This document shows, one piece after another, positions 1 through 64,000 of a DNA stretch of 64,000 bases. Each line of letters opens with the position of its first letter. The first letter of the stretch is position 1. Location: contig CABZFH010000001.1 in the NCBI GenBank assembly GCA_902524895.1, forward strand, positions 1 through 64,000. Reading direction: 5' to 3'. Made by a program: the position numbers and the translations under genes. The notes under the pieces were generated by a model. It did no database searches. It saw only the letters and a list, made by a program, of their open reading frames with translations, and was not told the DNA's origin. The stretch comes from an uncultured Alphaproteobacteria bacterium (GTDB lineage: Bacteria; Pseudomonadota; Alphaproteobacteria; Methylaequorales; Methylaequoraceae).

Positions 1-694
1 AATTAAGCCCTAATCGTTTATAATGTTCAACTACTTTTGGTAAAATTGAAAAATTACAAAGTTTTAGATTAATTGAGAGTTTAATTGCTATAATCATTCC
101 TATTAAAATTGCTTCGCCATGTTTCAAATTTGCAGAGTAATCATTTAAACTTTCAATTGCATGTCCAAAAGTATGACCAAAATTCAAAAAAGCTCGTTGT
201 CCGTGTTCTTTTTCATCTAAACTAACAATTTTTGATTTAATTACACAGCTTTTTTTAACAGCATACCCTAATTTTTCATAATCTAGATTTAATAAATCAA
301 TTCCAAATTTATCTAACCACTCAAAAAATTTTTCGTCTTGAATAAATGAATATTTTAGGATTTCTGCATACCCTGATGATAATTCTCTCTTAGGAAGTGT
401 ACTTAAAGTTTCCAAAGAGGTAATAACGCAAAGTGGTTGTTTAAATGAGCCTATAAGATTTTTACCATATTTAGAATTTATGCCAGTTTTCCCACCTACT
501 GAACTATCAACTTGAGCAAGAAGTGTGGTTGGAATCTGGACGTATGAGATTCCTCTTAAAAGTAAACTTGATACGAATCCGACTAAATCACCAATGACCC
601 CTCCGCCTAAAGCAATTAATAAACATTGTCTATCAATTTTTTTAGCAAGAATTTTATCTAATAGTAACTTTAAAAAAATAAAAAAATGGATTTT
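1..694 (-). CDS. aroB: 3-dehydroquinate synthase, fragment lacking its N-terminus
   Basis: Shikimate pathway enzyme converting DAHP to 3-dehydroquinate. The leftward frame shows the AroB core: GGGVIGD, then PTTLLAQVDSSVGGKTG, a YAEILKY segment and the metal-binding NFGHTFGHAIE. The C-terminal end runs off the left edge. The 5' side is odd: the frame closes at a stop at 695-697 only about 30 codons before GGGVIGD, whereas the family has about 100 residues there, so roughly 70 N-terminal residues are missing and no ATG is present. That missing space is occupied by the CNNM gene on the other strand. It is either a broken gene, the product of an inversion, or an assembly chimera. Family identity is secure; functionality is doubtful. 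Confidence 0.8.
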
Positions 695-1960
695 TCAATT
701 GGTGTCCTTATAGGATCAATACTTGGTTTAATTTTATTATCAGCCTTTTTTTCAGGTGCCGAAACATCTCTTACTTCAGCATCAAAAGCAAGAATGAGAA
801 CACTTGCGAAATCAGGAAAAAAAAATGCTCAAATTTATGAAAAAATTTTTGCAGACAAGGAAAAATTAATTTGTACAATTTTATTAGCTAATAATTTAGT
901 GAATGTTCTTGCTTCAGCTATTGCTACAAGTATTTTGTTGAATTATTTTGCAAATGACGGAATTGCATATGTCACTATAATTATGACATTAATGATCTTG
1001 GTGTTTGGAGAATTAATACCAAAGACCATAGCTCTATTTAAAGCTGATTCAATTTCTCTTTTTATATCACCTATCTTTAAAATATTAATTATAATTTTCT
1101 ATCCAATTACTTCGTCTTTAAATTTTTTAGTAAAAATAATTTTAAAACCATTAAATATCAAAATTATAAATAAGGAAAAAAATACAAATCAATTAGAAAG
1201 TGAAGAGGAACTTAGAGGAGCAATAGATTTGCACGGCGATGATTCTGAAGAAAGTCAAGAAAAACAGATGCTAAAATCCATTCTTGACCTTGATGATGTA
1301 ACCGTTGACTCAATTATGATACCTAGAAAAAATGTTTTTAGCTTACCTTTAAGTATAGGGTACACTGATCTAATAAAGAAAATTAACGACAAACCACACA
1401 GCAGAATTCCTATTTGGGATAAAAATACTGAGAACATTATTGGAATCTTACAAGCAAGGCAACTTATAGGTTTTAACATAAAAAAAAATTTAGATTTTAA
1501 TATTAGAGATTTTTGCAAGAGGCCTTGGTTTATTCCTGAATCGTCAACCTTGGCCAATCAATTAATGGAATTTAAAAAAAGAAAAGAACACTTCGCTATT
1601 GTAGTCGATGAATATGGAGAATTCTTAGGTATAGTTACTCTTGAAGACATACTCGAGGAAATTGTTGGAGACATTGATGACGAACTAGATGAAATAAAAA
1701 TATCAAAAACAATAAAAGGTGTAAAAAAAATATCTACTAACAAATATATCGTAAGAGGCAATGTAACAATTCGAGATTTAAATAGAGAACTGGGATGGAA
1801 TTTTCTCGATAAAGATGCTTCAACCGTAGCTGGTTTGATACTGTATGAAAGCAGATCTATTCCGAATGTTGGTCAAGTTTTCTTGTTTTATAATCACAAG
1901 TTTGAAATTTTAGAAAAAAAAAATAATCAAATTACATTGATAAGAATTACAAAAATATAA
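686..1960 (+). CDS. CNNM/CorC (HlyC) family membrane protein with CBS pair
   Basis: Probable Mg/Co transport or homeostasis protein of the inner membrane. It has a DUF21 (CNNM) domain at about residues 1-190 with hydrophobic helices and the SGAETSLTSASKAR segment, a CBS pair at about 200-330 (TVDSIMIPRKNVF, then FAIVVDEYGEFLGIVTLED), and a CorC/HlyC-associated C-terminal domain at about 345-424. The 424 aa length is normal for the family. It opens the conserved alphaproteobacterial run CNNM-bolA-DnaJ-cobS-cobT. The start ATG at 686 has no clear Shine-Dalgarno and lies within 10 bp of the point where the opposing aroB frame ends, so the true upstream sequence may be missing. The older name hemolysin is misleading. 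Confidence 0.88.
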   Translation: MDFSIGVLIGSILGLILLSAFFSGAETSLTSASKARMRTLAKSGKKNAQIYEKIFADKEKLICTILLANNLVNVLASAIATSILLNYFANDGIAYVTIIMTLMILVFGELIPKTIALFKADSISLFISPIFKILIIIFYPITSSLNFLVKIILKPLNIKIINKEKNTNQLESEEELRGAIDLHGDDSEESQEKQMLKSILDLDDVTVDSIMIPRKNVFSLPLSIGYTDLIKKINDKPHSRIPIWDKNTENIIGILQARQLIGFNIKKNLDFNIRDFCKRPWFIPESSTLANQLMEFKKRKEHFAIVVDEYGEFLGIVTLEDILEEIVGDIDDELDEIKISKTIKGVKKISTNKYIVRGNVTIRDLNRELGWNFLDKDASTVAGLILYESRSIPNVGQVFLFYNHKFEILEKKNNQITLIRITKI

Positions 1961-2032
1961 AAATAATTAATTTTTTCAATAAATGATGTTATTATTTTAT
2001 AATATAAAAAATTTTTGGGGAGAATAATTTTT

Positions 2033-2488
2033 TTGATTATTAAAGATTTACTTAAAAATATAATTGGAAAAAGAAAGTTATATTTTATAGAACAAGAAAA
2101 GTCGGCATATGAAGCCGCAAAATCAATGGTAAGGTTTAAATGCGGAGCACTCTTAGTTTGTGAGGATGAAAGAAAGCGAGATCTTAAGGGAATTGTGACT
2201 GAAAGAGATTTAGCCTTCAGAATTATACCTAAAAACTTACAACCCTCTAAAACAAAAATTTCAGATATAATGACAAAAAAGGTTGATACGATATCAGATA
2301 AAAAAACTACCTTTGATGCAATAAATATTATGAAAAAAAATGGTTATAGACATTTGCCTGTAGTTTCAAATAAAAGTGTGATTGGTATTTTATCCATGAG
2401 AGACCTGTATGCAGTAGCAAATAACCAACTACAAGATTCACTAAAACAGCATCAGGAATTTTTGTTTGGCACTGGTTATGGAGGTTAG
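2033..2488 (+). CDS. CBS-domain protein
   Basis: Small cytoplasmic protein made almost wholly of a tandem CBS pair (Bateman module): first repeat with RFKCGALLVCEDE and GIVTERDLAFRI, second with DIMTKKVDTIS and HLPVVSNKSVIGILSMRDL. Such stand-alone pairs usually bind adenosyl ligands and act as sensors; the partner here is unknown. I place the start at TTG 2033, nine bases after GGGGAGA (2017-2023). An in-frame TTG at 2015 is unlikely because it overlaps that ribosome site. The gene sits between CNNM and bolA, and its stop overlaps the bolA stop by 4 bp (convergent). Confidence 0.82.
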   Translation: MIIKDLLKNIIGKRKLYFIEQEKSAYEAAKSMVRFKCGALLVCEDERKRDLKGIVTERDLAFRIIPKNLQPSKTKISDIMTKKVDTISDKKTTFDAINIMKKNGYRHLPVVSNKSVIGILSMRDLYAVANNQLQDSLKQHQEFLFGTGYGG

Positions 2489-2742
2489 TTATTATAAATT
2501 ATTTTAATTCTTAAAGCATGAATCTCTTTTGACATTTCTTGTTGTAAAATTTTAAAAATTAATCTCTGTCCTTCAAGTCTCGAAAGTTTATCAAGTTGAG
2601 TGGAACTAATCTTTACAAAAAAATGAGAGTTCCCTGTTTTTGGACTTTGTGAATGTCCAGAGTGTTGATCTGATTCATTTACAACTTCTAATACTGATGG
2701 ATTTAAAAAATTATTCAACTTCTGGTAAATTCTTGATCTCAT
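2485..2742 (-). CDS. bolA: BolA family protein
   Basis: BolA-like protein of 85 aa, a partner of monothiol glutaredoxins in Fe-S trafficking and iron or stress signalling. The visible BolA features are the N-terminal MRSRIYQKLN helix, the NESDQHSGHS loop with the His residues, HFFVKIS, and the LSRLEGQRLIFKILQQEM helix ending in HALRIKI. The start is set at ATG 2742; an upstream in-frame extension to 2919 is read-through of the opposite J-domain gene and is not family-like. Only 24 bp separate this start from that of the divergent J-domain gene. BolA next to DnaJ-cobS-cobT is typical alphaproteobacterial synteny. Confidence 0.88.
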   Translation of the reverse strand: MRSRIYQKLNNFLNPSVLEVVNESDQHSGHSQSPKTGNSHFFVKISSTQLDKLSRLEGQRLIFKILQQEMSKEIHALRIKIIYNN

Positions 2743-2766
2743 ATTATTATAATATATGTAACTATA

Positions 2767-3312
2767 ATGAAAAAAAAAAAATTTACAAAAAAATTCCCCT
2801 GGGAATTCAAAGAAACTAAAGATAAAATTTGCGATCAAGAAAATTGTTATGAAATTGCACTGTTTAAGGCACCTAAATCTGTTAATTCCAAAAATTATTA
2901 TTATTTTTGTAAAGAGCATATTAAAATTTATAATAAAAGATGGAATTTCTTCGCTGGTAAATCACAAAACGAAATCTATAATTATTTAAAAAATGAAATG
3001 TATATTAATAAACCAACCAGACCCATATCTGATAGAATATCCTCAAAAATAAAATTTGACTTTTCTTACATTTTTGAAAACAATTATAATTATAACAAAA
3101 AGAGTGACAACAATGATCAAGTGGATGATTTAAGTGCTGCATTGACTCTTTTTAAATTAAAACAGCCCTTTAGCATGCAAGAATTAAAAAAAAGTTACAA
3201 GGAACTTGTAAAAAAAAATCATCCGGATGTTCATGGTGGTGATATAAAAAAGGAGTCTCTTCTAAAAAAAATAAATAATTACTATAAAAATCTCAAAAAA
3301 GTTGCTAATTAA
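2767..3312 (+). CDS. J-domain (DnaJ-like) protein
   Basis: 181 aa protein with a C-terminal J domain: MQELKKSYKELVKKNHPDVHGGD carries the diagnostic HPD tripeptide, followed by a short final helix. The N-terminal 110 residues hold a cysteine-containing stretch (CDQENCYEIALFKAP, then FCKEH) seen in alphaproteobacterial members of this family. It lacks the Gly/Phe and zinc-finger regions of true DnaJ, so it is a specialised DnaK co-chaperone. It is followed 5 bp later by cobS and is likely co-transcribed with cobS and cobT. Confidence 0.85.
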   Translation: MKKKKFTKKFPWEFKETKDKICDQENCYEIALFKAPKSVNSKNYYYFCKEHIKIYNKRWNFFAGKSQNEIYNYLKNEMYINKPTRPISDRISSKIKFDFSYIFENNYNYNKKSDNNDQVDDLSAALTLFKLKQPFSMQELKKSYKELVKKNHPDVHGGDIKKESLLKKINNYYKNLKKVAN

Positions 3313-3317
3313 TTTTA

Positions 3318-4286
3318 ATGTTTAATGATCATATTAATATTGATGACGAGATTAGTTTTTGCGTCTCCACTGAAATTTTCAAAATTAAGACTAAGATAGA
3401 AGTTCAAAAGTTTACAAAAAAATCATCACTTGTACCAGATATTGACAAACATTATGTTTTTGATGAAAAAACAACAGTTTCGATACTTCAAGGATTAAAA
3501 CATAATAAAAAAGTTTTAGTACAAGGATTACATGGCACAGGAAAATCTACGCATATCGAACAAATTGCAGCACGACTTAACTGGCCATGCATTAGAATAA
3601 ATTTAGATAGTCATATTAGTAGATTTGATTTGTTAGGAAAAGATGCAATAGTGCTTAAAGAAGGTAAACAAATAACTACTTTCAAGGATGGTGTTTTACC
3701 TTGGTCAATTAAAAATCCTGTTATTCTAGTACTAGATGAGTATGATGCAGGACGACCAGATGTTATGTTCGTCATCCAAAGAATACTTGAATCCGAGGGG
3801 AAACTTACACTGCTAGAACAAAATAAAGTCATTAAACCCCATAAATTTTCACGAATTTTTGCAACAAGTAACACTGTGGGACTTGGCGATACCGCGGGGA
3901 TTTATCATGGAACTCAACAAATAAATCAAGGACAACTTGACAGATGGAATATTGTCACAACTTTAAACTATTTAAAACCAGACATTGAGGAAAAAATAAT
4001 TAGTAAAAAGGTCAAAGATTTTTATATAAACAATAAGAAAAATGTCTCTCAAATGGTAAATTTAGCTAATCTTACAAGAGAAGGTTTCAAAAATGCTGAT
4101 ATTTCAGTTCTAATGTCTCCCAGAACAACTCTATCATGGGCGGAAAACTCAGTATATTTTAACAATATAGATCTCGCATTCCAACTTTCGTTTTTTAACA
4201 AATGTGAAGAAAATGACCAACTTATAATAAATGAATATTATCAAAGATGCTTCGGACGTGAAATCTTGGGTTATGAAGCTTTTTAA
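3318..4286 (+). CDS. cobS: Cobaltochelatase subunit CobS
   Basis: AAA+ ATPase subunit of the aerobic cobaltochelatase that inserts cobalt into hydrogenobyrinate diamide with CobN and CobT. The 322 aa match the family length. Walker A is GLHGTGKST (near residue 74), Walker B is VILVLDEYD, and a sensor-1 type RIFATSNTVG follows. The N-terminal IDPDIDKHYVF-type segment (here VPDIDKHYVF) precedes the ATPase domain as in the family. It overlaps cobT by 14 bp. No cobN is in this window, so whether a full chelatase exists cannot be judged from here. Confidence 0.92.
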   Translation: MFNDHINIDDEISFCVSTEIFKIKTKIEVQKFTKKSSLVPDIDKHYVFDEKTTVSILQGLKHNKKVLVQGLHGTGKSTHIEQIAARLNWPCIRINLDSHISRFDLLGKDAIVLKEGKQITTFKDGVLPWSIKNPVILVLDEYDAGRPDVMFVIQRILESEGKLTLLEQNKVIKPHKFSRIFATSNTVGLGDTAGIYHGTQQINQGQLDRWNIVTTLNYLKPDIEEKIISKKVKDFYINNKKNVSQMVNLANLTREGFKNADISVLMSPRTTLSWAENSVYFNNIDLAFQLSFFNKCEENDQLIINEYYQRCFGREILGYEAF

Positions 4287-5991
4287 AGATCCAACAGAAT
4301 TTAAAAAGAAGGAGGCTTCTTCAGCTACCGCTAGAACTTTATCAAAAAATAAACATTTTTCTGTTGAATTTGTCAAAAAACAAAAAATAGGTAATAAAGA
4401 AAAATTTATTATTTCTATATTAGATGCTGAAGACCTAAAAATTGTCAGAGGTCAAATTGATTTAATTTGTTTTTTTGAAAGATTCATAAATAAAAAAATA
4501 TTTACTTCTGAGCTGCCAGTAAATTACAAAGAGAAAAAAATTTATAATTTAACGCATGATGTTAGAGCCATTATATTAGGCATTAAAAAATTCCCCGGTT
4601 CAAAAAAGAATATTGAACATTTCTATTCAAAAACTAATTATCAAATCTCAGACGACTATGCAGAGTATTCAGATCTCTTTTTTTATCTTCTTAAATTTTT
4701 TCAAAAAAAAATTACAAAAAATTTCAAAATAAATTTAAAAGAAGATTTAAAACTTAATCAACTTATTGATTTATTAAAAAAAAATATTGATGATCATCAA
4801 AGCTTTTCAAAAATCTCAAAAAAAATTTCAAAATTATTTCATACCGAAAATGAAGAATCTCAATTAGACTCACAAAATGATGGCTCAAGCTCAGAAAAAA
4901 ATAAAGACGAAAACCCTAGTGAAAATAAAAAATCTCTGAGTAAAGAGAAAATTAAAAAACTGCAATTTGCAAAAATTAATGAGATTAAAAATCAAAAAGA
5001 AAATAATAAAAGTATTAAAAATCAAAATTTTGAAGATAAAATATCTGACAAAGTTGATAAATATAAAGTCTTTACAAAAAAAAATGATTTAATTTCTAAT
5101 GCAAAAGACCTCGCAAGTAGTAATGAATTAAATATTTTAAAAAAAAAACTCGATGAAGAATCACCGAAGTTTGATTTTTTAATCAGAAAACTAGCCAATA
5201 AACTAGAAAGAAAACTTTTAGCCAATCAAATAAGAACATGGGAGTTTGATTTAGAGGAGGGGCTCCTTGATTCATCACGATTATCAAAAATAATTATCAA
5301 TCCTGAAGAAAGCTTAAAATTTAAAAATGAAAAAGAATCTATTGCAAAAAATACTATAGTTACATTACTGATTGATAATTCTGGATCAATGAGAGGAAGA
5401 CCAATTATAATTGCGGCCAATGCAGTAGAAATTCTTACTAAAACACTCGAACGTTGCGGTGTAAAAGTTGAAATCCTGGGGTTTACAACTCGTGAATGGA
5501 AAGGTGGTAAATCGAAAATTGAGTGGCAAGAAAATGGTAAACCCTCCAAACCTGGAAGACTGAATGATTTACTCCATATAATTTATAAAGATTCATCTAA
5601 AAATTGGACTAATTGTTCAAAAAATCTTGGACTTTTTCTTAAGGAAGGATTACTCAAAGAAAATATAGATGGAGAAGCTCTAGAATGGGCAAATAAAAGA
5701 TTAAGTTTTAAAGAACAAAAAAGAAAAATATTAATTGTAATATCTGATGGAGCACCAGTAGATGACTCAACACTGTCAGCTAATAATGCAAATATTTTAG
5801 AAACGCACTTGAGCGATATAGTAAGGGATATAGAAAATAAAAAATTTATTAATCTTATTGCAATAGGTATCGGCCATGACGTCTCAAAGTATTATAAAAA
5901 AGCTTTCACTATAGATGACGCTGATAAGTTAGCTGAGATTATGCTTGAAAAACTAACAGAAATTTTATCTAACAAGAAAGTTAATTCTTAG
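4273..5991 (+). CDS. cobT: Cobaltochelatase subunit CobT
   Basis: Partner of CobS in aerobic cobalt insertion. It has an N-terminal CobT domain, a long acidic, Lys/Ser-rich low-complexity linker (near 4850-5110), and a C-terminal von Willebrand A domain with an intact MIDAS motif DNSGSMRG and the downstream ISDGAPVDD. I prefer ATG 4273 (572 aa, overlapping the cobS end) because the in-frame ATG at 4231 would add a non-family extension lying inside cobS. The 3' end overlaps the convergent rpmB gene by 11 bp, leaving no room for a separate terminator. Confidence 0.9.
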   Translation: MKLFKDPTEFKKKEASSATARTLSKNKHFSVEFVKKQKIGNKEKFIISILDAEDLKIVRGQIDLICFFERFINKKIFTSELPVNYKEKKIYNLTHDVRAIILGIKKFPGSKKNIEHFYSKTNYQISDDYAEYSDLFFYLLKFFQKKITKNFKINLKEDLKLNQLIDLLKKNIDDHQSFSKISKKISKLFHTENEESQLDSQNDGSSSEKNKDENPSENKKSLSKEKIKKLQFAKINEIKNQKENNKSIKNQNFEDKISDKVDKYKVFTKKNDLISNAKDLASSNELNILKKKLDEESPKFDFLIRKLANKLERKLLANQIRTWEFDLEEGLLDSSRLSKIIINPEESLKFKNEKESIAKNTIVTLLIDNSGSMRGRPIIIAANAVEILTKTLERCGVKVEILGFTTREWKGGKSKIEWQENGKPSKPGRLNDLLHIIYKDSSKNWTNCSKNLGLFLKEGLLKENIDGEALEWANKRLSFKEQKRKILIVISDGAPVDDSTLSANNANILETHLSDIVRDIENKKFINLIAIGIGHDVSKYYKKAFTIDDADKLAEIMLEKLTEILSNKKVNS

Positions 5992-6277
5992 CAGAATTTT
6001 GGTCGACAGCTAATAAATTTTTTTTTAAAAGTTTGGTTTCCGGAGTATGTTCTCGAGCTTTCAGCCCCATTATATATTTATCTATTCCACCGTTATGCTC
6101 AACAGATTTTATTCCTCTAGCAGTAACTTTTAATCTGATTTTCTTGTTAAGTTTTTCAGAGAAAAAAGATACCATTTGAAGGTTAGGTAAAAATCGTCTT
6201 TTAGTTTTATTTATTGCTTTACTAACATTGTTACCACTTAAGGGTTTTTTTTTTGTAATTGTGCACCTTTTTGTCAT
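5981..6277 (-). CDS. rpmB: 50S ribosomal protein L28
   Basis: 98 aa ribosomal protein of the large subunit. The N-terminus MTKRCTITKKKPLSGNNVS and KRRFLPNLQMVSF followed by RLKVTARGIKSVEHNGGID are characteristic of L28. The start is set at ATG 6277, preceded by AAAGGAAAT; a start 18 bp further upstream is possible but not family-like. It is convergent with cobT and overlaps its last 11 bp, a common alphaproteobacterial arrangement. Confidence 0.93.
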   Translation of the reverse strand: MTKRCTITKKKPLSGNNVSKAINKTKRRFLPNLQMVSFFSEKLNKKIRLKVTARGIKSVEHNGGIDKYIMGLKAREHTPETKLLKKNLLAVDQNSAKN

Positions 6278-6332
6278 CTTATTTCCTTTGATCAAGTGTA
6301 TAGTTGTATTAATTATTTTTAGAAAATCAAGT

Positions 6333-7532
6333 TCATTTAAAATTTTTTAGATAAATTCCTAGAATTTCGTTTGCTGCATTAATAGAGTTTAATTTATTGT
6401 TTGAAAGTTTTTTTTCGATTTCATATGAAATTTGATTATTTTTAATATCTTTTTCAATAAAGTTTTTGATTTTTTGATCGACTAAATCCCACATCCAATT
6501 TTTATTTTGATTAATTCTATTTTCTAGAAAATATTTTCTTTTTTTTCTTTCCTTAATAAATCCTGATATTCTATTCCATATATTGGCTATACCCTCGTGA
6601 TTTATAGAAGAACACATTTCAACTTTTGGTTTCCAGCTATCTCTAGCTGAGTTAATAATTGATATAGCATTTTTATAATCGTTTACAGTAACTTTAGCTG
6701 TCGATAAAAGACTTCCATCTGCTTTATTAACAACGAGTAAATCTGCAAGTTCAATGATTCCTTTTTTTATGCCTTGAAGATCGTCTCCACCTGAAGGGAG
6801 TAACAATACTAAAAAAATATCAACCATACTATGGACAGCTGTTTCTGCTTGACCTACACCCATTGTTTCAACAAATACAACATCAAAACCCGCAGCCTCA
6901 GCACAATTTATCGTTTCTCTAGTTGATTTTGTTACCCCACCCAAATGGCCTTGACTAGGACTGGGTCTGATATACGCATTTTTTTTTATTGATAACCTCT
7001 CCATTCTCGTTTTATCACCCAAGATTGATCCTCCTGTTTTTTGTGATGATGGATCGACAGCTAATACAGCGACCTTAAAATTTTCTTGTAGCAAATAAAG
7101 TCCCAGTGATTCAATAAATGTTGATTTTCCAACCCCTGGAACTCCCGATATACCAATTCTAATTGTATTATTTTTTTTTGGTAGAATAGAAATCAGAAAG
7201 TCAGATTTTTTTTGATCAAGAAGATTTGATGATTCAACTAGTGTAATCGCTTTAGCGAGAGATTTTATGGAACCTAGTGTAATTTCTCTAACCAATTTTC
7301 TAATGTCATCTTTGTCTTTGTTATTTAGTTCAATATTTTTGATGTCATTAATCAAAAAATCATTAGCAGATACAAATCCATTTGTTTCTTTGAAAATTGC
7401 CCTTAAAATCCTCTTATTTGGTATTCGATTTCCATTTATATACCTAGAAATAGAAATCTCTGATACTTTAAGAATTCTTGAAAATTGCTTTGAAGAGATT
7501 TTATTTAATTGTAAATAATCCTTAAGTAACAT
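6333..7532 (-). CDS. meaB: Methylmalonyl-CoA mutase-associated GTPase MeaB with N-terminal helix-turn-helix domain
   Basis: G3E-family GTPase (MeaB/ArgK) that gates B12 loading and protects methylmalonyl-CoA mutase. The MeaB part starts near residue 77 (RKLVREITLGS, then ITLVES) and has Walker A GVPGVGKST (residues 130-138), the AVDPSS segment, VETMGVGQAE and the NKAD base-recognition motif. The gene directly follows the mutase. Residues 1-60 are an additional Cro/XRE-like helix-turn-helix: FSRILKVSEISISRYINGN looks like a recognition-helix region followed by IPNKRILRAI. Ordinary MeaB is about 320-340 aa; this one is 399. There is no in-frame stop or alternative Met between the two parts, so it reads as a true fusion. 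A palindrome lies 8 bp upstream of the start. Confidence 0.9.
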   Translation of the reverse strand: MLLKDYLQLNKISSKQFSRILKVSEISISRYINGNRIPNKRILRAIFKETNGFVSANDFLINDIKNIELNNKDKDDIRKLVREITLGSIKSLAKAITLVESSNLLDQKKSDFLISILPKKNNTIRIGISGVPGVGKSTFIESLGLYLLQENFKVAVLAVDPSSQKTGGSILGDKTRMERLSIKKNAYIRPSPSQGHLGGVTKSTRETINCAEAAGFDVVFVETMGVGQAETAVHSMVDIFLVLLLPSGGDDLQGIKKGIIELADLLVVNKADGSLLSTAKVTVNDYKNAISIINSARDSWKPKVEMCSSINHEGIANIWNRISGFIKERKKRKYFLENRINQNKNWMWDLVDQKIKNFIEKDIKNNQISYEIEKKLSNNKLNSINAANEILGIYLKNFK

Positions 7533-7539
7533 AATTTAT

Positions 7540-7558
7540 AATAACCATATCGGTTATT
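7540..7558. promoter_or_regulatory. Perfect inverted repeat between scpA stop and meaB start
   Basis: Arms AATAACC and GGTTATT around the 5-base spacer ATATC fill most of the 28 bp gap between the mutase stop (7560-7562) and the meaB start codon (7532). It is too short and lacks a T tract for a good terminator. Because the next gene encodes a helix-turn-helix domain, an operator or translational control site is a reasonable inference, but this is unproven. Confidence 0.4.
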
Positions 7559-7559
7559 T

Positions 7560-9683
7560 TTACAACAACTTTATGATTTCTAGAGCCGCGTCTGGAATAC
7601 TTGTTCCAGGGCCAAATACTTTGGTTACTCCAATTTCTTCAAGAAAGGGATAATCATTAGGGGGTATTACTCCACCACAGATTACCTTGATAGATTCTGC
7701 ATCTAGTTTTTTAAGTTCCTTCATCAGGATTGGTACCAAAGTTTTATGACCTGCAGCCAAAGTTGAAACACCAATTATATGAACATCATTTTCAACTGCT
7801 TGTTTAGCAGCTTCTTCCGGTGTTTGAAATAAAGGTCCTATATCAACATCAAACCCTAAATCAGCAAAAGCAGTTGCTATAAGTTTTGATCCTCTGTCGT
7901 GACCATCTTGGCCCATTTTTACGACCAAAATTCGAGGTCTTCTTCCAAACTTATTTTTAAATATTTCAATCTCTTTTTTTACGCCACTTAACATATCACT
8001 AGATTTTACTGAATTTGCATAAACACCTGATATGGTTTTACTACTTGGTTTATGTCTATCGAAAACTTTCTCAAGAGCTTCTGTTATTTCACCTATTGTA
8101 CACCTGTTTAGAGAAGCTTCTATTGACAATTCTAAAAGATTAGAGTTATTATTTTCCGCAGCTGAAATAAGCTTAGCTAGACTGTTATTTACTTTACTTA
8201 AATCTCTATTTTTTTTTAAAATATCAAGTTTTGCTACCTGCTCTTTTCTTGCTTGCTCATTATCAATAGATAATATATTGATATCTTGTTGTTCATTAGG
8301 TTGATATTTGTTTACACCAACTATTGTTTCTTCCTTTGAGTCAACTCTAGCTTGTTTTTTTGCTGAACTTTCCTCAATCCTCATTTTAGGTATCCCTAAC
8401 TCTATTGCTTTTACCATACCACCAACATCTTCAACCTCTTTCATAAGTTTTTTAGCCTCCTTAATAATATTTGATGTTAGATTTTCAACATAGTAAGATC
8501 CAGCTAAAGGATCAATTACATTAGTTATTCCTGTCTCCTCTGCTAAAATCAGTTGAGTATTTCTTGCTATTCTCGCTGAAAATGAAGTTGGCAAAGCAAG
8601 TGCCTCATCAAAACTATTGGTATGAAGTGACTGTGTACCACCAAAAACAGCTGCCATAGCCTCAACAGTTGTTCTTACAACATTATTATAAGCATCCTGC
8701 TCAGTTAGAGATACACCTGAGGTTTGGCAATGAGTTCTCAAAGCCAAACTTTTCATATTTTTGGGGTTGAAATTTTTAATCATTTCTGACCACATAAATC
8801 TTGCTGCCCTCATCTTTGCAACTTCCATAAAAAAATTCATTCCAATAGACCAAAAAAATGACAATCTAGGAGCAAAGTCATCAATATTTAATCCTCTATC
8901 TAAAGCTATTTTTACATACTCCAATCCATCGGCTAGTGTATATGCAAGCTCTTGAACTTGGTTAGCACCAGCTTCTTGCATATGGTATCCACTTATTGAG
9001 ATTGAATTAAATTTTGGCATTTCTCTTGATGTGAACTCAATTATATCTGCCACGATTCTCATACTTGGTTGAGGTGGATAAATATAGGTATTTCTAACCA
9101 TAAATTCTTTTAAAATATCATTTTGTATTGTTCCAGTAAGCTCAGATTTACTACAACCTTGTTCAATTCCAGCTGCAATAAAACTTCCTAATACTGGTAG
9201 TACAGCCCCATTCATTGTCATGGAAACACTCATTTTGTTTAGTGGAATACCTTCAAATAGAACTTTCATATCTTCTATTGAATCAATCGCTACTCCTGCA
9301 TTACCAACATCAGCAACAACTCGTGGATGGTCAGAGTCATACCCTCGATGAGTTGCCAAGTCAAAAGCAACTGACAGACCCATGACACCATTTTTCAAAC
9401 CTTCTTTATAAAATCTATTCGATTCAGATGCTGTAGAAAACCCTGCATACTGTCTTATCGTCCAAGGTCTATTCGAATACATTGTGGCACGTGGTCCTCG
9501 TGTAAATGGAGGAAGCCCTGGGAACCCATCGGTATGCTCTAATCCCTCTAAGTCCTCTTTAGTATAAAGAGGTTTGACCATTATACCTTCTGGAGTTTCC
9601 CACTTTAAATCTGACAGCTTTTTTTCGCGTAATTCTTTTTCAGCTTGTTTATTCCAGTCATCTATAGTGTAATTTTTTGCCAA
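7560..9683 (-). CDS. scpA: Methylmalonyl-CoA mutase (single-chain, B12-dependent)
   Basis: Interconverts succinyl-CoA and methylmalonyl-CoA using adenosylcobalamin, as in propionate or ethylmalonyl-CoA metabolism. The 707 aa length is that of the single catalytic subunit (homodimeric type). The substrate barrel occupies the N-terminal two thirds ([17 protein letters not shown], then [11 protein letters not shown] and MTMNGAVLP). The C-terminal B12-binding domain starts near residue 580 with D593-G-H595-D-R-G598 and a GVSTLAAGH segment. It is translated 14 bp after the HAD gene and is followed by meaB, its GTPase chaperone, within the same leftward operon. Sequence conservation is high throughout. 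Confidence 0.95.
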
Positions 9684-9697
9684 TTAATCCTCCGTTT

Positions 9698-10552
9698 TTA
9701 CCAACATAATTCATAAATATAGTATTTTGCAAAGATATTTTTTTTGTTCATTAAATCATCTAATTTTTTTATATCAATATTCATATTATAATTTACTTTT
9801 CGATGAATACCGCTTGTCACTAAGATACTATCTAAACCTTGCATATTTGCTCCTTTTATATCATTTTCAAGAGAATCACCAATAACTAGGATTTTTTTTT
9901 TATTTTTAGTTTTTAACTTTTCAAAGCAAACATTATAAATCAAGGGTAAAGGTTTACCAAAGTATTCGACTATTCCACCAATATTTTCATAATATTCAGC
10001 TAAAAGGCCTGCGCATATCATGAAGTTTTCATCCCTTATCACAACTTTATCAGGATTGGAACAAATCATTGGTAAATTTTTTTTTCTTAAGTTATCCAAT
10101 ATATTTGTATAATTCTCGAGTATATCATCGTCACCCCAAGGTCCAGTATTTAAGATAAAATCTGTTTTAGAAACTTCTTTAGTAATTGTTAAATTTAAAC
10201 TATTTATGAGGTTATTGTCTCTCGATGGGCCGATGTGATAACAAAAGAGTTTTCTATGAGAATTTGCAATTAGCGTTTTCATTTTTTCATATGAAATTTC
10301 ACCAGACGAAATAACGTCTTTATAGCTCGAGTAATCAACACCAAAATATTTTAATTGATCTTTTATTACATTTGATCTTCTTGGAGCATTGGTAATAAAA
10401 ATAACCTCTTTATCATATTCTTTAATTTTTTTTAGAACTTTTAAAATGTTAGGAAATAATTTTATACCATTATGAACCACTCCCCATAAATCTATTAAAA
10501 ATGCTTCATAATTTTTTATAATTTCTTCTAAACCTCTAATATTTCTTCTCAT
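9698..10552 (-). CDS. HAD-superfamily class IIA hydrolase (NagD-like, TIGR01459 type)
   Basis: Cytoplasmic phosphatase-like protein of 284 aa. The N-terminal motif is a HAD motif I (FLIDLWGVVHNG), followed by motif II in FITNAPRRS and a C-terminal motif IV in VIGDSLENDIKGA. The class IIA cap domain lies between them. Alphaproteobacteria carry this family as a single housekeeping copy; its substrate is unknown. It lies between pyrD and the mutase gene in one leftward operon, 12 bp after pyrD. Confidence 0.85.
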   Translation of the reverse strand: MRRNIRGLEEIIKNYEAFLIDLWGVVHNGIKLFPNILKVLKKIKEYDKEVIFITNAPRRSNVIKDQLKYFGVDYSSYKDVISSGEISYEKMKTLIANSHRKLFCYHIGPSRDNNLINSLNLTITKEVSKTDFILNTGPWGDDDILENYTNILDNLRKKNLPMICSNPDKVVIRDENFMICAGLLAEYYENIGGIVEYFGKPLPLIYNVCFEKLKTKNKKKILVIGDSLENDIKGANMQGLDSILVTSGIHRKVNYNMNIDIKKLDDLMNKKNIFAKYYIYELCW

Positions 10553-10564
10553 ATTTATCGTATA

Positions 10565-11620
10565 TTATTTAAGTTTATACCCAACAGCATCATTAATATT
10601 TTTAAAACCATGTTTCTTTAATAAAAAACTTAATTCTTCTAAAATTTGGAAAACAACATAAGGTCCCTTGTAAATCAGGCATGTATAGATTTGAATTAAA
10701 CTCGCACCCAATGATATTTTTTCAAAAGCATCTTTTCCTGATGATATTCCACCTACACCAATAAGTGGTACTTTGCCTCTAGTGATTTTATATGTTTTCT
10801 TTAATATTTCATTTGATAGATTGAATAATGGAGGTCCGGAAAGACCTCCATCTTCTGAAATTTTCCAGGAATTTCTTATCTGCTTGTTTTTTAGTGAATC
10901 TCTTGAAATAGTTGTATTAGTCAAAATCAAACCATCAATTAAATTTGTATTTACAGCAATCTCGCAAATTCCTTCTAAATTACTATTTGAAATATCAGGA
11001 GAAATTTTGACTAATATTGGAAGAGTCTTTTGGTTAGCTTTGGATAGAGTATTTAACAACGAAAAAAGTTTATCTTTTTTCTGAATATCTCTCAGACCAG
11101 GGGTATTTGGTGATGAAATATTTACAACAATATAATCAGCTAATTTTTTACATTTATTAAGCAAATTTAAATAATCATTTTTATAATCAACAGTTTCTTT
11201 GTTTTTACCTATGTTGATACCCACTATTGATTTTGAAGATTTTTTTCTAAAATTAGAAACATTTTTCGAAAACTCACTTATACCATGATTGTTAAAGCCT
11301 AATCTTTGAATAACAGCTTGATGTTCAGGAATCTTAAACACTCTTGGTTTAGCGTTTCCATTTTGCTTATTTAAAGTCACAGTCCCAACTTCAACAAATC
11401 CAAAACCCAAGTTGGTTGTTTCAGTAATGACTTCCGCATTTTTATCAAATCCTGCAGCTAGACCCAAAGGATTGGAAAAAGTTTTATTCCATAATCTTAC
11501 AGTTAAATTTTTATTTTGAAATTTTTTGTTAATTAGACCTAGTTTCAAAAAATTAAGAAATAAGCTATGAGATAACTCGGGATAAATTAGATTACTTAAT
11601 GAAGATAGATATTTATACAT
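10565..11620 (-). CDS. pyrD: Dihydroorotate dehydrogenase (quinone), class 2
   Basis: Fourth step of pyrimidine synthesis, oxidising dihydroorotate to orotate with quinone at the inner membrane. The 351 aa length and the N-terminal hydrophobic extension fit class 2. Visible family segments: NPLGLAAGFDKNAEV (FMN and substrate site), GFGFVEVGTVT, RLGFNNHG, VVNISSPNTPGLR with the catalytic Ser region, and a C-terminal IGVGGISSGKDA phosphate-binding loop. Its start overlaps the end of the DUF952 gene by 8 bp, indicating translational coupling in the lysS-to-meaB operon. Confidence 0.95.
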   Translation of the reverse strand: MYKYLSSLSNLIYPELSHSLFLNFLKLGLINKKFQNKNLTVRLWNKTFSNPLGLAAGFDKNAEVITETTNLGFGFVEVGTVTLNKQNGNAKPRVFKIPEHQAVIQRLGFNNHGISEFSKNVSNFRKKSSKSIVGINIGKNKETVDYKNDYLNLLNKCKKLADYIVVNISSPNTPGLRDIQKKDKLFSLLNTLSKANQKTLPILVKISPDISNSNLEGICEIAVNTNLIDGLILTNTTISRDSLKNKQIRNSWKISEDGGLSGPPLFNLSNEILKKTYKITRGKVPLIGVGGISSGKDAFEKISLGASLIQIYTCLIYKGPYVVFQILEELSFLLKKHGFKNINDAVGYKLK

Positions 11621-11957
11621 TATGTATCTTAATTTTTTTTTGAAAAGATTGATTATCGATTGTTAACACTTTATTGATTATTTTATACGTAAATATCCCA
11701 TAAAAATGAGGAAAAAGTAAACCATTTCTGGAAATTTCCCATTTTATTTTGTCTTTTATATTGAAATAGCGAAATTCTAAAATTGTTAGCTTTCTTAGTT
11801 TAGGATAGTATAATTTAATTGTAGATAACAAATGTTCCCTTTTACACATATGAATAAATCCTGAGGATTTATCTAGTTTAGATCCAGTAAAGTATTTTTT
11901 TTTTTTAAAGCATAACCACTCACTTATCTCTAAAATTTTATAAAGTCTTAAAAACAT
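11613..11957 (-). CDS. DUF952 family protein
   Basis: 114 aa protein of the DUF952 family, of unknown function. The family pattern is visible as LYKILEISEW at the start, then GFIHMCKREHL and a C-terminal FPHFYGIFTYKII, which corresponds to the conserved FPHLYG-type motif. It starts on the base where lysS ends and overlaps pyrD by 8 bp. DUF952 upstream of pyrD is common in alphaproteobacteria, so the location supports the assignment. Confidence 0.8.
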   Translation of the reverse strand: MFLRLYKILEISEWLCFKKKKYFTGSKLDKSSGFIHMCKREHLLSTIKLYYPKLRKLTILEFRYFNIKDKIKWEISRNGLLFPHFYGIFTYKIINKVLTIDNQSFQKKIKIHNV

Positions 11958-13513
11958 TATCTGTTCAGATGTTTTTCAACTAATAAGATAAACTCTTTTC
12001 TACCGTAAAACTTAATAAATGAACCTATTCTAGGTCCTTGAGTTTGACCTAAGACCACTTCATAAATTACGGAAAACCAATCTTTTAAACTTTCGTACCT
12101 AAGTTTTTTTCCAATTTCATAAATTTTTTTTTGAATATTTTCACTTGTTTCTTTATCATCGATGTCATTTAAAAATTCAACTAGAAGTATAAGTCCTTCA
12201 TTTTCCTTTTTACTAGGAATCCTATGTTTCTTAAAAGGGTGGATAAATTTTTTATAATAGCATACAGCCATCTCTGAAAGATAATTAAGAAATATAGAGT
12301 TTTTCCTATCAATATTTGGATAATATTTACTTATAAAGCCCCAAAGTATATCACTGTTTTCTGCATTACATACACTCGCTAGGTTTAATATCAAATTAAA
12401 TGAAAGAGAAGTAGGAATTTTTTCATTTATTTTTGAGTTTACAAACCAGATAGGATTATTGAGTTGTTCTTCTTCGTTCTGTTCAATGAATTGATTACTA
12501 TATTTTATTAATTCGTCTGTAAACTTTGGTATCACATCAAAATAAAGTCTCTTTGCTTTTCTTGGAGTTTGAAACATAAAAAGCTCTAAGCTCTCTTGCG
12601 GCGCAAAACTCAACCATTCGTCAACAGATAATCCATTTCCCTTTGATTTTGATATTTTTTCACCATTTTCATCTAAGAAAAGTTCGTAAGTTAAATTTAT
12701 TGGAGGTATGCCTCCTATTATTTTATTAATCTTACTAGATAATTGGAATGATTCGATCAGATCTTTCCCATTCATTTCGTAGTCTACTCCTAAAACCTTC
12801 CAACGCATAGCCCAGTCAACTTTCCATTGTAATTTACAATTTCCATTTAAAATTGAAGCATTAATGTATTTTTTTGATATTTTATTAAAATATACAATTT
12901 CCTTAGTTTCTAGGTTAATATCCTCAACTTTTACCTGAAGCACTTCTCCCGTATGTTCACAAATTGGTAAAAAAGGAGAATAAGATTCTCTTCTTTCTTT
13001 CCCAAGAGTTGGAAGAATTGTGTTTCTAATTTTCTCATAATTTTCTAAAATAGATAAAAGACCATCATTGAAGGTACCATTTTTGTATAAGTTGGTTGCC
13101 GATTTAAATTCAAAATCGAAATCAAATCTGTTTAGGAATTCAATTAGTTTTTGGTTATTATGTTCAGCAAAACTATCGAACTTTTCAAAAGGATCAGGTA
13201 TTGAAGACAATGATTTGTATAAATTTTCTCTCACCAAATGTTTGTTCGGAACATTTTCTGGTACTTTTCTTAAGCCGTCCATATCGTCAGAAAAAACTAA
13301 TAATTTAGTAGGCAGATCGCAAAAGTTTTTAAAGGCTTTAATCACCATTAAAGTTCTCAAAACTTCGCCAAAAGTTCCAATATGTGGAAGACCGGATGGA
13401 CCATAACCAGTCTCGAAAATTACATAATTTTTTTTAGTCAAATTAGATTTTACTCTATTTATTAATTTCTCTGCCTCTGAAAAAGGCCACAATTTTAAAT
13501 TTGAAAAATCCAT
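11957..13513 (-). CDS. lysS: Lysyl-tRNA synthetase, class I
   Basis: Charges tRNA-Lys. This is the archaeal-type class I enzyme used by most alphaproteobacteria rather than the class II LysRS. The HIGH-like signature is PHIGTFGEVLR near residue 40 and the KMSKS-like signature is KISKSKGNG; the length of 518 aa fits the family. The C-terminal region contains the YEVVLGQTQGPRIGSFIKFYG segment typical of this class. It is the first gene of a tightly packed leftward operon (lysS-DUF952-pyrD-HAD-scpA-meaB) and its promoter must lie in 13514-13688. Confidence 0.93.
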   Translation of the reverse strand: MDFSNLKLWPFSEAEKLINRVKSNLTKKNYVIFETGYGPSGLPHIGTFGEVLRTLMVIKAFKNFCDLPTKLLVFSDDMDGLRKVPENVPNKHLVRENLYKSLSSIPDPFEKFDSFAEHNNQKLIEFLNRFDFDFEFKSATNLYKNGTFNDGLLSILENYEKIRNTILPTLGKERRESYSPFLPICEHTGEVLQVKVEDINLETKEIVYFNKISKKYINASILNGNCKLQWKVDWAMRWKVLGVDYEMNGKDLIESFQLSSKINKIIGGIPPINLTYELFLDENGEKISKSKGNGLSVDEWLSFAPQESLELFMFQTPRKAKRLYFDVIPKFTDELIKYSNQFIEQNEEEQLNNPIWFVNSKINEKIPTSLSFNLILNLASVCNAENSDILWGFISKYYPNIDRKNSIFLNYLSEMAVCYYKKFIHPFKKHRIPSKKENEGLILLVEFLNDIDDKETSENIQKKIYEIGKKLRYESLKDWFSVIYEVVLGQTQGPRIGSFIKFYGRKEFILLVEKHLNR

Positions 13514-13558
13514 TTTTTTATAAAAGACTAATTATGAATGATAAGTTGAAAGTTTTAA

Positions 13559-13589
13559 AATAAAATACATATTTTTAATGTATTTTATT
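13559..13589. repeat. 12-bp perfect inverted repeat in divergent intergenic region
   Basis: Arms AATAAAATACAT (13559-13570) and ATGTATTTTATT (13578-13589) flank a 7-base loop. It lies between the divergent lysS and DUF2849-cysI operons, where no terminator is expected, so an operator or a 5'-leader hairpin is possible. It is AT-only apart from one C/G pair, so chance cannot be excluded in this AT-rich DNA. Confidence 0.4.
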
Positions 13590-13593
13590 ATTT

Positions 13594-13609
13594 TTAACTT
13601 AAAAGTTAA
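13594..13609. promoter_or_regulatory. 16-bp inverted repeat upstream of the cysI operon (candidate operator)
   Basis: Arms TTAACTT and AAGTTAA around AA form a compact palindrome, 80 bp before the TTG start of the DUF2849 gene. Size and symmetry suit a dimeric regulator. No regulator gene lies beside it and I cannot name a matching factor. Confidence 0.35.
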
Positions 13610-13688
13610 GTATTTAATAATTAAGTGTTTTTTTTATTCAATGTTAGTGCTAATATTTTAACAAATTTAGCGAAAAAGGTTACAAAAG

Positions 13689-13979
13689 TTGACAAAAAAA
13701 ATTAGAGGAAATTATTTTATTTTTACCGGAAACAATCTTGAGAATGGAAATGTCATTTATTTTTCCAAAAAAAAAAAATGGACAAAGAATATTAATCAAG
13801 CCGTTATTGTCAAAAAAGATGAATTACAAGAATATGAAAAGCTTGTTGGCATTGATGAAAAAGACTGTAAGGTTCTTAATCCGTATTTTTTTGAAAGCAA
13901 TGTTAACGGAGAAATAATATCTTTAAGAGAGAAAATAAGGTCAAAAGGTACTAATTTATTATCCAAAATGGTTAATTAG
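13689..13979 (+). CDS. DUF2849 domain protein of the sulfite reductase operon
   Basis: 96 aa cytoplasmic protein. In alphaproteobacteria, DUF2849 proteins sit directly upstream of the ferredoxin-type sulfite reductase gene, as here, where the stop codon abuts the cysI start. The start is TTG 13689, preceded by an AAAAGG stretch; there is no ATG at this end. Family features seen are the early NLENGNVIYF and the DELQEYEKLV segment. Function is unknown, presumably an accessory for sulfite reductase. Confidence 0.8.
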   Translation: MTKKIRGNYFIFTGNNLENGNVIYFSKKKKWTKNINQAVIVKKDELQEYEKLVGIDEKDCKVLNPYFFESNVNGEIISLREKIRSKGTNLLSKMVN

Positions 13980-15644
13980 ATGTATAAATACGACGTAAAA
14001 GACAAGATTATTATTTCTCACAGGGTAAAACAATTTAGAGAGCAAATACAAAGACGGCTCAAAGGGCATCTTACAGAAGAAGAGTTTAAACCACTCAGAT
14101 TAATGAACGGTTTATATCTGCAGCTTCATGCCTACATGCTCAGAATAGCAATACCCTATGGAGAATTATCTAGTGTTCAAATCGCAAGATTAGCAAAGAT
14201 AGCCAGAAAGTATGATAGAGGATATGGTCATTTTACCACTAGACAAAACATACAATTAAATTGGCCAAAATTAGTTGATATTCCAAAAATTTTAGATGAA
14301 TTATCTGAAGTTGAAATGCACGCAATTCAAACTTCTGGTAATTGTATAAGGAATATAACAGCAGATCATTTGGCTGGTCTTATAAAAGATGAAATAGCTG
14401 ATCCTAGACCCTGGTGTGAAATTTTAAGAAAGTGGTCCACATTTCATCCAGAATTTAGTTTTTTACCTAGAAAATTTAAAATTGCTATAACGGGTTCTCA
14501 GCACGATAGGGCAGCAATAAAAGTGCATGATATAGGATTAAGAATTTTAAAAAAAAACTCGAAAATAGGCTTTGAAGTATTCGTAGGAGGAGGACAAGGA
14601 AGAAGCCCACATATAGCTAAGTTGATAAATAGCTTTGTCAAAAAAGACGAAATCTTATCGTATCTAGAAGCAATTTTAAGAGTGTATAACGAGTTTGGTA
14701 GAAGAGATAATATTTATAAAGCAAGAATTAAAATATTAGTGAATGACTTAGGGATTGAAAAGTTTAAAAAGCTTGTTGATAAAGAGTGGATGAATATGGA
14801 GAAAAAAAAATTTTTAATAAGTCATAAGGAGGAAAAAAAAATTAAACATTACTTTAAATTGCCTGAAGGTTTGAATAAAAAAAAAGGTTTAGATTTAAAA
14901 AAAATTAACAATGGTGATATTAATTTTAAAAGATGGGTTACACAAAACACGCTCGAACATAAAGTAGAAAATTTTTCAATTGTAGTTATATCACTTAAGC
15001 CCGTTGGTTTACCTCCAGGTGATATGACATCAGAGCAAATGGAAAAAGTTTCACAAATTTCTAACAAATACTCATTCAATGAGATAAGAGTTACTCATGA
15101 GCAAAATTTGATACTTCCACATGTACACAAAAACGATTTGTTCGATGTTTGGAAATTATTAGATCGAGCTAACTTATCAACACCAAATATTGGACTAATT
15201 TCCGATACAATATGTTGTCCTGGTATGGATTATTGTGGCTTAGCCACCGCGAGGTCCATTCCTATTTCAAAAAAAATTACAGAACATTTTAAAAAATATG
15301 AGCAACAAGGATCTATTGGTGATTTAAAAATTAAAATATCTGGTTGTATTAATGCTTGTGGACATCATCATGTAGGAAATATCGGAATTCTTGGACTTGA
15401 TAGGAATGGTGAAGAATACTACCAAATAACACTCGGTGGTTCTGCTACTGAAAAATCTAGTATAGGAAAAATTGTTGGACCCTCATTCTCTTCTGAAGAA
15501 ATTATCCAAGCGATTGACAAAATTATTAATGTTTACCTCTTGAAAAGAAAAAGTAAAAAAGAGACCTTTTTACAAACTTTTAATAAAATAGGCTTAGAAC
15601 CATTCAAAAAAAAACTATATGATAATAAATCTAAAAAAAACTGA
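13980..15644 (+). CDS. cysI: Ferredoxin-type sulfite/nitrite reductase (CysI-like)
   Basis: Reduces sulfite to sulfide with siroheme and a [4Fe-4S] cluster in the cytoplasm. It has two ferrodoxin-like/siroheme repeats over 554 aa. The cluster and siroheme ligands are intact: C413-x5-C419 (CCPGMDYCG) and C456-x3-C460 (SGCINACGHHH). An N-terminal substrate-side RQNIQLNW and YGHFTTR are also seen. Placement between DUF2849 and DUF934 and the presence of cysH/cysD/cysNC nearby favour sulfite over nitrite as substrate. It overlaps the next gene by 26 bp. Confidence 0.9.
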   Translation: MYKYDVKDKIIISHRVKQFREQIQRRLKGHLTEEEFKPLRLMNGLYLQLHAYMLRIAIPYGELSSVQIARLAKIARKYDRGYGHFTTRQNIQLNWPKLVDIPKILDELSEVEMHAIQTSGNCIRNITADHLAGLIKDEIADPRPWCEILRKWSTFHPEFSFLPRKFKIAITGSQHDRAAIKVHDIGLRILKKNSKIGFEVFVGGGQGRSPHIAKLINSFVKKDEILSYLEAILRVYNEFGRRDNIYKARIKILVNDLGIEKFKKLVDKEWMNMEKKKFLISHKEEKKIKHYFKLPEGLNKKKGLDLKKINNGDINFKRWVTQNTLEHKVENFSIVVISLKPVGLPPGDMTSEQMEKVSQISNKYSFNEIRVTHEQNLILPHVHKNDLFDVWKLLDRANLSTPNIGLISDTICCPGMDYCGLATARSIPISKKITEHFKKYEQQGSIGDLKIKISGCINACGHHHVGNIGILGLDRNGEEYYQITLGGSATEKSSIGKIVGPSFSSEEIIQAIDKIINVYLLKRKSKKETFLQTFNKIGLEPFKKKLYDNKSKKN

Positions 15645-16074
15645 GGGTCTTGAATTCAAAAAAATAGAATGTTCTAAAGAATTTAAAAAAGAAAAAAATA
15701 TCTCCGTTGATTTAAATTTTTGGAAAGTTAACAAAAATGAGATATTAAAAAGTAATAATAAAAATATTGGAATCATTATTAATTCTGATCAATCGCTTAA
15801 CGACATCATTGAACATTTAAAACTTTTTAAAATGATTTGTATAAATTTTCTAACTTTTAAAGATGGAAGACCATTTACACTAGCAAGAAAACTTCGTGAG
15901 CTTTATAACTTTAATGAGCTCATAAGAGCTTCTGGACATATACTTCCGGATCAATCTATATTTCTAATAAGAAGTGGGTTTGATTCGTTTGAAATAAAGG
16001 ATGAACAAACAAAATATTGGGAAGAATTTATTAAAAATGACGTTGGGTTGTATTATCAAAAAGTCTACACCTAA
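15619..16074 (+). CDS. DUF934 family protein of the sulfite reductase operon
   Basis: 151 aa protein of the DUF934 family, whose genes follow cysI in many proteobacteria; the role in sulfite reduction is not defined. Family features include the KDGRPFTLARKLRE motif followed by IRASGHILPDQ. It overlaps cysI by 26 bp, so translation is probably coupled. In many relatives cysH comes next in the same operon, but here the series ends with a hairpin and cysH lies 5 kb away on the other strand. Confidence 0.85.
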   Translation: MIINLKKTEGLEFKKIECSKEFKKEKNISVDLNFWKVNKNEILKSNNKNIGIIINSDQSLNDIIEHLKLFKMICINFLTFKDGRPFTLARKLRELYNFNELIRASGHILPDQSIFLIRSGFDSFEIKDEQTKYWEEFIKNDVGLYYQKVYT

Positions 16075-16089
16075 TATGTAGACTTTTTG
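16057..16089. terminator. Bidirectional terminator between DUF934 and groL
   Basis: Perfect 13-bp stem CAAAAAGTCTACA (16057-16069) and TGTAGACTTTTTG (16077-16089) with a 7-base loop, giving a T tract on both strands. It overlaps the DUF934 stop codon and lies 18 bp from the end of the convergent groL gene, so it can serve both operons. Confidence 0.85.
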
Positions 16090-16106
16090 ATTGAAAATTT
16101 AAAAAG

Positions 16107-17780
<1,674 letters not shown>

Positions 17781-17790
17781 TTATTACTCC

Positions 17791-18078
17791 TTATTCTAAA
17801 ATACCCATTATGTCTGATTCTTTCATTATTAAAAGGTCTTGGCCGTCTAGTTTAACTTCAGTACCTGACCACTTGCCAAAAAGAACCTTATCACCAGCCT
17901 TAACGCCCATTGGTTTGAGCTTTCCGGTATCATCCATTTCTCCTGGACCCACTGACAATATCTCACCTTCACTTGGTTTTTCTTTGGCTGTATCTGGGAT
18001 AATAATACCACCAGCTGTTTTTTGATCTGATTCTAGTCTTTTTACGACTATACGATCATGTAATGGTTTAAATTTCAT
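17791..18078 (-). CDS. groS: Co-chaperonin GroES
   Basis: 95 aa co-chaperonin that caps GroEL. It begins [15 protein letters not shown] and contains the mobile-loop region [18 protein letters not shown] and the [15 protein letters not shown] segment. AAGGAGATTCAAC precedes the ATG, one of the stronger ribosome sites in the window. It is the first gene of the groESL operon. Confidence 0.97.
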
Positions 18079-18132
18079 GTTGAATCTCCTTTTTATCTAG
18101 ACAATTCATGTTAATATATATAGTTAGCCTTG

Positions 18133-18159
18133 TTAGCACTAATCTATGATGAGTGCTAA
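18133..18159. promoter_or_regulatory. CIRCE operator of groESL
   Basis: TTAGCACTA and GAGTGCTAA separated by 9 bases, matching the CIRCE consensus with one deviation in the left half. It is placed upstream of groS, about 55 bp from the start codon. CIRCE is the binding site of the heat-shock repressor HrcA, so groESL is expected to be HrcA-controlled; hrcA itself is not in this window. Confidence 0.92.
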
Positions 18160-18181
18160 TTTAATTGCAAATTTTAAAATG

Positions 18182-20062
18182 TCAATAATTTTTTTGCACT
18201 ATGCCAAAATGTTTTACAATAAAATCTTCAAGTTTGTTAATTGTTTCAGAAACTCCTAAATGATCTGTATCCAAAATCAAATCAGGTGATTGAGGCTCTT
18301 CATAAGGTGATGACAAACCGGTAAAATTTTTTATTTCTCCAGAAAGTGCTTTAGCATACAGTCCTTTAACATCCCGATTCATGCAAACATCTAGTGATGC
18401 TTTAACATAAACTTCTTTAAAAATTTCTGGTCTAATTGCTCTAGCTTTTTTTCTCTCACTCCTATAGGGTGATATTAAAGATATAACAACAATAAACCCA
18501 GCGTAAGAAAATAATGAAGCTATTTCTGAAGTTCTTCTAATATTTTCCATTCTATCATCTGCAGAGAAACTCAAATCTTTATTAAGACCATTTCTTAGAT
18601 TATCACCATCAAGAACATAAATATTGTACCCTTTATGAAATAATTTCTTTTCAATTCCTTTTGCCAATGTACTTTTACCGGATCCAGAAAGGCCAGTTAA
18701 CCAAATTATTCCAGATCTATGACCATATTTTGTTAATCTATCAACTTCTGTGACAGATAGATTTATAGGAATTATGTTTTTTAACTGCTGGTTCCTTGTT
18801 TTTCTTTGGTTTGGATAATCAATTGAGCTAATTATGCCTCCCCCTACAACTCTTTCTTCACTTAAAATACTAAACCTTCCAGTGAAAATATTCTCACTAA
18901 AACTATCTGCAGGCATTAAAGCATTCGAACTGAGTATTACGTGCGCAATATCATTTTTTGCTATATTTGTTTTTAAATTTTTAGTGGTTTTGTCTAATTC
19001 ATAAATTTGTTTAATCTCCTCAAATTTTACTGAATATGTTCCTGTTCCAATTTTAATTGTATAGGTTTTTTTTTGATCAACATCGTCATCATCTAACCAA
19101 AAAATATTGCCTTCAAAACAATTTAAAAGCTTTGGTGCAAAAACAAGTTTTGATATTATTTGGCCCCTTTGCACAAAGATGTCATCTTCTAGAGTAAAAC
19201 TAACACATTCGCCAGATTTTGCTATTTCTTTAGAACTTTCAGGCCAACTTTCAAAGGACTTGATTTTTGTTAAAGATTCACTCGGAGATAAAGTAATTTG
19301 TTCTCCCGATCTTAATTTACCTGTGTATATCTTTCCTACAACTATTCTTTTATCAGATTTTTTGTATACATCTTGAACAACAAGTCTTAAGTTTTTTTTG
19401 TCTAAATTTTTATGGTATTCTAAATCATCTAAGATTTTAATAACGCTTAAACCCTTATACCATAACATTTTCTTTGATTTTTTTTGAATGTTATCTCCAT
19501 TTTTCGCTGAGATGGGTACTATAAATTTTGGGTTTAAATTTAGACTATTAAATAATTCTTTAATACTGTTTTGTACTTCCATAAATTTTTTTTTATCATA
19601 ATTGATTTTATCCATTTTATTTATGAGAATGATTATATTTGAAAAACCTAAAAGCTGTAGTATTTGTGAGTGTTTTTTTGTTTGTTCTTTTACACCCTCA
19701 CTTGCATCAACCAAAAGAATCGCAATTTCGGCTGATGAAGCCCCAGTTATCATGTTTTTTAAAAACTCTATATGCCCAGGAGCATCGACTAAAATATAAT
19801 TCCTTTTCTTTGATTTTAAAAGAATTTGTGATGTATCTATTGTTATTCCCTGATTTCTTTCAGTTTGAAGTGCATCTGTTAAAAAGGCCCACTCGAAAGA
19901 TATTCCTCTTTTTTCACTTGTTTTCTTAAGTTCTTGATATTTTCCATCTTTAATCTGATCAAGCTCATATATCATTCTTCCAATTAATGTTGATTTACCA
20001 TGATCGACATGACCAACTAGAACTACTCTTACAGTATCATCAATGATTTTTTTCAATGTCAT
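18182..20062 (-). CDS. cysNC: Bifunctional sulfate adenylyltransferase subunit 1 / adenylylsulfate kinase
   Basis: Activates sulfate: the CysN part (residues about 1-430) is a GTPase driving APS formation with CysD, and the CysC part (about 440-626) phosphorylates APS to PAPS. CysN shows GHVDHGKST, DAPGH and NKMD; CysC shows the kinase P-loop GLSGSGKST and the ERKKARAI region. It overlaps cysD by no more than the adjoining stop and start. This fused form is common in alphaproteobacteria. It is the last gene of cysH-cysD-cysNC. Confidence 0.95.
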   Translation of the reverse strand: MTLKKIIDDTVRVVLVGHVDHGKSTLIGRMIYELDQIKDGKYQELKKTSEKRGISFEWAFLTDALQTERNQGITIDTSQILLKSKKRNYILVDAPGHIEFLKNMITGASSAEIAILLVDASEGVKEQTKKHSQILQLLGFSNIIILINKMDKINYDKKKFMEVQNSIKELFNSLNLNPKFIVPISAKNGDNIQKKSKKMLWYKGLSVIKILDDLEYHKNLDKKNLRLVVQDVYKKSDKRIVVGKIYTGKLRSGEQITLSPSESLTKIKSFESWPESSKEIAKSGECVSFTLEDDIFVQRGQIISKLVFAPKLLNCFEGNIFWLDDDDVDQKKTYTIKIGTGTYSVKFEEIKQIYELDKTTKNLKTNIAKNDIAHVILSSNALMPADSFSENIFTGRFSILSEERVVGGGIISSIDYPNQRKTRNQQLKNIIPINLSVTEVDRLTKYGHRSGIIWLTGLSGSGKSTLAKGIEKKLFHKGYNIYVLDGDNLRNGLNKDLSFSADDRMENIRRTSEIASLFSYAGFIVVISLISPYRSERKKARAIRPEIFKEVYVKASLDVCMNRDVKGLYAKALSGEIKNFTGLSSPYEEPQSPDLILDTDHLGVSETINKLEDFIVKHFGIVQKNY

Positions 20063-20857
20063 CTACAGATAGCCACTGGATCTTAACTTTTCAAATACAT
20101 CTTCTTCTTCATGGTCCATGTCTCTACCAGATCTTTCAGAAATTTTCGTTACTCTTAATTCCTCTATTATATCAGAAACACTTTTGGCCATGCTGTCTAT
20201 CGGTTTAGTAATATCTTTATCTCCTAAAGATCTATATCGTTTTCCATTCCTAGAAAAGTATAAATTAACAACTGGAATATTTTCTCTCTTTATATAATTC
20301 CATATATCTAATTCACTCCAACTTAACAACGGGTGAACCCGCATATGAAAATTTGCATGCATATAAGCTTGATATTGATCCCAAAATTCAGGAGGTTGGT
20401 TTTTTATATTCCATTTTCCCTCATTAGATCTAGGACTAAAAAACCTTTCTTTTGCTCTTGTTCCCTGCTCATCTTTTCTGATACCAGCAATAACCGCTTT
20501 AAACTTATATTTTTTAATTATATTTTTTAAACCTTCAGTTTTTCTTGCCGCGGATCTAGCTGCGGGTGGTAAAGAAGGATCTATATCTTCAACTTTTGGA
20601 CAAGTTCCTTTGATAAGATTTAACTTCCATTCTTTTTGATATTTGTCTCTGAAATCATACATCTCTTTAAATTTTTTTTTTGTATCAACATGAACAACTG
20701 GAAACGGAATTTTGCCGAGAAATGCTTTAAAAGCTAACCAAATCATTACGTTAGAATCTTTTCCTAAGGACCATAATAACGCAATGTTTTTTGATGTACT
20801 AAATATTTCCCTTAAAATATAAATACTTTGATTTTCTAATCTTGTTAAATGATCCAC
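20063..20857 (-). CDS. cysD: Sulfate adenylyltransferase subunit 2
   Basis: PP-loop ATP pyrophosphatase subunit of ATP sulfurylase, 264 aa. The N-terminal LWSLGKDSNVMIWLA is the PP-loop signature (SxGKDS), followed by FPVVHVDTKKKFKEMYDFRD and the GIRKDEQGTRAKERFFSPR substrate segment. It lies 12 bp downstream of cysH and is immediately followed by cysNC. Works in the cytoplasm with CysN. Confidence 0.96.
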   Translation of the reverse strand: MDHLTRLENQSIYILREIFSTSKNIALLWSLGKDSNVMIWLAFKAFLGKIPFPVVHVDTKKKFKEMYDFRDKYQKEWKLNLIKGTCPKVEDIDPSLPPAARSAARKTEGLKNIIKKYKFKAVIAGIRKDEQGTRAKERFFSPRSNEGKWNIKNQPPEFWDQYQAYMHANFHMRVHPLLSWSELDIWNYIKRENIPVVNLYFSRNGKRYRSLGDKDITKPIDSMAKSVSDIIEELRVTKISERSGRDMDHEEEDVFEKLRSSGYL

Positions 20858-20869
20858 AGAAAAATCCTA

Positions 20870-21559
20870 TTAATTTTTATGAATTCCGCACTCTGTTTTG
20901 TTTGTATTGGACCATCTACCTGATCTCACATTATTAGAATCTGAAGATATCACCGTACAGTTCCTACAACCAATTGATAAGTATCCCTTCTTATAAAGTG
21001 GGTGTTTAGGAATATTAAAATTTTCAAAATACTCAGTTATTTTATTTTGACTCCAGTTGATCAGAGGGCTTAAAACAAATTTGCTGTTTACTATTTCTAA
21101 AACCTTTTTTTCTCTTCTTTCATTACTATGATACCCTTTTCTTCCAGAAATCCAAGTAGTATAGGGTTTAAGTGCTTTTTTTAATGGATTAACTTTTCTA
21201 ATTTCACAACATTTGTTGTGATCTTCCTTCCATAAAACTTCGTTGGCATCGTGTTTTTTTAAATCAAATTTATTAGGATATATTTCAATAATATTTGTTA
21301 GATCAAATAATTTAATGAGATCATTTCTATAATTGAGTGTTTCATCGAACAATTTACCGGTATTTAAGAAAATGACAGGAAAATCTTTAGAGATATTTGA
21401 AATTAAATGTAAAATTACAGCAGATTCAGCTCCAAAAGAACACACATAGACTATTTTTTTAAAAAAAAATTTGTTAATAGATTCGTATAAGATTTCATTA
21501 GCTTCTTGTTTTTGAAATCTTAAATTTAAGTCCTTTAAACTTATATTAATTTGGTCCAT
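20870..21559 (-). CDS. cysH: Adenylylsulfate (APS) reductase, CysH family
   Basis: Thioredoxin-dependent reduction of activated sulfate to sulfite. The four cluster cysteines of the APS-reducing, [4Fe-4S] subgroup are present: C117-C118 and C198-x2-C201, with the catalytic C224 in ECGIH near the C-terminus. SGRKGYHS is the substrate-binding segment. PAPS reductases of the enterobacterial type lack the paired cysteines, so APS is the likely substrate even though a CysC kinase domain is present downstream. First gene of the leftward cysH-cysD-cysNC operon. Confidence 0.92.
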   Translation of the reverse strand: MDQINISLKDLNLRFQKQEANEILYESINKFFFKKIVYVCSFGAESAVILHLISNISKDFPVIFLNTGKLFDETLNYRNDLIKLFDLTNIIEIYPNKFDLKKHDANEVLWKEDHNKCCEIRKVNPLKKALKPYTTWISGRKGYHSNERREKKVLEIVNSKFVLSPLINWSQNKITEYFENFNIPKHPLYKKGYLSIGCRNCTVISSDSNNVRSGRWSNTNKTECGIHKN

Positions 21560-21665
21560 TCTAATACTTAATAAATGAAAATTAATATTTTGTCAATAAT
21601 CTATGTAATACTTTTTATTATACACAAAATAATTGTATTTTATTTCTTGTATTATAATTTATTTC

Positions 21666-22727
21666 ATGAGTATGATTAAAAAATCATCTGAGTTTGTTGT
21701 TCTTTGTTGGTTAATGGTAAATATCTTCATGGTGTTTAGCATGATTTTCATCGGTGGAATCACAAGACTAACTGATTCAGGGCTTTCGATGATAGATTGG
21801 AATCTAATAAAAGGTATCATTCCTCCCTTAAATGAAAGTCAATGGATAGAAAAATTTAATGATTATAAGTTGTATCCAGAGTTTAAAATTTACAACTCAA
21901 ATATGGAAATTAGTGAATTTAAAAAGATATTTTTCTGGGAGTATCTTCACAGAATTTGGGGAAGATTAATAGGCTTGACATTTTTAATTCCTCTCTTTTA
22001 TTTGTATTTTACAAAAAAAATTACCAAAAAAACTTCTAAATTTTTATTTTTTGTAACCTTAATTGGGTTTTTTCAAGCTTTCATGGGTTGGTTTATGGTT
22101 AAGAGTGGTCTGATTGATAAACCAGATGTTAGTCAATACAGGCTTGCTTCTCATTTGATAACCGCATTGGTAATATATTCACTTTTATGTTTTCTGTTTT
22201 GGAATCTATATAGATCTAGAAGTATGATAGACAATGAAGGACTTAATGTAACTAACAAAAGCATATTGGAGTTAAGTATTTGTTTATTTTTAGTTTTTCT
22301 AACAATTTCTTCTGGTGCATTTGTAGCTGGTACAGATGCTGGTTCAATTTACAATAACTTTCCTCTTATGGGAAAAACATTTTTTCCACCTGATCCATTT
22401 ATTCTTCAACCAACATGGATTAATTTTTTTGAAAATACTACACTAATACAATTCAACCACAGAATTCTGGCAACAATAACGGGCTTGATGATCCTTTATA
22501 CTTGTATAACAAATTATAAACAGTTTAAAAATACTTTAGTAGGTAATTTATTAAAATGTTTAATTTCATTAATCATCTTACAATATACATTAGGTGTGAT
22601 TGCTCTTAAACTAGCTGTTCCTATATTTCTAGGATCAATGCATCAGATGGGCTCAATATTAGTTTTATCTATTATTATTTTAATCTTATCAGAAATATTT
22701 TTAAAAAAAAAAGGAGCTATTAAATAA
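21666..22727 (+). CDS. ctaA: Heme A synthase (COX15/CtaA type)
   Basis: Multi-pass inner membrane enzyme oxidising heme O to heme A for cytochrome c oxidase. About eight hydrophobic segments are seen, with family motifs FIGGITRLTDSGLSMIDW near the N-terminus, EYLHRIWGRLIG (heme-ligand His), GGAFVAGTDAG-like SGAFVAGTDAGSIYNNFPLM, and FNHRILAT and MHQMGS in the second half. I choose ATG 21666 (353 aa); a start at 21633 would add an unlikely hydrophobic leader. It stands alone, divergent from cysH. Confidence 0.92.
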   Translation: MSMIKKSSEFVVLCWLMVNIFMVFSMIFIGGITRLTDSGLSMIDWNLIKGIIPPLNESQWIEKFNDYKLYPEFKIYNSNMEISEFKKIFFWEYLHRIWGRLIGLTFLIPLFYLYFTKKITKKTSKFLFFVTLIGFFQAFMGWFMVKSGLIDKPDVSQYRLASHLITALVIYSLLCFLFWNLYRSRSMIDNEGLNVTNKSILELSICLFLVFLTISSGAFVAGTDAGSIYNNFPLMGKTFFPPDPFILQPTWINFFENTTLIQFNHRILATITGLMILYTCITNYKQFKNTLVGNLLKCLISLIILQYTLGVIALKLAVPIFLGSMHQMGSILVLSIIILILSEIFLKKKGAIK

Positions 22728-22737
22728 TAGCTCCTTT
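22710..22737. terminator. Bidirectional terminator between ctaA and porin gene
   Basis: 12-bp perfect stem AAAGGAGCTATT / AATAGCTCCTTT with a 4-base loop. It overlaps the last codons of ctaA. On the leftward strand it is followed by about eleven T residues, so it is a strong terminator for the porin gene; on the rightward strand the T tract is weaker. Confidence 0.8.
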
Positions 22738-22758
22738 AAAAGTTTTTAATTTTGATTA

Positions 22759-23526
22759 TTAAAAACTAGCGTTTACATATCCTACAATATGATCACCACC
22801 GGCGGTTGTATCCTTATCAACACCCGTACCAGCGTAATCTGTGGTTGTTGTATATTCTAATCCCCATCCTAAACCAAAGGCTTCGGTAGATGCGCCAACT
22901 TTATAATCAGTGAATCCATAACCTGTTGTGGAATCTGCCGTATCAGAATCAGTAAAACCTATACCTCCGTACAATGTAAAAGGAGTTCCTGGGATTGGAG
23001 CCTCAGCACTTACGTTATGATAAGTGTAATCATAATTCTGAGAAAATCCAGTAGGCGAAAAACCATAGTAATAACTTAAACCTATGTCAGCAGGTAAAGC
23101 TATACCAACTGAAGCGTAGTACTCCAAAAATTCCTTACCTTTTGTACCAGATGGAGCGCCAGGGTAGTCATAATACAAAAGACCTGCATCGTAAGATAAT
23201 AAGTCTTCTAATCCAGGTATAGCGCCAGATATACCACCGTAATAGTCAAGTTCTGAACCACTACCACCAGAATTAAGGTTAGCCATCCAAGTACCTACAT
23301 AAACGTCAATATAATTGTCAACAAGAGTCGCACCCCAATCAAAACCACCTTGTATAGCTATTTCGGTTGTTTGCTCCTCACCTCGCCAGATGTAGTTAGA
23401 AACGTATTGAACGTTTGCTGAAAATTCTCCAAAAGGAGGTTTCTCCGGAAACTCAAACGATTTTGTTTGAGTCGAAATCGTCAAAGGCAAGGCAATTGCC
23501 ATACCCAGTAATAAACTTTTTTTCAT
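22759..23526 (-). CDS. TorF-type (Gcw_chp family) small outer-membrane porin-like protein
   Basis: 255 aa secreted protein with an N-terminal signal peptide (LLLGMAIALPLTIS, cleavage near residue 20-23). The mature part matches the Gcw_chp/TorF family: FSANVQYVSNYIWRGEEQT at the start, GGFDWG, YYGGISG and a C-terminal Phe after a YVNASF strand. Alternating aromatic and polar residues suggest a beta-barrel in the outer membrane. Related genes often sit near ammonium transport or nitrogen genes, but here the neighbour is ctaA. Substrate is unknown. GGGAAAGGG precedes the start. Confidence 0.8.
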   Translation of the reverse strand: MKKSLLLGMAIALPLTISTQTKSFEFPEKPPFGEFSANVQYVSNYIWRGEEQTTEIAIQGGFDWGATLVDNYIDVYVGTWMANLNSGGSGSELDYYGGISGAIPGLEDLLSYDAGLLYYDYPGAPSGTKGKEFLEYYASVGIALPADIGLSYYYGFSPTGFSQNYDYTYHNVSAEAPIPGTPFTLYGGIGFTDSDTADSTTGYGFTDYKVGASTEAFGLGWGLEYTTTTDYAGTGVDKDTTAGGDHIVGYVNASF

Positions 23527-23687
23527 CTATAACCCTTTCCCATTTTGTATGTAATTTAACAAAAAAAACTGATTAAAAATTGTGCAACTAATAGTAGTGA
23601 TCATTATTTAACCATTAATAATAATATGTATAATTTATTGTATTAATCAACAGAATTATTTAATTTCAATATATTACTTTAAATAAT

Positions 23688-23703
23688 GTTGTAATTTTAC
23701 AAC
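23688..23703. promoter_or_regulatory. Inverted repeat just upstream of the hopanoid operon
   Basis: Arms GTTGTAA and TTACAAC around TT, ending 16 bp before the GTG start of hpnB and directly before its ribosome site AAAGGAAG. The position fits an operator or a hairpin that controls initiation. The rest of 23527-23719 is AT-rich with no other recognisable signal. Confidence 0.35.
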
Positions 23704-23719
23704 AAAGAAAGGAAGAATC

Positions 23720-24907
23720 GTGACATTAGTTAATTTTTCATTAATTATTTTGCCACTAAGTTCATTAATTTGGTTGTATTTATTTTTTTTCCATGGAGGT
23801 TTTATATTTCCATTCTTCAATTCATTTTGGACAAACAAAATAATATTTGAAAAATTTCACGGATTTACAACAGAAAAAAAAATGAAAAACCAAATAGGAA
23901 TTGTTATCCCTGCAAGAAACGAGGAAAATATAATTACTAATTGTTTAGAAAGTGTTTTGAACCAAAAAAATGTGAAATTTGAGATCATTCTGGTTGATGA
24001 TCATAGTAATGATAATACGGTAAAAGTTTCTAAAGAAATGTTCAAAAAATATAACTTCAAAAATTATGTAATTTTGAAAAATAAAAAACTTCCTGAAACA
24101 TGGAATGGTAAAACGTGGGCACTTAACAATGGTGTAAAAAAAGCATTGCAGAACAAAAAAAACAAATATTTATTATTTTTAGACGCCGATATTTCCATCG
24201 ACCAATTTTTAATTAAAAATTTACAAAGAGCTATAGAAGAAAAAAAATATAAAATGATTTCAATTATGGCAAAACTTAACTGTAGCTATTTTTGGGAAAA
24301 ACTTCTAATTCCCAGTTTTATATTTTTCTTTCAAAAATTATATCCTTTTAATCATGTCAATAACCCTGAAAAAAAATTAGCTGCTGCTGCAGGGGGGTGT
24401 ATTTTTTGTGATATTTCAATTTTCAAAAAACAGAATTTATTAGAAAATATAAATAATAAGCTTATTGATGACTGTAATTTAGCTAAAGAAATAAAAAAAA
24501 TTGGGGCTATCTGGTTAGGATTATCTAACAAAGTTAAAAGTAACAGAAAATACAAGGATTTAAAATCAATATGGAAAATGGTTGAAAGGTGTGCATATGA
24601 ACAACTTGGAAAATCAATGATAATACTTTTTTTTACAATTTTGATGATGATTATAATTTACCTGAGCTGGATAATAGGTTTGATTATTGGTATTAAGGCT
24701 AGCAATCTTACAATTGTCTTACTTTCTTTATTTATATTTGTTATTTCTTTAATAACATTTTTTCCGACTATAAGATTTTATAAAATCAACTATTTCTATT
24801 GTTCTTTGGCATTTGTTTCAAGTATATTTTATATTCTTATGACAATTAGTTCTGCAAAGAATTATTATTTAAATCTAGGTACTGTTTGGAAGGGTAGAAA
24901 GTATTAA
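23720..24907 (+). CDS. hpnB: Hopanoid-associated glycosyltransferase HpnB
   Basis: 395 aa family 2 glycosyltransferase anchored in the membrane. The GT-A core follows an N-terminal membrane segment: IVIPARNEENIITNCLESV, then VDDHSNDNT, and the acceptor DADIS motif; the LPETWNGKTWALNNGV segment is typical of HpnB. Two or more hydrophobic helices close the protein. The start is GTG 23720 with AAAGGAAG upstream. It is the first gene of hpnB-hpnC-dxs-hpnD-hpnE-shc-hpnG. The sugar acceptor is unproven in this family. Confidence 0.85.
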   Translation: MTLVNFSLIILPLSSLIWLYLFFFHGGFIFPFFNSFWTNKIIFEKFHGFTTEKKMKNQIGIVIPARNEENIITNCLESVLNQKNVKFEIILVDDHSNDNTVKVSKEMFKKYNFKNYVILKNKKLPETWNGKTWALNNGVKKALQNKKNKYLLFLDADISIDQFLIKNLQRAIEEKKYKMISIMAKLNCSYFWEKLLIPSFIFFFQKLYPFNHVNNPEKKLAAAAGGCIFCDISIFKKQNLLENINNKLIDDCNLAKEIKKIGAIWLGLSNKVKSNRKYKDLKSIWKMVERCAYEQLGKSMIILFFTILMMIIIYLSWIIGLIIGIKASNLTIVLLSLFIFVISLITFFPTIRFYKINYFYCSLAFVSSIFYILMTISSAKNYYLNLGTVWKGRKY

Positions 24908-24917
24908 TTAAGTAATT

Positions 24918-25799
24918 ATGATGACTGAGATTAAAAAACTAAAATTTGAGGAATACAAAATAAAGCATAGCAAAAATGATAAAGAAGAGAATTTTCCAGT
25001 ATCCTCATTCTTAATTAGTAAAAATTATAAAAAGCATATAAAAAACCTTTATTTTTTTGCTAGATCAGCTGATGACATTGCAGATAGTAAAAGTCTTAAT
25101 TTGAATAAGAAATATGATCTTCTTAACGAATTTTACTACTTAGTAAAAAACAAAAAATATTCAAAGTATTTTTTTATTAACAACCTATTAGAAACATTAG
25201 AAACAACACAAATAAATAATCAATATCCGTTATTGCTTTTGGAAGCTTTCAAACAAGATGTAGAAAAGAAAAGGTATGATAGTTGGGAAGACCTCATAGA
25301 CTATTGCAACAAGTCCGCTAGTCCAGTAGGAAGATTTGTTATAGATCTTCATTTTTTTGATAGAACTGAAAAATGTAAAGATATCGATAAGATTTATTTA
25401 GGTTGCGATAATCTATGCAATTCATTACAGATTATTAATCATATACAAGATTGTAAAAAAGATTTTTTAGATTTGAATAGGATTTACCTACCCCAAGAAT
25501 ATTTTAGAAAATTAAATTGTTCATCTCAGAATTTGCTGGCTATTAATGAGAGGAAAAAAATTCTTGATGTTTTAAACATTTGTCTAGAAAACGTAGAACA
25601 ACTCTTAAAAATGTCAAAAAAATATATTCCTTTGATAAATAAAAGTTTTGGTCTTAAAAAAGAAACATATGTGATTTATAATATAGCAAAAAAATTGAAT
25701 TTCTTACTCAAAAAAAATGATCCCATTAAAAAAAATGTTAAACTCTCACATATTGATTTGATTTTTTGTTTTTTTAGAGGAATAATAGGTAGATTATAA
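24918..25799 (+). CDS. hpnC: Squalene synthase HpnC (hydroxysqualene synthase)
   Basis: Together with HpnD and HpnE this makes squalene in three steps in bacteria; HpnC acts on presqualene diphosphate to give hydroxysqualene. 293 aa of the trans-isoprenyl diphosphate synthase fold, with first Asp-rich motif in FARSADDIADS and the second region in LQIINHIQDCKKD. The NFPVSSFLISK N-terminus is typical of HpnC. It follows hpnB by 10 bp and may use either of two adjacent ATG codons (24918, 24921). Confidence 0.88.
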   Translation: MMTEIKKLKFEEYKIKHSKNDKEENFPVSSFLISKNYKKHIKNLYFFARSADDIADSKSLNLNKKYDLLNEFYYLVKNKKYSKYFFINNLLETLETTQINNQYPLLLLEAFKQDVEKKRYDSWEDLIDYCNKSASPVGRFVIDLHFFDRTEKCKDIDKIYLGCDNLCNSLQIINHIQDCKKDFLDLNRIYLPQEYFRKLNCSSQNLLAINERKKILDVLNICLENVEQLLKMSKKYIPLINKSFGLKKETYVIYNIAKKLNFLLKKNDPIKKNVKLSHIDLIFCFFRGIIGRL

Positions 25800-25844
25800 T
25801 TTTTATGTTTTCAAATATAAAAAAAAAGTTTAAGTTTGCAAATA

Positions 25845-27767
25845 ATGAATATTAAAACTCCAACATTAGACAAAGTAAAATTTCCAAAAGATCTTAAAAA
25901 TTTGGATGAAAAGGAACTCAAACTTTTAACAACCGAATTGAGAAATGAAGTAATTGATGCTGTATCAGTTACTGGCGGTCATTTAGGCGCAGGATTAGGT
26001 GTAGTTGAACTTACGATTGCAATACATAGAGTTTTTAACACTCCTAATGATAAACTAATTTGGGACGTAGGTCATCAATGTTATCCCCACAAGATCTTAA
26101 CAGGAAGAAGAAATAAAATTAGAACAATTCGTCAGCCAAATGGTTTATACGGATTTACAAAAAGATCAGAGAGTGAATACGATCCCTTTGGCGCGGCTCA
26201 TTCATCAACCTCCATTAGTGCAGGTTTAGGAATGGCTGTTGCTAGAGATCTTAAAAAAGAAAAGCACAAAGTAATATGCGTGATTGGGGACGGTGCTATA
26301 AGTGCAGGAATGGCATATGAGGCGATGAACAATGCTGGATCCATGAATGCCAATCTTATTGTAATTTTAAATGACAATGATATGTCTATTGCTCCTCCGG
26401 TTGGTGCAATGAGCGCTTATTTATCAAGACTTCTATCAGGAAAAACTTTTCAATCAGCTCGATCTCTTGCTAAACAAATGGCAGCTATGTTTCCTAAAAG
26501 ATTTAAAGATGTTGCAGCAAAAGCTGAGGGATATATGCGAGGAATGGTTACAGGAGGTACTTTGTTTGAGGAGCTAGGGTTCTTTTACGTTGGACCAGTT
26601 GATGGTCACAATTTAAATCACCTTCTTCCAGTTCTAAAAAATCTAAGAGATTCAAACTGGGATGGTCCAGTATTTTTGCATGTTGTGACAAAAAAGGGTT
26701 ATGGTTATGAACCAGCAGAAAAATCAGATGATAAATATCATGGTGTTGGAAAATTTAATGTTGTAACTGGAGAACAGGTAAAATCTATTTCTAAAGCTCC
26801 AAGTTATACAAAAACTTTTGCGAAAGCATTAATTCATAAAGCAAAAAAAGATAAAAAAATTGTTGCAGTTACTGCAGCAATGCCATCTGGAACAGGATTA
26901 GATTTGTTTGGAAAGGCTTTTCCTGATAGAACCTATGATGTTGGAATAGCTGAACAACATGCTGTAACGTTTTGTGCTGGTCTTGCTACAAGAGGCATGA
27001 AACCCTATGCTGCAATTTACTCAACCTTCCTTCAAAGAGCATATGACCAAGTGGTTCATGATGTTGCAATTCAGTCACTTCCTGTAAGATTTGCAGTTGA
27101 CAGAGCAGGTCAGGTCGGTGCAGATGGCGCAACTCACGCTGGGTCGTTCGATCTTGCTTATCTTTGTGCTCTTCCAAACTTCATAATCATGGCCCCAAGT
27201 GATGAAAATGAACTCATTGGATGTGTTAGCACCTCATTAGAAATTAATGATAAACCTTGTGCCTTCAGGTATCCTAGAGGCGAAGGATTTGGTGTAAAAC
27301 TTCATGAAGACCAAGATTCTTGGAAAATTGGAAAAGGAAGAATCGTTAAGGAAGGTTCAAAAGTTTGTATCCTTTCACTTGGAACAAGATTGAATGAGGC
27401 AATAATTGCTTCAGATGCGTTAGCTTCCTACGGATTAAGTACAACAGTGGCCGACGCTAGATTTGCAAAACCAATAGATACTAAAATGATAACTAAATTA
27501 GCTAAAAATCATCAAATTTTGATAAGTGTAGAGGAAGGGTCAATAGGTGGTTTCTCAGCTCAGGTGATGTCGTTTCTTACAAAGGAAGGTTTATTGGATA
27601 ATGGCCTTAAATTTAGACCGCTATTTTTCCCAGATATTTTTGTTCCACATGGCAAACCTGAAATACAAAACGATATTTGCGGTATAAATGCAAGGCAGAT
27701 AACTGATTGTGTGTTGAAGGCTTTAGGACTCCCTACTGTTTCAAAAGAATCAAGAGAAACTGCGTAA
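25845..27767 (+). CDS. dxs: 1-Deoxy-D-xylulose-5-phosphate synthase
   Basis: First step of the MEP isoprenoid pathway; a thiamine diphosphate enzyme joining pyruvate and glyceraldehyde 3-phosphate. Canonical features: [50 protein letters not shown] (ThDP-binding GDG) and [15 protein letters not shown]. The length of 640 aa is normal when starting at ATG 25845; an in-frame TTG at 25836 is possible. The gene is unusual in location, sitting between hpnC and hpnD, which ties precursor supply to hopanoid synthesis. GC content is visibly higher than in its neighbours, as expected for a conserved well-expressed gene. Confidence 0.96.
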
Positions 27768-27793
27768 AATTCAACAAATCTTTTATTCTTAGA

Positions 27794-28636
27794 ATGTGTG
27801 GAGTTGAAGACCAAAAAAAGATAAATCAGATAGTTAAAGAATCAGGAACATCTTTTTATTGGGGAATGAAAATTCTTAATAAAGAGAAAAGATTTGCAAT
27901 GTTTACTATATATGCATTTTGTAGAATTGTAGATGATATAGCAGATAGTGAACAAAACTTAGAAATTAAACTGTCGCAACTTAAAAATTGGAAATCCAAG
28001 ATAAATAAAGTTTACAAGGATCATTCATCAGATTCAATAACCAGAAAACTTTTGGAATCAAAAAATAAGTTTGGCCTAAAAAAAGAAGATTTTTTATCGA
28101 TAATTGAAGGAATGCGAATGGATATAATTGAAGAGATCAGATATCCTTCAAAGAAAAAAATTGATTTGTACTGCAGCAGAGTAGCAGGCGCAGTTGGATG
28201 CTTATCAATGAATATTTTTGGTATAAAAAGTAAATTAGGTAGAACGTATGCAGATCTATTGGGAAAAGCCTTTCAATTTACAAATATTTTAAGGGATTTA
28301 AAAGAAGATAGTGTGAGGAATAGATGCTATATCCCTTTAGATATAATAAAAAAATTTAAAAAAGAAAAAAAATCTCCTCAAGAGATAATAAAAGGTTTGG
28401 ATATTGAACTAATAAATAAAGAAATGATAAGAAGAACACAAAAATATTATGATGATGCAGAAAAAATTTCCAGAAAGTTCAAAAAAAAAGATCTTAAAGC
28501 TGCAATCTTAATGAAAGAATTTTATTATAATATTTTCAAAAAAATTTCAGTTAATAATATGAATTTATATAAAAAAATAAAGCTTTCTAAAATTGAAAAA
28601 TTAATTATTATCATCAGGTATTTTATTAGGAGTTAA
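27794..28636 (+). CDS. hpnD: Squalene synthase HpnD (presqualene diphosphate synthase)
   Basis: Condenses two farnesyl diphosphates to presqualene diphosphate. 280 aa with KESGTSFYWGMKIL at the N-terminus, the Asp-rich FCRIVDDIADSE, YCSRVAGAVGCLSMNIFG and the second Asp-rich site FTNILRDLKEDS. I start at ATG 27794; an in-frame ATG at 27707 lies inside dxs and adds a non-family extension. It ends two bases before the apparent start of hpnE. Confidence 0.92.
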   Translation: MCGVEDQKKINQIVKESGTSFYWGMKILNKEKRFAMFTIYAFCRIVDDIADSEQNLEIKLSQLKNWKSKINKVYKDHSSDSITRKLLESKNKFGLKKEDFLSIIEGMRMDIIEEIRYPSKKKIDLYCSRVAGAVGCLSMNIFGIKSKLGRTYADLLGKAFQFTNILRDLKEDSVRNRCYIPLDIIKKFKKEKKSPQEIIKGLDIELINKEMIRRTQKYYDDAEKISRKFKKKDLKAAILMKEFYYNIFKKISVNNMNLYKKIKLSKIEKLIIIIRYFIRS

Positions 28637-28637
28637 A

Positions 28638-29870
28638 ATTAAAAAAAAATTATACATAATAGGTGCTGGCTTGGCGGGTCTAAGCACAGCTTGTCACTCA
28701 GTTAAAAAAAACTTCGATGTAGAAATTTTTGAAGCAACTAAAAATGCTGGTGGAAGATGTAGATCTTTTTATGACAAAAAATTAGGAATAGAGATAGATA
28801 ATGGAAATCATTTGATTTTTTCCGCGAACAGTAATTTTTTGAATTATTGTAAATTGATAGGTTCAAAAAATACACTAAAAATATATGAGCCTAAATTTCA
28901 TTTCTTTGATCTTATTAATCAACACGATTGGTCAATTAAAATAAATGATGGACCTCTGCCTTTTTGGATTTTTAACAAAAACAATAGAGTTCCAGATACA
29001 TCATTAATTGATTATCTAAGTTTTTTAAAAATTTTAGTTTGCAAAGAAACTGACACAATAAGTGATCTATTCTACAACAACAAAATCTTACTTACTTCTT
29101 TTTGGGAACCATTAACTCTTGGTGTTCTCAACTCAAGTTGTGATCAAGCCTCGGCTTACTTGATACTAAATGTTTTAAAAAAAACATTTTTTAAAGGGGG
29201 TAAATTCTGTAAAATAATTCAGCCTGAGCAAAACTGGAATAAAACTTTAATTAATCCTTCTCTAGAATATTTAAAAAAAAATAAAATTAATCTAAATTAT
29301 AATAATTCATTAAAAAAAATTATTATTAAAAATAATTTTGTAAGTGAGCTTATATTTAATAAAGACACTAAAAAGGTTAAAAAGGAAGATATGGTCATCT
29401 TGTCAACGCCAATGAGTATGCTAAAGAAAATTTTTCCGAATATTATTCTACCTACAGAAAATAATACAATACTTAATATACATTTTAAGATTAAAATTAA
29501 ATCAAAATACAATCCGTTGTTTGGAATGTTAAACTCAATATCACATTGGGTTTTTATAAAAAGAGATCATATTTCCGTTACCGTTAGTGCCGCAAATAGA
29601 ATGAATGATTCTGATTCAAATGAAATTGCAAAAAAAATATGGCTAGAAGTATCGCAAGTATTTAAATTGAAAAAGAAATTACCTGAATATCAGGTTATTA
29701 AAGAAAAAAAAGCAACATACAATCAATCTCCAAAAAATATTAAATTAATACAGGAAATAAAAAATTTACCAAAAAATCTGAGACTTGCTGGTGACTGGAC
29801 ACAAAAAAATTTTCCTTGTACAATTGAAAGTGCTATCCTTTCTGGTAAAAATTCGTTGATAATTAACTAG
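28638..29870 (+). CDS. hpnE: Hydroxysqualene dehydroxylase HpnE, apparent AUU start
   Basis: FAD-dependent amine-oxidase-like enzyme that converts hydroxysqualene to squalene. The N-terminal Rossmann motif IIGAGLAGLSTA is followed by GGRCRSF; the C-terminal LAGDWTQ flavin motif is also present. The first ATG, GTG or TTG codon in frame (TTG 28671) falls inside the GxGxxG fingerprint, so it cannot be the start. The frame is open back to 28605. AGGAG at 28628-28632 precedes ATT at 28638 by 5 bases, and ATT lies one base after the hpnD stop, so AUU is the best start (410 aa). A point error changing ATG to ATT is the alternative. Confidence 0.85.
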   Translation: MKKKLYIIGAGLAGLSTACHSVKKNFDVEIFEATKNAGGRCRSFYDKKLGIEIDNGNHLIFSANSNFLNYCKLIGSKNTLKIYEPKFHFFDLINQHDWSIKINDGPLPFWIFNKNNRVPDTSLIDYLSFLKILVCKETDTISDLFYNNKILLTSFWEPLTLGVLNSSCDQASAYLILNVLKKTFFKGGKFCKIIQPEQNWNKTLINPSLEYLKKNKINLNYNNSLKKIIIKNNFVSELIFNKDTKKVKKEDMVILSTPMSMLKKIFPNIILPTENNTILNIHFKIKIKSKYNPLFGMLNSISHWVFIKRDHISVTVSAANRMNDSDSNEIAKKIWLEVSQVFKLKKKLPEYQVIKEKKATYNQSPKNIKLIQEIKNLPKNLRLAGDWTQKNFPCTIESAILSGKNSLIIN

Positions 29871-29890
29871 TATTATATTAAAAAATTAAA

Positions 29891-31795
29891 ATGATTTTCG
29901 AAGACAAAAACTTACTATCTGATATTGTTTCTGAATCTAAAAAAAATATTTCGAAAAAAATAAAAAATGATGGCCATTCTGTTTATGAGTTGGAAGCAGA
30001 TGTAACTATACCTGCTGAATATATTTTGATGATGCATTTTTTAGGTGATATAGATGTAAAGACAGAAGAAAAAATTAGAAATTATATTTTAAAAATACAA
30101 AATGAGGAAGGTGGGTGGCCTCTTTTCTTTAATGGAGAGTCAAATTTAAGTGCTACTGTAAAAGCTTATTTTGCTTTAAAACTTTCGGGTGTCGATGAAA
30201 ATAGCAAAAATATGCTAAAGGCAAAAGAAATAATAATTAAAAAAGGTGGTGCAGAGAGATCCAACGTTTTTACAAGAATTTTATTAGCTATGTTTGGTGA
30301 AATTTCGTGGAAAACAATCCCTACAATGCCTATTGAGATTATGATCTTACCTAAATGGTTTCCATTTAATTTGCAAAAAATTTCTTATTGGTCTCGAACT
30401 GTCTTGGTACCACTTTTAATAATTCTTCACAAAAGACCAATTGCCAACAATCCCACGGGTAAAAATATTTCAGAGCTATTTATAGAAAGAAACTCAGAAA
30501 AAATGTTCATTGAAAATAAAAGTTTCTTATCCAGAGTATTTAATCTCATTGACAAGATTTTAAAGAAAGTTGAAGTTTACTTTCCCAAAAAAAATAAGGA
30601 ATATTGTCTTAATTTAGCATATGATTGGGTTTGTAAGAGATTAAATTCAAAAGACGGCTTAGGAGCAATTTTTCCTGCAATGGTTAATGCACTTATAGCT
30701 CTTACTTTAAATGATTTAAAAGATTTCAAAAAAGAGATAGTTATTGCAAGGCAAGCAATTGATAATCTTCTAGTAGTAAAAAAAGAATATGCTTATTGTC
30801 AACCATGCGTTTCACCGGTTTGGGATACTGGATGGGTAGCGTATGGAATGATCGAAAATAATGCCGATATAACAAATTCTGTTGAATGGTTGCTAAGCAA
30901 GGAGATAAATTCAAAAGGGGATTGGAGTGAAACAAAACCTTTATTACAACCAGGGGGTTGGGCATTTCAATATAACAATAGTTTTTATCCAGATGTCGAT
31001 GATTCTGCCTTAGTTGGAATGGTTTTAGATAGATTCAATAAAAAAAAACCATCCAAAAAAGTTTCAGATGCAATAGAAAGAACTAGACTTTGGATAAAAG
31101 GTATGCAATCAAAAAATGGCGGTTGGGGTTCATTTGATTGTGATAATACATTTAGTTATTTAAATAAAATACCATTTGCAGATCATGGTGCTTTGCTAGA
31201 TCCTCCAACTGTTGATGTAACTGCAAGATGCTTGAGTTTTCTTGCGCAATTGGATAATAAAACGGACAGCTTATCGATTAAGAAGGCAGCAAAATATATT
31301 TTATCTGAACAAGAAAAAGATGGAAGTTGGTTCGGAAGATGGGGAACAAATTATATTTATGGAACTTGGTCAGCGCTATCTGCTTTAAGTCTAGTTGATT
31401 TTGAAGATAAGGAAAAAGTTTTTAATTTGGCTACTCACTTTTTAAAAACTAAACAACGAAAAGATGGAGGATGGGGAGAAGATGGAGCAACTTATGATAG
31501 AAATCATAGAGATTTAGTAAAGGCGAGCACTCCCTCTCAAACTGCATGGGCCATATTGGGATTAATTGCTGCAGGACAGATTCAGTCTGAAAATGTTAAA
31601 AAAGGAATTTCCTATTTAACAAATTTATTTTCAGAAAAAAAAAATTGGGAAGAAAAATACTACACAGCAGTTGGATTTCCAAAAGTCTTTTATTTAAAAT
31701 ATCATGGATATGCAGAGTATTTTCCTTTTTTAGCTGTGTCCCGCTACAAAAATTTGAGAAATTTAAACTATCAAAAAAATTCTTACGGTGTTTAA
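29891..31795 (+). CDS. shc: Squalene-hopene cyclase
   Basis: Cyclises squalene to hopene/hopanol at the membrane. The 634 aa protein shows the catalytic acid motif D368-V-D370-D371 (usually DxDDT, here followed by Ser-Ala) and several QW repeats, including GGWPLF near the N-terminus, GGWGSFDCDN, GSWFGRWGTNYIYG and GGWGED. The hydrophobic stretch near residues 150-180 fits the membrane-dipping helix. It overlaps hpnG by 8 bp. Confidence 0.95.
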   Translation: MIFEDKNLLSDIVSESKKNISKKIKNDGHSVYELEADVTIPAEYILMMHFLGDIDVKTEEKIRNYILKIQNEEGGWPLFFNGESNLSATVKAYFALKLSGVDENSKNMLKAKEIIIKKGGAERSNVFTRILLAMFGEISWKTIPTMPIEIMILPKWFPFNLQKISYWSRTVLVPLLIILHKRPIANNPTGKNISELFIERNSEKMFIENKSFLSRVFNLIDKILKKVEVYFPKKNKEYCLNLAYDWVCKRLNSKDGLGAIFPAMVNALIALTLNDLKDFKKEIVIARQAIDNLLVVKKEYAYCQPCVSPVWDTGWVAYGMIENNADITNSVEWLLSKEINSKGDWSETKPLLQPGGWAFQYNNSFYPDVDDSALVGMVLDRFNKKKPSKKVSDAIERTRLWIKGMQSKNGGWGSFDCDNTFSYLNKIPFADHGALLDPPTVDVTARCLSFLAQLDNKTDSLSIKKAAKYILSEQEKDGSWFGRWGTNYIYGTWSALSALSLVDFEDKEKVFNLATHFLKTKQRKDGGWGEDGATYDRNHRDLVKASTPSQTAWAILGLIAAGQIQSENVKKGISYLTNLFSEKKNWEEKYYTAVGFPKVFYLKYHGYAEYFPFLAVSRYKNLRNLNYQKNSYGV

Positions 31796-32447
31796 AAAAA
31801 AATCTGATTTCGGTTTCATCGTAGGAGTCAAAGAAGAATATAATGCCTTAAAAAACACAAAATATTATGTAAAAATAGCCTATGGAGCAAAAAATGCTTC
31901 AAAGGCTGCCAAAATTTTATGCAAAAAAGTTGAGTGCATTGTAAGCTTTGGTTTTGCTGGATCTATTGATTCAAAATTGACAAATGGAGAAATTATTGTC
32001 CCAAAATTTCTAGTTGGTAAGAACAAAAAGAAAAAATTCTTATCTTCTAAATATAGATCAACCATATTGCACAAACTCTCAAACCAAGAAGTTAATGAAA
32101 AAGGAATTATCTCAGTTGACAAAATAATAAATGAAAATGAGAGAAAAAAAAGGATTTACGAAAAATTCAAAGCCTCTTCAATCGATATGGAATCTGATTC
32201 CATTTATAAAATCTGTTATGAGAAAAAAATACCATTAATTATTGTAAGAGTCATTTTTGATGATTTAAATTTTAACATACCAAATTTTATAGTTAAAAGT
32301 ACAAATAGCAACGGTGATGTTTCTATCGCAAGTTTACTAAAGTTTGTATCAACAAGCCCCAAAAATTTCTTTGTTTTAGTTAGGGTTTATATCTACTATC
32401 TAAGAGCCATAAGAAAATTAAAAGAAATCTCAGAAAAATGCTTCTAA
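31788..32447 (+). CDS. hpnG: Hopanoid-associated nucleoside phosphorylase HpnG
   Basis: Removes adenine from adenosylhopane to give ribosylhopane (family role). 219 aa of the phosphorylase/nucleosidase fold: N-terminal FGFIVGVKEEYNAL, a SFGFAGSIDSKLTNGEIIVP segment (GxAG type) and the late IDMESDSIYKICYEKKIP with the catalytic region. The start is GTG 31788, overlapping the end of shc. It is the last rightward gene of the hopanoid operon and converges with hpnH two bases away. Confidence 0.85.
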   Translation: MFKKKSDFGFIVGVKEEYNALKNTKYYVKIAYGAKNASKAAKILCKKVECIVSFGFAGSIDSKLTNGEIIVPKFLVGKNKKKKFLSSKYRSTILHKLSNQEVNEKGIISVDKIINENERKKRIYEKFKASSIDMESDSIYKICYEKKIPLIIVRVIFDDLNFNIPNFIVKSTNSNGDVSIASLLKFVSTSPKNFFVLVRVYIYYLRAIRKLKEISEKCF

Positions 32448-32449
32448 AC

Positions 32450-33565
32450 TTACATTAAATCAAGTTCGTACATTTTTGCTTCCAATATTTTTTCATAAAC
32501 ATCTTCAGCTGGTCTGGCTGTTTGCTGACTTATTTCTTCTGGCATTGGACCAACAGTTTTAATTCCAATGACTTTTTTACCTAACGCCTTAATTGGAGAT
32601 TTTACAATCTCGCTTATTGCTGTAGCCTCATGACCACAGTGAGTCATGCAATCTTTACATTTTGTATAATTCCCATTTCCATACATTTTCCAATCAGTTT
32701 TTTGCATTAACTCATCAAATGTTTTATAATATCCCTCTGCTAAATGAAAACAAGGTTTTTGCCAACCAAATATATTAAATGTTGGAGTCGCCCAAGGGGA
32801 GCAAGTATACACCTGATTACCAGCCAAAAAATCTAGATACAAATCTGTTTGGTTAAATTTCCATTTTTTAAAATTTTTAGATTTAAAGATAGCCCTGAAA
32901 ATTCTTTTTATAGCTTCTCTGTTTAGAAAACTTTCTTGGTTTGTAGCTCTTTCATAAGCAAACCCTGGAGTCAGATTTATTCCATCAATATTTAAATCAA
33001 ATGTTAAATAGTTTAAAAAATCAATAATCTTTTTTGTTCTTTGATGATTATATACCGTACAATTTACGGTAACTCTAAAGCCTCTAGTTTTAGCCAAGTT
33101 TATTGAGTGAACTGCCTCATTAAAAACTCCTTCTTGCCCAGAAATTTTGTCATGATCTTCCTTATCTCCATTTAGTTCTATTGACCATGTCAAGTATCTG
33201 CTAGGACTATAATCATAAATTTTTTTTTGAACTAGTAAACCGTTAGTGCATATGTACGTATATTTTCTATTGTCTACTAGTTTTTCAACAATTTCTGGCA
33301 TATCATCACTTAAAAGAGGTTCTCCACCAGTAATTGCTACCATTGGGGCTTCACATTCCTTACTAGCATACAAACATCTTTCTGGACTGAGGTATTCTTC
33401 CATAACAGCATCTGGATAATCGATTTTACCAGACAAATCTGATTTAAGATTATTTTTAAAATGTGGTTCAAGCATTAAAACAATCGGAAATTTTTTCATA
33501 TTGTTTAATTTACAACTAGTAATGTATTTTGCTATTTTTAATTGTTCAAAAAAAGATACAGACAT
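32450..33565 (-). CDS. hpnH: HpnH-like hopanoid radical-SAM protein lacking the CxxxCxxC motif
   Basis: HpnH normally adds the adenosyl radical to hopene to make adenosylhopane. The protein (371 aa) aligns along its length: PIVLMLEPHF, GKIDYP, ITGGEPLL (SAM-binding GGE at residues 80-82), ICTNGLL, the FLAGNQVYTCSPW segment and the C-terminal CKDCMTHCGHEAT. At the site where the family has FRCNLACAGCGK it reads FKNNLKSDLSGK, so the three Fe-S cysteines are replaced by N38, S42 and S45. Each is at codon level a change of one to two bases (AAT, TCA, TCT), not a frameshift. Without the cluster, radical SAM chemistry is not expected. Fold assignment is firm; activity is doubtful. Confidence 0.88.
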   Translation of the reverse strand: MSVSFFEQLKIAKYITSCKLNNMKKFPIVLMLEPHFKNNLKSDLSGKIDYPDAVMEEYLSPERCLYASKECEAPMVAITGGEPLLSDDMPEIVEKLVDNRKYTYICTNGLLVQKKIYDYSPSRYLTWSIELNGDKEDHDKISGQEGVFNEAVHSINLAKTRGFRVTVNCTVYNHQRTKKIIDFLNYLTFDLNIDGINLTPGFAYERATNQESFLNREAIKRIFRAIFKSKNFKKWKFNQTDLYLDFLAGNQVYTCSPWATPTFNIFGWQKPCFHLAEGYYKTFDELMQKTDWKMYGNGNYTKCKDCMTHCGHEATAISEIVKSPIKALGKKVIGIKTVGPMPEEISQQTARPAEDVYEKILEAKMYELDLM

Positions 33566-33589
33566 TTTTAATTTATATTTTTTAAAAAA

Positions 33590-33616
33590 AAGCCCAAAGT
33601 ATCATACTTTGGGCTT
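33590..33616 (-). terminator. Rho-independent terminator downstream of amt
   Basis: Stem AAGCCCAAAGTAT / ATACTTTGGGCTT with a very small loop, followed on the leftward strand by a T tract. It lies 18 bp past the amt stop and upstream of hpnH, so it separates the two leftward genes. Confidence 0.85.
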
Positions 33617-33634
33617 AAAAAAAATTTTAGATAC

Positions 33635-34984
33635 TTATTTTTTTTGAGTTGTAAAGTCTGGATGAGAGATTGAACCTAACTCACTCATGTCAAGACCATA
33701 CTCTTCATCTTCTTTGGTTGCTCTTATTCCAATCACCATCTTAATAATGTACCATACTACAAAGCTAGCAATTAGTGTGAAGACACCATAAGATATAACT
33801 CCTAGAAACTGAACTCCAAATGATGTGTCAGGGTTTGACCATGGAACAACTAAGGTTCCAAATATACCTGCAAATAAGTGAGCAGGTATTGCCATCACAA
33901 CATCATCAATTTTTAACATATCTAAAAGTTTCATGCCATACATACAGATTACTCCTGCAACAGCACCAATTATAACTGCTTGACCCATTGATGGCATCAA
34001 TGGCTCAGCTGTTATACCAACTAACCCGGCAATCGCACCATTAAGCGTTGCGGCTATGTTAGTATGACTATTAGTTAATTTACTTACAACCATGCAAGCA
34101 ACAACACCTCCAGCAGCTGCTAGATTGGTGTTAACAAATATGTTTGCAATAGCTGTAGCATCTGCTCCGGAACCTAACGCAAGTTGTGACCCGCCATTAA
34201 AACCAAACCATCCTAACCAAAGAATAAAAACACCAAGAGTTGTGAGAGGAACTGAACAGCCTGCAAGAGTATTTGCAGTTCCATCACTATTAAACTTACC
34301 ATCTCTTGCTCCAAGTAAGATAGCACCAGTAAGTGCTGCCCAACCACCAACAGAATGGACTAGAGTCGATCCAGCAAAGTCTGAAAAACCTGCTTCTGAT
34401 AACCATCCACCACCCCATTGCCATGAGCCTGCAATTGGATAAATAACTGCTGTTAAAATGGCTATGAATAAGAAAAATGGCCAAATTAGAATTCTTTCTG
34501 CCAATGCACCAGACACAATCGAAGCCGTGGTTGCCACGAAGACCATTTGGAAATACCAATCAGATGCTGCGGCATAACCTGTTTCTAAATCAACTTCATC
34601 ATTTCTATCAAACATTGAAAAAGATCCTAGATATCCACCATCAACGCCGTCATACATAAGATTATATCCTACTAGGTAATACATAATGCCTGCGATAGAA
34701 AACAATCCAATGTTTTTTAAACATATAACTGCGGTATTTTTGCTTCGGACTTGTCCAGCCTCAAGCATACAAAATCCAGCAGCCATAAACATTACTAAAA
34801 ATCCGCACACACAAAACAAAAATGTATTTAAAATGTATGCAACTTCTCCAGAAACAGCTGGTGCTGCCTCAACTGCTGCTTCTTGCGCAAATAACCCAGT
34901 TGATGAAGCCATTGTAACAACAAATAAAGCTAAATAACTGAGAGTATTGAGCGAGAAAACATTTTTTAAAAGTTTTAAAGTCAT
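33635..34984 (-). CDS. amt: Ammonium transporter
   Basis: Amt/Rh family inner membrane channel, 449 aa with about eleven membrane helices. The start region has a cleavable-looking leader with LFAQ followed by the periplasmic N-terminus; then FCVCGFLVMFMAAGFCMLEAGQVRSKN, DFAGSTLVHSVGGWAAL and GWFGFNGGS, all diagnostic Amt segments. I place the start at ATG 34984 after AAAGGGAG; an upstream ATG at 35035 lies before the promoter-like element and is rejected. No glnK follows it in this window, which is unusual. Confidence 0.95.
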   Translation of the reverse strand: MTLKLLKNVFSLNTLSYLALFVVTMASSTGLFAQEAAVEAAPAVSGEVAYILNTFLFCVCGFLVMFMAAGFCMLEAGQVRSKNTAVICLKNIGLFSIAGIMYYLVGYNLMYDGVDGGYLGSFSMFDRNDEVDLETGYAAASDWYFQMVFVATTASIVSGALAERILIWPFFLFIAILTAVIYPIAGSWQWGGGWLSEAGFSDFAGSTLVHSVGGWAALTGAILLGARDGKFNSDGTANTLAGCSVPLTTLGVFILWLGWFGFNGGSQLALGSGADATAIANIFVNTNLAAAGGVVACMVVSKLTNSHTNIAATLNGAIAGLVGITAEPLMPSMGQAVIIGAVAGVICMYGMKLLDMLKIDDVVMAIPAHLFAGIFGTLVVPWSNPDTSFGVQFLGVISYGVFTLIASFVVWYIIKMVIGIRATKEDEEYGLDMSELGSISHPDFTTQKK

Positions 34985-35023
34985 AATAACTCCCTTTATT
35001 AATTTTAAGTTAAGATTAATGTA

Positions 35024-35040
35024 TGCAGGAAACATGCCAA
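35024..35040 (-). promoter_or_regulatory. Sigma-54 (-24/-12) promoter of amt
   Basis: On the leftward strand TTGGCATGTTTCCTGCA has GG and GC separated by exactly 10 bases, matching the sigma-54 consensus TGGCAC-N5-TTGCA with two deviations. It lies about 40 bp before the amt start codon, the expected position. This predicts NtrC-type nitrogen-limitation control. A clear NtrC dyad upstream was not found. Confidence 0.7.
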
Positions 35041-35165
35041 TATAAATTTTTGTTTATGCCATTGATTTATAAAGAAATATTTTCTATCATATAATGAATT
35101 TGTGCCTATATTTTAAGCAAAAATGAATTATAAATATTATATTGCCTATTTAATAATCAAAGAAA

Positions 35166-35894
35166 ATGCAGCAAAGATATCTTGGAGATGTACACGACTT
35201 CATAAAACTTCTTTATTTAAAAATTTTAAGTAAAAAGTTAGAAATGGTAATTGGACTAAACTGGTATTTGGTCAAAACTGAAGTATTGGGAAATGCTGAA
35301 GAAAAACTTAATGATGGAGAAAAAAGAGACTTTTTAAAATCTAATTATTTTCAATCACTGGATACACAAATATTTAGAGAACTAAATATTTTTAGAAATA
35401 GACAAAGAAGAGAAATAAATCAATTTACTAAAACGTCTCATTTAAAAAAACATATAAATTTTTTCAATAAAAATATATCTTTGACAGATAGAAGAAAATG
35501 GCTAGACAATTCCGTTTTACATTTTAAAAACAATGATATAATTTTTTTAGATGCAGACAACGGCCTGTCTCCAAAAAGTATCAAACTAGGATCTAAAAAG
35601 TCTCTAAAATATGTTTATCCAGACGAACTAGTATACTTATACAGTCATAACAAAACCATAATTTTCACTCAATTTCAATCATACAATCTAACCCATAAAG
35701 TTTATTTAAAAAATAAAACAGATTTAATAAAAAATACCATTGCGTTAGATGTAAATTGTCCGATAATTAGAAACAGAACTTCTCCAAACACTTTTTTTAT
35801 TACGATTGCACAAGAAAAATATAAAAACTCTCTTAAAAAAATTAATTACGAGTTTGTTAAACAACATAATTTTTGCGAAATTGTTAATTATTAG
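35166..35894 (+). CDS. Conserved hypothetical protein with RYLGDVHDF and FLDADNGL motifs
   Basis: 242 aa soluble-looking protein with no signal peptide or membrane helix. Features: N-terminal RYLGDVHDFIKL, then IGLNWYLVKTE, NDGEKRDFL, and a central IIFLDADNGLSPKS. I recall unnamed bacterial proteins with a similar D-x-x-DF...WY...DGEKR...FLDPDNGL layout, which may be a nuclease or methyltransferase-like fold, but I cannot assign a function. It is divergent from amt, with 181 bp between the starts, and its end overlaps the flippase-like gene by 11 bp. Confidence 0.6.
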   Translation: MQQRYLGDVHDFIKLLYLKILSKKLEMVIGLNWYLVKTEVLGNAEEKLNDGEKRDFLKSNYFQSLDTQIFRELNIFRNRQRREINQFTKTSHLKKHINFFNKNISLTDRRKWLDNSVLHFKNNDIIFLDADNGLSPKSIKLGSKKSLKYVYPDELVYLYSHNKTIIFTQFQSYNLTHKVYLKNKTDLIKNTIALDVNCPIIRNRTSPNTFFITIAQEKYKNSLKKINYEFVKQHNFCEIVNY

Positions 35895-36858
35895 TTTTTT
35901 TAAACAATGTATACCATGAAATAATTGCAGGTATTCCAACTAACACCTCTCTAATTCTTCTACCAATTGCAGCTGAAAATGAAATTTCGGATGAAAGTCC
36001 AACAAAATTTCCTGCTATAACAAATGCAATTTCTTGAACACCTAAACCTGCAGGAATAAAAAACATGATAGACCTTAAAATAGCTGTAAAAGATTCAATT
36101 ATTATTACATCTAGAAGACTTACATCAATGCCGATAACAAAAAAAAATATGTAGATTTCAAAAGCTCCGCCAACCCAACCTAACAATCTTATAACTAAAG
36201 CAAAGCAAACAGTTTTTATTCTAAAACTTAGTGCGTAAAGCTCATAATCAAATCTTAACAAGCTTTTAACATGGTTAATATTAAGTTTAAAAAAAATTAA
36301 AGGCTTCTTTATTAAAGATTTTAAAAACCTTTTTCTTATTGAAAAGCAGAAAATTAAAGATGTAAGACTTAATATTAAAATAGAATAGAACAAATACTTA
36401 TTTGCCCCCCCAAGAATAGAAAATTCCTCATAGAGATATATTAAAGATAAAAAACTAAAAATAGCCATAATAAGAAGTGACATCGCTGCTAGCGCAACAT
36501 CACCTATGACGGTTGAAGAGGCCTCAGAGCCACTCATCCCTTTTTTTGTACTAAGAAAAATTCTCACAAATTCTCCAGTCACATTTCCTGTTGGAAAAAG
36601 CTTACCAGATGTTTGCGATATCCATGTAATTACAAAACACCAATAAATATTTAGTTGCTTTGTTTTCATTAGTAATTGCCAAGATACTGAATCAAAATAT
36701 ATGGTAGGTATGTGAGCTAAAACCAAAAAAAAACCAAGTTCCTTATGATCTAAAATATATTTTAATGCCTCTGGACCGGAAAAAAAATTATAAAGCCAAG
36801 CAATGAAAAAAAATCCAATTAAAAAAAAAAAAATGTTTTTAAAACTAATTAACTTCAT
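35884..36858 (-). CDS. Flippase-like integral membrane protein (LPG-synthase TM / HpnL type)
   Basis: 324 aa protein with about seven to eight membrane helices of the UPF0104 / lysylphosphatidylglycerol-synthase transmembrane family, which includes HpnL of hopanoid clusters. Family marks: SQTSGKLFPTGNVTGEFVRI and a C-terminal ESFTAILRSIMFFIPAGLGVQEIAF with the PAGLGVQE motif. Probably moves or positions a lipid or glycolipid. It overlaps the PIG-L gene by 14 bp and is the last gene of the GT - PIG-L - flippase operon. Confidence 0.75.
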   Translation of the reverse strand: MKLISFKNIFFFLIGFFFIAWLYNFFSGPEALKYILDHKELGFFLVLAHIPTIYFDSVSWQLLMKTKQLNIYWCFVITWISQTSGKLFPTGNVTGEFVRIFLSTKKGMSGSEASSTVIGDVALAAMSLLIMAIFSFLSLIYLYEEFSILGGANKYLFYSILILSLTSLIFCFSIRKRFLKSLIKKPLIFFKLNINHVKSLLRFDYELYALSFRIKTVCFALVIRLLGWVGGAFEIYIFFFVIGIDVSLLDVIIIESFTAILRSIMFFIPAGLGVQEIAFVIAGNFVGLSSEISFSAAIGRRIREVLVGIPAIISWYTLFKKTNN

Positions 36859-37591
36859 TTAATATTTTACAAATTTCGCTTGGATGAGAAGAATCAACTC
36901 TTGGATGCCATGAAAATAAACTAAATCTTCTATAAAAAAGCACACCTTCATGAGGAGGTAAATTATAATCATAATTTGTTAAAGGACGATAACATTCTTG
37001 TCTTAGATTTACATAGTTAAGGTTAGTTTTTTCAGAATAGTAAATGTTTAAAGCTTTTCTTTTGAATTCTACTTCTTTATTAGTTAATTGATAACATACT
37101 TCATTACCTATTTTTTTAATAAATGTATTTGAATTAATTTTATTTTGATAATTGTTATATTCAGAATACTCAAAAATATTTAATCTTTTCTTAAATATTG
37201 AAGCTATGCAATTAGTTACATCATGATCTTGATGACCTCCTTCATAGGCGGGAGTAAAAATTGAATCTATTTTATATTTTGAAATTAATTTTGAAATTTT
37301 GTCAATTGTTGGCTTAATGAAATATTTTAGTTGTCTTGTTGGAATATTTTGTAAACAAAATTCGTTTATTTCAAACAACTTTAATGATTTCTTCATTTCG
37401 TTTATTCTTACATTTAAGAGATTCTCATAATTCTGTCTATTCCATGGCCACATTTCATTTTTTTCTAATACACCATTGGTTAAAAAAAAGAAGAAAAAAG
37501 AACATCCTTGCTTTTTTTTTCTTTGAACTATAGCAGAAGTACCCACAATCTCATCATCAGGATGAGGTATTAATAATAATATCTTTTTCAT
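36845..37591 (-). CDS. PIG-L (LmbE-like) deacetylase family protein
   Basis: 248 aa zinc-dependent N-deacetylase of the PIG-L family, which acts on N-acetylglucosamine-linked lipids or related sugars. The zinc motif PHPDDE (residues 9-14) and the second metal and catalytic segment EGGHQDHD are intact. It lies between a glycosyltransferase and a membrane flippase-like gene, overlapping both, so the natural inference is deacetylation of a sugar attached by the neighbour. The exact substrate is unknown. Confidence 0.82.
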   Translation of the reverse strand: MKKILLLIPHPDDEIVGTSAIVQRKKKQGCSFFFFFLTNGVLEKNEMWPWNRQNYENLLNVRINEMKKSLKLFEINEFCLQNIPTRQLKYFIKPTIDKISKLISKYKIDSIFTPAYEGGHQDHDVTNCIASIFKKRLNIFEYSEYNNYQNKINSNTFIKKIGNEVCYQLTNKEVEFKRKALNIYYSEKTNLNYVNLRQECYRPLTNYDYNLPPHEGVLFYRRFSLFSWHPRVDSSHPSEICKILNEVN

Positions 37592-38828
37592 TTTTTAAAG
37601 TTACAATTTTTTTCCAATGTGGCATTAATTCATCACAATAGATTTCTTTCCATGATTTGATTTTTTGATTTTTTACAAAACTCTTTATTCTTTTAATTTC
37701 AACTGGATCAGATAAGAGTTTGTTTATCACATCCGCCCAAAGTTTTGTTGACATATTTTTTACAATTATTCCGTCATTTCCAGGACTATAAATTCTTTTT
37801 CCACCACCATTTGGACTAACTACACATACTGCACCGCATGCTTTCGCTTCAATAACAACATTTGGTCCAATTTCAAATTGTGATGGAAAAACAAATAAAT
37901 CACATATTCTGTAGAGATCTGCAATTTCATGTTTTTGTAAATAACCTAAAATATGAAGTTTATTTGGTGCAATTTCTTGACACTCTCTTGCATGAATTCT
38001 TTCACCAGCAAGTAATGTTGTTACTTTAAATCCTTGACTGATTAATTTAGCGTGAACCTTAGCTAAATGTATTGCACCTTTTAATTCATGAATTCTTCCA
38101 CTGAAAAAAATAATCTTTTCGTCTTTTTCGATCTTATATTTTTTTAAAACATTTTTTTTTGCAATACGATTAAAGTTAAACACTTTTTTATCGATCCCTC
38201 TGTGAAGTTTTGTTATATTCTGATTACCAGTTTTTCTGAGCAAACTATCGGGACTATAGATTTGGTCTGCCACCATTGCATGATCAACACACTTTATGTA
38301 ACTATATATCTTTTTATACATCCTTCTTTCAAAAAAATTTGAAATTTTGTTTTTTTTACTTATGAGGTTAAAAGCATTGTATTTTGAAAAAAAATTATTC
38401 ATAACTTTATCAACATAATATTTCGTATATGGTGGTGTATCAGTATGAATAGAAGTTGTTAGAGGTATGGACCAAAATTTAGCTGCTAATCTTGCTGTTG
38501 AAGCCATAGAAAAAAATTGATCTGTAGTATGTATGAGATCAAATTTTTTGAGATGACAAAATAAAAAAGGGTTTAATGGAGATAAATCAGTGTCGTCGGC
38601 ATCAATCCCTATTTTCTTAAGAACTTTTGAAGAAATCAAAGGTTTATTAATAAAATAATCTACATACTTATTTTTTTTAACAACTTTTTTTTCTTCTCCC
38701 AAGAAAAAAATTGTCAATTTAAGATTATGATTTAAGTTTGTTAATGCTTCAGATAATCTCTCCCAATATTTTACGTGTCCACCTGAGTGCTTTGATAGTT
38801 TTAAATCAACTAAAACTGCTATTTTCAT
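37557..38828 (-). CDS. Glycosyltransferase, GT4 family (GT-B fold)
   Basis: 423 aa retaining-type glycosyltransferase. The N-terminal acceptor domain has LSKHSGGHVKYW (Gly-rich loop) and HTTDQFFSMAS; the C-terminal domain has IFFSGRIHELKG, DLFVFPSQFEIGPNVVIEAKACG (the E-x7-E region of GT4) and GVVVSPNGGG-like VVSPNGGGKR. It precedes and overlaps the PIG-L gene by 35 bp. GT4 plus PIG-L is the arrangement that makes glucosamine-bearing products in other systems; here a glucosaminyl lipid is plausible but not shown. Confidence 0.85.
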   Translation of the reverse strand: MKIAVLVDLKLSKHSGGHVKYWERLSEALTNLNHNLKLTIFFLGEEKKVVKKNKYVDYFINKPLISSKVLKKIGIDADDTDLSPLNPFLFCHLKKFDLIHTTDQFFSMASTARLAAKFWSIPLTTSIHTDTPPYTKYYVDKVMNNFFSKYNAFNLISKKNKISNFFERRMYKKIYSYIKCVDHAMVADQIYSPDSLLRKTGNQNITKLHRGIDKKVFNFNRIAKKNVLKKYKIEKDEKIIFFSGRIHELKGAIHLAKVHAKLISQGFKVTTLLAGERIHARECQEIAPNKLHILGYLQKHEIADLYRICDLFVFPSQFEIGPNVVIEAKACGAVCVVSPNGGGKRIYSPGNDGIIVKNMSTKLWADVINKLLSDPVEIKRIKSFVKNQKIKSWKEIYCDELMPHWKKIVTLKNEKDIIINTSS

Positions 38829-38857
38829 AAAATTCTTTCGATCATTTAAATATTAAA

Positions 38858-40654
38858 TTACTCATTTAAACTTTCTTCCTCAAGCTCTCTCCATATTTTT
38901 TCTAATTCGATAATTTCTTGCTGATCATCCTCAATTTTCTTTGAAATTAAGAAGAATTTTTCATTATTATGTTTAAAATCAATTTCTTGAACTATTTTTG
39001 TGTTATTATAAATTTGTTTTTCTAGTTTTTCCATTTTTCCTAATATTTGCTCTATCTTTTTGTCTAAAGAAATTGGTTTTTTTTTATAATTTTTAGATTC
39101 AATTTTTTCTTTTAAATGATTTTCCAATTTTAATTTATTTTTTTTTAATAAATTAGAACATTTTTCAAAACTTATTTCAATTTCTCCATCTCCTGTAAAA
39201 AAGAAAATTTTTTCTGTTACTGCATCCAAAAAATCTCTATCATGAGATGCTACTAAAACTGTTCCTCTATATACTTTTATGTATTCCTTCAATAGATCTA
39301 ACGTCTCCAAATCAAGATCATTTGTTGGCTCATCTAATAACAATAATTGTTTAGGTTTAGCTAATATTTTTGCTAATAATAATCTATTCTTTTGCCCACC
39401 TGACAATGTTGAAACTTTGTCATCTACTGCCGCGGGATCAAATAAAAAATTCTTTAAATATCCACAAATATGTCTTTTAACAGAATTTACTTCTAAATAA
39501 TCCCCACCATTTGGGATCAAATTTTCTTTCAATGAGAGACTATCATTAATTTGTTCACTCTTTTGATCAAAATAAGAATACTGAATAGAATCTCTTAATT
39601 TCACACTTCCAGAATCGGTTTGAATTTTTTTTATTAAAAGTTTTAGCAATGTAGATTTTCCCACTCCATTCTTGCCAAGAATACCTACTTTTTCTCCTCG
39701 AACTAATTTATAATTAAAATTCTTGATAATCTTTTTGTTTATTTTTCCGAGAAGGAAATTTTTATTTACATTGTAAAATTGAGCAATTACATTTGGACCA
39801 AATTCTAGATCACTTATTTGAGTAAATTTTATTTTTGAAATTGACTTTAAAAATTCGGATTTTTCTTTTTTTAAATTACTCTCAAATAAACTTGCATTTT
39901 CTTTTCTCTTTTCATTTCTTTTTCTTCTGGCTTTTATTCCTTTTGAAAGCCATTCCTTTTCATTTTTAAGAAAATTTTCTTTATTTTTAATATTTCTTTT
40001 TTCGTGTTCAATTAACTCTTGACTCCAGTTATCGAAATTATAAAACCCCTTAGATGAAACTTTTACATTTCCTCTATCCATCCAAAAGACTTTATTAGTA
40101 ACATTATCAAGGAATTTTCTATCATGACTTACAACCAAAAATGCTCCCTTAAAGTCTTTATTTAAAAAGTTTTCTAACCATTCAATGCTTTCTATATCAA
40201 GATGATTAGTAGGTTCGTCTAGAAGTAACATTTTTGGCTGTGAAATTATCAATTCAACTAAAGCAAGTTTTCTCATCATTCCTCCAGATAAATTTAGCAA
40301 CTTTTCAAACTGATCAATTTTTAATTCAGAACAAACATTTTTTATTGTCTTTGTTATTTGCACAACATTTCTAAATTTATTTTCCAAATATTCATTTACC
40401 AACTTGTTTTGTGAATAAAAGTTTTTTTGTTTCAAATAACCTATTGATATGCCTGGATTAAACCACATTTCACCTGTAGTTGGCTCTCTCAATTTAGATA
40501 TAATATCCATCAGGGTTGTTTTTCCAACACCATTTTTTCCAACAAGTGCAATTTTATCTGATTGATGAATTGTTATACTCAGATCTTTAATAGTTGGAAC
40601 GTTGGTGTAACTAAATGTACAGTTGTTTAATGAAACAAAAACCTCTTTAACCAT
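38858..40654 (-). CDS. ABC-F family ATPase (Uup/YheS-like)
   Basis: 598 aa cytoplasmic protein with two ABC cassettes and no membrane segment. First cassette: Walker A GKNGVGKTT, signature LSGGMMRKLAL, Walker B LLLDEPTNHLD. Second: GKNGVGKSTL, LSGGQKNRLLLA, LLLLDEPTNDLD. The two are joined by a charged linker, and the C-terminal about 100 residues form a Lys/Glu-rich coiled coil as in Uup. Members act on ribosomes or on DNA intermediates. It starts 7 bp past the tRNA-Gln gene on the same strand. Confidence 0.88.
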   Translation of the reverse strand: MVKEVFVSLNNCTFSYTNVPTIKDLSITIHQSDKIALVGKNGVGKTTLMDIISKLREPTTGEMWFNPGISIGYLKQKNFYSQNKLVNEYLENKFRNVVQITKTIKNVCSELKIDQFEKLLNLSGGMMRKLALVELIISQPKMLLLDEPTNHLDIESIEWLENFLNKDFKGAFLVVSHDRKFLDNVTNKVFWMDRGNVKVSSKGFYNFDNWSQELIEHEKRNIKNKENFLKNEKEWLSKGIKARRKRNEKRKENASLFESNLKKEKSEFLKSISKIKFTQISDLEFGPNVIAQFYNVNKNFLLGKINKKIIKNFNYKLVRGEKVGILGKNGVGKSTLLKLLIKKIQTDSGSVKLRDSIQYSYFDQKSEQINDSLSLKENLIPNGGDYLEVNSVKRHICGYLKNFLFDPAAVDDKVSTLSGGQKNRLLLAKILAKPKQLLLLDEPTNDLDLETLDLLKEYIKVYRGTVLVASHDRDFLDAVTEKIFFFTGDGEIEISFEKCSNLLKKNKLKLENHLKEKIESKNYKKKPISLDKKIEQILGKMEKLEKQIYNNTKIVQEIDFKHNNEKFFLISKKIEDDQQEIIELEKIWRELEEESLNE

Positions 40655-40661
40655 AATTCTT

Positions 40662-40735
40662 TGGCTGGGGTGGCAGGATTCGAACCTGCGATACCGATAC
40701 CAAAAACCGGTGCCTTACCGCTTGGCCACACCCCA
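40662..40735 (-). tRNA. tRNA-Gln (anticodon TTG)
   Basis: 74 nt cloverleaf on the leftward strand: acceptor TGGGGTG pairs with CACCCCA, D arm with GCCAAGCGGTAAGGC, anticodon loop carrying TTG between CCGGT-type and ATCGG-type arms, T arm GCAGGTTCGAATCCTGC, and an encoded CCA end. It lies just upstream of the ABC-F gene in the same direction. Confidence 0.95.
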
Positions 40736-40782
40736 AAAATAAAACATATAAAAACATAAACAAATTTTTTTTAGTTAACAAG

Positions 40783-41646
40783 CTATATGTAATTTAAGAT
40801 TTTTCCTTTTTTAATCCACCACTTATTTTTGAGTGACAAAAGTTTGTTTTCTGCATCATTTAGATCTTTTTTTGATTCAAACAATCCAAAGCATGTTCCT
40901 CCTGATCCTGACATTCTTCTAATATTTGTATTGGTCTTGCTAAGCGTATTAAGTATTAATTTAATTTCTGGATATGAATTACAAGCTATTGATTCTAAGT
41001 CATTTTTTGCATTGCATAAAAATTTTAGAAACTTTTCATTAGAAACTTTTTTATCAACGAAGTTAGTTGGATTGTGGTTAAAGTTTTTAACTTGTTTGAA
41101 AATTTCTTTAGTCGGAATTTCAATCATTGGATTAACAAGTAATATATAAGTCTCATTCAAGTTTTCTATAGGTTCTAATATGTTTCCACTTCCTCTAACG
41201 ATGGAGGTTTTTCCATAGAAACAAAAAGGAATATCTGAGCCTACCGAAAATAAAAATTTATCTAAAGCGCTTTTTTGAATACTTAAGTTATAAATTTCTA
41301 TGATTGCTCTGATAACGGCTGCTACATTTGACGATCCACCTCCTAAGCCTGAACTAATAGGTAGGTTCTTTTGTAAACAAATTTTTACCAAAAATTCCTG
41401 ATTTACAATTTTTTCAAATCTTTTTATAGCTATTGTTATTAAATTATTTTGATAATTATACAAAAGTTTGGAAAATGGACCTACAATTTCAATTGAAAAT
41501 TTATTAGATTTTTCAATACTAATATAGTCGCCAATATTGCAAAAACACATTAAACTATTAAGATTATGAAAACCCTCTTGATTCTTTGATAAAACTTCAA
41601 GATATAAATTGACTTTTGCAGGAGAAAAAAATTTTTTTTTAGTCAT
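40783..41646 (-). CDS. ispE: 4-Diphosphocytidyl-2-C-methyl-D-erythritol kinase
   Basis: GHMP kinase of the MEP isoprenoid pathway, 287 aa. The N-terminal PAKVNLYLEVL and the ATP-binding GHMP motif PISSGLGGGSSNVAAVI are diagnostic, with MSGSGGTCFGLF as the C-terminal motif. It overlaps fhcB by 4 bp (ATGA type), so it is translated from the PCD-fhcB-ispE operon, an unexpected link between isoprenoid and C1 genes. Confidence 0.94.
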   Translation of the reverse strand: MTKKKFFSPAKVNLYLEVLSKNQEGFHNLNSLMCFCNIGDYISIEKSNKFSIEIVGPFSKLLYNYQNNLITIAIKRFEKIVNQEFLVKICLQKNLPISSGLGGGSSNVAAVIRAIIEIYNLSIQKSALDKFLFSVGSDIPFCFYGKTSIVRGSGNILEPIENLNETYILLVNPMIEIPTKEIFKQVKNFNHNPTNFVDKKVSNEKFLKFLCNAKNDLESIACNSYPEIKLILNTLSKTNTNIRRMSGSGGTCFGLFESKKDLNDAENKLLSLKNKWWIKKGKILNYI

Positions 41647-42692
41647 GCATTTAATAAACTAAAAATTTCTTTTACGGACATTAATGATGATTTATTTTTT
41701 GACACCAACTTTTCAACACAGACATTATCACTTCTAACAATTAACCCATTTTCATCGAAACCAGGTATACTTGTAGGAATAAACAAATCAACTTCTTTTT
41801 TTAATCTGAAATCTGGTGATCCAATAAAAGTATTTTTTTTAAAAAAGTTCATTTTCGGATTTACATTAAAACAAGAAATAAAAATTTGAAGATCTTTTTG
41901 TGTATTTAAAGAATTACTATTATATTCAAAAGGATTAAAGATGGGACCTTTTTCAGAAAAATTAACCCTCAAGGGAAAACCAGTTTTCCACAGAGAAGTC
42001 TGAATCGCGCCAGCCAAATTTTCGTCAGGATTTAAGTGAAATAATGTGAATTTCTTTTTTTCATTATTTAACAAATTCACTAAGTCAATAATCCTTTGAA
42101 TGAAATAGATTGATTTGTTTTCAGAATTAAAAATTATAGTCCCGCATTTACAATCAATTATTCTTCTAAATAATTCATCGTATTTTTTTAGCCCTGTTTT
42201 AGTTTTTATTAAACCAAATTGTAAAATATTCTGATAGATAAAATCACAAAAATCAATAGAACTCTTATTTTTAGGGTTAACATACTCGTAATCCGAACAA
42301 TTAATTTTTTTGTCAGTTACAAAATAAATTTTTTTTTTTTTTCTAATTTTTTTTTCAGAAAAAAGAAAATCTAAAAATTTGTTGTTTTCATTTTCATCAA
42401 TCACAATTACTAAATCTGATCTGTTTTTTACCTCTCCTTTGGAGGAAAAATTTGTTTTTGATGTCTGTAAACAGTTATTAAATTTGTATAAGAATTCATT
42501 TTTGTAATGGTCTATGGATGATAAATGCTTCTCTGCAAAAATAAAAATTTGATTCATTGCTGATAAATCACATCCTAAACCATCAATGTGCACTCCATTT
42601 GACTTATGTATAAGTTTTTTTAATGAAGACAAAGCATGTTCCGTAGAAACTAACTTACCTTTTTCATAAGAAGAGTTTAAGTTATTTTTCAT
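41643..42692 (-). CDS. fhcB: Formyltransferase/hydrolase complex subunit FhcB (FwdB/FmdB-like)
   Basis: Subunit of the Fhc complex, which moves the formyl group from H4MPT to methanofuran and hydrolyses it to formate. The 349 aa sequence has the HIDGLGCDLSAMNQ N-terminal segment and the FLHLNPDENLAGAIQT region of bacterial FhcB. Like other bacterial FhcB it lacks the Mo/W cofactor motifs of archaeal FwdB. The start is ATG 42692, one base past the PCD stop. It is isolated here: fhcA, fhcC and fhcD are not in the window. Confidence 0.75.
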   Translation of the reverse strand: MKNNLNSSYEKGKLVSTEHALSSLKKLIHKSNGVHIDGLGCDLSAMNQIFIFAEKHLSSIDHYKNEFLYKFNNCLQTSKTNFSSKGEVKNRSDLVIVIDENENNKFLDFLFSEKKIRKKKKIYFVTDKKINCSDYEYVNPKNKSSIDFCDFIYQNILQFGLIKTKTGLKKYDELFRRIIDCKCGTIIFNSENKSIYFIQRIIDLVNLLNNEKKKFTLFHLNPDENLAGAIQTSLWKTGFPLRVNFSEKGPIFNPFEYNSNSLNTQKDLQIFISCFNVNPKMNFFKKNTFIGSPDFRLKKEVDLFIPTSIPGFDENGLIVRSDNVCVEKLVSKNKSSLMSVKEIFSLLNA

Positions 42693-42693
42693 A

Positions 42694-43071
42694 TTATTTT
42701 TGTGCTTTAATATACGCAAATCTTGGATCGGCGGGAGTGCCTTCTAAATATTTACTGTCTTCTTTTGGGTTCCAATAAATTACATCGTCTATTTTTTTTG
42801 CTAATGCAAAGTCAAGATCAGTTATTCCTTTTTTAGAATGATTCATCAATTTTACTTCAACAAATGCATAGGACACCACTAAATCAGGATGATGCCAAGC
42901 AACCTCAGCAAGATGACCAATTGTATTTATCACAATTAAAGTAGATTTCCAATTATGAGTTTTAAATGTTTTTCTTATCCACTTACCATCATATTCCCAA
43001 CCTTCAATTGAATCTTTAAGTTTTTTTTTAATCTCTTCTTCAGTATAAACCTTAACTTCTTCTTTATTCAT
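42694..43071 (-). CDS. Pterin-4a-carbinolamine dehydratase-like protein
   Basis: 125 aa protein of the PCD/DCoH fold. The diagnostic GHLAEVAWHHPDLVVSYAFVEVKL contains the HHP pterin-binding motif, followed by the GITDLDFALAKKID helix. Such genes recur in H4MPT clusters of methylotrophs, where a role in pterin cofactor metabolism rather than phenylalanine hydroxylation is likely, given the absence of phhA here. First gene of PCD-fhcB-ispE. Confidence 0.85.
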   Translation of the reverse strand: MNKEEVKVYTEEEIKKKLKDSIEGWEYDGKWIRKTFKTHNWKSTLIVINTIGHLAEVAWHHPDLVVSYAFVEVKLMNHSKKGITDLDFALAKKIDDVIYWNPKEDSKYLEGTPADPRFAYIKAQK

Positions 43072-43165
43072 TTAACTTCCCTTTTTTAAAAATTTAATTT
43101 TTTATTAATGTATATTACAATAAGTAAAAATTTATTTTAAATAAATAAAAATTTGTTTGAGTCTA

Positions 43166-44125
43166 ATGGAAAAATTAATTATTGAAACTCCGAGCAGAAT
43201 TCATTTAGGTTTCCTAGAATTGGATAATAATTCTGATAGACTATTTGGTAGTCTTGGTTTAACAATTACTAATTTTGAAACTAAGCTTTTGTTAAAAAAG
43301 TCAAAAAAAATAAATGTGGTTTGTGACGACATCAATCAAACGGAAAGAATTAAGAGAATAATCACTTTGTTAAATAAAAAAATTGATTTTCCTTCATTTG
43401 AGATAAAAGTTTTAAAAAGTATACCATCTCATTCAGGTTTGGGTTCAGGAACTCAGTTAGCGCTAAGTATTGCTACTTTGATATCTACTTTTGCAGATAT
43501 TAATATCCCTACTGACGAACTGGCTATTATACTTGATAGGGGAAAAAGATCAGGAATTGGAATCGAAAGTTTTAAGAATGGAGGTTTTATAGTTGATGGT
43601 GGAAAAATTAAAGATTCAACAAAAATTCCGCCTATTTTATTTAACTCTAATTGGCCAGAGAATTGGAAACTGATTCTTATACTGGATAATAGTCTTAGAG
43701 GTATTCACGGGTTGAAAGAGAAACAGGAATTTAAAAACATAAAAAAAATTAGTAGTGAGCTATCAAAACAGAATTGTAGATCTTTGTGCCTTAAAATTCT
43801 TCCCTCCATTATTGAAAACAGATTTAAGGAATTCTGTTCGGGGATGCAGGAAATTCAAAATAATACAGCTAGAATATTTTCTAAGGCTCAAGGAGGACGT
43901 TTTACTAGCAAAAAAATTTCAATGGTTTTTGATTTTATTAAACATAAGAAAAAGATTTGTTATGGTCAAAGCTCATGGGGACCTACAGGTTACATAATGC
44001 TAGAAAATGAAAGTAAAAGAGAAGAAATATTTAATGAAATTTCAATATTTATCAGAAAAAAATTTATTAAAGATCTAGAAATGGTAAGAATAGAAGGAAA
44101 AAATAACGGTTTTATATTAAAATAG
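43166..44125 (+). CDS. Beta-ribofuranosylaminobenzene 5'-phosphate synthase
   Basis: Committed step of tetrahydromethanopterin synthesis, joining 4-hydroxybenzoate or p-aminobenzoate with PRPP. GHMP-kinase-like fold of 319 aa: IETPSRIHLGFLEL at the N-terminus, IPSHSGLGSGTQLALSIA (ATP/PRPP motif) and GRGKRSGIGIESF-like DRGKRSGIGIESFKNGGFIVDGG. I start at ATG 43166; a TTG at 43157 is possible. First gene of the rightward C1 block, 8 bp before mtdB. Confidence 0.9.
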   Translation: MEKLIIETPSRIHLGFLELDNNSDRLFGSLGLTITNFETKLLLKKSKKINVVCDDINQTERIKRIITLLNKKIDFPSFEIKVLKSIPSHSGLGSGTQLALSIATLISTFADINIPTDELAIILDRGKRSGIGIESFKNGGFIVDGGKIKDSTKIPPILFNSNWPENWKLILILDNSLRGIHGLKEKQEFKNIKKISSELSKQNCRSLCLKILPSIIENRFKEFCSGMQEIQNNTARIFSKAQGGRFTSKKISMVFDFIKHKKKICYGQSSWGPTGYIMLENESKREEIFNEISIFIRKKFIKDLEMVRIEGKNNGFILK

Positions 44126-44133
44126 GAAAAGAA

Positions 44134-45030
44134 ATGACAAAGAAAAACATTCTACACATGTTAAGCCCTCAACAAAATATTAGCCCTTTTGACGTTAATA
44201 TGGCTTGCGACGCGGGCTATGATTTAATTATACCATACACTAACGTTAACCTGTCTGATATAAAAAGTTTAGTTCAGGATGCGATATTTTCCAGATCAGT
44301 CTCGAACGCTCAAAAAACCGGAATTTTCATATGTGGGAAAGACGCTTCATTAGCTTTGGATATGATGAATACTGCACGAGAATCGATGGTTCCTCCTTTT
44401 GAAGTATCAGTTTTTCCTGACCCAGCAGGCTCATTTACAACTGCAGCTGCAATGGTTGCATGTACTGAAAAAACACTGAAAGAAAAGTTTAATACAGATT
44501 TTAAAGATAAAAAAGTCATTATTTATGGTGGTAAGGGAATAGTTGGTGGAATATCATCCATAATGTGTTCTGAAGCAGGTGCTAAATGTACAATTGTTGG
44601 ATATGACGGCATTGAAAATGTTTCTAAAAAAGCTAAAGAATATAAAGATAGATTTGATGTTGAAATAACACCAGGTGATGGTTCGAGTGATGAATTAAAT
44701 TCATCATATTTACCTGATGCAGATATTATTTTTTGTGCTGCCAGAGCAGGTACTCAAGTTATCAGTTTGAACCAAATGAAAACTGCAACTTCTGTTAAGG
44801 TCATAGCTGATGTTAACGCCGTTCCTCCTGCAGGAATCGAAGGTGTGAAACTGAAAGATGATAATCAAAATCATGAGTGTGGAGCTTTTTCAATAGGCCC
44901 ACTAACTTCAGGTGATGTGAAAGTGAAAACACAATATGAAATGTTTAAAAGAATGTGTAATACTGATAAACCTCTTTATTTAAACTTTCAAGAAGCCCTA
45001 AATATCTCAAGAAATATACTAGGATTGTAG
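44134..45030 (+). CDS. mtdB: NAD(P)-dependent methylene-tetrahydromethanopterin dehydrogenase
   Basis: Oxidises methylene-H4MPT to methenyl-H4MPT in the cytoplasm, 298 aa. The N-terminus ILHMLSPQQNISPFDVNMACDAGYD and VFPDPAGSFTTAAAMVA are family-typical, and the nucleotide-binding GGKGIVGGISSIMCSEAGA lies at about residues 130-150. A ribosome site AGGAAA precedes the ATG. It is flanked by beta-RFAP synthase and an ATP-grasp gene whose apparent start overlaps the intergenic spacer by one base. Confidence 0.93.
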   Translation: MTKKNILHMLSPQQNISPFDVNMACDAGYDLIIPYTNVNLSDIKSLVQDAIFSRSVSNAQKTGIFICGKDASLALDMMNTARESMVPPFEVSVFPDPAGSFTTAAAMVACTEKTLKEKFNTDFKDKKVIIYGGKGIVGGISSIMCSEAGAKCTIVGYDGIENVSKKAKEYKDRFDVEITPGDGSSDELNSSYLPDADIIFCAARAGTQVISLNQMKTATSVKVIADVNAVPPAGIEGVKLKDDNQNHECGAFSIGPLTSGDVKVKTQYEMFKRMCNTDKPLYLNFQEALNISRNILGL

Positions 45031-45031
45031 T

Positions 45032-46126
45032 ATTAGTAAATTTTTAAAAGAAGACTTAATTCTAATTTCTCAATATTGCGAAGATTTGGTTGGAGCTCTT
45101 AAACATAGTTTTAATGTTTATGCAATTTGTAAATTTGGAAGTAAAATTTTAGAATCTGATTGCGAACAAGTCTACTATTTAAATAATTACTCGGAAAAAA
45201 AAATAAGAATAATATTGGATCAGATTGATCCATTTGAAACAAAAAAAATACTGATTGGGTCTGGTTTTGCTGAAAACATTAAAACTAATTATTTAGGAAA
45301 AAGAGAAAATATTGGGAATAGTTTTAAAACATTAAAAAATCTAAATTCTCCAGGTATTTTTTTTGATAAACTTAGAAAATCTAAAATAACTTTTCCAAAA
45401 TGGAAATTTGATGTACCAAAAAATAAAAAAAAATGGTTGATAAAAGGAGCAAAATCTGTTGGTGGACTACTTGTTCAAAAATTAAAAAAAGAAAAAATTA
45501 ATAAATTTAGTTGTAATCACTACTTTCAAAAATGTGTAGAGGGCGATGTGGTTTCAGTTCAATTTTTTTCATACAAAAATAATATAAATTTTCTTAGTAC
45601 TAACTCGCAATGGGTTTATAAGAAAGCTGACCCAACTTTAATTTTAGGAGGTGTAATTACCAAACAATTAACAGAAGATTTAAGAAGAAAAATTAAAACT
45701 ATAATAAAAAAAATTAGTTTAAATTTTGAACTAAACGGGTTGAACAGCGTTGACTTTATAATTTCAAAAAAAAATAAAAAGATTTATGTTATCGAAGTTA
45801 ATGGAAGGCCAGGATTAACTATAAATTCTTTGAAAGAGATATACGGAGAAAAATTATTTATAAGAAAAAATAATTTTATTTTTTCTAAGAAATTTTATTC
45901 TTCATCAATAGTTTACAGTAAGAAATGTTTTTTTTTTGATAAAAAAATTCGAATTAAATTAAAAAAAGTACAACATAAGTTAAAAATATCAGAAATAGGT
46001 TTTTACGACGAACTTATCGAAGAAAAACAACCAATATGCATAATTCATAGCTGTTCAAAATCAAAAAAAAAAACAAAGCATATTATTGAAAAATATTCAA
46101 AAAAAATAATTGACTTTACTAAATAA
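45032..46126 (+). CDS. ATP-grasp family protein of the H4MPT/methanofuran cluster, apparent AUU start
   Basis: ATP-grasp ligase, probably adding a carboxylate-amine link to a C1 cofactor. Features: WLIKGAKSVGG ATP loop, FQKCVEGDVVSVQFFSYKNN, FELNGLNSVDFI and the metal-binding IYVIEVNGRPGLTINSL. The first conventional start in frame (TTG 45086) would cut the N-terminal LILISQYCEDLVGAL strand of the fold. No ATG, GTG or TTG lies between 45023 and 45086. ATT at 45032 is preceded by AGGA (45021-45024) with 7 bases between and sits one base after the mtdB stop, so AUU is the likely start (364 aa). It matches ATP-grasp genes seen in methylotroph clusters, but the substrate is unknown. Confidence 0.78.
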   Translation: MSKFLKEDLILISQYCEDLVGALKHSFNVYAICKFGSKILESDCEQVYYLNNYSEKKIRIILDQIDPFETKKILIGSGFAENIKTNYLGKRENIGNSFKTLKNLNSPGIFFDKLRKSKITFPKWKFDVPKNKKKWLIKGAKSVGGLLVQKLKKEKINKFSCNHYFQKCVEGDVVSVQFFSYKNNINFLSTNSQWVYKKADPTLILGGVITKQLTEDLRRKIKTIIKKISLNFELNGLNSVDFIISKKNKKIYVIEVNGRPGLTINSLKEIYGEKLFIRKNNFIFSKKFYSSSIVYSKKCFFFDKKIRIKLKKVQHKLKISEIGFYDELIEEKQPICIIHSCSKSKKKTKHIIEKYSKKIIDFTK

Positions 46127-46144
46127 AAAGGGACAAAATTATAA

Positions 46145-47107
46145 ATGAATAATATATATCAGGGAATTAGTATTAATAAAAATACAGATCCTCTTGTGGA
46201 CGAATTAATAAAAAATGAAAAAAATTATCGTATTGAAGTTCATGATGGCCCAAAAAATTGTAAAATAATAGATGCTGGAATTAAGGTGCAAGGTTGCATG
46301 GAAGTTGGTGTAAAAATCGCTGAAATCTGTTTAGGAGGGTTAGGGAAAGTTGAAATTTTACCTCCTTCTGATAATGGTGAAAATAATTGGTGTGTAAATG
46401 TTAGAGCAAATCATGCTGTATTAGCTTGCTTGGGTTCTCAATATGCTGGTTGGAGCTTAAATCATAAAGATTTTTTTTCTTTAGGTTCAGGTCCAGCGAG
46501 AGCAATAGCTCAAAGAGAGGAGATATTTAACGAAATAAACTATTCAGACGCCCATACAAAGACGGTACTAGTTCTTGAGGTAGAAAAAGAACCCCCAGTT
46601 GAAATTATTGAAAAAATTAGTAATGACTGTAAAATCAAGCCTGAAAACTTGACCTTTATTCTAACACCAACCACAAGTATATCTGGAAACTTACAGGTAA
46701 TTTCTCGTATTTTAGAAGTAGCAATTCACAAAGCCCATGAACTCAACTTTCCTTTAGAAAATATTATTGATGGAATGGGAACCACTCCGATACCTCCAAT
46801 AGGTAAAAACTTTATTGAAGGTATGGGAAGAACAAATGATTCGATAATATATGGAGGAACCGTTATTCTAATTTGCAAAGGTTCAGACGAAGAATTAAAA
46901 AATCTGTCTAAAAACTTAACAAGTAATACTTCAAAAGATTACGGAAAACCATTTAAAGATATATTTGAGGCATATAACAAGGATTTTTATAAAATTGATG
47001 GATCATTATTTAGTCCTGCAAAGGTAATAATAAACTCTAATGAATCAGGAAAAACATTTATATCAGGAGAAATTAACTACAAACTTCTAAAAAAATCATT
47101 TTTTTAA
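46145..47107 (+). CDS. mch: Methenyl-tetrahydromethanopterin cyclohydrolase
   Basis: Hydrolyses methenyl-H4MPT to formyl-H4MPT, 320 aa. Family segments: CMEVGVKIAEICLGGLG, the SQYAGWSLNHKDFFSLGSGPARA active-site region, and IIDGMGTTPIPPIGKN with a GRTNDSIIYGG loop. AGGGAC precedes the ATG. It follows the ATP-grasp gene and precedes another one. Confidence 0.95.
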   Translation: MNNIYQGISINKNTDPLVDELIKNEKNYRIEVHDGPKNCKIIDAGIKVQGCMEVGVKIAEICLGGLGKVEILPPSDNGENNWCVNVRANHAVLACLGSQYAGWSLNHKDFFSLGSGPARAIAQREEIFNEINYSDAHTKTVLVLEVEKEPPVEIIEKISNDCKIKPENLTFILTPTTSISGNLQVISRILEVAIHKAHELNFPLENIIDGMGTTPIPPIGKNFIEGMGRTNDSIIYGGTVILICKGSDEELKNLSKNLTSNTSKDYGKPFKDIFEAYNKDFYKIDGSLFSPAKVIINSNESGKTFISGEINYKLLKKSFF

Positions 47108-47109
47108 CT

Positions 47110-47994
47110 ATGGTCAAAGTGTGCATATTAAGTGACCTTCATGACTGGCACTCTAAACAAATAAAATTAGAATTAAATCAGCTGGGAATTCGTGTATCTT
47201 TATGGTCGTTTGAAAAATTTTTGATTACAATTAAAAAAAAAGGAAGATTTCAATTAAGAAAAAAAAATAATGTTTTCGCCGGAATTTGGGTAAGATTCAT
47301 TTCTGCTGGATCACTTGAAGAAATAACTTTTAAGCTTTCCATTCTGCACATGCTAGAGAAAAACAAGATTCATATCCATAATTCAGCAGATATAATTGAG
47401 AAAACCGTAGATAAATTCAGATCTTCTGCACTATTAGCATCGAAAAAAATTAGAATTCCTGAAACCTGGGTAAATAATAACAAAAAAGAATTTGATAAAT
47501 TATGTAATAATTTATTAAAAAAGAAAAAAACTCTTATTGCAAAACCATTGTTTGGATCTCAAGGTAAAGGTATAAAATTAATATACAAAGATAAGCATGC
47601 AAAAAATTATTGTGCTAATGGGGGAGTTTTTTATTTACAAGAATTTGTTGATAATAAAGATGCAAAAAGTTTTAAAGATTTAAGAGTATTAGTCAGTAAT
47701 CACAAAATTATTTCTGTTATTGAAAGAATTTCAGAAAACTATTTAACGAATTATGCTCAAGGTGCAACTGTAAAAAAAATAAAACCAAATTCTGAAATAA
47801 AAAAGTTATCCGTAAAAATTTCTAAATTATTTAATTTAAATTATGGGGGCATCGATTTAAAAATATTTAATAGAAAAATCTTTGTTCTAGAAATTAACAG
47901 CATTCCTTCTTGGAAGGGTGTCCAGACCGTCGAAAAAAAAAATATAGCTAAAATACTAGTTAGTGATTTTGTAAAAAAATTAAATCATGTATAA
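47110..47994 (+). CDS. ATP-grasp ligase, RimK-like (Orf5 of methylotroph C1 clusters)
   Basis: 294 aa ATP-grasp protein of the RimK/MptN group, which ligates glutamate or similar residues to cofactors. Features: IWVRFISAGSLEE (early fold segment), IAKPLFGSQGKGIKLI ATP-binding loop and the metal ligand motif VLEINSIPSWKGVQT. It starts 2 bases after mch and overlaps the CitG-like gene by 8 bp. In methylotrophs this gene is needed for C1 oxidation through the H4MPT pathway; the exact substrate is inferred, with polyglutamylation of methylofuran or H4MPT as the best guess. Confidence 0.82.
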   Translation: MVKVCILSDLHDWHSKQIKLELNQLGIRVSLWSFEKFLITIKKKGRFQLRKKNNVFAGIWVRFISAGSLEEITFKLSILHMLEKNKIHIHNSADIIEKTVDKFRSSALLASKKIRIPETWVNNNKKEFDKLCNNLLKKKKTLIAKPLFGSQGKGIKLIYKDKHAKNYCANGGVFYLQEFVDNKDAKSFKDLRVLVSNHKIISVIERISENYLTNYAQGATVKKIKPNSEIKKLSVKISKLFNLNYGGIDLKIFNRKIFVLEINSIPSWKGVQTVEKKNIAKILVSDFVKKLNHV

Positions 47995-48862
47995 ATACGA
48001 TAGTTTTACTCTTAGAAACATGTATCATACAAGTTGTTATGAAGAGCTTAAAGTCAATAAACCAGGAAATTTGAGTATTAATTCTCCAATACTTGGAATG
48101 AGTTATAAAAGATTTCTAAATGCAGCAAAAATTTCTGGAGAAATAATCTTGCATAAAAAATATGATATTAATCTAGCAATATACATCGCTGTAAAAAAAT
48201 GTATGACCCAATTAGGTTCAAATTATAATTTAGGAATTATTTTATTAGCGGCACCTATCCTAAGATCAGTTTCAAAAAAATATAATTCTCAAAAAGTAAT
48301 CAAAACAAATCTAAATACTCAATTAGAATTCATTTTTAAAAATAAAAATAATCTAATTCTGAAGGCTATTAAAATTGCTAAGCCTGGGGGAATCGAAAAG
48401 TATGATGGTGAAGGTAATATAATGAAAGAAATCAAGAATTTTGAAGTAAAAAAAATTCTTGTTGAAAGTTCTAATAATGACAGAATATCAAGGGCCTATA
48501 CAAATTCATATAGTGAGATATTTGATTATGGACTTATTTTTTTTAAAAAATCTAAAAAAAAATTTTCATTTGAATTTTCAGTTCAACGATTATTTATTTA
48601 CTACATGTCTATAGACTTTGACAGTCATATATTGAGAAAATTTGGAAAATTTACTGCTCTAAAACTAAAAAATAAGGCTAAAAGTTTACTTAAAAAACTT
48701 GATAGTGAAGACTCTTTAAAAAATAAACTTTTAATTAATTTTGATAAATATCTTAAACATATGCATCTTAACCCAGGCACGTGTGCAGATTTAACAGTTA
48801 CAACCTTGCTAATAGATAAAATTCTATGTATAGTCCAATATTCTAATTTAAAAAAAGTTTGA
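47987..48862 (+). CDS. CitG-like protein (Orf7 of methylotroph C1 clusters)
   Basis: 291 aa protein related to triphosphoribosyl-dephospho-CoA synthase CitG. Family segments: LKVNKPGNLSINSPI, MSYKRFLNAAKISGEI, TQLGSNYNLGIILLAAPI and the C-terminal DSHILRKFGKF and HLNPGTCADLTVTTLL. No citrate lyase genes are present; members in methylotroph clusters are tied to H4MPT or methanofuran synthesis. Located between orf5-like ATP-grasp and fae. Codon use and AT content are like its neighbours. Confidence 0.82.
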   Translation: MYKYDSFTLRNMYHTSCYEELKVNKPGNLSINSPILGMSYKRFLNAAKISGEIILHKKYDINLAIYIAVKKCMTQLGSNYNLGIILLAAPILRSVSKKYNSQKVIKTNLNTQLEFIFKNKNNLILKAIKIAKPGGIEKYDGEGNIMKEIKNFEVKKILVESSNNDRISRAYTNSYSEIFDYGLIFFKKSKKKFSFEFSVQRLFIYYMSIDFDSHILRKFGKFTALKLKNKAKSLLKKLDSEDSLKNKLLINFDKYLKHMHLNPGTCADLTVTTLLIDKILCIVQYSNLKKV

Positions 48863-48895
48863 ATTAGATATTTTAACGTTTAAAACGGAGGAAAA

Positions 48896-49405
48896 ATGGC
48901 TAAAATAACAAAAATGTTAGTAGGTGAGTCACTAGTTGGAGATGGTAACGAAGTTGCCCATATTGATTTAATTATTGGACCTAGAGGCACTCCAGCGGAA
49001 ACAGCTTTCGCGAATAGTTTAACAAACAACAAGGATGGATTTACTGCGTTGCTTGCTGTCGTAGCTCCTAATCTTATGGCTAAACCAGCTACTTGTATGT
49101 TCAACAAAGTAACAATAAAGGGTGCAAAACAAGCTGTTCAGATGTTTGGTCCTGCACAACATGGTGTTGCTAAAGCTGTTATGGATTGTGTTGCAGAGGG
49201 TACTATACCTGAGGATGAAGCTGATGATCTTTTTATATCTGTCGGTGTATTTATTCACTGGTTAGCAGAAGATGACAAAAAGATTCAAGAATACAATTAC
49301 ACAGCAACAAAAGAGTCTATCGAAAGAGCTATTTCTGGAGAACCAAAAACAAAAGAAGTAGTTGATTCTAGAGATTCTGCTGAACATCCATTTGCTGCCA
49401 AGTGA
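48896..49405 (+). CDS. fae: Formaldehyde-activating enzyme
   Basis: Joins formaldehyde to H4MPT, 169 aa. [37 protein letters not shown] contains the His of the active site, and [37 protein letters not shown] is strongly conserved. ACGGAGGAAAA before the ATG is among the best ribosome sites in the window, and its base composition is more GC-rich than neighbours, both signs of high expression. It ends the rightward run and is followed by a 22-codon ORF and a GC-rich hairpin. Confidence 0.97.
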
Positions 49406-49417
49406 GATTCATCCAAC

Positions 49418-49486
49418 ATGAAGTCAACAGTTGAAGTTGATAAAAAAAGTTGGCTATCAAGGTTGATCAATTTCTTTAAGAAGTAA
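49418..49486 (+). CDS. Candidate small ORF (22 aa) directly downstream of fae
   Basis: ATG 49418 to TAA 49484-49486, 12 bp after the fae stop, encoding MKSTVEVDKKSWLSRLINFF and two Lys. The second half is an amphipathic helix with hydrophobic and basic faces. There is no strong ribosome site of its own, so expression would depend on coupling to fae. Its end overlaps the last codons of the convergent HisA-like gene. It may be a real peptide or chance reading; I have no homolog. Confidence 0.3.
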   Translation: MKSTVEVDKKSWLSRLINFFKK

Positions 49487-50195
49487 AATCTATGGGGGGC
49501 TTCTCCCCCATCGATGCTAACTTTTTATGTATAAATGATGAAATTATTATAGAATTATATCCTAGAAGTGATAAGATTCTAACATCTCCATTATACTTTA
49601 TTCCACCTGCTACAATTGTTTTTTTAGGAGATAGATCTTTTTTGATTTTTTTTAAAATTCTCCAATTAACCCCTCTTCCGCCAACATTTTTTATGAACAT
49701 TAAAATTACCTGTTTAAATACTGAGAAATTCTTAATTCTTTTAATCCATTGATTTTCAAAACCATTAAAGTCAATCGACAGAATCAAGTTTTTTTTATTT
49801 CTAAATTTCATTAGATTTTTAATATTTGGTAATAACTCAGTGCAAATTATGAAAATATAATTATCTACCAACGAAAATTCTTTCTTTTTAAAATTTTTGA
49901 AACTTAACAATTTTTGAGGATGATTAATTCCTAAATCCAAAATAAACTCAAGATCTTTGAAAGAAAAAAGAATTCTTTTTAGCAAAAACCAGTTATTTTT
50001 TGAACCATTTATCGAATCTAGATCTGCTATATAAAACTTTTTAATATTCAAAGTCCTTTTAATAGTTTTTATTAAACAAAATGGATCAGAAAAATCTTTT
50101 TTATTTATTAAAAGGGGAGTATAATTACTTCTAATTCCTGCAAATGCTTTAATAACATTACCATTTTTAATGTCAATTGCTGCAAAGATATTCAT
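49476..50195 (-). CDS. HisA/HisF-like TIM-barrel protein of the C1 cluster
   Basis: 239 aa protein with the HisA-type pattern: AAIDIKNGNVIKAFAG at the start, FYIADLDSINGS, LILSIDFNGFENQW, NVGGRGVNW and a final phosphate-binding VAGGIKYNGD. It is not the histidine gene by context and conserved residues; HisA-like genes recur in H4MPT/methanofuran clusters, where their role is not settled. It has its own site GGAG before the ATG at 50195 and is divergent from the MfnD-like gene, with only 14 bp between the start codons. Confidence 0.75.
   Translation of the reverse strand: MNIFAAIDIKNGNVIKAFAGIRSNYTPLLINKKDFSDPFCLIKTIKRTLNIKKFYIADLDSINGSKNNWFLLKRILFSFKDLEFILDLGINHPQKLLSFKNFKKKEFSLVDNYIFIICTELLPNIKNLMKFRNKKNLILSIDFNGFENQWIKRIKNFSVFKQVILMFIKNVGGRGVNWRILKKIKKDLSPKKTIVAGGIKYNGDVRILSLLGYNSIIISSFIHKKLASMGEKPPIDFTS
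49492..49511. terminator. GC-rich hairpin downstream of fae
   Basis: Stem ATGGGGG (49492-49498) and CCCCCAT (49505-49511) with loop GCTTCT. It is the most GC-rich short hairpin in this AT-rich stretch, 86 bp after fae. A T-rich run (CTTTTT at about 49519) follows on the rightward strand, so it may end the fae transcript or protect its 3' end. It lies inside the 3' coding end of the convergent HisA-like gene. Confidence 0.5.
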
Positions 50196-50209
50196 TGTTT
50201 TACTCCAAA

Positions 50210-51193
50210 ATGAAAAATAACGTTATTATATTAGAATATTTCATTTCTTTAAATCCTGACCTTTCAGATATAAATAATGCAACAAAAAATGAAGGAATAA
50301 AACTTATTCAAAATTTATGTAACATTTTATCAAAAGATTGTCTCGACACAGAAATTTACATTTTAAAAAATTATAAGATAAAAATGTCTGTGGGAAGAAA
50401 AATAAAATTTTTAATTACTAAAACAAAAAAAGACTGGATTGAAGTAATTAAAAAATTTGATTTAGATACAAAGGTTATATTAATAGCACCTGAAACTGAA
50501 AATATTTACATGAAAATGGGAAAAATTATACGAGGATTAGGGTATAAAATGTTAAACCCAAATTTGACAACAATTGATTTATGTAGTTCAAAAATAAAAT
50601 TAATTGAAAAGTTAGAACAATTAAATATACCACATATTAAAAGACATAACGAGAGTAATAAAATTAAAAAAGAACTAATTTTAAAACCTGACAATAGCAC
50701 TGGATCAGAAAATATTTTTATTATAAAAAAAAGAAAACAATTAGAAAAAATCAAGAATAAAATCAAATTTAAATATATACTCCAAAAACTTCATTCTGGA
50801 AAAAAAGGAAGCTTTTCAATGATTTGTCTCAATGGAAGAAATATTTTATTGACTTGCAATAAACAGCTCACACAAAGAAATAAAAAAACTATAAAACAAG
50901 TTGGTTTAGATAACGGGCGATACGAGAAATATAGAACAAATTTTAAATATCTAGCTAACTTAATTTCTCATAATTTTAAGGGTTTATTCGGATACGTAGG
51001 AGTTGATATAATTAAAATTAAAGGTGAATGGAGAATATTGGAAATAAATGCAAGACTAACAAGTTCTATTATTGACATAGATAAGACTTATAACAATAAA
51101 GTCTCTGATGTTATTCGAAATATATATCTGAGTAGAAGTTTGGAGTTGAAAAAAAAAGTGATCTTAAAAAAATCAAAGAAAATTATATTTTGA
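50210..51193 (+). CDS. ATP-grasp ligase, MfnD-like (methanofuran/methylofuran synthesis)
   Basis: 327 aa ATP-grasp protein. An N-terminal EYFISLNPDLSDINNAT region is followed by LILKPDNSTGSENIFII (ATP loop), LQKLHSGKKGSFSMIC, and GYVGVDIIKIKGEWRILEINARLTSS with the metal-binding EINAR. This ILEINARLT plus early layout resembles MfnD, tyramine-glutamate ligase. In bacterial methylofuran the amine is tyrosine rather than tyramine, so the precise acceptor may differ. I start at ATG 50210; the frame opens 33 bp earlier. Followed 2 bases later by the MfnF-like gene. Confidence 0.72.
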   Translation: MKNNVIILEYFISLNPDLSDINNATKNEGIKLIQNLCNILSKDCLDTEIYILKNYKIKMSVGRKIKFLITKTKKDWIEVIKKFDLDTKVILIAPETENIYMKMGKIIRGLGYKMLNPNLTTIDLCSSKIKLIEKLEQLNIPHIKRHNESNKIKKELILKPDNSTGSENIFIIKKRKQLEKIKNKIKFKYILQKLHSGKKGSFSMICLNGRNILLTCNKQLTQRNKKTIKQVGLDNGRYEKYRTNFKYLANLISHNFKGLFGYVGVDIIKIKGEWRILEINARLTSSIIDIDKTYNNKVSDVIRNIYLSRSLELKKKVILKKSKKIIF

Positions 51194-51194
51194 A

Positions 51195-52229
51195 ATGGAT
51201 GATATTTATTTTTTAGGTATTGATGTTGGCGGTGCTAACTTAAAAATTGTTGGTCTCAACAAAAATAAAAAAATCAGTTTTGTTTCTCAGGACAAGTGTG
51301 AAATTTGGAAAGGTTTATCAGATTTTGATAAAAAAATATTAAAAATAAATAAGATTATTTCTAATAAAACAGTTATTGGAGTCACAATGACAGCTGAAAT
51401 GTGTGACAATTTTAAAAAAAGAAAAAAAGGAGTTAAAAAAATAATTAAGCATATTCGTAAAGGTTTAGATAGAAATGTTTATTTTTGGGAAAATGTTAAA
51501 AAAAAATTTTTTTCTGTAAAACCCTCTTATGATAATGTCGCGTCCATGAATTGGTTGGCAACTGGGAAATTTGTTGCAAAAAAAATCTCCAATGCAATAG
51601 TGATTGATTTGGGGTCCACTTCAACTGATTTAATATTTATTAGAAAAACCAAAATCGTTAATAAAGGTTTTTCAGATTTAAAAAGATTGCATTTTTCAGA
51701 ATTATTATATACCGGTTTCACACGAACTCCTTTATTTGGTATTACAAATAAATTAAGATTCAACAAAAAGAATTATTTTGTCCTTCCTGAAAACTTTTCC
51801 AACATTGCTGATGTATATAGAATATTAAAAAAGACATCCTCAAAAATAGACTTGTTTGATACTATGGATAGTAGAAGTAAATCTTTGCTAAATAGTTATC
51901 GTAGAGTTGCAAGAAATTTTGGATTTGATTATACAAAAAAAAAAAAAGAACTAATTTCAAATCTATGTAAAGAAATACTAAAAATCCAAGTTTCTAAAAT
52001 AACAAATTCTGTCAAACAAAATTTAGTAAGGTATAAAATGTCAAAAAAAGAAATATCATTAGTCACTTGTGGTATTGGAAAAGATTTCTTGTATGAACAA
52101 TTTGTTCAGAAAAACTATAAAGTTTTAAAATTTGAAGATATTGTTGCTGGAAAATCAAATCTCAGAAAAAAAGCAGCATTTCATGCTCCTGCTACATCTT
52201 GTGCATTTTTGGTTTCTTCAATAAAGTAA
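51195..52229 (+). CDS. mfnF: MfnF-like protein (H4MPT-linked C1 transfer protein, TIGR03123 type)
   Basis: Acts in archaeal methanofuran synthesis joining the furan and the tyramine-glutamate parts. 344 aa protein of the hydantoinase/ASKHA-type fold: LGIDVGGANLKIVG at the start, VTMTAEMCDNF, VASMNWLATGKF, IDLGSTSTDLI and a YTGFTRTPLFG segment. Ends with a RKKAAFHAPATSCAFLVSS tail. Its 3' end overlaps the convergent MfnB gene by 49 bp, a large overlap for two apparently real genes. Confidence 0.82.
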   Translation: MDDIYFLGIDVGGANLKIVGLNKNKKISFVSQDKCEIWKGLSDFDKKILKINKIISNKTVIGVTMTAEMCDNFKKRKKGVKKIIKHIRKGLDRNVYFWENVKKKFFSVKPSYDNVASMNWLATGKFVAKKISNAIVIDLGSTSTDLIFIRKTKIVNKGFSDLKRLHFSELLYTGFTRTPLFGITNKLRFNKKNYFVLPENFSNIADVYRILKKTSSKIDLFDTMDSRSKSLLNSYRRVARNFGFDYTKKKKELISNLCKEILKIQVSKITNSVKQNLVRYKMSKKEISLVTCGIGKDFLYEQFVQKNYKVLKFEDIVAGKSNLRKKAAFHAPATSCAFLVSSIK

Positions 52230-52918
52230 CTTTTTATCTTCTTAATTGATTTAACCGAAATTGAGGATTCTCGCTGGTTTGAAAAACAAGCTGCTCCCCT
52301 TATCCCAACTAAATTTGGTTTTAATCTTAATAGTCTATTTAAATCCATAATTTTTATTTTTCCAGCTATGCCAATATTAATTTTTTTAATTTTTGCTGAC
52401 ATTATAAAGTTTTTAAAAAATTCATCAGAAAAAATCTCAAGTGTTCCTAATGAATTTTTATTTTTGGTATCCATTAGTATTGTATTAATATTTGATTGTT
52501 TAAAAAAATTAAAATTATTTAATGCAAAATTAATTATATTTTTATTTTCTGCAAATAATACGGCAACTAATTTCGTTTTAAAGTTAAGATTTTTAAGGTA
52601 ATCGAGAATTTTCTTTGTATGAGTTACAGAGTCTTTAAAAAATCCAACTTTTAGGTAATCTAAACCAAGGTTTTCAAAGATATTAATTTTTTTTTTAATT
52701 TCATTAATAGTTTTTAAATTACCCAAAGTTGCACTAATTATAATTTCGTTTTTATATGCAGAAATTATTTCTTGTATTTCCTTTTTTTCCCATGCTCCAA
52801 GTGCTCCATCAATTGGATTTTTTAGATCAATAACATCAACATAATTTTTGATTTTTTTTATTTCCCTTTTGTTATCAACACTGATAAGAAGTGATGTTTT
52901 GTTTTTTTGAAAGTTCAT
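52181..52918 (-). CDS. mfnB: (5-formylfuran-3-yl)methyl phosphate synthase, MfnB-like
   Basis: Makes the furan core of methanofuran from glyceraldehyde 3-phosphate. 245 aa TIM-barrel protein (DUF556): LLISVDNKREIK, DVIDLKNPIDGALGAWE, ISATLGNLKT, DYLKVGFF and GIAGKIKIMDLNRL with GIRGAAC near the end. The C-terminus overlaps mfnF on the opposite strand by 49 bp. It is the last gene of the leftward cofactor operon that starts at the FolB-like gene, 1 base after DUF447. Confidence 0.87.
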   Translation of the reverse strand: MNFQKNKTSLLISVDNKREIKKIKNYVDVIDLKNPIDGALGAWEKKEIQEIISAYKNEIIISATLGNLKTINEIKKKINIFENLGLDYLKVGFFKDSVTHTKKILDYLKNLNFKTKLVAVLFAENKNIINFALNNFNFFKQSNINTILMDTKNKNSLGTLEIFSDEFFKNFIMSAKIKKINIGIAGKIKIMDLNRLLRLKPNLVGIRGAACFSNQRESSISVKSIKKIKSYFIEETKNAQDVAGA

Positions 52919-52919
52919 A

Positions 52920-53474
52920 TTATTGTATTCTTTTTAAAATATATTTATATATGGCTCCCCAAGCCTCTAATTCTTTTTTACCTGATGTTTTCTCAACTGC
53001 TATTTTCAAGTAATTTAACTCTGTTTTAATTTTTGTTTTTTTTAAAATATTTGTTCTTGTAGCTAATATGCATGCTTCAATAATAGCATTAGTAGCTCGA
53101 TTAATACCTAAAAAAGGTTTATTGAACACGGTGTTTACTACTTCACACTCGAAAGTAGGTCTTACTTCATCTTCTTTAAAATTAACTACTCTCACCTCCT
53201 CATAACTTAGACAATTAATTAGAAAAAAGCCTTTTATTTTTTTACTTTTTTGTTTCTTTATATTTGCTTTATTCCCCACAACACAATCCACAAATAGAGA
53301 GGCATCATTTAAATAATTTACCACAGCACAGCCTGTCTCAAGTAAATTATTGAGTGTCTGCGAGGGTATGTAAGGAGATATATAAATATTTTTTTTAATT
53401 TTTCTTATCCCGAAAGGAGAAAAATTTACTGTATTTTTATTATTAATAGAGGAAATTATTGTTTCAAAAATCAT
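52920..53474 (-). CDS. DUF447 family protein of the C1 cluster
   Basis: 184 aa protein of the DUF447 family, FMN-binding split-barrel like. Family features: FSPFGIRKI near the start, TGCAVVNYLNDASLFVDCV in the middle and FLGINRATNAIIEACILATR towards the C-terminus. It is a recurrent member of H4MPT clusters, with unknown reaction. It overlaps the DHPS-like gene by 4 bp. Confidence 0.8.
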   Translation of the reverse strand: MIFETIISSINNKNTVNFSPFGIRKIKKNIYISPYIPSQTLNNLLETGCAVVNYLNDASLFVDCVVGNKANIKKQKSKKIKGFFLINCLSYEEVRVVNFKEDEVRPTFECEVVNTVFNKPFLGINRATNAIIEACILATRTNILKKTKIKTELNYLKIAVEKTSGKKELEAWGAIYKYILKRIQ

Positions 53475-54850
53475 TTTTTTATCTGAGTAATTTTTTTTTC
53501 TGGTCTTTTTCGTAAATCTTTTTTATTAGTTTTTACAACACCCCACTCCAATTCATTATCCTGATCATAATTTTTTCCTAATTCAAAAGCTATTTGAGCT
53601 CTTGCTAATTCAATTCCAAGATAGAAAGCATGACTAGCGTCACTATCAACTTTTAAATATTCATAAAAATCATAAGGATCTAATCCAACTTTATGGATGT
53701 CGGAATTAAAAATATTTATTCCATTCGAAGTTAGCAAAATCCTAAAATTTTTGTCCTTTATCATTGATTTAATTTCTTCTAGTTCATTATCTGAAATTCT
53801 AATTGGTTTGCGATCTGTTAAACACATTAGATTGTCATCTATTCCCATTGGCAATCTTCTATTTTTTTTTGCAAAAAACATCAACTTTCTAGCCATATCA
53901 GTTTCCTTAATAGAATTCCTACAGTGATTTCCAACCTGAACAACTAGAACACCTTTTATAGATAACTCTGATACTATTCCCATTAAAATAGCATTTACAC
54001 CTGCTGAATCACTATCAGTTAACTCAGTTAAATTTCCCGTACCCATTAAAATATCAATCTTTGGATATTTCTGGCGAATTTTTCTATAGCGATTTAATGA
54101 TTCCACAAATCCATAATGAATTGGATCTAATATAGGATCAGCTAAAAATTTCTTTTTCTTAATTAAAAAAGAATTTATCACTCTTTCCAAAGATTCAATA
54201 TCACCTTGTTTGGCAGGAATTAGTACTGGTATCGAACTAACTTCATCAGAAATAAACGCATTTTTTTCACTTAAACTTAGCAGATAGTCTGCTCCAGCTT
54301 TTCCACCTCTGAATAGTTCTTCATCGTTAGCTGAATCAACTGAAACTAAAAATCCTAAACCTTTTAGTTTTCCAATTGTTTCCTCTAAATGATCAAACTT
54401 TGTATCAGGCATACAACCTAGATCAATGACATTTGCCCCGTCTTTTTTATATTTTTTTGCCTTTTCAATTATCTCACTCACAGATAAAAGTGTAGCATCA
54501 ACAATTTCAGCAAATATTAAACAATCATACTCGTTCAACTCCTCTTTTTTTTTATCCATTCCAAAATAGTCTGGCAAATTTCTAATGTCATCCGGACCTC
54601 TTAGTACCGGTACTTTGAAAAACTTTGAAAGTTTGTCAAGATCACCTCTAAATCTTCCTGGAACAATAATTTTATCGATTCCTTTATCTTTTTCTACTCT
54701 TCTCATCAAAATATTTTCCGACATCAAAGCGGCTACACTTACACCAATTTGGTTAATTTTATAACTGAATTCTGGCTTCATAGCACTTAAAATTCTCTGA
54801 AGTTGTCTTTCCGCTAATTTTCCTGTTACGAATAAGATTTTTTCAACCAA
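53471..54850 (-). CDS. Dihydropteroate-synthase-like protein (DUF6513) of the H4MPT pathway
   Basis: 459 aa protein in which an N-terminal extension of about 130 residues (ILFVTGKLAERQLQRIL, then IIVPGRFRGDL) precedes a DHPS-like barrel (FAEIVDATLLS, GANVIDLGCMPDT, LVSVDSANDEE, ADPILDPIHYG). It is likely to condense the pterin with the ribofuranosylaniline unit, in place of folate DHPS. Overlaps the flavoprotein gene by 25 bp and DUF447 by 4 bp, so the operon is tightly coupled. Confidence 0.82.
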   Translation of the reverse strand: MVEKILFVTGKLAERQLQRILSAMKPEFSYKINQIGVSVAALMSENILMRRVEKDKGIDKIIVPGRFRGDLDKLSKFFKVPVLRGPDDIRNLPDYFGMDKKKEELNEYDCLIFAEIVDATLLSVSEIIEKAKKYKKDGANVIDLGCMPDTKFDHLEETIGKLKGLGFLVSVDSANDEELFRGGKAGADYLLSLSEKNAFISDEVSSIPVLIPAKQGDIESLERVINSFLIKKKKFLADPILDPIHYGFVESLNRYRKIRQKYPKIDILMGTGNLTELTDSDSAGVNAILMGIVSELSIKGVLVVQVGNHCRNSIKETDMARKLMFFAKKNRRLPMGIDDNLMCLTDRKPIRISDNELEEIKSMIKDKNFRILLTSNGINIFNSDIHKVGLDPYDFYEYLKVDSDASHAFYLGIELARAQIAFELGKNYDQDNELEWGVVKTNKKDLRKRPEKKITQIKK

Positions 54851-55374
54851 TTTTTTCTCTCTTTAATTTTTTGCTCAAGTTCAGAAAAACTTAAAACTAC
54901 CTCAGTTCTCTCAAATTTTTTAAGTTTTTCTACATTTTCTAAATCTATTTTTCTTGGATAAACATCTACCAACCCTTTTGGTGAAAGTGTTTTAAGCTCA
55001 GGGGCTGTATCACATGGAAAATATATACAATTTACTCTACATTTTCCTGATTGAGCGAATACATTTGTAGCTAAATTATCAGATATACCTAAAACACATT
55101 TCGCAACTGTGTTACTTGAAGTCGGAGCCATAACAAGTGTATGATAAATTCCTCGATAAAATTGTCCAACTGGAACTGAGCTTGCAGTGTTATCCTTAAA
55201 AATCTTGATTGTACCTTTCAAATCGCCTCTCTTTTTGTACATTACCAAAACTTCTTCAGCGGCTTTTGAAACAAATAAGTCAATTTGATCTAATTCATTT
55301 ATTAGTTTAATACTTTCATTAAAAAAATGACCAGAACCAGTCAAAACCCATGCCCATCTTTTCTTTTTATTCAT
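54826..55374 (-). CDS. Flavoprotein of the DmrB/AfpA type
   Basis: 182 aa flavoprotein-family protein: AWVLTGSGHFFNESIKLI at the start, then SSVPVGQFYRGIYHTLVMAPTSSNTVAKCVLGISDNLATNVFAQ, the FMN-binding core, and VNCIYFPCD. Members (DmrB, archaeal flavoprotein A) reduce dihydromethanopterin or related steps. It overlaps the MfnE-like gene by 4 bp and the DHPS-like gene by 25 bp. The exact role in this organism is inferred from its context. Confidence 0.78.
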   Translation of the reverse strand: MNKKKRWAWVLTGSGHFFNESIKLINELDQIDLFVSKAAEEVLVMYKKRGDLKGTIKIFKDNTASSVPVGQFYRGIYHTLVMAPTSSNTVAKCVLGISDNLATNVFAQSGKCRVNCIYFPCDTAPELKTLSPKGLVDVYPRKIDLENVEKLKKFERTEVVLSFSELEQKIKERKNWLKKSYS

Positions 55375-55979
55375 AATTCTATTCTTTTAAGTTTCGTAAA
55401 ATAATTTGAGAGATTATCAAATTTTCTCAATTTAATAACTATTTCAGGTCCTACAATTTTTAAACAAGTGTTTTTATTTGTATAATTTGATATATTTTCA
55501 TCTAAAATACCTCTTTTTTGCAAATCCCTAAGATTGTACTTTCGATTTGTTTCAAAGTTTAAAGATTTTACAAAAATTACTCCTTTGGCTGATATTTTTT
55601 TGCAAAGCCAACAAGCAATTGAATCTGATGTAGAATCCCAATTCTTGATAAATGTTCTTTCATTTTTCAATGTTTCTCCTGGTAACCAAATTTTCAATCC
55701 ATCTTTTTTCTTTAGTTCATTGAGTTTTTTAGTGAGTTTTATTTCTGGAAATATTGAATTTATCGATTCCGCATAATTTTCAGTTGCTTTAATAGCTAAA
55801 TAATTAGCAAATTTGTCGTCAAATTTTAAAAATCTTTGAGATAATCTTACTGCATCAGCAAATATACCCCCTCCTACGACTAGAATTATATCCGGATCAT
55901 TATACAAAATTAATCTTTGCAATAGATCTTTCAACTTACGATTTTTAAGCCAACTACCCCCAAGTTTTAAAACCCACAT
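55371..55979 (-). CDS. mfnE: Amino acid kinase family protein, MfnE-like
   Basis: Phosphorylates (aminomethyl)furan phosphate in methanofuran synthesis. 202 aa with VLKLGGSWLKNRKLK at the start, ILVVGGGIFADAVR, then DSTSDSIACWLC and VIFVKSLNFE. The fold is the amino acid kinase type and the length is as short as in other MfnE proteins. It overlaps the flavoprotein gene by 4 bp and lies 2 bases after the FolB-like gene. Confidence 0.8.
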   Translation of the reverse strand: MWVLKLGGSWLKNRKLKDLLQRLILYNDPDIILVVGGGIFADAVRLSQRFLKFDDKFANYLAIKATENYAESINSIFPEIKLTKKLNELKKKDGLKIWLPGETLKNERTFIKNWDSTSDSIACWLCKKISAKGVIFVKSLNFETNRKYNLRDLQKRGILDENISNYTNKNTCLKIVGPEIVIKLRKFDNLSNYFTKLKRIEL

Positions 55980-55981
55980 AC

Positions 55982-56464
55982 TTATTTTTTAATCTTAAGA
56001 ATATTTCCTGCTTTTTTTAAATTATCTTTTTTTCTTAAAATTTCAATTCCAACACTTTTTGATTCTTCAAAAACATCAAGTTTTTCAATCTTAACTTTTG
56101 CTACTAAAGTCCTTTCATCTTTAAAACAAATCAGCGAGATTTGTTCGGCTAGGGTTTCTAACAAACCGATATGTCCAGATTTAAGGAGTTTTTTTATATC
56201 ATTAACAATATGTTCGTATGATACAACCTTTTTTATGTCATCTCCAAGATTTTTAAAATTTTGTTCTGCTTCAAGTTCAATATTAATGGAAATTCTTTGT
56301 TTTTTATATTTTTCAAAATCATGAATACCGATTAATGTTTTAAGTTTAAGGTCTTTAATAAAAATTTTGTATGTTTTATTTATTTCTTTATTGTTTTTTG
56401 GTAAACTTTCAGGTACCCAAGCACCAGTTGAAATTGGGTTGTAATTTTTAAATTTGGAACTCAT
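55982..56464 (-). CDS. Dihydroneopterin aldolase (FolB)-like protein of the C1 cluster
   Basis: 160 aa protein with an N-terminal extension before the FolB fold. Seen: KTLIGIHDFEKYKKQRISINIELE at about 40-60, VVSYEHIVNDIKKLL, and LLETLAEQISLICF with the catalytic Lys/Glu region and VKIEKLDVFEES. It most likely makes the pterin precursor for H4MPT. It is the first gene of the six-gene leftward operon FolB-mfnE-flavoprotein-DHPS-DUF447-mfnB, and its start lies 22 bp from the start of the divergent secreted-protein gene. Confidence 0.82.
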   Translation of the reverse strand: MSSKFKNYNPISTGAWVPESLPKNNKEINKTYKIFIKDLKLKTLIGIHDFEKYKKQRISINIELEAEQNFKNLGDDIKKVVSYEHIVNDIKKLLKSGHIGLLETLAEQISLICFKDERTLVAKVKIEKLDVFEESKSVGIEILRKKDNLKKAGNILKIKK

Positions 56465-56486
56465 ATTTTATATATACATTTAATTA

Positions 56487-57317
56487 ATGGATAAAAAAAG
56501 CATTATGGTTAAAAAAAATAAATTAATAAAATCATTTATTTTCATAATAACATATTTCTTATTAATTCAATTTCCTTCAATCACAGTCTATTCTCAGGAA
56601 AATAATGACTTTTCAAATGCAATTGATGGTGAAGAAAAAAGAGCAAAATGGGGAAGTGAAGAATTCAAGCAAGGATTAATAAAAGAAATGTCATCTGCAA
56701 ATGTGGAGCTTTTTATTAAGCCTCATCTTGAAACTATAGATGAACCTTCAAGAATATTTTACAAATTTACTAAAGAGTCAACCAGAGAGGATAATTTTGT
56801 TGGAAATGTTGTTATAAACATTGTAAAAATTGACGATGAAAAAAAAAAATACATTACATTTAGATACTTAAAAGGCAGAAATAAAGTAAGATTTCCACCT
56901 CAAATTGGGGCCAAAGGCAATCCAATTTTTATGCTTTTTTTTGAAAGAGACGCCAGGGATATGCAGAGATTAACAGGTGGAAATGCTCTTTTTTATAGAA
57001 GTAGAATTAGACACGCTATTGCTGCTACTCAAGTCAAAGATATTGAAATTGATCTTGGCAACCAAACTATCGGTGCCAAAGAAATATATTTCAAGCCCTT
57101 TCAAGAAACAAAACTTAAAAATAGAGTTTCAAGATATAAAGATAAAGAGTTTAGAGTTATACTAGCTGAAGATATTCCGGGCCATATTTATAAAATTGAA
57201 AGTTTTAGTCAAGATAAAGAAAATAACAATGATATCGTTAAAGAAACACTTATTTACCAAGGTATTAAAACAAATAAAACGATTAGGGAAGATTATAAAA
57301 AAAAGGAGGAGTCATGA
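56487..57317 (+). CDS. Secreted protein of unknown function, upstream of xox genes
   Basis: 276 aa. A hydrophobic segment near residues 14-31 (FIFIITYFLLIQFPSIT) followed by YSQ looks like a signal peptide, so the protein is probably periplasmic. No domain is recognised. Residues 75-230 are rich in charged residues and beta-type patterns (FVGNVVINIVKID, IGAKGNPIFMLFFERDARDMQ, RIRHAIAATQVKDIEIDLG). ATG 56505 is an equally plausible start. It overlaps the next gene by 4 bp (ATGA) and the pair sits between the C1 cluster and xoxF, so a role in methanol oxidation is inferred. Confidence 0.65.
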   Translation: MDKKSIMVKKNKLIKSFIFIITYFLLIQFPSITVYSQENNDFSNAIDGEEKRAKWGSEEFKQGLIKEMSSANVELFIKPHLETIDEPSRIFYKFTKESTREDNFVGNVVINIVKIDDEKKKYITFRYLKGRNKVRFPPQIGAKGNPIFMLFFERDARDMQRLTGGNALFYRSRIRHAIAATQVKDIEIDLGNQTIGAKEIYFKPFQETKLKNRVSRYKDKEFRVILAEDIPGHIYKIESFSQDKENNNDIVKETLIYQGIKTNKTIREDYKKKEES

Positions 57318-57673
57318 TAAAAAAAAATATCATATTTTTAATTACAATTTTTTCATTAACAAATTTCTTTGATAACAATTATTCCTACGCAGCAGAAACA
57401 AAAGATTTTCCAACGTTAGCTAGATCGGAATTTGTATTTGCTTGCATGAGCTCAAATGCTAATAATAGAGATTTTATGGCAAAATGTTCTTGTGCAATTG
57501 ATGAAATTGCAAAGAGAATATCTTATAAAGAATATGCTGAAGCTGAAGCCATTAGCCGATTACAACTAGGAGCTAGTCCACGGGAAGAAGCTTTTAAAAG
57601 TGTTGGGCTTTCAAAAGAAAGACTAGATAAACTTTTTAGGGCTCAAGCGGCTTCAGAATTGGAATGCTTTTAA
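57314..57673 (+). CDS. Small secreted four-cysteine protein upstream of xox genes
   Basis: 119 aa with a signal peptide (residues about 1-27, ending SYA-A). The mature part has cysteines C44, C58, C60 and C118 (VFACM, CSCAIDEIA, ELECF), consistent with two disulfides in the periplasm, and a helical YKEYAEAEAISRLQLG stretch. Similar unnamed small proteins occur near xoxF/mxa genes of methylotrophic alphaproteobacteria, so a helper role is likely. A strong AAGGAGG site is found just before the start, which overlaps the upstream stop by 4 bp. Confidence 0.7.
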   Translation: MIKKNIIFLITIFSLTNFFDNNYSYAAETKDFPTLARSEFVFACMSSNANNRDFMAKCSCAIDEIAKRISYKEYAEAEAISRLQLGASPREEAFKSVGLSKERLDKLFRAQAASELECF

Positions 57674-57689
57674 TAAATTAGTTGATAAT

Positions 57690-58568
57690 TTAGTTTTTTG
57701 ATATTATTTGATTCAAATTCCACTTTTTGGAATACTCTTTTCCAGTGCTATCTGATACTTTAACAACAATTGGACCACCCGAATTATAGTAGTGGAATGT
57801 GAATGAAGGATCCTCAGAAAGCGATATGTCTGAGGAAACATCTAAAATAATTTCTTTATCTTGAAATATTCGAACTCGATCGACAAAATGTGCAGGAATT
57901 TCTGTTCTTGTTAACTGATTAAATTGTAACCCTGAAAAGTTAGGGTGGCTTATAATAAATTGTGCTTTATTTAATTCCCCAACACCACCAGTTTCAATTA
58001 GTTTTAATTTCATCTTTCCTAATCTAGCCATTACTGTGTCCATATCAGCTAAACTTGGAGCAGAACAACCACCGGCTGCTTTTACATAATTTGAAACCAT
58101 ATAAAGTTTTCCGTCTTGCATTTCAGCTATAGCTCTGACGTAGGTGTAACGATCAATTCTAATTCTAGTACCGATGTCTGGACTTCCACTTTTAGTTGAA
58201 AAAAAGAATTTACCAACAATCGGCGAGGGGTTTTCATCAATGACTATAACTAAGGATTTAATATGCTGGCTTGTAGTTTGATTAAAATTAAAATTAACCT
58301 TTATTGGAACAATTGCTGCATCTGCAGCGCGATATGGAGTTTCCAGGGACATTAAATGAGAACCGTCATTTAAAACTGTATCTGTGTCATACAATAAGTA
58401 TTTTACGCTTGTGTTCCATTTTTCTGCTTTTGGCGTTAAATTATTTAATTTATCATTACTGAATAAAGAGGTTGATAGGAAAATACTGGAAAATACAGTA
58501 AAAATTAAAATATTTAAAAAAAATTTAATTTTTTTTAAAAAAAAACTTGAATATGGATTTACAGTCAT
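57690..58568 (-). CDS. Quinoprotein dehydrogenase-associated SoxYZ-like carrier
   Basis: About 292 aa periplasmic protein (TIGR04557 type) with an N-terminal signal-anchor (IKFFLNILIFTVFSSIFLSTS). The N-terminal half resembles SoxY: SETPYRAADAAIVPIKV-type segment and an AAGGCSAPS cysteine motif (Cys about residue 168 in this numbering), and the C-terminal half resembles SoxZ (FSGLQFNQLTRTEIPAHFV). Genes of this family are found next to PQQ dehydrogenases. I choose ATG 58568; an upstream ATG at 58592 is possible. Reads away from xoxF. Confidence 0.82.
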   Translation of the reverse strand: MTVNPYSSFFLKKIKFFLNILIFTVFSSIFLSTSLFSNDKLNNLTPKAEKWNTSVKYLLYDTDTVLNDGSHLMSLETPYRAADAAIVPIKVNFNFNQTTSQHIKSLVIVIDENPSPIVGKFFFSTKSGSPDIGTRIRIDRYTYVRAIAEMQDGKLYMVSNYVKAAGGCSAPSLADMDTVMARLGKMKLKLIETGGVGELNKAQFIISHPNFSGLQFNQLTRTEIPAHFVDRVRIFQDKEIILDVSSDISLSEDPSFTFHYYNSGGPIVVKVSDSTGKEYSKKWNLNQIISKN

Positions 58569-58592
58569 TAGATACATATAACAATAATCCAT

Positions 58593-58903
58593 TTATATGC
58601 AATATAAATGTAATTAAAAAAAAAAAATAAGTTATCCACAACTTTTTTTAAAAAAAAATTTTCTTACAAACTATTGATTTTAATAGATTTCCTATACATA
58701 ATGAATGATTTCTTAATATTTCATTCATCATACGTTCATTTTTTGCTTGAATTTCCATTATTCATGAATAATATACATAATTGAATATCTTTTTTTTGAT
58801 ATTCTTGGAGGGATAAATATTTATTAATTTTAATCTCACCAATTAACTGGTGGACAATTCATTGTTCACTTTATAATAACCTTAAATAAGGGAGGAATAC
58901 TCT
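58593..58903. promoter_or_regulatory. Intergenic region of xoxF and the SoxYZ-like gene, with palindromes
   Basis: 311 bp holding the xoxF control region. Seen: TTATCCACA at 58632-58640, identical to the DnaA-box consensus; an 8-bp inverted repeat ATGAATGA / TCATTCAT (58701-58708, 58721-58728); a perfect 16-bp palindrome ATTATTCATGAATAAT (58757-58772); and GTGGACAA / TTGTTCAC (near 58849-58868, one G:T pair). TTCAT or ATGAA recurs at least five times. A -10-like TATAAT at 58872-58877 and GGGAGG (58889-58894) lie before the xoxF ATG. No gene is seen in it. Confidence 0.5.
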
Positions 58904-60736
58904 ATGAGTATTTTGAAAAAAACCCTCATCGCTTCTGCTGCATTAGCATTACCTTTTTCGGTTTCTGCTAATTCAAAGCTAGAAAAGATGATGAAAGATT
59001 CCTCACAGTGGGTTCAGCAATCTGGTAACTATGCCGGTGAGCGTTACACTGAGTTGGATCAAATCAACAAAAGTAACGTTGGTAGCATGAAAGTTGCTTG
59101 GACTTTCTCTACTGGTGTTCTAAGAGGTCACGAAGGTGGACCACTTGTTATTGGAGACGTAATGTATGTTCACACTGCGATTCCAAACATTGTGTACGCT
59201 TTAGATCTTAATGACAACCAAAGAATCCTTTGGAAGTACAACCCTGTAAAGGGTGGTAAATATCCTGGTGGTGAAACTATGGACAGAGTTATTTCAGTAA
59301 TGTGCTGTGATAACGTAAACCGTGGTGTAAACTATCATCCAAATGGAACAATTGTACTTCACGCTGCTGATACTTCAGTTATTGCATTAGACGCAAAAAC
59401 TGGTAAAGAAAAGTGGATTACAACTAACCTACACGCTGGAACTGGTAAGTATGGTGTTTCTGCATCAACTGGTTCTGGTCAGCCATTTATCATTAAAGAT
59501 ATGGTAGGTGTTGGTTGTTCTGGTGCTGAGTTCGGTGTTAGATGTAACTGGACACAGTATGACATTAAGTCTGGTAAAAGACTTTGGAGAGCATACAGCA
59601 TGGGTCCAGATAAGGACATGCTAGTTGATCCAGCAAAAACTACTTCTATGTTAAAGCCTATTGGCAAAGATTCAAGCTTGAAGACTTGGCCTGGTGATGC
59701 ATGGAAAATTGGTGGTGGTTCAATTTGGGGTTTCTATGGTTATGACTCTAAATTAAACACTTTGTACTATGGTACAGGTAACCCATCAACATGGAACCCA
59801 GTTGTTCGTCCTGGTGACAACAAGTGGTCTATGACTATTAACGCTCGTAACCCAGATAACGGTATGGCTAAATGGTTATATCAGATGACTCCATATGATG
59901 AGTGGGATTACGACGGAGTTAACGAGATGATTCTTGTTGACATGAAAGTAAAAGGCAAGAACCGTAAGGCTCTTGTACACTTCGACCGTAACGGTTTTGC
60001 TTACACAATGGACAGAGCTTCAGGTGAATTACTTGTTGCTGAAAAGTATGATCCAGCTGTGAACTGGGCAACACACGTTGATATGAAAACTGGTCGTCCA
60101 CAGGTAGTTGATAAGTATTCAACTGCACACCAAGGTGAAGATGTTAACACAACTAACATCTGCCCAGCGGCTCTAGGTACAAAAGACCAACAGCCTGCTT
60201 CATACGATAGACTATCTGGTTTATTCATGGTACCAACAAACCACGTTTGTATGGACTATGAGCCATTTAAGGTAGACTACGTAGCTGGTAACGCTTATGT
60301 TGGTGCTACATTATCTATGTACCCAGCACCTGGTGGAACACACTTAGGTAACTTCATTGCATGGGATGCTGATAAAGGTGAGATCGTATGGTCTAACCCA
60401 GAGCCATTCTCTGTATGGAGTGGAGCATTATCTACAGCTGGCGGAATAACTTTCTATGGAACATTAGAAGGATATGCTAAAGCTGTTGAAAGTAAAACTG
60501 GTAAGGAGTTATTCAGCTTTAAAACTCCATCTGGTATTATTGGTAACTTCATGGCTTACGAACACAAAGGTAAGCAATATGTTGGTATCTTATCAGGTGT
60601 AGGTGGATGGGCTGGAATCGGCTTAGCTGCTGGTCTTACTGATCCAACTGCTGGTTTAGGTGCTGTTGGTGCATACGCTGCATTAAGCAACCACACTAAC
60701 CTCGGTGGTGTATTAACTGTCTTCGCTCTTCCATAG
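58904..60736 (+). CDS. xoxF: Lanthanide-dependent methanol dehydrogenase XoxF
   Basis: Periplasmic PQQ methanol dehydrogenase, 610 aa, with a signal peptide ([16 protein letters not shown]). The eight-bladed quinoprotein fold is visible with repeated tryptophan-docking motifs. The vicinal disulfide C134-C135 and the catalytic/metal D335-Y-D337 are present; the second Asp, an Ala in calcium-type MxaF, marks the lanthanide-binding XoxF group. It has a strong ribosome site, its codons are richer in C-ending forms and GC than neighbours, and a strong terminator follows. Together these indicate very high expression. The gene starts the xoxF-G-J unit. Confidence 0.97.
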
Positions 60737-60764
60737 TAGAGAGAAGTAGTTTTAAACTATCTAT

Positions 60765-60796
60765 AAAGCCCAGCTATATGCTGGGCTTTTTTTTTT
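60765..60796 (+). terminator. Rho-independent terminator after xoxF
   Basis: Stem AAAGCCCAGC (60765-60774) and GCTGGGCTTT (60780-60789) with loop TATAT, followed by a continuous T run. It lies between xoxF and xoxG, so most transcripts would end after xoxF and xoxG/xoxJ would receive less RNA or be served by a second promoter. Confidence 0.9.
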
Positions 60797-60874
60797 GAAA
60801 AAAATATTGCGCTTTTACTTATATTGACAATATATATAATATATATTTATTTACTGATTATTAAGGATACTATA

Positions 60875-61495
60875 ATGAAGAACTATCAAAAAATTTTATT
60901 GGCTTTCGGAGCTATATTCTTGTTCGGAACAGGCATAAACTCAATCCCTACACCAAGCGCTGTTGAACCAGCTTTCGATGAAAATGATGAACCTACTTAC
61001 GTAATTGAGTATGGAAAAGGTGACAGGCTTGATCAAGCTACAGGCAAACCGCTCAACTTGATTCAAATTACATGTAAAGGTAAAGGTGTTGATCAAGCTA
61101 GCGAAGAAAGCATGGAAGAATGTCGTGCTGACGATAGTTTAGTTGAATATCAATACGGTTGGATGGATTTTGCAACCTACAAAGGTTGGAGAGCTTATCA
61201 TGCGGAATGTCATGTTTGTCATGGTCCAGACGCTATGGGCAGTACGTATGCTCCATCTTTAATGACGTCTATAAACGAAGGTTTATCGTTTGATGACTTC
61301 TACGCTGTTATTATGAATGGAAGAGGTGAAGCTGAGGGTGCGCAAAAAGGTAATGTAATGCCTGCATTTGGCGCTAATACAAATGTTGCACCTCACGTTG
61401 AGGACATGTATAGATATGTAAAAGCTCGAGCAGATGATAAGATTAGACGTGGTGTTAGATTGCCAAAACTACCAAAATGGAAAGATCCAGAATAA
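60875..61495 (+). CDS. xoxG: Cytochrome c XoxG, electron acceptor of XoxF
   Basis: 206 aa periplasmic c-type cytochrome. A signal-type hydrophobic N-terminus (ILLAFGAIFLFGTG) is followed by one heme site C112-H-V-C115-H116 and a probable axial Met in NVMPAFG. Two additional cysteines, C67 and C83, sit in the N-terminal part. I start at ATG 60875 after AAGGAT; an in-frame ATG at 60824 would put an unlikely leader before the signal. It lies between xoxF and xoxJ. Confidence 0.9.
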   Translation: MKNYQKILLAFGAIFLFGTGINSIPTPSAVEPAFDENDEPTYVIEYGKGDRLDQATGKPLNLIQITCKGKGVDQASEESMEECRADDSLVEYQYGWMDFATYKGWRAYHAECHVCHGPDAMGSTYAPSLMTSINEGLSFDDFYAVIMNGRGEAEGAQKGNVMPAFGANTNVAPHVEDMYRYVKARADDKIRRGVRLPKLPKWKDPE

Positions 61496-61519
61496 TTTTA
61501 TAAATCAATTTATAGGTTT

Positions 61520-62401
61520 ATGAAAAATTTAGTATTGTCTATAATCACATGTTTGCTTGTTTTTAAAGCTGAGGCAAGAGAATCGGCAATCGAGGCCGTA
61601 GATAAAGATCATCTAAGAGTTTGTGCTGATCCAGCCAATATGCCTTTTTCTAACGAAAAACAAGAAGGGTTCGAAAATGAAATTGCTGAGCTTATTGGTA
61701 AAAAATTCGAAATTCCAGTGGTGTATGATTATTTCCCTCAGGTTATAGGTTATGTTAGAAACACTTTAAATAAAAAAAAATGTGATATCATTATTGGTAT
61801 AACTGGAAGTAATGAACTGGTCTTAAATACAATACCTTACATGAGATGGTCTTATGTAATGGTTTTTTTCAATAATAACGGGATAGAAGTAGACAGACCA
61901 AATCATCCCCAATTGGCTGATCTTAGAATAGGAGCAATTGCAGGGACGCCACCTACATTCATTTTGCAAAGATACAATCTAATGGGTAAAGTTAGACCTT
62001 ACAATTTAACCTTTGATCCAAGAGTCGCTGTGATTGGTGAGAGCATGATTGAAGATTTAATTGACGGTTTGGTAGATATTAATTTTATGTCTGGACCTAT
62101 AGCCAGTCATTACCTTCATAAAAAAGGTTATACGACTAAAGACTTCACAATGATTCCTCTTGAAACAACTGATCAGGGTTGGGGCAGAATGGATTTCTAT
62201 ACTACGATGGGTGTCCGGGATGGAGAAACTGACTGGAAAAAAAAGCTTAATAGGTTTATAAAAGGTAACCAGAAAGAAATTGATGCGATATTAGCAAAAC
62301 ATAATATTCCTGTTCTTAGTTTGAGACCTGGAAAAAGAAAAAAAAGCGATGATGGTGGAACAACTGAAGCTTTAATCAAAGGTAGAGCTCCCGTTAAATA
62401 G
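61520..62401 (+). CDS. xoxJ: XoxJ, periplasmic solute-binding-type protein of the methanol system
   Basis: 293 aa protein of the quinoprotein dehydrogenase-associated substrate-binding family (TIGR03871 type). A signal peptide (LVLSIITCLLVFKAEA) precedes LRVCADPANMPFSNEKQEGFENEIAELIGK, the family-typical start, and the VDINFMSGPIASHYL and WGRMDFYTTMGVRDG segments follow. It is thought to assist XoxF maturation or activation rather than transport. It overlaps the convergent pqqE gene by 8 bp. Confidence 0.9.
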   Translation: MKNLVLSIITCLLVFKAEARESAIEAVDKDHLRVCADPANMPFSNEKQEGFENEIAELIGKKFEIPVVYDYFPQVIGYVRNTLNKKKCDIIIGITGSNELVLNTIPYMRWSYVMVFFNNNGIEVDRPNHPQLADLRIGAIAGTPPTFILQRYNLMGKVRPYNLTFDPRVAVIGESMIEDLIDGLVDINFMSGPIASHYLHKKGYTTKDFTMIPLETTDQGWGRMDFYTTMGVRDGETDWKKKLNRFIKGNQKEIDAILAKHNIPVLSLRPGKRKKSDDGGTTEALIKGRAPVK

Positions 62402-63539
62402 GACTATTAAATCTTACGTTATATTTCCTATAAATAAATTCTGGAGGAGCATTTCTCGCTTCTTCAGCAGCCATATCAAATATCTCGTTATGCAATGGTG
62501 AAATAGAACATGCTGGGTCTGTATTTTTCGCATCACCTGTCAAAGCCATAGCTTGACATCTGCAACCTCCCCAATCAATTTCTTTTCTATCACACGACTT
62601 GCAAGGATCTGGCATCCAATCAGTGCCTCTGTATAAATTAAATGCTTCTGAATTTTCCCATATCCATTTTAAACTATGGTCTCTTACATTATCAAATTTA
62701 AGGTGCGGTATTGTTTCTGCAGCATGACAAGGTAAAACCTCGCCTTTAGGATTCATGTTTAAAAATCTTCTTCCCCATCCACCCATACAATTTTTTGGAT
62801 GTTTTGCATAATAGTCAGGAATTACATAGTCAATAACTAACTTACCTTTAAGATCCACTCTTGCCTTTTCAACTATTTCAGTTGCATGATCTAATTGCTC
62901 TGGAGTTGGAATAAAAGCTGCTCTATTTTTTAGAGCCCACCCATAATATTGTACTTGCGCAATTTCAACTCTTTCAGCATCTAAATCTAATGCCATTTTT
63001 ATAAAATTATCAAGATTATTGATATTTTGTCTGTGAACAACACAATTGCATGTTAAAGGTAAGTCAACGTCTCTTACCCACTTTGCAACTTCTAACTTTT
63101 TGGCGTGCCCTCCTTTAAAACCTCCAATTCTGTCAGCATTATCATTATCAGTATCTTGAAAAGAGAGTTGTACGTGTTCTAGACCAAGAGACTCAAGTTT
63201 ATTCAGTCTTTCAGGATTCAAAAGTACGCCAGAAGTGATTAAGTTTGTATATAATCCTGTTTTTGAACAATGCTCAACTATATCTTCAAGATCATGCCTT
63301 ACTGTTGGTTCGCCTCCAGACAAATGGATTTGATGCATACCCATTTCTACTGCTTGATCAATGACTGATTTCCATTCATCAGTAGTTAGTTCTCCTGTTT
63401 TCTTTTCTAGTTGCACTGGATTTGAACAGTATGGGCATTGTAGTGGGCATCTATGAGACAGTTCTGCTAAAAGGGCTAAAGGCGCCTGAATTCCGTGCTC
63501 AGAAGCTGTTTTGAGATTATTTTGTTTTAAATCATCCAT
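62394..63539 (-). CDS. pqqE: PqqE, radical-SAM enzyme of PQQ biosynthesis
   Basis: Joins the Glu and Tyr side chains of the PqqA peptide. 381 aa with an intact radical-SAM motif C31-x3-C35-x2-C38 (CPLQCPYC) and the SGGEPTVR SAM site. The C-terminal SPASM-type region keeps its cysteines (CMGGWGRRF, LPCHAAE, PCKSCDR, GGCRCQA). It provides a local contrast to the HpnH-like protein at 32450, where the same motif is lost. It overlaps pqqD by 8 bp. Confidence 0.96.
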   Translation of the reverse strand: MDDLKQNNLKTASEHGIQAPLALLAELSHRCPLQCPYCSNPVQLEKKTGELTTDEWKSVIDQAVEMGMHQIHLSGGEPTVRHDLEDIVEHCSKTGLYTNLITSGVLLNPERLNKLESLGLEHVQLSFQDTDNDNADRIGGFKGGHAKKLEVAKWVRDVDLPLTCNCVVHRQNINNLDNFIKMALDLDAERVEIAQVQYYGWALKNRAAFIPTPEQLDHATEIVEKARVDLKGKLVIDYVIPDYYAKHPKNCMGGWGRRFLNMNPKGEVLPCHAAETIPHLKFDNVRDHSLKWIWENSEAFNLYRGTDWMPDPCKSCDRKEIDWGGCRCQAMALTGDAKNTDPACSISPLHNEIFDMAAEEARNAPPEFIYRKYNVRFNSPI

Positions 63540-63825
63540 TTTCTTCTATAAATCCTTTATCAGACAAATCTTGAAGCATGTCAGTGACATCTTTAAGTAT
63601 GATATCTTTAGGCGCATTAAACTTTTGACTAAGCTCAATAGAAATGTTTTTAACGGATTTTTCACCATCAACCAATTTGAGTATTTCGACAGCGACCATG
63701 TCAAGTTTCACCAGCCTTTCAGGAGCCAATATGACCCATTCATCTCTAGGTTTATTATATTTAAATTTAACATGCTTTGGGAATTTAGGCAAAACATCGT
63801 CAGTTATTTTCAGTGTATCTGTCAT
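63532..63825 (-). CDS. pqqD: PqqD, peptide chaperone of PQQ biosynthesis
   Basis: 97 aa RRE-type protein that binds PqqA and delivers it to PqqE. Family features are the KFNAPKDIILKDVTDMLQDLSDKGFIEE helix and the start FPKHVKFKYNKPRDEWVILAPERLVKLD. I begin at ATG 63825, overlapping the pqqC end; in-frame codons further upstream lie in pqqC. It is co-linear with pqqC and pqqE. Confidence 0.93.
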   Translation of the reverse strand: MTDTLKITDDVLPKFPKHVKFKYNKPRDEWVILAPERLVKLDMVAVEILKLVDGEKSVKNISIELSQKFNAPKDIILKDVTDMLQDLSDKGFIEENG

Positions 63826-64000
63826 TAAAATCCTCTGGAATAAAAGCACCTGGTGGAACATGACCATTTATATAAGAGTGATATAAAGCATCTTGCATTA
63901 CCCACAAAACATCGGTTTTAAATTTAAGTGCATTACAAACATTTTCTTGTTCGCTTCGAGTTTTACAATTTTGAAGTGCATAGTTCAAAACAAAATCAGC
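63800..64000 (-). CDS. pqqC: PqqC, pyrroloquinoline-quinone synthase (partial, C-terminal end)
   Basis: Final oxidase of PQQ synthesis. Only the C-terminal 66 or so residues are in the window; the rest lies beyond the right edge. The visible LKFKTDVLWVMQDALYHSYINGHVPPGAFIP is the family-typical end of PqqC. It overlaps pqqD by 26 bp. pqqA and pqqB are expected to the right. Confidence 0.88.
   Translation of the reverse strand, partial: ADFVLNYALQNCKTRSEQENVCNALKFKTDVLWVMQDALYHSYINGHVPPGAFIPEDFNDRYTENN

Follow-up and report, generated by a model that had tools for sequence, protein, structure and literature searches.

A helix-turn-helix domain fused to the B12 chaperone MeaB and a conserved candidate operator before its own gene in an alphaproteobacterial order

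Trigger enzymes and self-repressing enzymes, such as PutA, BirA and NadR, bind operators at their own or related promoters. The chaperone MeaB uses GTP for loading B12 into methylmalonyl-CoA mutase. When GTP-bound MeaB engages the mutase, one protomer rotates by about 180 degrees (PMC9974510). BzdR is an XRE helix-turn-helix (HTH) domain fused to a shikimate-kinase-like domain and controls a catabolic promoter via the sensing of benzoyl-CoA (PMC3602430). In Rhodobacter, the propionyl-CoA carboxylase genes are controlled by PccR, a separate ScfR protein (PMC12632250). In the 64,000-nucleotide stretch of DNA from an uncultured alphaproteobacterium analysed here (the window), an HTH domain and MeaB are encoded together, next to the gene of the mutase MutB and a candidate operator (Table 1).

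Table 1. Features of the HTH-MeaB locus in the window, and fusions of the same HTH type to other proteins in other alphaproteobacteria
Feature	Position in window or loci	Strand	Description
HTH-MeaB fusion gene	6333..7532	(-)	399 aa, ATG start; 24 genomes of the order have orthologous fusions
N-terminal XRE/Cro-type HTH, residues 1-60	7353..7532	(-)	Pfam HTH_3 above cut-off; AlphaFold2 pLDDT 95.5; fold matches
Predicted recognition helix, residues 25-33	7434..7460	(-)	R30 and Y31 do not vary within the order
Variable linker, residues 61-76	7305..7352	(-)	low pLDDT block; looser dN/dS; length and sequence vary
MeaB G3E GTPase/chaperone domain, residues 77-399, P-loop G130-T138	6336..7304	(-)	Pfam, NCBIfam, Foldseek, switch residues
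Candidate operator ATAACC-gatat-GGTTAT, 17-bp palindrome	7541..7557	(.)	-25 to -9 from ATG; in all 24 loci
Promoter-like element TTGTAA-16-TATTAT over operator	7538..7565	(-)	found by consensus scan only; at chance level in window
mutB, methylmalonyl-CoA mutase, MeaB client	7560..9683	(-)	NF006944 1213.7 bits; stop 27 nt before fusion ATG
HTH-aspartate carbamoyltransferase (PyrB)	L068/L091/L120-L125		six genomes, one family
HTH-2-oxoglutarate dehydrogenase E1 (SucA)	L079/L126-L137		about 15 genomes, one genus
HTH-glutamine synthetase-type ligases	L073-L078, L097		seven genomes seen
HTH-RibBA (bifunctional)	L083, L092-L096, L098-L100		nine genomes
HTH-TorD/nitrate-reductase-delta-type chaperone	L080		one genome

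The fusion is read in a single frame, uninterrupted from its ATG. A preliminary description of the window had suggested surveying the MeaB proteins of relatives for the same N-terminus. This N-terminus was found fused to MeaB in 24 of the 32 genomes surveyed in the window's order, which are small-genome alphaproteobacteria from one family. Since the N-terminus is fused in 24 genomes and the dN/dS of the HTH is about 0.04-0.13 across eight close pairs, indicating purifying selection, the fusion is not a product of chance, and it can be stated with high confidence that it is real and family-wide. A frame artefact or wrong start is ruled out by the 24 genomes without stops and by the selection on the HTH. 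Among the matches in the class and phylum samples, no MeaB fusion was seen outside the order, and the MeaB matches found there showed no alignment before residue 65.

Between the two domains, residues 61-70 are weakly structured in the AlphaFold2 model of the full protein, and the linker dN/dS of 0.05-0.34 is looser than that of the HTH. The preliminary description had read HTH and MeaB as continuous, which is confirmed, and had reported no alternative start at the junction, which is inexact, as TTG is present at codons 60 and 80 of the window gene, though no evidence favours the use of these codons. In addition to the full-length repressor-chaperone, a short MeaB could be produced by initiation inside the gene around codon 80, where an ATG is present in 10 of the 24 fusion loci and a TTG in the window. 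Roughly half of the loci have no such start, and a clear Shine-Dalgarno sequence is lacking, making two products quite unlikely. Translation starting near codon 77 had also been considered; across the 24 loci, the candidate starts near the junction were not conserved, and no clear Shine-Dalgarno sequence was seen before them.

The MeaB domain is recognized by Pfam MeaB (PF03308; residues 92-358, 314.6 bits) and by the NCBIfam MeaB equivalog NF006958 (residues 72-395), with equivalog scores of 422 against a cut-off of 329 for NF006958 and 299.5 against 240.75 for TIGR00750. Foldseek aligns this part with MeaB/MMAA structures at an E-value of about 1e-26. The residues D160, D173, R176, E222, Q228, D250, Q253 and K256 are invariant across 15 aligned fusions and correspond, at +68 numbering, to the Methylobacterium extorquens MeaB switch and catalytic residues D92, D105, R108, E154, Q160, D182, Q185 and K188 (PMC9974510). 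As all named switch residues are invariant in the 15 fusions, the chaperone cycle of HTH-MeaB is probably intact. Most genomes of the order also have a second, shorter MeaB-like GTPase, in the window's genome a protein of 306 aa and about 31% identity at L112 4497-5417 (-) (G000:C3), adjoining a glyS-like gene. There, this second GTPase falls under the MeaB equivalog cut-offs, and the protein most likely to be the true MeaB is therefore the fusion.

The N-terminal domain is assigned to HTH_3 (PF01381, residues 3-48), scoring 24.6 bits when the whole protein is searched and 28.4 bits with residues 1-76 alone, against a Pfam cut-off of 23 bits. The YdaS profile (PF15943) stays at 14.1 bits, under its cut-off of 30. 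AlphaFold2 predicts five helices (3-9, 14-21, 25-33, 40-49 and 57-60), with a block pLDDT of 76-92 for the HTH region in the full protein and a mean of 95.5 for the HTH modelled alone. Foldseek matches, nearly all of them HTH regulators, include the P22 c2 repressor, HigA, CylR2 and YdaS, with TM scores of 0.7-0.78 and, for this very small domain, weak E-values of 0.04-0.2. ScfR/PccR regulators have a C-terminal ScfR-type effector region. In the fusion protein, Pfam found only HTH_3 and MeaB/P-loop domains and no ScfR-type domain; an identity as an ScfR/PccR-type regulator is ruled out, as no ScfR-type C-terminal region is present in the window protein. The XRE/Cro HTH at residues 1-60 and the complete MeaB with GTP motifs at about 77-399, both recognized in the preliminary description, are thus borne out, including by the domain check on the N-terminal residues that it had suggested; residues 1-70, which might have been unstructured or non-HTH, contain the five helices within residues 3-60.

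The gene mutB lies directly upstream of the fusion in all 24 loci, with 22-27 nt between the end of mutB and the ATG. Genomes without the fusion are also without this mutB, the sole exception being G005, whose mutB is truncated by the end of a contig; the majority of these genomes are incomplete. A further B12-type acyl-CoA mutase, about 665 aa long and 37% identical to MutB (e.g. G000:C7:44583-46514), is encoded in most genomes of the order and is possibly an ethylmalonyl-CoA mutase. CobS/CobT-like cobaltochelatase genes are located at 3318-5991 (+) of the window and converge with the rpmB/HTH-meaB/mutB cluster, a gene order that relatives retain. No cobalamin riboswitch was found in the window.

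A palindrome, with WTAACC-N5-GGTTAW as consensus in the order, takes up nearly all of this short gap. The window copy, ATAACCGATATGGTTAT, is the candidate operator DNA and the proposed binding target of HTH-MeaB; in relatives, the palindrome lies at about -20 to -3. It is present in 24 of 24 fusion loci, with one changed base in two of them (L006 and L013, the latter reading TTAGCC-ataat-GGTTAA). The arm columns are identical in 19-21 of the 22 distinct sites, while spacer and flanks vary. Most relatives also have a TTGAAA-17-TATATT-like element, with the palindrome over the -10 or the expected +1. This TTGAAA also codes conserved MutB residues; as it is partly set by MutB codons and the window match is at chance level, the promoter geometry is supporting evidence only. 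With a conserved candidate operator for the HTH, a link between the MeaB protein and transcription is well supported.

The palindrome could also act as an RNA hairpin over the ribosome-binding region that sets MeaB translation, with the role of the HTH being separate or non-regulatory. It sits at the Shine-Dalgarno place and folds into 6-7 bp directly before the start codon, with z-scores of -1.2 to -3.0. Structure alone, however, does not predict fixed letters, and the arm letters are fixed, with covariation nearly absent: L006 and L013 have one-sided arm changes among the 24 loci, and symmetric change occurs in the outermost pair only. In addition, related HTH genes have the N5 geometry at promoter positions (-22 to -70). 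A hairpin is therefore considered unlikely.

When 28 genomes of the order were scanned in full, none had more than two exact copies of the palindrome, and the site in the mutB-meaB gap is the only perfect match in the 1.43 Mb of the window's genome. Of the extra perfect copies examined, one was found between genes before an unrelated small ORF (G010), and the others lay inside giant repetitive ORFs or inside one further gene. Four of the scanned genomes lack the fusion: no copy was seen in G020 or G025, and in G018 and G019 it is giant ORFs that contain the copies. At L036, L046, L049, L051 and L052, palindrome copies fall within the coding sequence of giant, repetitive, adhesin-like ORFs located at the ends of contigs. 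These scans bear on a further alternative, in which HTH-MeaB is a regulon transcription factor that senses B12 or mutase status and acts on propionate/B12 genes. An XRE-type HTH joined to a sensor-like GTPase would suit such a role, as would the nearby mutB and cobS/cobT-like genes, but the exact palindrome is found once or twice per genome, before the fusion gene, and the other examined matches are mostly in coding repeats. Sites with up to two mismatches are at chance level in the window (16 found, 14 expected). A regulon of many sites is ruled out by the near-unique exact palindrome per genome, and a regulon factor in general is improbable. As the operator is found before its own gene and nearly nowhere else, control of the own gene rather than of a regulon is indicated, for which the support from these comparisons is good. 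The link between mutase or cofactor status and transcription that the preliminary description had proposed is thereby upheld in part: the conserved candidate operator ties MeaB to transcription, but the near restriction of the site to the own gene speaks against a regulon.

The same HTH type was detected by an HTH profile search in other alphaproteobacteria, either on its own, in proteins of about 57-90 residues, or as N-terminal enzyme fusions. Partner domains were assigned by Pfam on representatives and read from the sequence for the remaining members. No published HTH-MeaB, HTH-RibBA or HTH-glutamine synthetase was found in the open-access literature, which is not proof of absence. Among 41 HTH genes outside the order, partly non-independent as some share one fusion clade, 14 have perfect 6-bp arms with a 5-nt spacer upstream, compared to 1.9 in dinucleotide shuffles (sd 1.1, maximum 5) and 2.8 in other windows of the same loci (sd 1.5, maximum 7). 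Upstream of these 41 genes, palindromes with a 4-nt spacer showed no excess. The N5 palindromes of the related HTH genes are located further upstream than in the fusion, and those of the PyrB and SucA clades overlap promoter-like elements. In the PyrB clade, a TTGACA box is followed by TTACC-N5-GGTAA in six of six cases, and in the SucA clade a TTGAC box is flanked by TGTGCC-N5-GGCAAA and TTGCC-N5-GGCAA. The RibBA fusions have a different recognition helix and arms reading TTTcAG/CTgAAA or similar. Changed arms together with a changed recognition helix and constant spacing are what is expected if a family of dimeric HTH proteins acts on the promoters of its own genes.

Other members of this HTH group were also observed. 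HTH proteins of 167-233 aa at L081 1023-1565 (+), L082 170-670 (-) and L087 2118-2816 (-) seemingly have a common C-terminal stretch ending like YP..NP. Perfect N5 palindromes lie directly before the start in L081 (GTACCC-N5-GGGTAC) and L082 (GTATCC-N5-GGATAC). At L110 (G043:C6:31834-33553), four related small HTH genes are arranged in tandem over about 1.7 kb.

The HTH could also be a structural extension of MeaB, involved in oligomerisation or mutase contact without DNA binding. HTH-like folds are known inside enzymes, methylphosphonate synthase being one among the fold matches of the HTH, and MeaB normally carries an N-terminal extension (PMC9974510). This explanation is very unlikely, as it accounts neither for the conserved palindrome nor for the equal palindrome geometry before unrelated HTH-bearing enzymes.

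HTH-MeaB is thus likely a self-repressing chaperone with the palindrome as its operator. The protein would be bifunctional, with the MeaB GTPase loading and protecting the neighbouring B12-dependent methylmalonyl-CoA mutase and the HTH binding DNA. A dimer would bind the 17-bp palindrome in the mutB-meaB gap and block the promoter of its own gene there, so that the amount of chaperone would be set by self-repression; the bound dimer may also form a roadblock for transcription arriving from mutB. DNA binding and binding as a dimer are what we infer from the sequences, as is repression rather than activation, which follows from the operator position only. From MeaB biochemistry, mutase or cofactor status would be a plausible signal, and confidence in the identity of the signal is low. 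The most speculative part is a client-controlled release from the DNA through mutase binding or the GTP state. Engagement with apo-mutase and GTP could rotate a protomer by about 180 degrees and bring the two HTHs out of register, leading to derepression that would last until enough chaperone is made. That the metallochaperone senses apo-mutase via a GTP-driven dimer flip off the operator, with the HTH being a self-repression plug-in attached repeatedly (SucA, glutamine synthetase, PyrB, RibBA, TorD-like), is conceivable but doubtful. If true, one protein would be a direct readout of the demand for cofactor loading, matching the chaperone dose to the mutase. The presence of one HTH type on six or more metabolic proteins that are unrelated to one another, together with matching N5 palindromes in front, suggests a modular route to self-control, which would extend even to 2-oxoglutarate dehydrogenase E1, a central enzyme.

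Compared to known systems, the fusion shares the whole MeaB domain, the P-loop and the switch I-III residues with the MeaB/MMAA chaperones (PDB 2qm8, 4jyb, 8dpb and 8gju). It is 40-45% identical to the solved structures, and the adjacency to mutB is likewise similar, whereas the solved proteins and the MeaB genes found outside the order have no HTH and show no alignment before about residue 65. The phage Cro/YdaS and P22 c2 repressors (PDB 8co2, 8c7k, 2r1j and 3jxb) resemble HTH-MeaB in HTH sequence and fold, but are stand-alone regulators with low identity (about 23-24%) to the HTH of the fusion. PccR, like HTH-MeaB, concerns regulation in the methylmalonyl-CoA pathway of Alphaproteobacteria (PMC12632250), but is a separate protein of the ScfR family that is not fused to MeaB. 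BzdR has the same arrangement of an N-terminal XRE HTH, a linker and a P-loop enzyme domain, but its kinase domain shows no kinase activity (PMC3602430), whereas HTH-MeaB keeps all catalytic and switch residues. Also, BzdR acts on a catabolic promoter, whereas the candidate operator of HTH-MeaB is at its own gene. PutA, BirA and NadR follow the same plan, an enzyme or cofactor-handling protein combined with operator binding, in other domain combinations; to our knowledge, they do not include a G-protein metallochaperone, and use of the HTH type of the fusion is not known for any of them. With a DNA-binding domain and an enzyme in one chain, HTH-MeaB would join enzyme-repressors such as PutA, BirA and BzdR as a fresh domain combination.

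Follow-up and report, generated by a model that had tools for sequence, protein, structure and literature searches.

The gene hpnH', located in the hopanoid locus of an uncultured alphaproteobacterium, is with a probability of about 90% a maintained pseudo-radical-SAM paralogue of HpnH. It lies within the window, by which we mean the whole stretch of 64,000 nucleotides analyzed here (Table 1). The loss of radical chemistry, the selection acting on hpnH' and the presence of a second HpnH in the same genome are all well supported. HpnH, a radical-SAM enzyme that produces adenosylhopane out of diploptene and SAM, performs the first committed step towards C35 hopanoids, from which geological hopane biomarkers derive, and it serves as a marker gene for the capacity to produce them.

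The product of hpnH' matches the HpnH family profile TIGR03470 with 434 bits (cut-off 225) over model positions 1-317 of 318, and its C-terminal domain matches Pfam DUF3463 (PF11946) with 174 bits. The Pfam Radical_SAM match starts at residue 57, compared to residue 35 in the canonical copy. The cluster site reads FKNNLKSDLSGK, whereas CxxxCxxC is found in all 139 other distinct HpnH sequences that we sampled, a difference beyond chance. The original prediction of the loss of all three radical-SAM cysteines (N38, S42 and S45) was verified at the level of open reading frame, coordinates, strand and residues, and the three codons are indeed two, two and one bases away from Cys codons. Also the family sequence, the intact frame, the SAM-binding GGE (within GGEP) and the C-terminal cysteines are preserved as predicted, together with Cys106. 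Five residues of the cluster loop (35, 38, 42, 44 and 45) are altered, all of them invariant in the 139 canonical sequences. We excluded that the cysteines were displaced by a shift of frame or alignment because the alignment to HpnH has no gaps through the motif. N38, S42 and S45 were likewise rejected as substitute ligands, since the residues at these positions differ between paralogues (N/S/T, S/K and S/C, respectively). An active radical-SAM enzyme combines the three-cysteine motif with the barrel; in hpnH' the barrel is predicted and the cysteines are absent. Because no standard radical-SAM cluster forms without the three cysteines, we infer with high confidence that hpnH' is very unlikely to cleave SAM or to generate the 5'-deoxyadenosyl radical.

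Table 1. Features of the window at the hopanoid locus and within hpnH'
Feature	Position	Strand	Remarks
hpnB-like glycosyltransferase	23720..24907	+	TIGR03469 365 bits, slightly below cut-off 379
hpnC-like squalene/phytoene synthase	24918..25799	+	Position and sequence; syntenic in relatives
dxs	25836..27767	+	Position and sequence; syntenic in relatives
hpnD-like squalene/phytoene synthase	27707..28636	+	Position and sequence; syntenic in relatives
hpnE-like amine oxidoreductase	28671..29870	+	Position and sequence; syntenic in relatives
shc / hpnF, squalene-hopene cyclase	29891..31795	+	TIGR01507 716 bits
hpnG, convergent neighbour of hpnH'	31788..32447	+	115.8 bits, below cut-off 187.1; divergent
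hpnH', HpnH paralogue without radical-SAM cysteines	33565..32450	-	371 aa; TIGR03470, DUF3463, paralogue clade
Invariant C-terminal KMYELDLM, newly gained	32453..32476	-	End of confidently predicted helix 357-370
Twitch-like auxiliary-cluster cysteines, C255-x11-G-x4-C272 ... C303-x2-C306-x3-C310	32636..32803	-	All five kept
Residue 130, Glu	33176..33178	-	His in 139/139 canonical HpnH; aligned with MoaA Ser126
Cys106, kept	33248..33250	-	Radical-reducing Cys of Zymomonas HpnH
GGEP motif, residues 80-83, kept	33317..33328	-	No variation in paralogues or canonical HpnH
Former [4Fe-4S]/SAM cluster loop, residues 35-47	33425..33463	-	HFKNNLKSDLSGK in place of LFRCNLACAGCGK
Codon 45, TCT (Ser for Cys)	33431..33433	-	1 base from Cys codon
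Codon 42, TCA (Ser for Cys)	33440..33442	-	2 bases from Cys codon
Codon 38, AAT (Asn for Cys)	33452..33454	-	2 bases from Cys codon
Terminator-like hairpin between amt and hpnH'	33590..33616	-	T runs flank it on both strands

A search of the genome of the window (1.43 Mb, 27 contigs) identified a canonical HpnH at G000:C5:68205-69161, with 549 bits and a complete set of cysteines (FRCNLACAGCGK). It is located on another contig than hpnH', with ispH directly upstream. The second HpnH that had been suggested therefore exists, and hpnH' as the sole HpnH, with loss of C35 hopanoids, was rejected. A relaxed pathway, also proposed, finds no support, since shc, hpnG and hpnE are intact and so is the canonical HpnH. 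As a reading of hpnH' itself, the suggested repurposed protein is the best supported in that hpnH' is a maintained and diverged paralogue, while its new role is inferred. Judging from its genes, the organism can be expected to still synthesize adenosylhopane. The retention of hpnG, correctly noted in the original prediction, is thus explained, as the canonical HpnH should still supply adenosylhopane.

To define the distribution of the paralogue, 32 genomes of the marine family TMED127/"Methylaequorales" were searched. We found hpnH' in five of them, from four genera: the window genome (G000), AG-337-B08 (G001), AG-896-A16 (G002), the metagenome-assembled genome MED657 (G004) and AH-716-M15 (G005). 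The same four relatives came up when 84,980 species genomes were scanned, and the AG- and AH- isolates are, judging from their names, single-cell genomes. MED657 belongs to the order TMED127, with the proposed name Methylaequorales, which comprises one family and 12 genera (PMC12542740); 12 genera were also counted here. The five paralogues score 742-780 bits with a paralogue profile, as opposed to 518-533 bits for full-length canonical copies. Residues 38/42/45 are N/S/S in G000 and G001, S/S/C in G002, N/S/C in G004 and T/K/C in G005. The same substitutions thus recur in G001, whose protein is 97% identical to hpnH', Cys38 and Cys42 are lost in all five genomes, and none of the orthologues has cysteine at all three positions (Cys45 is kept in three and lost in G000 and G001). 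HpnH-type matches were found in 105 out of 385 genomes sampled across the class, with the window genome as the only one to have a pair. In a sample of 399 genomes of the phylum, just one further genome carried a pair of HpnH matches (G549:C100:1542-2510, 540 bits, and G549:C242:9913-10875, 525 bits), both with canonical-like scores.

In a rooted HpnH tree, the paralogues form one clade (100/100) on a long stem (1.13), and their sister group is the canonical TMED127 HpnH (support 90/88). The five carrier genomes also form one clade (100/100) in a tree of dxs, shc and ispH, where a single change is needed, and hence the paralogue was gained once. Horizontal import is not favoured, as the paralogues group beside TMED127 HpnH and the carriers are one clade. 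The gene order in G004 and G005 is ispH-hpnH-hpnH' in tandem, followed by the convergent hpnG and shc, and the other genera that we sampled have the same locus without hpnH'. In G000 and G001 the two copies are split, with hpnH next to ispH and hpnH' beside hpnG, while in G002 hpnH' lies alone at another place, away from hpnG. Since hpnH and hpnH' are no longer adjacent in these three genomes, they are not co-transcribed there. The simplest account is a tandem duplication followed by rearrangement. The exact time of the duplication is uncertain, given the support of 90/88 and the long stem. In the genus of the window, ispH-hpnH (C5, L001) now precedes unrelated genes, and hpnH' (C1) has amt on its upstream side. 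In this genus, large open reading frames on the opposite strand follow the canonical hpnH (L001:2661-3812 and L040:6421-11270), at the place occupied by hpnG and shc in other genera.

The spacer between amt and hpnH' is 69 bp long (33566-33634) and contains the hairpin, which is kept in G001. The ATG of hpnH' is around 25 nt past the hairpin, and a TATAAA (TATAAT in G001) ends 6 nt before it, a position that may indicate an unusual or leaderless promoter. On the other side of hpnH', hpnG is highly divergent in the family, with 30-41% identity to other genera. Its absence from G002 was rejected, because tblastn detected a copy with 30% identity. In G010 and G017, tblastn found no hpnG, and a gap of suitable size is present between hpnH and shc. 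The search for HpnJ in the family returned only matches below the cut-off, which give no clue to the downstream hopanoids.

We compared hpnH' between the two species represented by G000 and G001 and counted 32 synonymous and 11 non-synonymous differences, corresponding to a dN/dS of 0.075 (bootstrap 0.032-0.148; Fisher P-value ~1.6e-15). The dN/dS is 0.043 for the canonical hpnH, 0.053 for shc and 0.238 for hpnG, and neighbouring genes range from 0.03 (dxs) to 0.33. These data indicate purifying selection on a gene that the original prediction described as not decayed. Across genera, dN of the paralogue is 0.24-0.30 versus 0.11-0.12 for the canonical HpnH in the same genome pairs, which means that the paralogue evolves approximately 2-2.5 times faster. 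Relative to the canonical copies of the same genomes, conservation is lower in every region of the paralogues except the C-terminal tail. The strongest drop is in the cluster loop (identity 0.58 in paralogues and 1.00 in canonical copies), whereas the tail has an identity of 0.67 and 0.64, respectively, and KMYELDLM is invariant with codons that differ synonymously. A lost catalytic motif, purifying selection and a motif-bearing paralogue in the same genome together characterize hpnH' as a maintained pseudoenzyme.

That hpnH' is an artefact of sequencing, assembly or binning could be suspected from the draft state of the genome (27 contigs, estimated completeness of 84.5%). However, orthologues with 97, 66, 64 and 63% identity are present in independent assemblies, and around 15 kb of G001 have the same gene order as the window. 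The original prediction had already judged simple sequencing error unlikely, and the artefact as a whole is refuted. Decay of a pseudogene on its way out would agree with the faster evolution of hpnH' and with its absence from other TMED127 genera, but the frame is complete in five genomes, dN/dS is far below 1, the tail is invariant and the gene is kept in small genomes. We therefore rejected decay, which is very improbable.

At the residue level, L35, C38, C42, G44, H130 and L274 are invariant in canonical HpnH (139 distinct sequences, one of which ends before position 274) and absent from all five paralogues. HMMER aligns residue 130 with MoaA Ser126, which we take to contact SAM at the position of its ribose, and residue 106 with MoaA Thr102. 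Besides GGEP, the paralogues retain N108 and Y204. The twitch-like cysteines are invariant among them, and since C255-x11-G-x4-C272 agrees with the twitch/SPASM pattern, hpnH' likely binds one auxiliary [4Fe-4S] cluster of the twitch type. Cys106, which reduces the hopanyl radical in Zymomonas HpnH (PMC12583986 and references therein), is present in four of the five paralogues and is Ser in G004. In addition, Leu274 is replaced by His in all five. The conserved C-terminal tail is the one clear gain of the paralogues; its conservation as a result of abutting hpnG was rejected, because the tail is also present in the G002 copy, which is not located near hpnG. The AF2 model of hpnH' reaches a pLDDT of 91, although confidence drops over residues 41-50, and residues 357-370 form a helix; the model of the canonical HpnH has nearly identical secondary structure. 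The best solved Foldseek matches of the hpnH' model are radical-SAM enzymes of the twitch/SPASM type.

For the function of hpnH', we give about even odds to a non-catalytic partner or an intermediate-handling scaffold for HpnH and/or HpnG. We rank this role as the most likely because of the conserved tail and of the tandem origin beside hpnG. The paralogue itself has a single origin within a subclade of TMED127/Methylaequorales, and the simplest source is a tandem duplication that placed it between ispH-hpnH and hpnG-shc. The catalytic motif survived in one of the two copies. The other no longer has the SAM-cluster cysteines or the His aligned with the SAM-ribose position, but it is still intact, and purifying selection on it persisted while the copies diverged and the locus was rearranged. 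The resulting protein would bind no radical-SAM cluster and keep the barrel, the GGEP loop, in most cases Cys106, and one auxiliary [4Fe-4S] cluster. It may dock on HpnH and/or HpnG via the newly conserved C-terminal helix (KMYELDLM), and its old pocket perhaps binds diploptene or adenosylhopane. The canonical HpnH of paralogue-bearing genomes has just one diagnostic position (343), and hence there is no strong sign of a co-evolving interface; another partner could account for the conserved tail. The separation of hpnH and hpnH' in G000, G001 and G002 also speaks against a partner role.

Two other functions are each considerably less probable than a partner or scaffold. As a negative regulator or decoy, hpnH' would bind the substrate of HpnH or form inactive hetero-oligomers, throttling C35 hopanoids relative to diploptene. 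Such a role is a common fate of inactive duplicates, and in the genus of the window hpnH' could be regulated separately, since it lies apart from hpnH, after amt and behind the terminator-like hairpin. The closely spaced tandem on the same strand in G004 and G005 suggests instead that it is co-produced with HpnH. Alternatively, hpnH' could have become an enzyme for a non-radical step, such as a redox or hydrolytic reaction on a hopanoid intermediate, by means of the auxiliary cluster, Cys106 and His274. The invariant twitch-like cysteines and the invariant change of Leu274 to His speak for this, and the enzyme converting ribosylhopane to bacteriohopanetetrol was described as unknown (PMC5462960). 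However, relatives without the paralogue have the same hpn genes, so hpnH' fills no general gap in the pathway; moreover, its barrel residues are less conserved than those of canonical HpnH and Cys106 is Ser in G004. The more specific proposal that hpnH' uses the auxiliary [4Fe-4S] cluster and His274 to process adenosyl- or ribosylhopane into a C35 hopanoid specific to the subclade is less probable still; if true, this subclade of ocean methylotrophs would have a C35 hopanoid that is missing from its relatives.

Compared to known systems, hpnH' is closest to HpnH itself (TIGR03470), to which it is homologous over the full length, with around 41-51% identity, the same predicted fold, a hopanoid gene neighbourhood, and GGEP, Cys106 and the DUF3463 domain with its cysteines in common. 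It differs in the absence of CxxxCxxC, in the changes of Leu35, Gly44, His130 and Leu274, and in the new invariant tail. The haloarchaeal pseudo-SAM/SPASM family TIGR04347 (NCBIfam) is, by its name, derived from radical-SAM proteins and presumed to lack SAM chemistry; it is a different family (44 bits for hpnH', cut-off 525). HemW and CgdH2 of C. jejuni are relatives of radical-SAM enzymes that act as heme chaperones, and provide a precedent for a protein of radical-SAM fold that serves as the chaperone of a metabolite and binds the product of a pathway (PMC10320005). Unlike the hopanoid-linked hpnH', both handle heme; a radical-SAM cysteine motif is still present in CgdH2, and HemW retains an iron-sulfur cluster. 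BlsE, SuiB and anSME (7vob, 5v1t and 4k36) are among the top Foldseek matches (probability 1.00, TM around 0.5-0.65, around 16% identity) and, in contrast to hpnH', are active enzymes with a SAM cluster. In the literature on HpnH paralogues, pseudo-SAM proteins and DUF3463 we found no description of hpnH', which is, relative to the literature searched, a new pseudoenzyme paralogue of HpnH.

The conserved and clusterless hpnH' shows that an HpnH match above the NCBIfam cut-off is not proof of a working enzyme. It also offers a natural dissection of the fold, in which SAM chemistry is gone while the barrel, Cys106 and the auxiliary-cluster cysteines remain. If HpnH does have a pseudoenzyme partner, the two genes would make up a system open to test. 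TMED127 were reported to exceed all other methylotrophs of open-ocean surface water in transcriptional activity, and a hopanoid cluster beside their methylotrophy island was mentioned (PMC12542740, in whose text 'hpn' gave no match). The host of hpnH' is a marine, methanol-eating bacterium that has a canonical HpnH and an old cysteine-less duplicate of it, whose new role is probably that of a helper.
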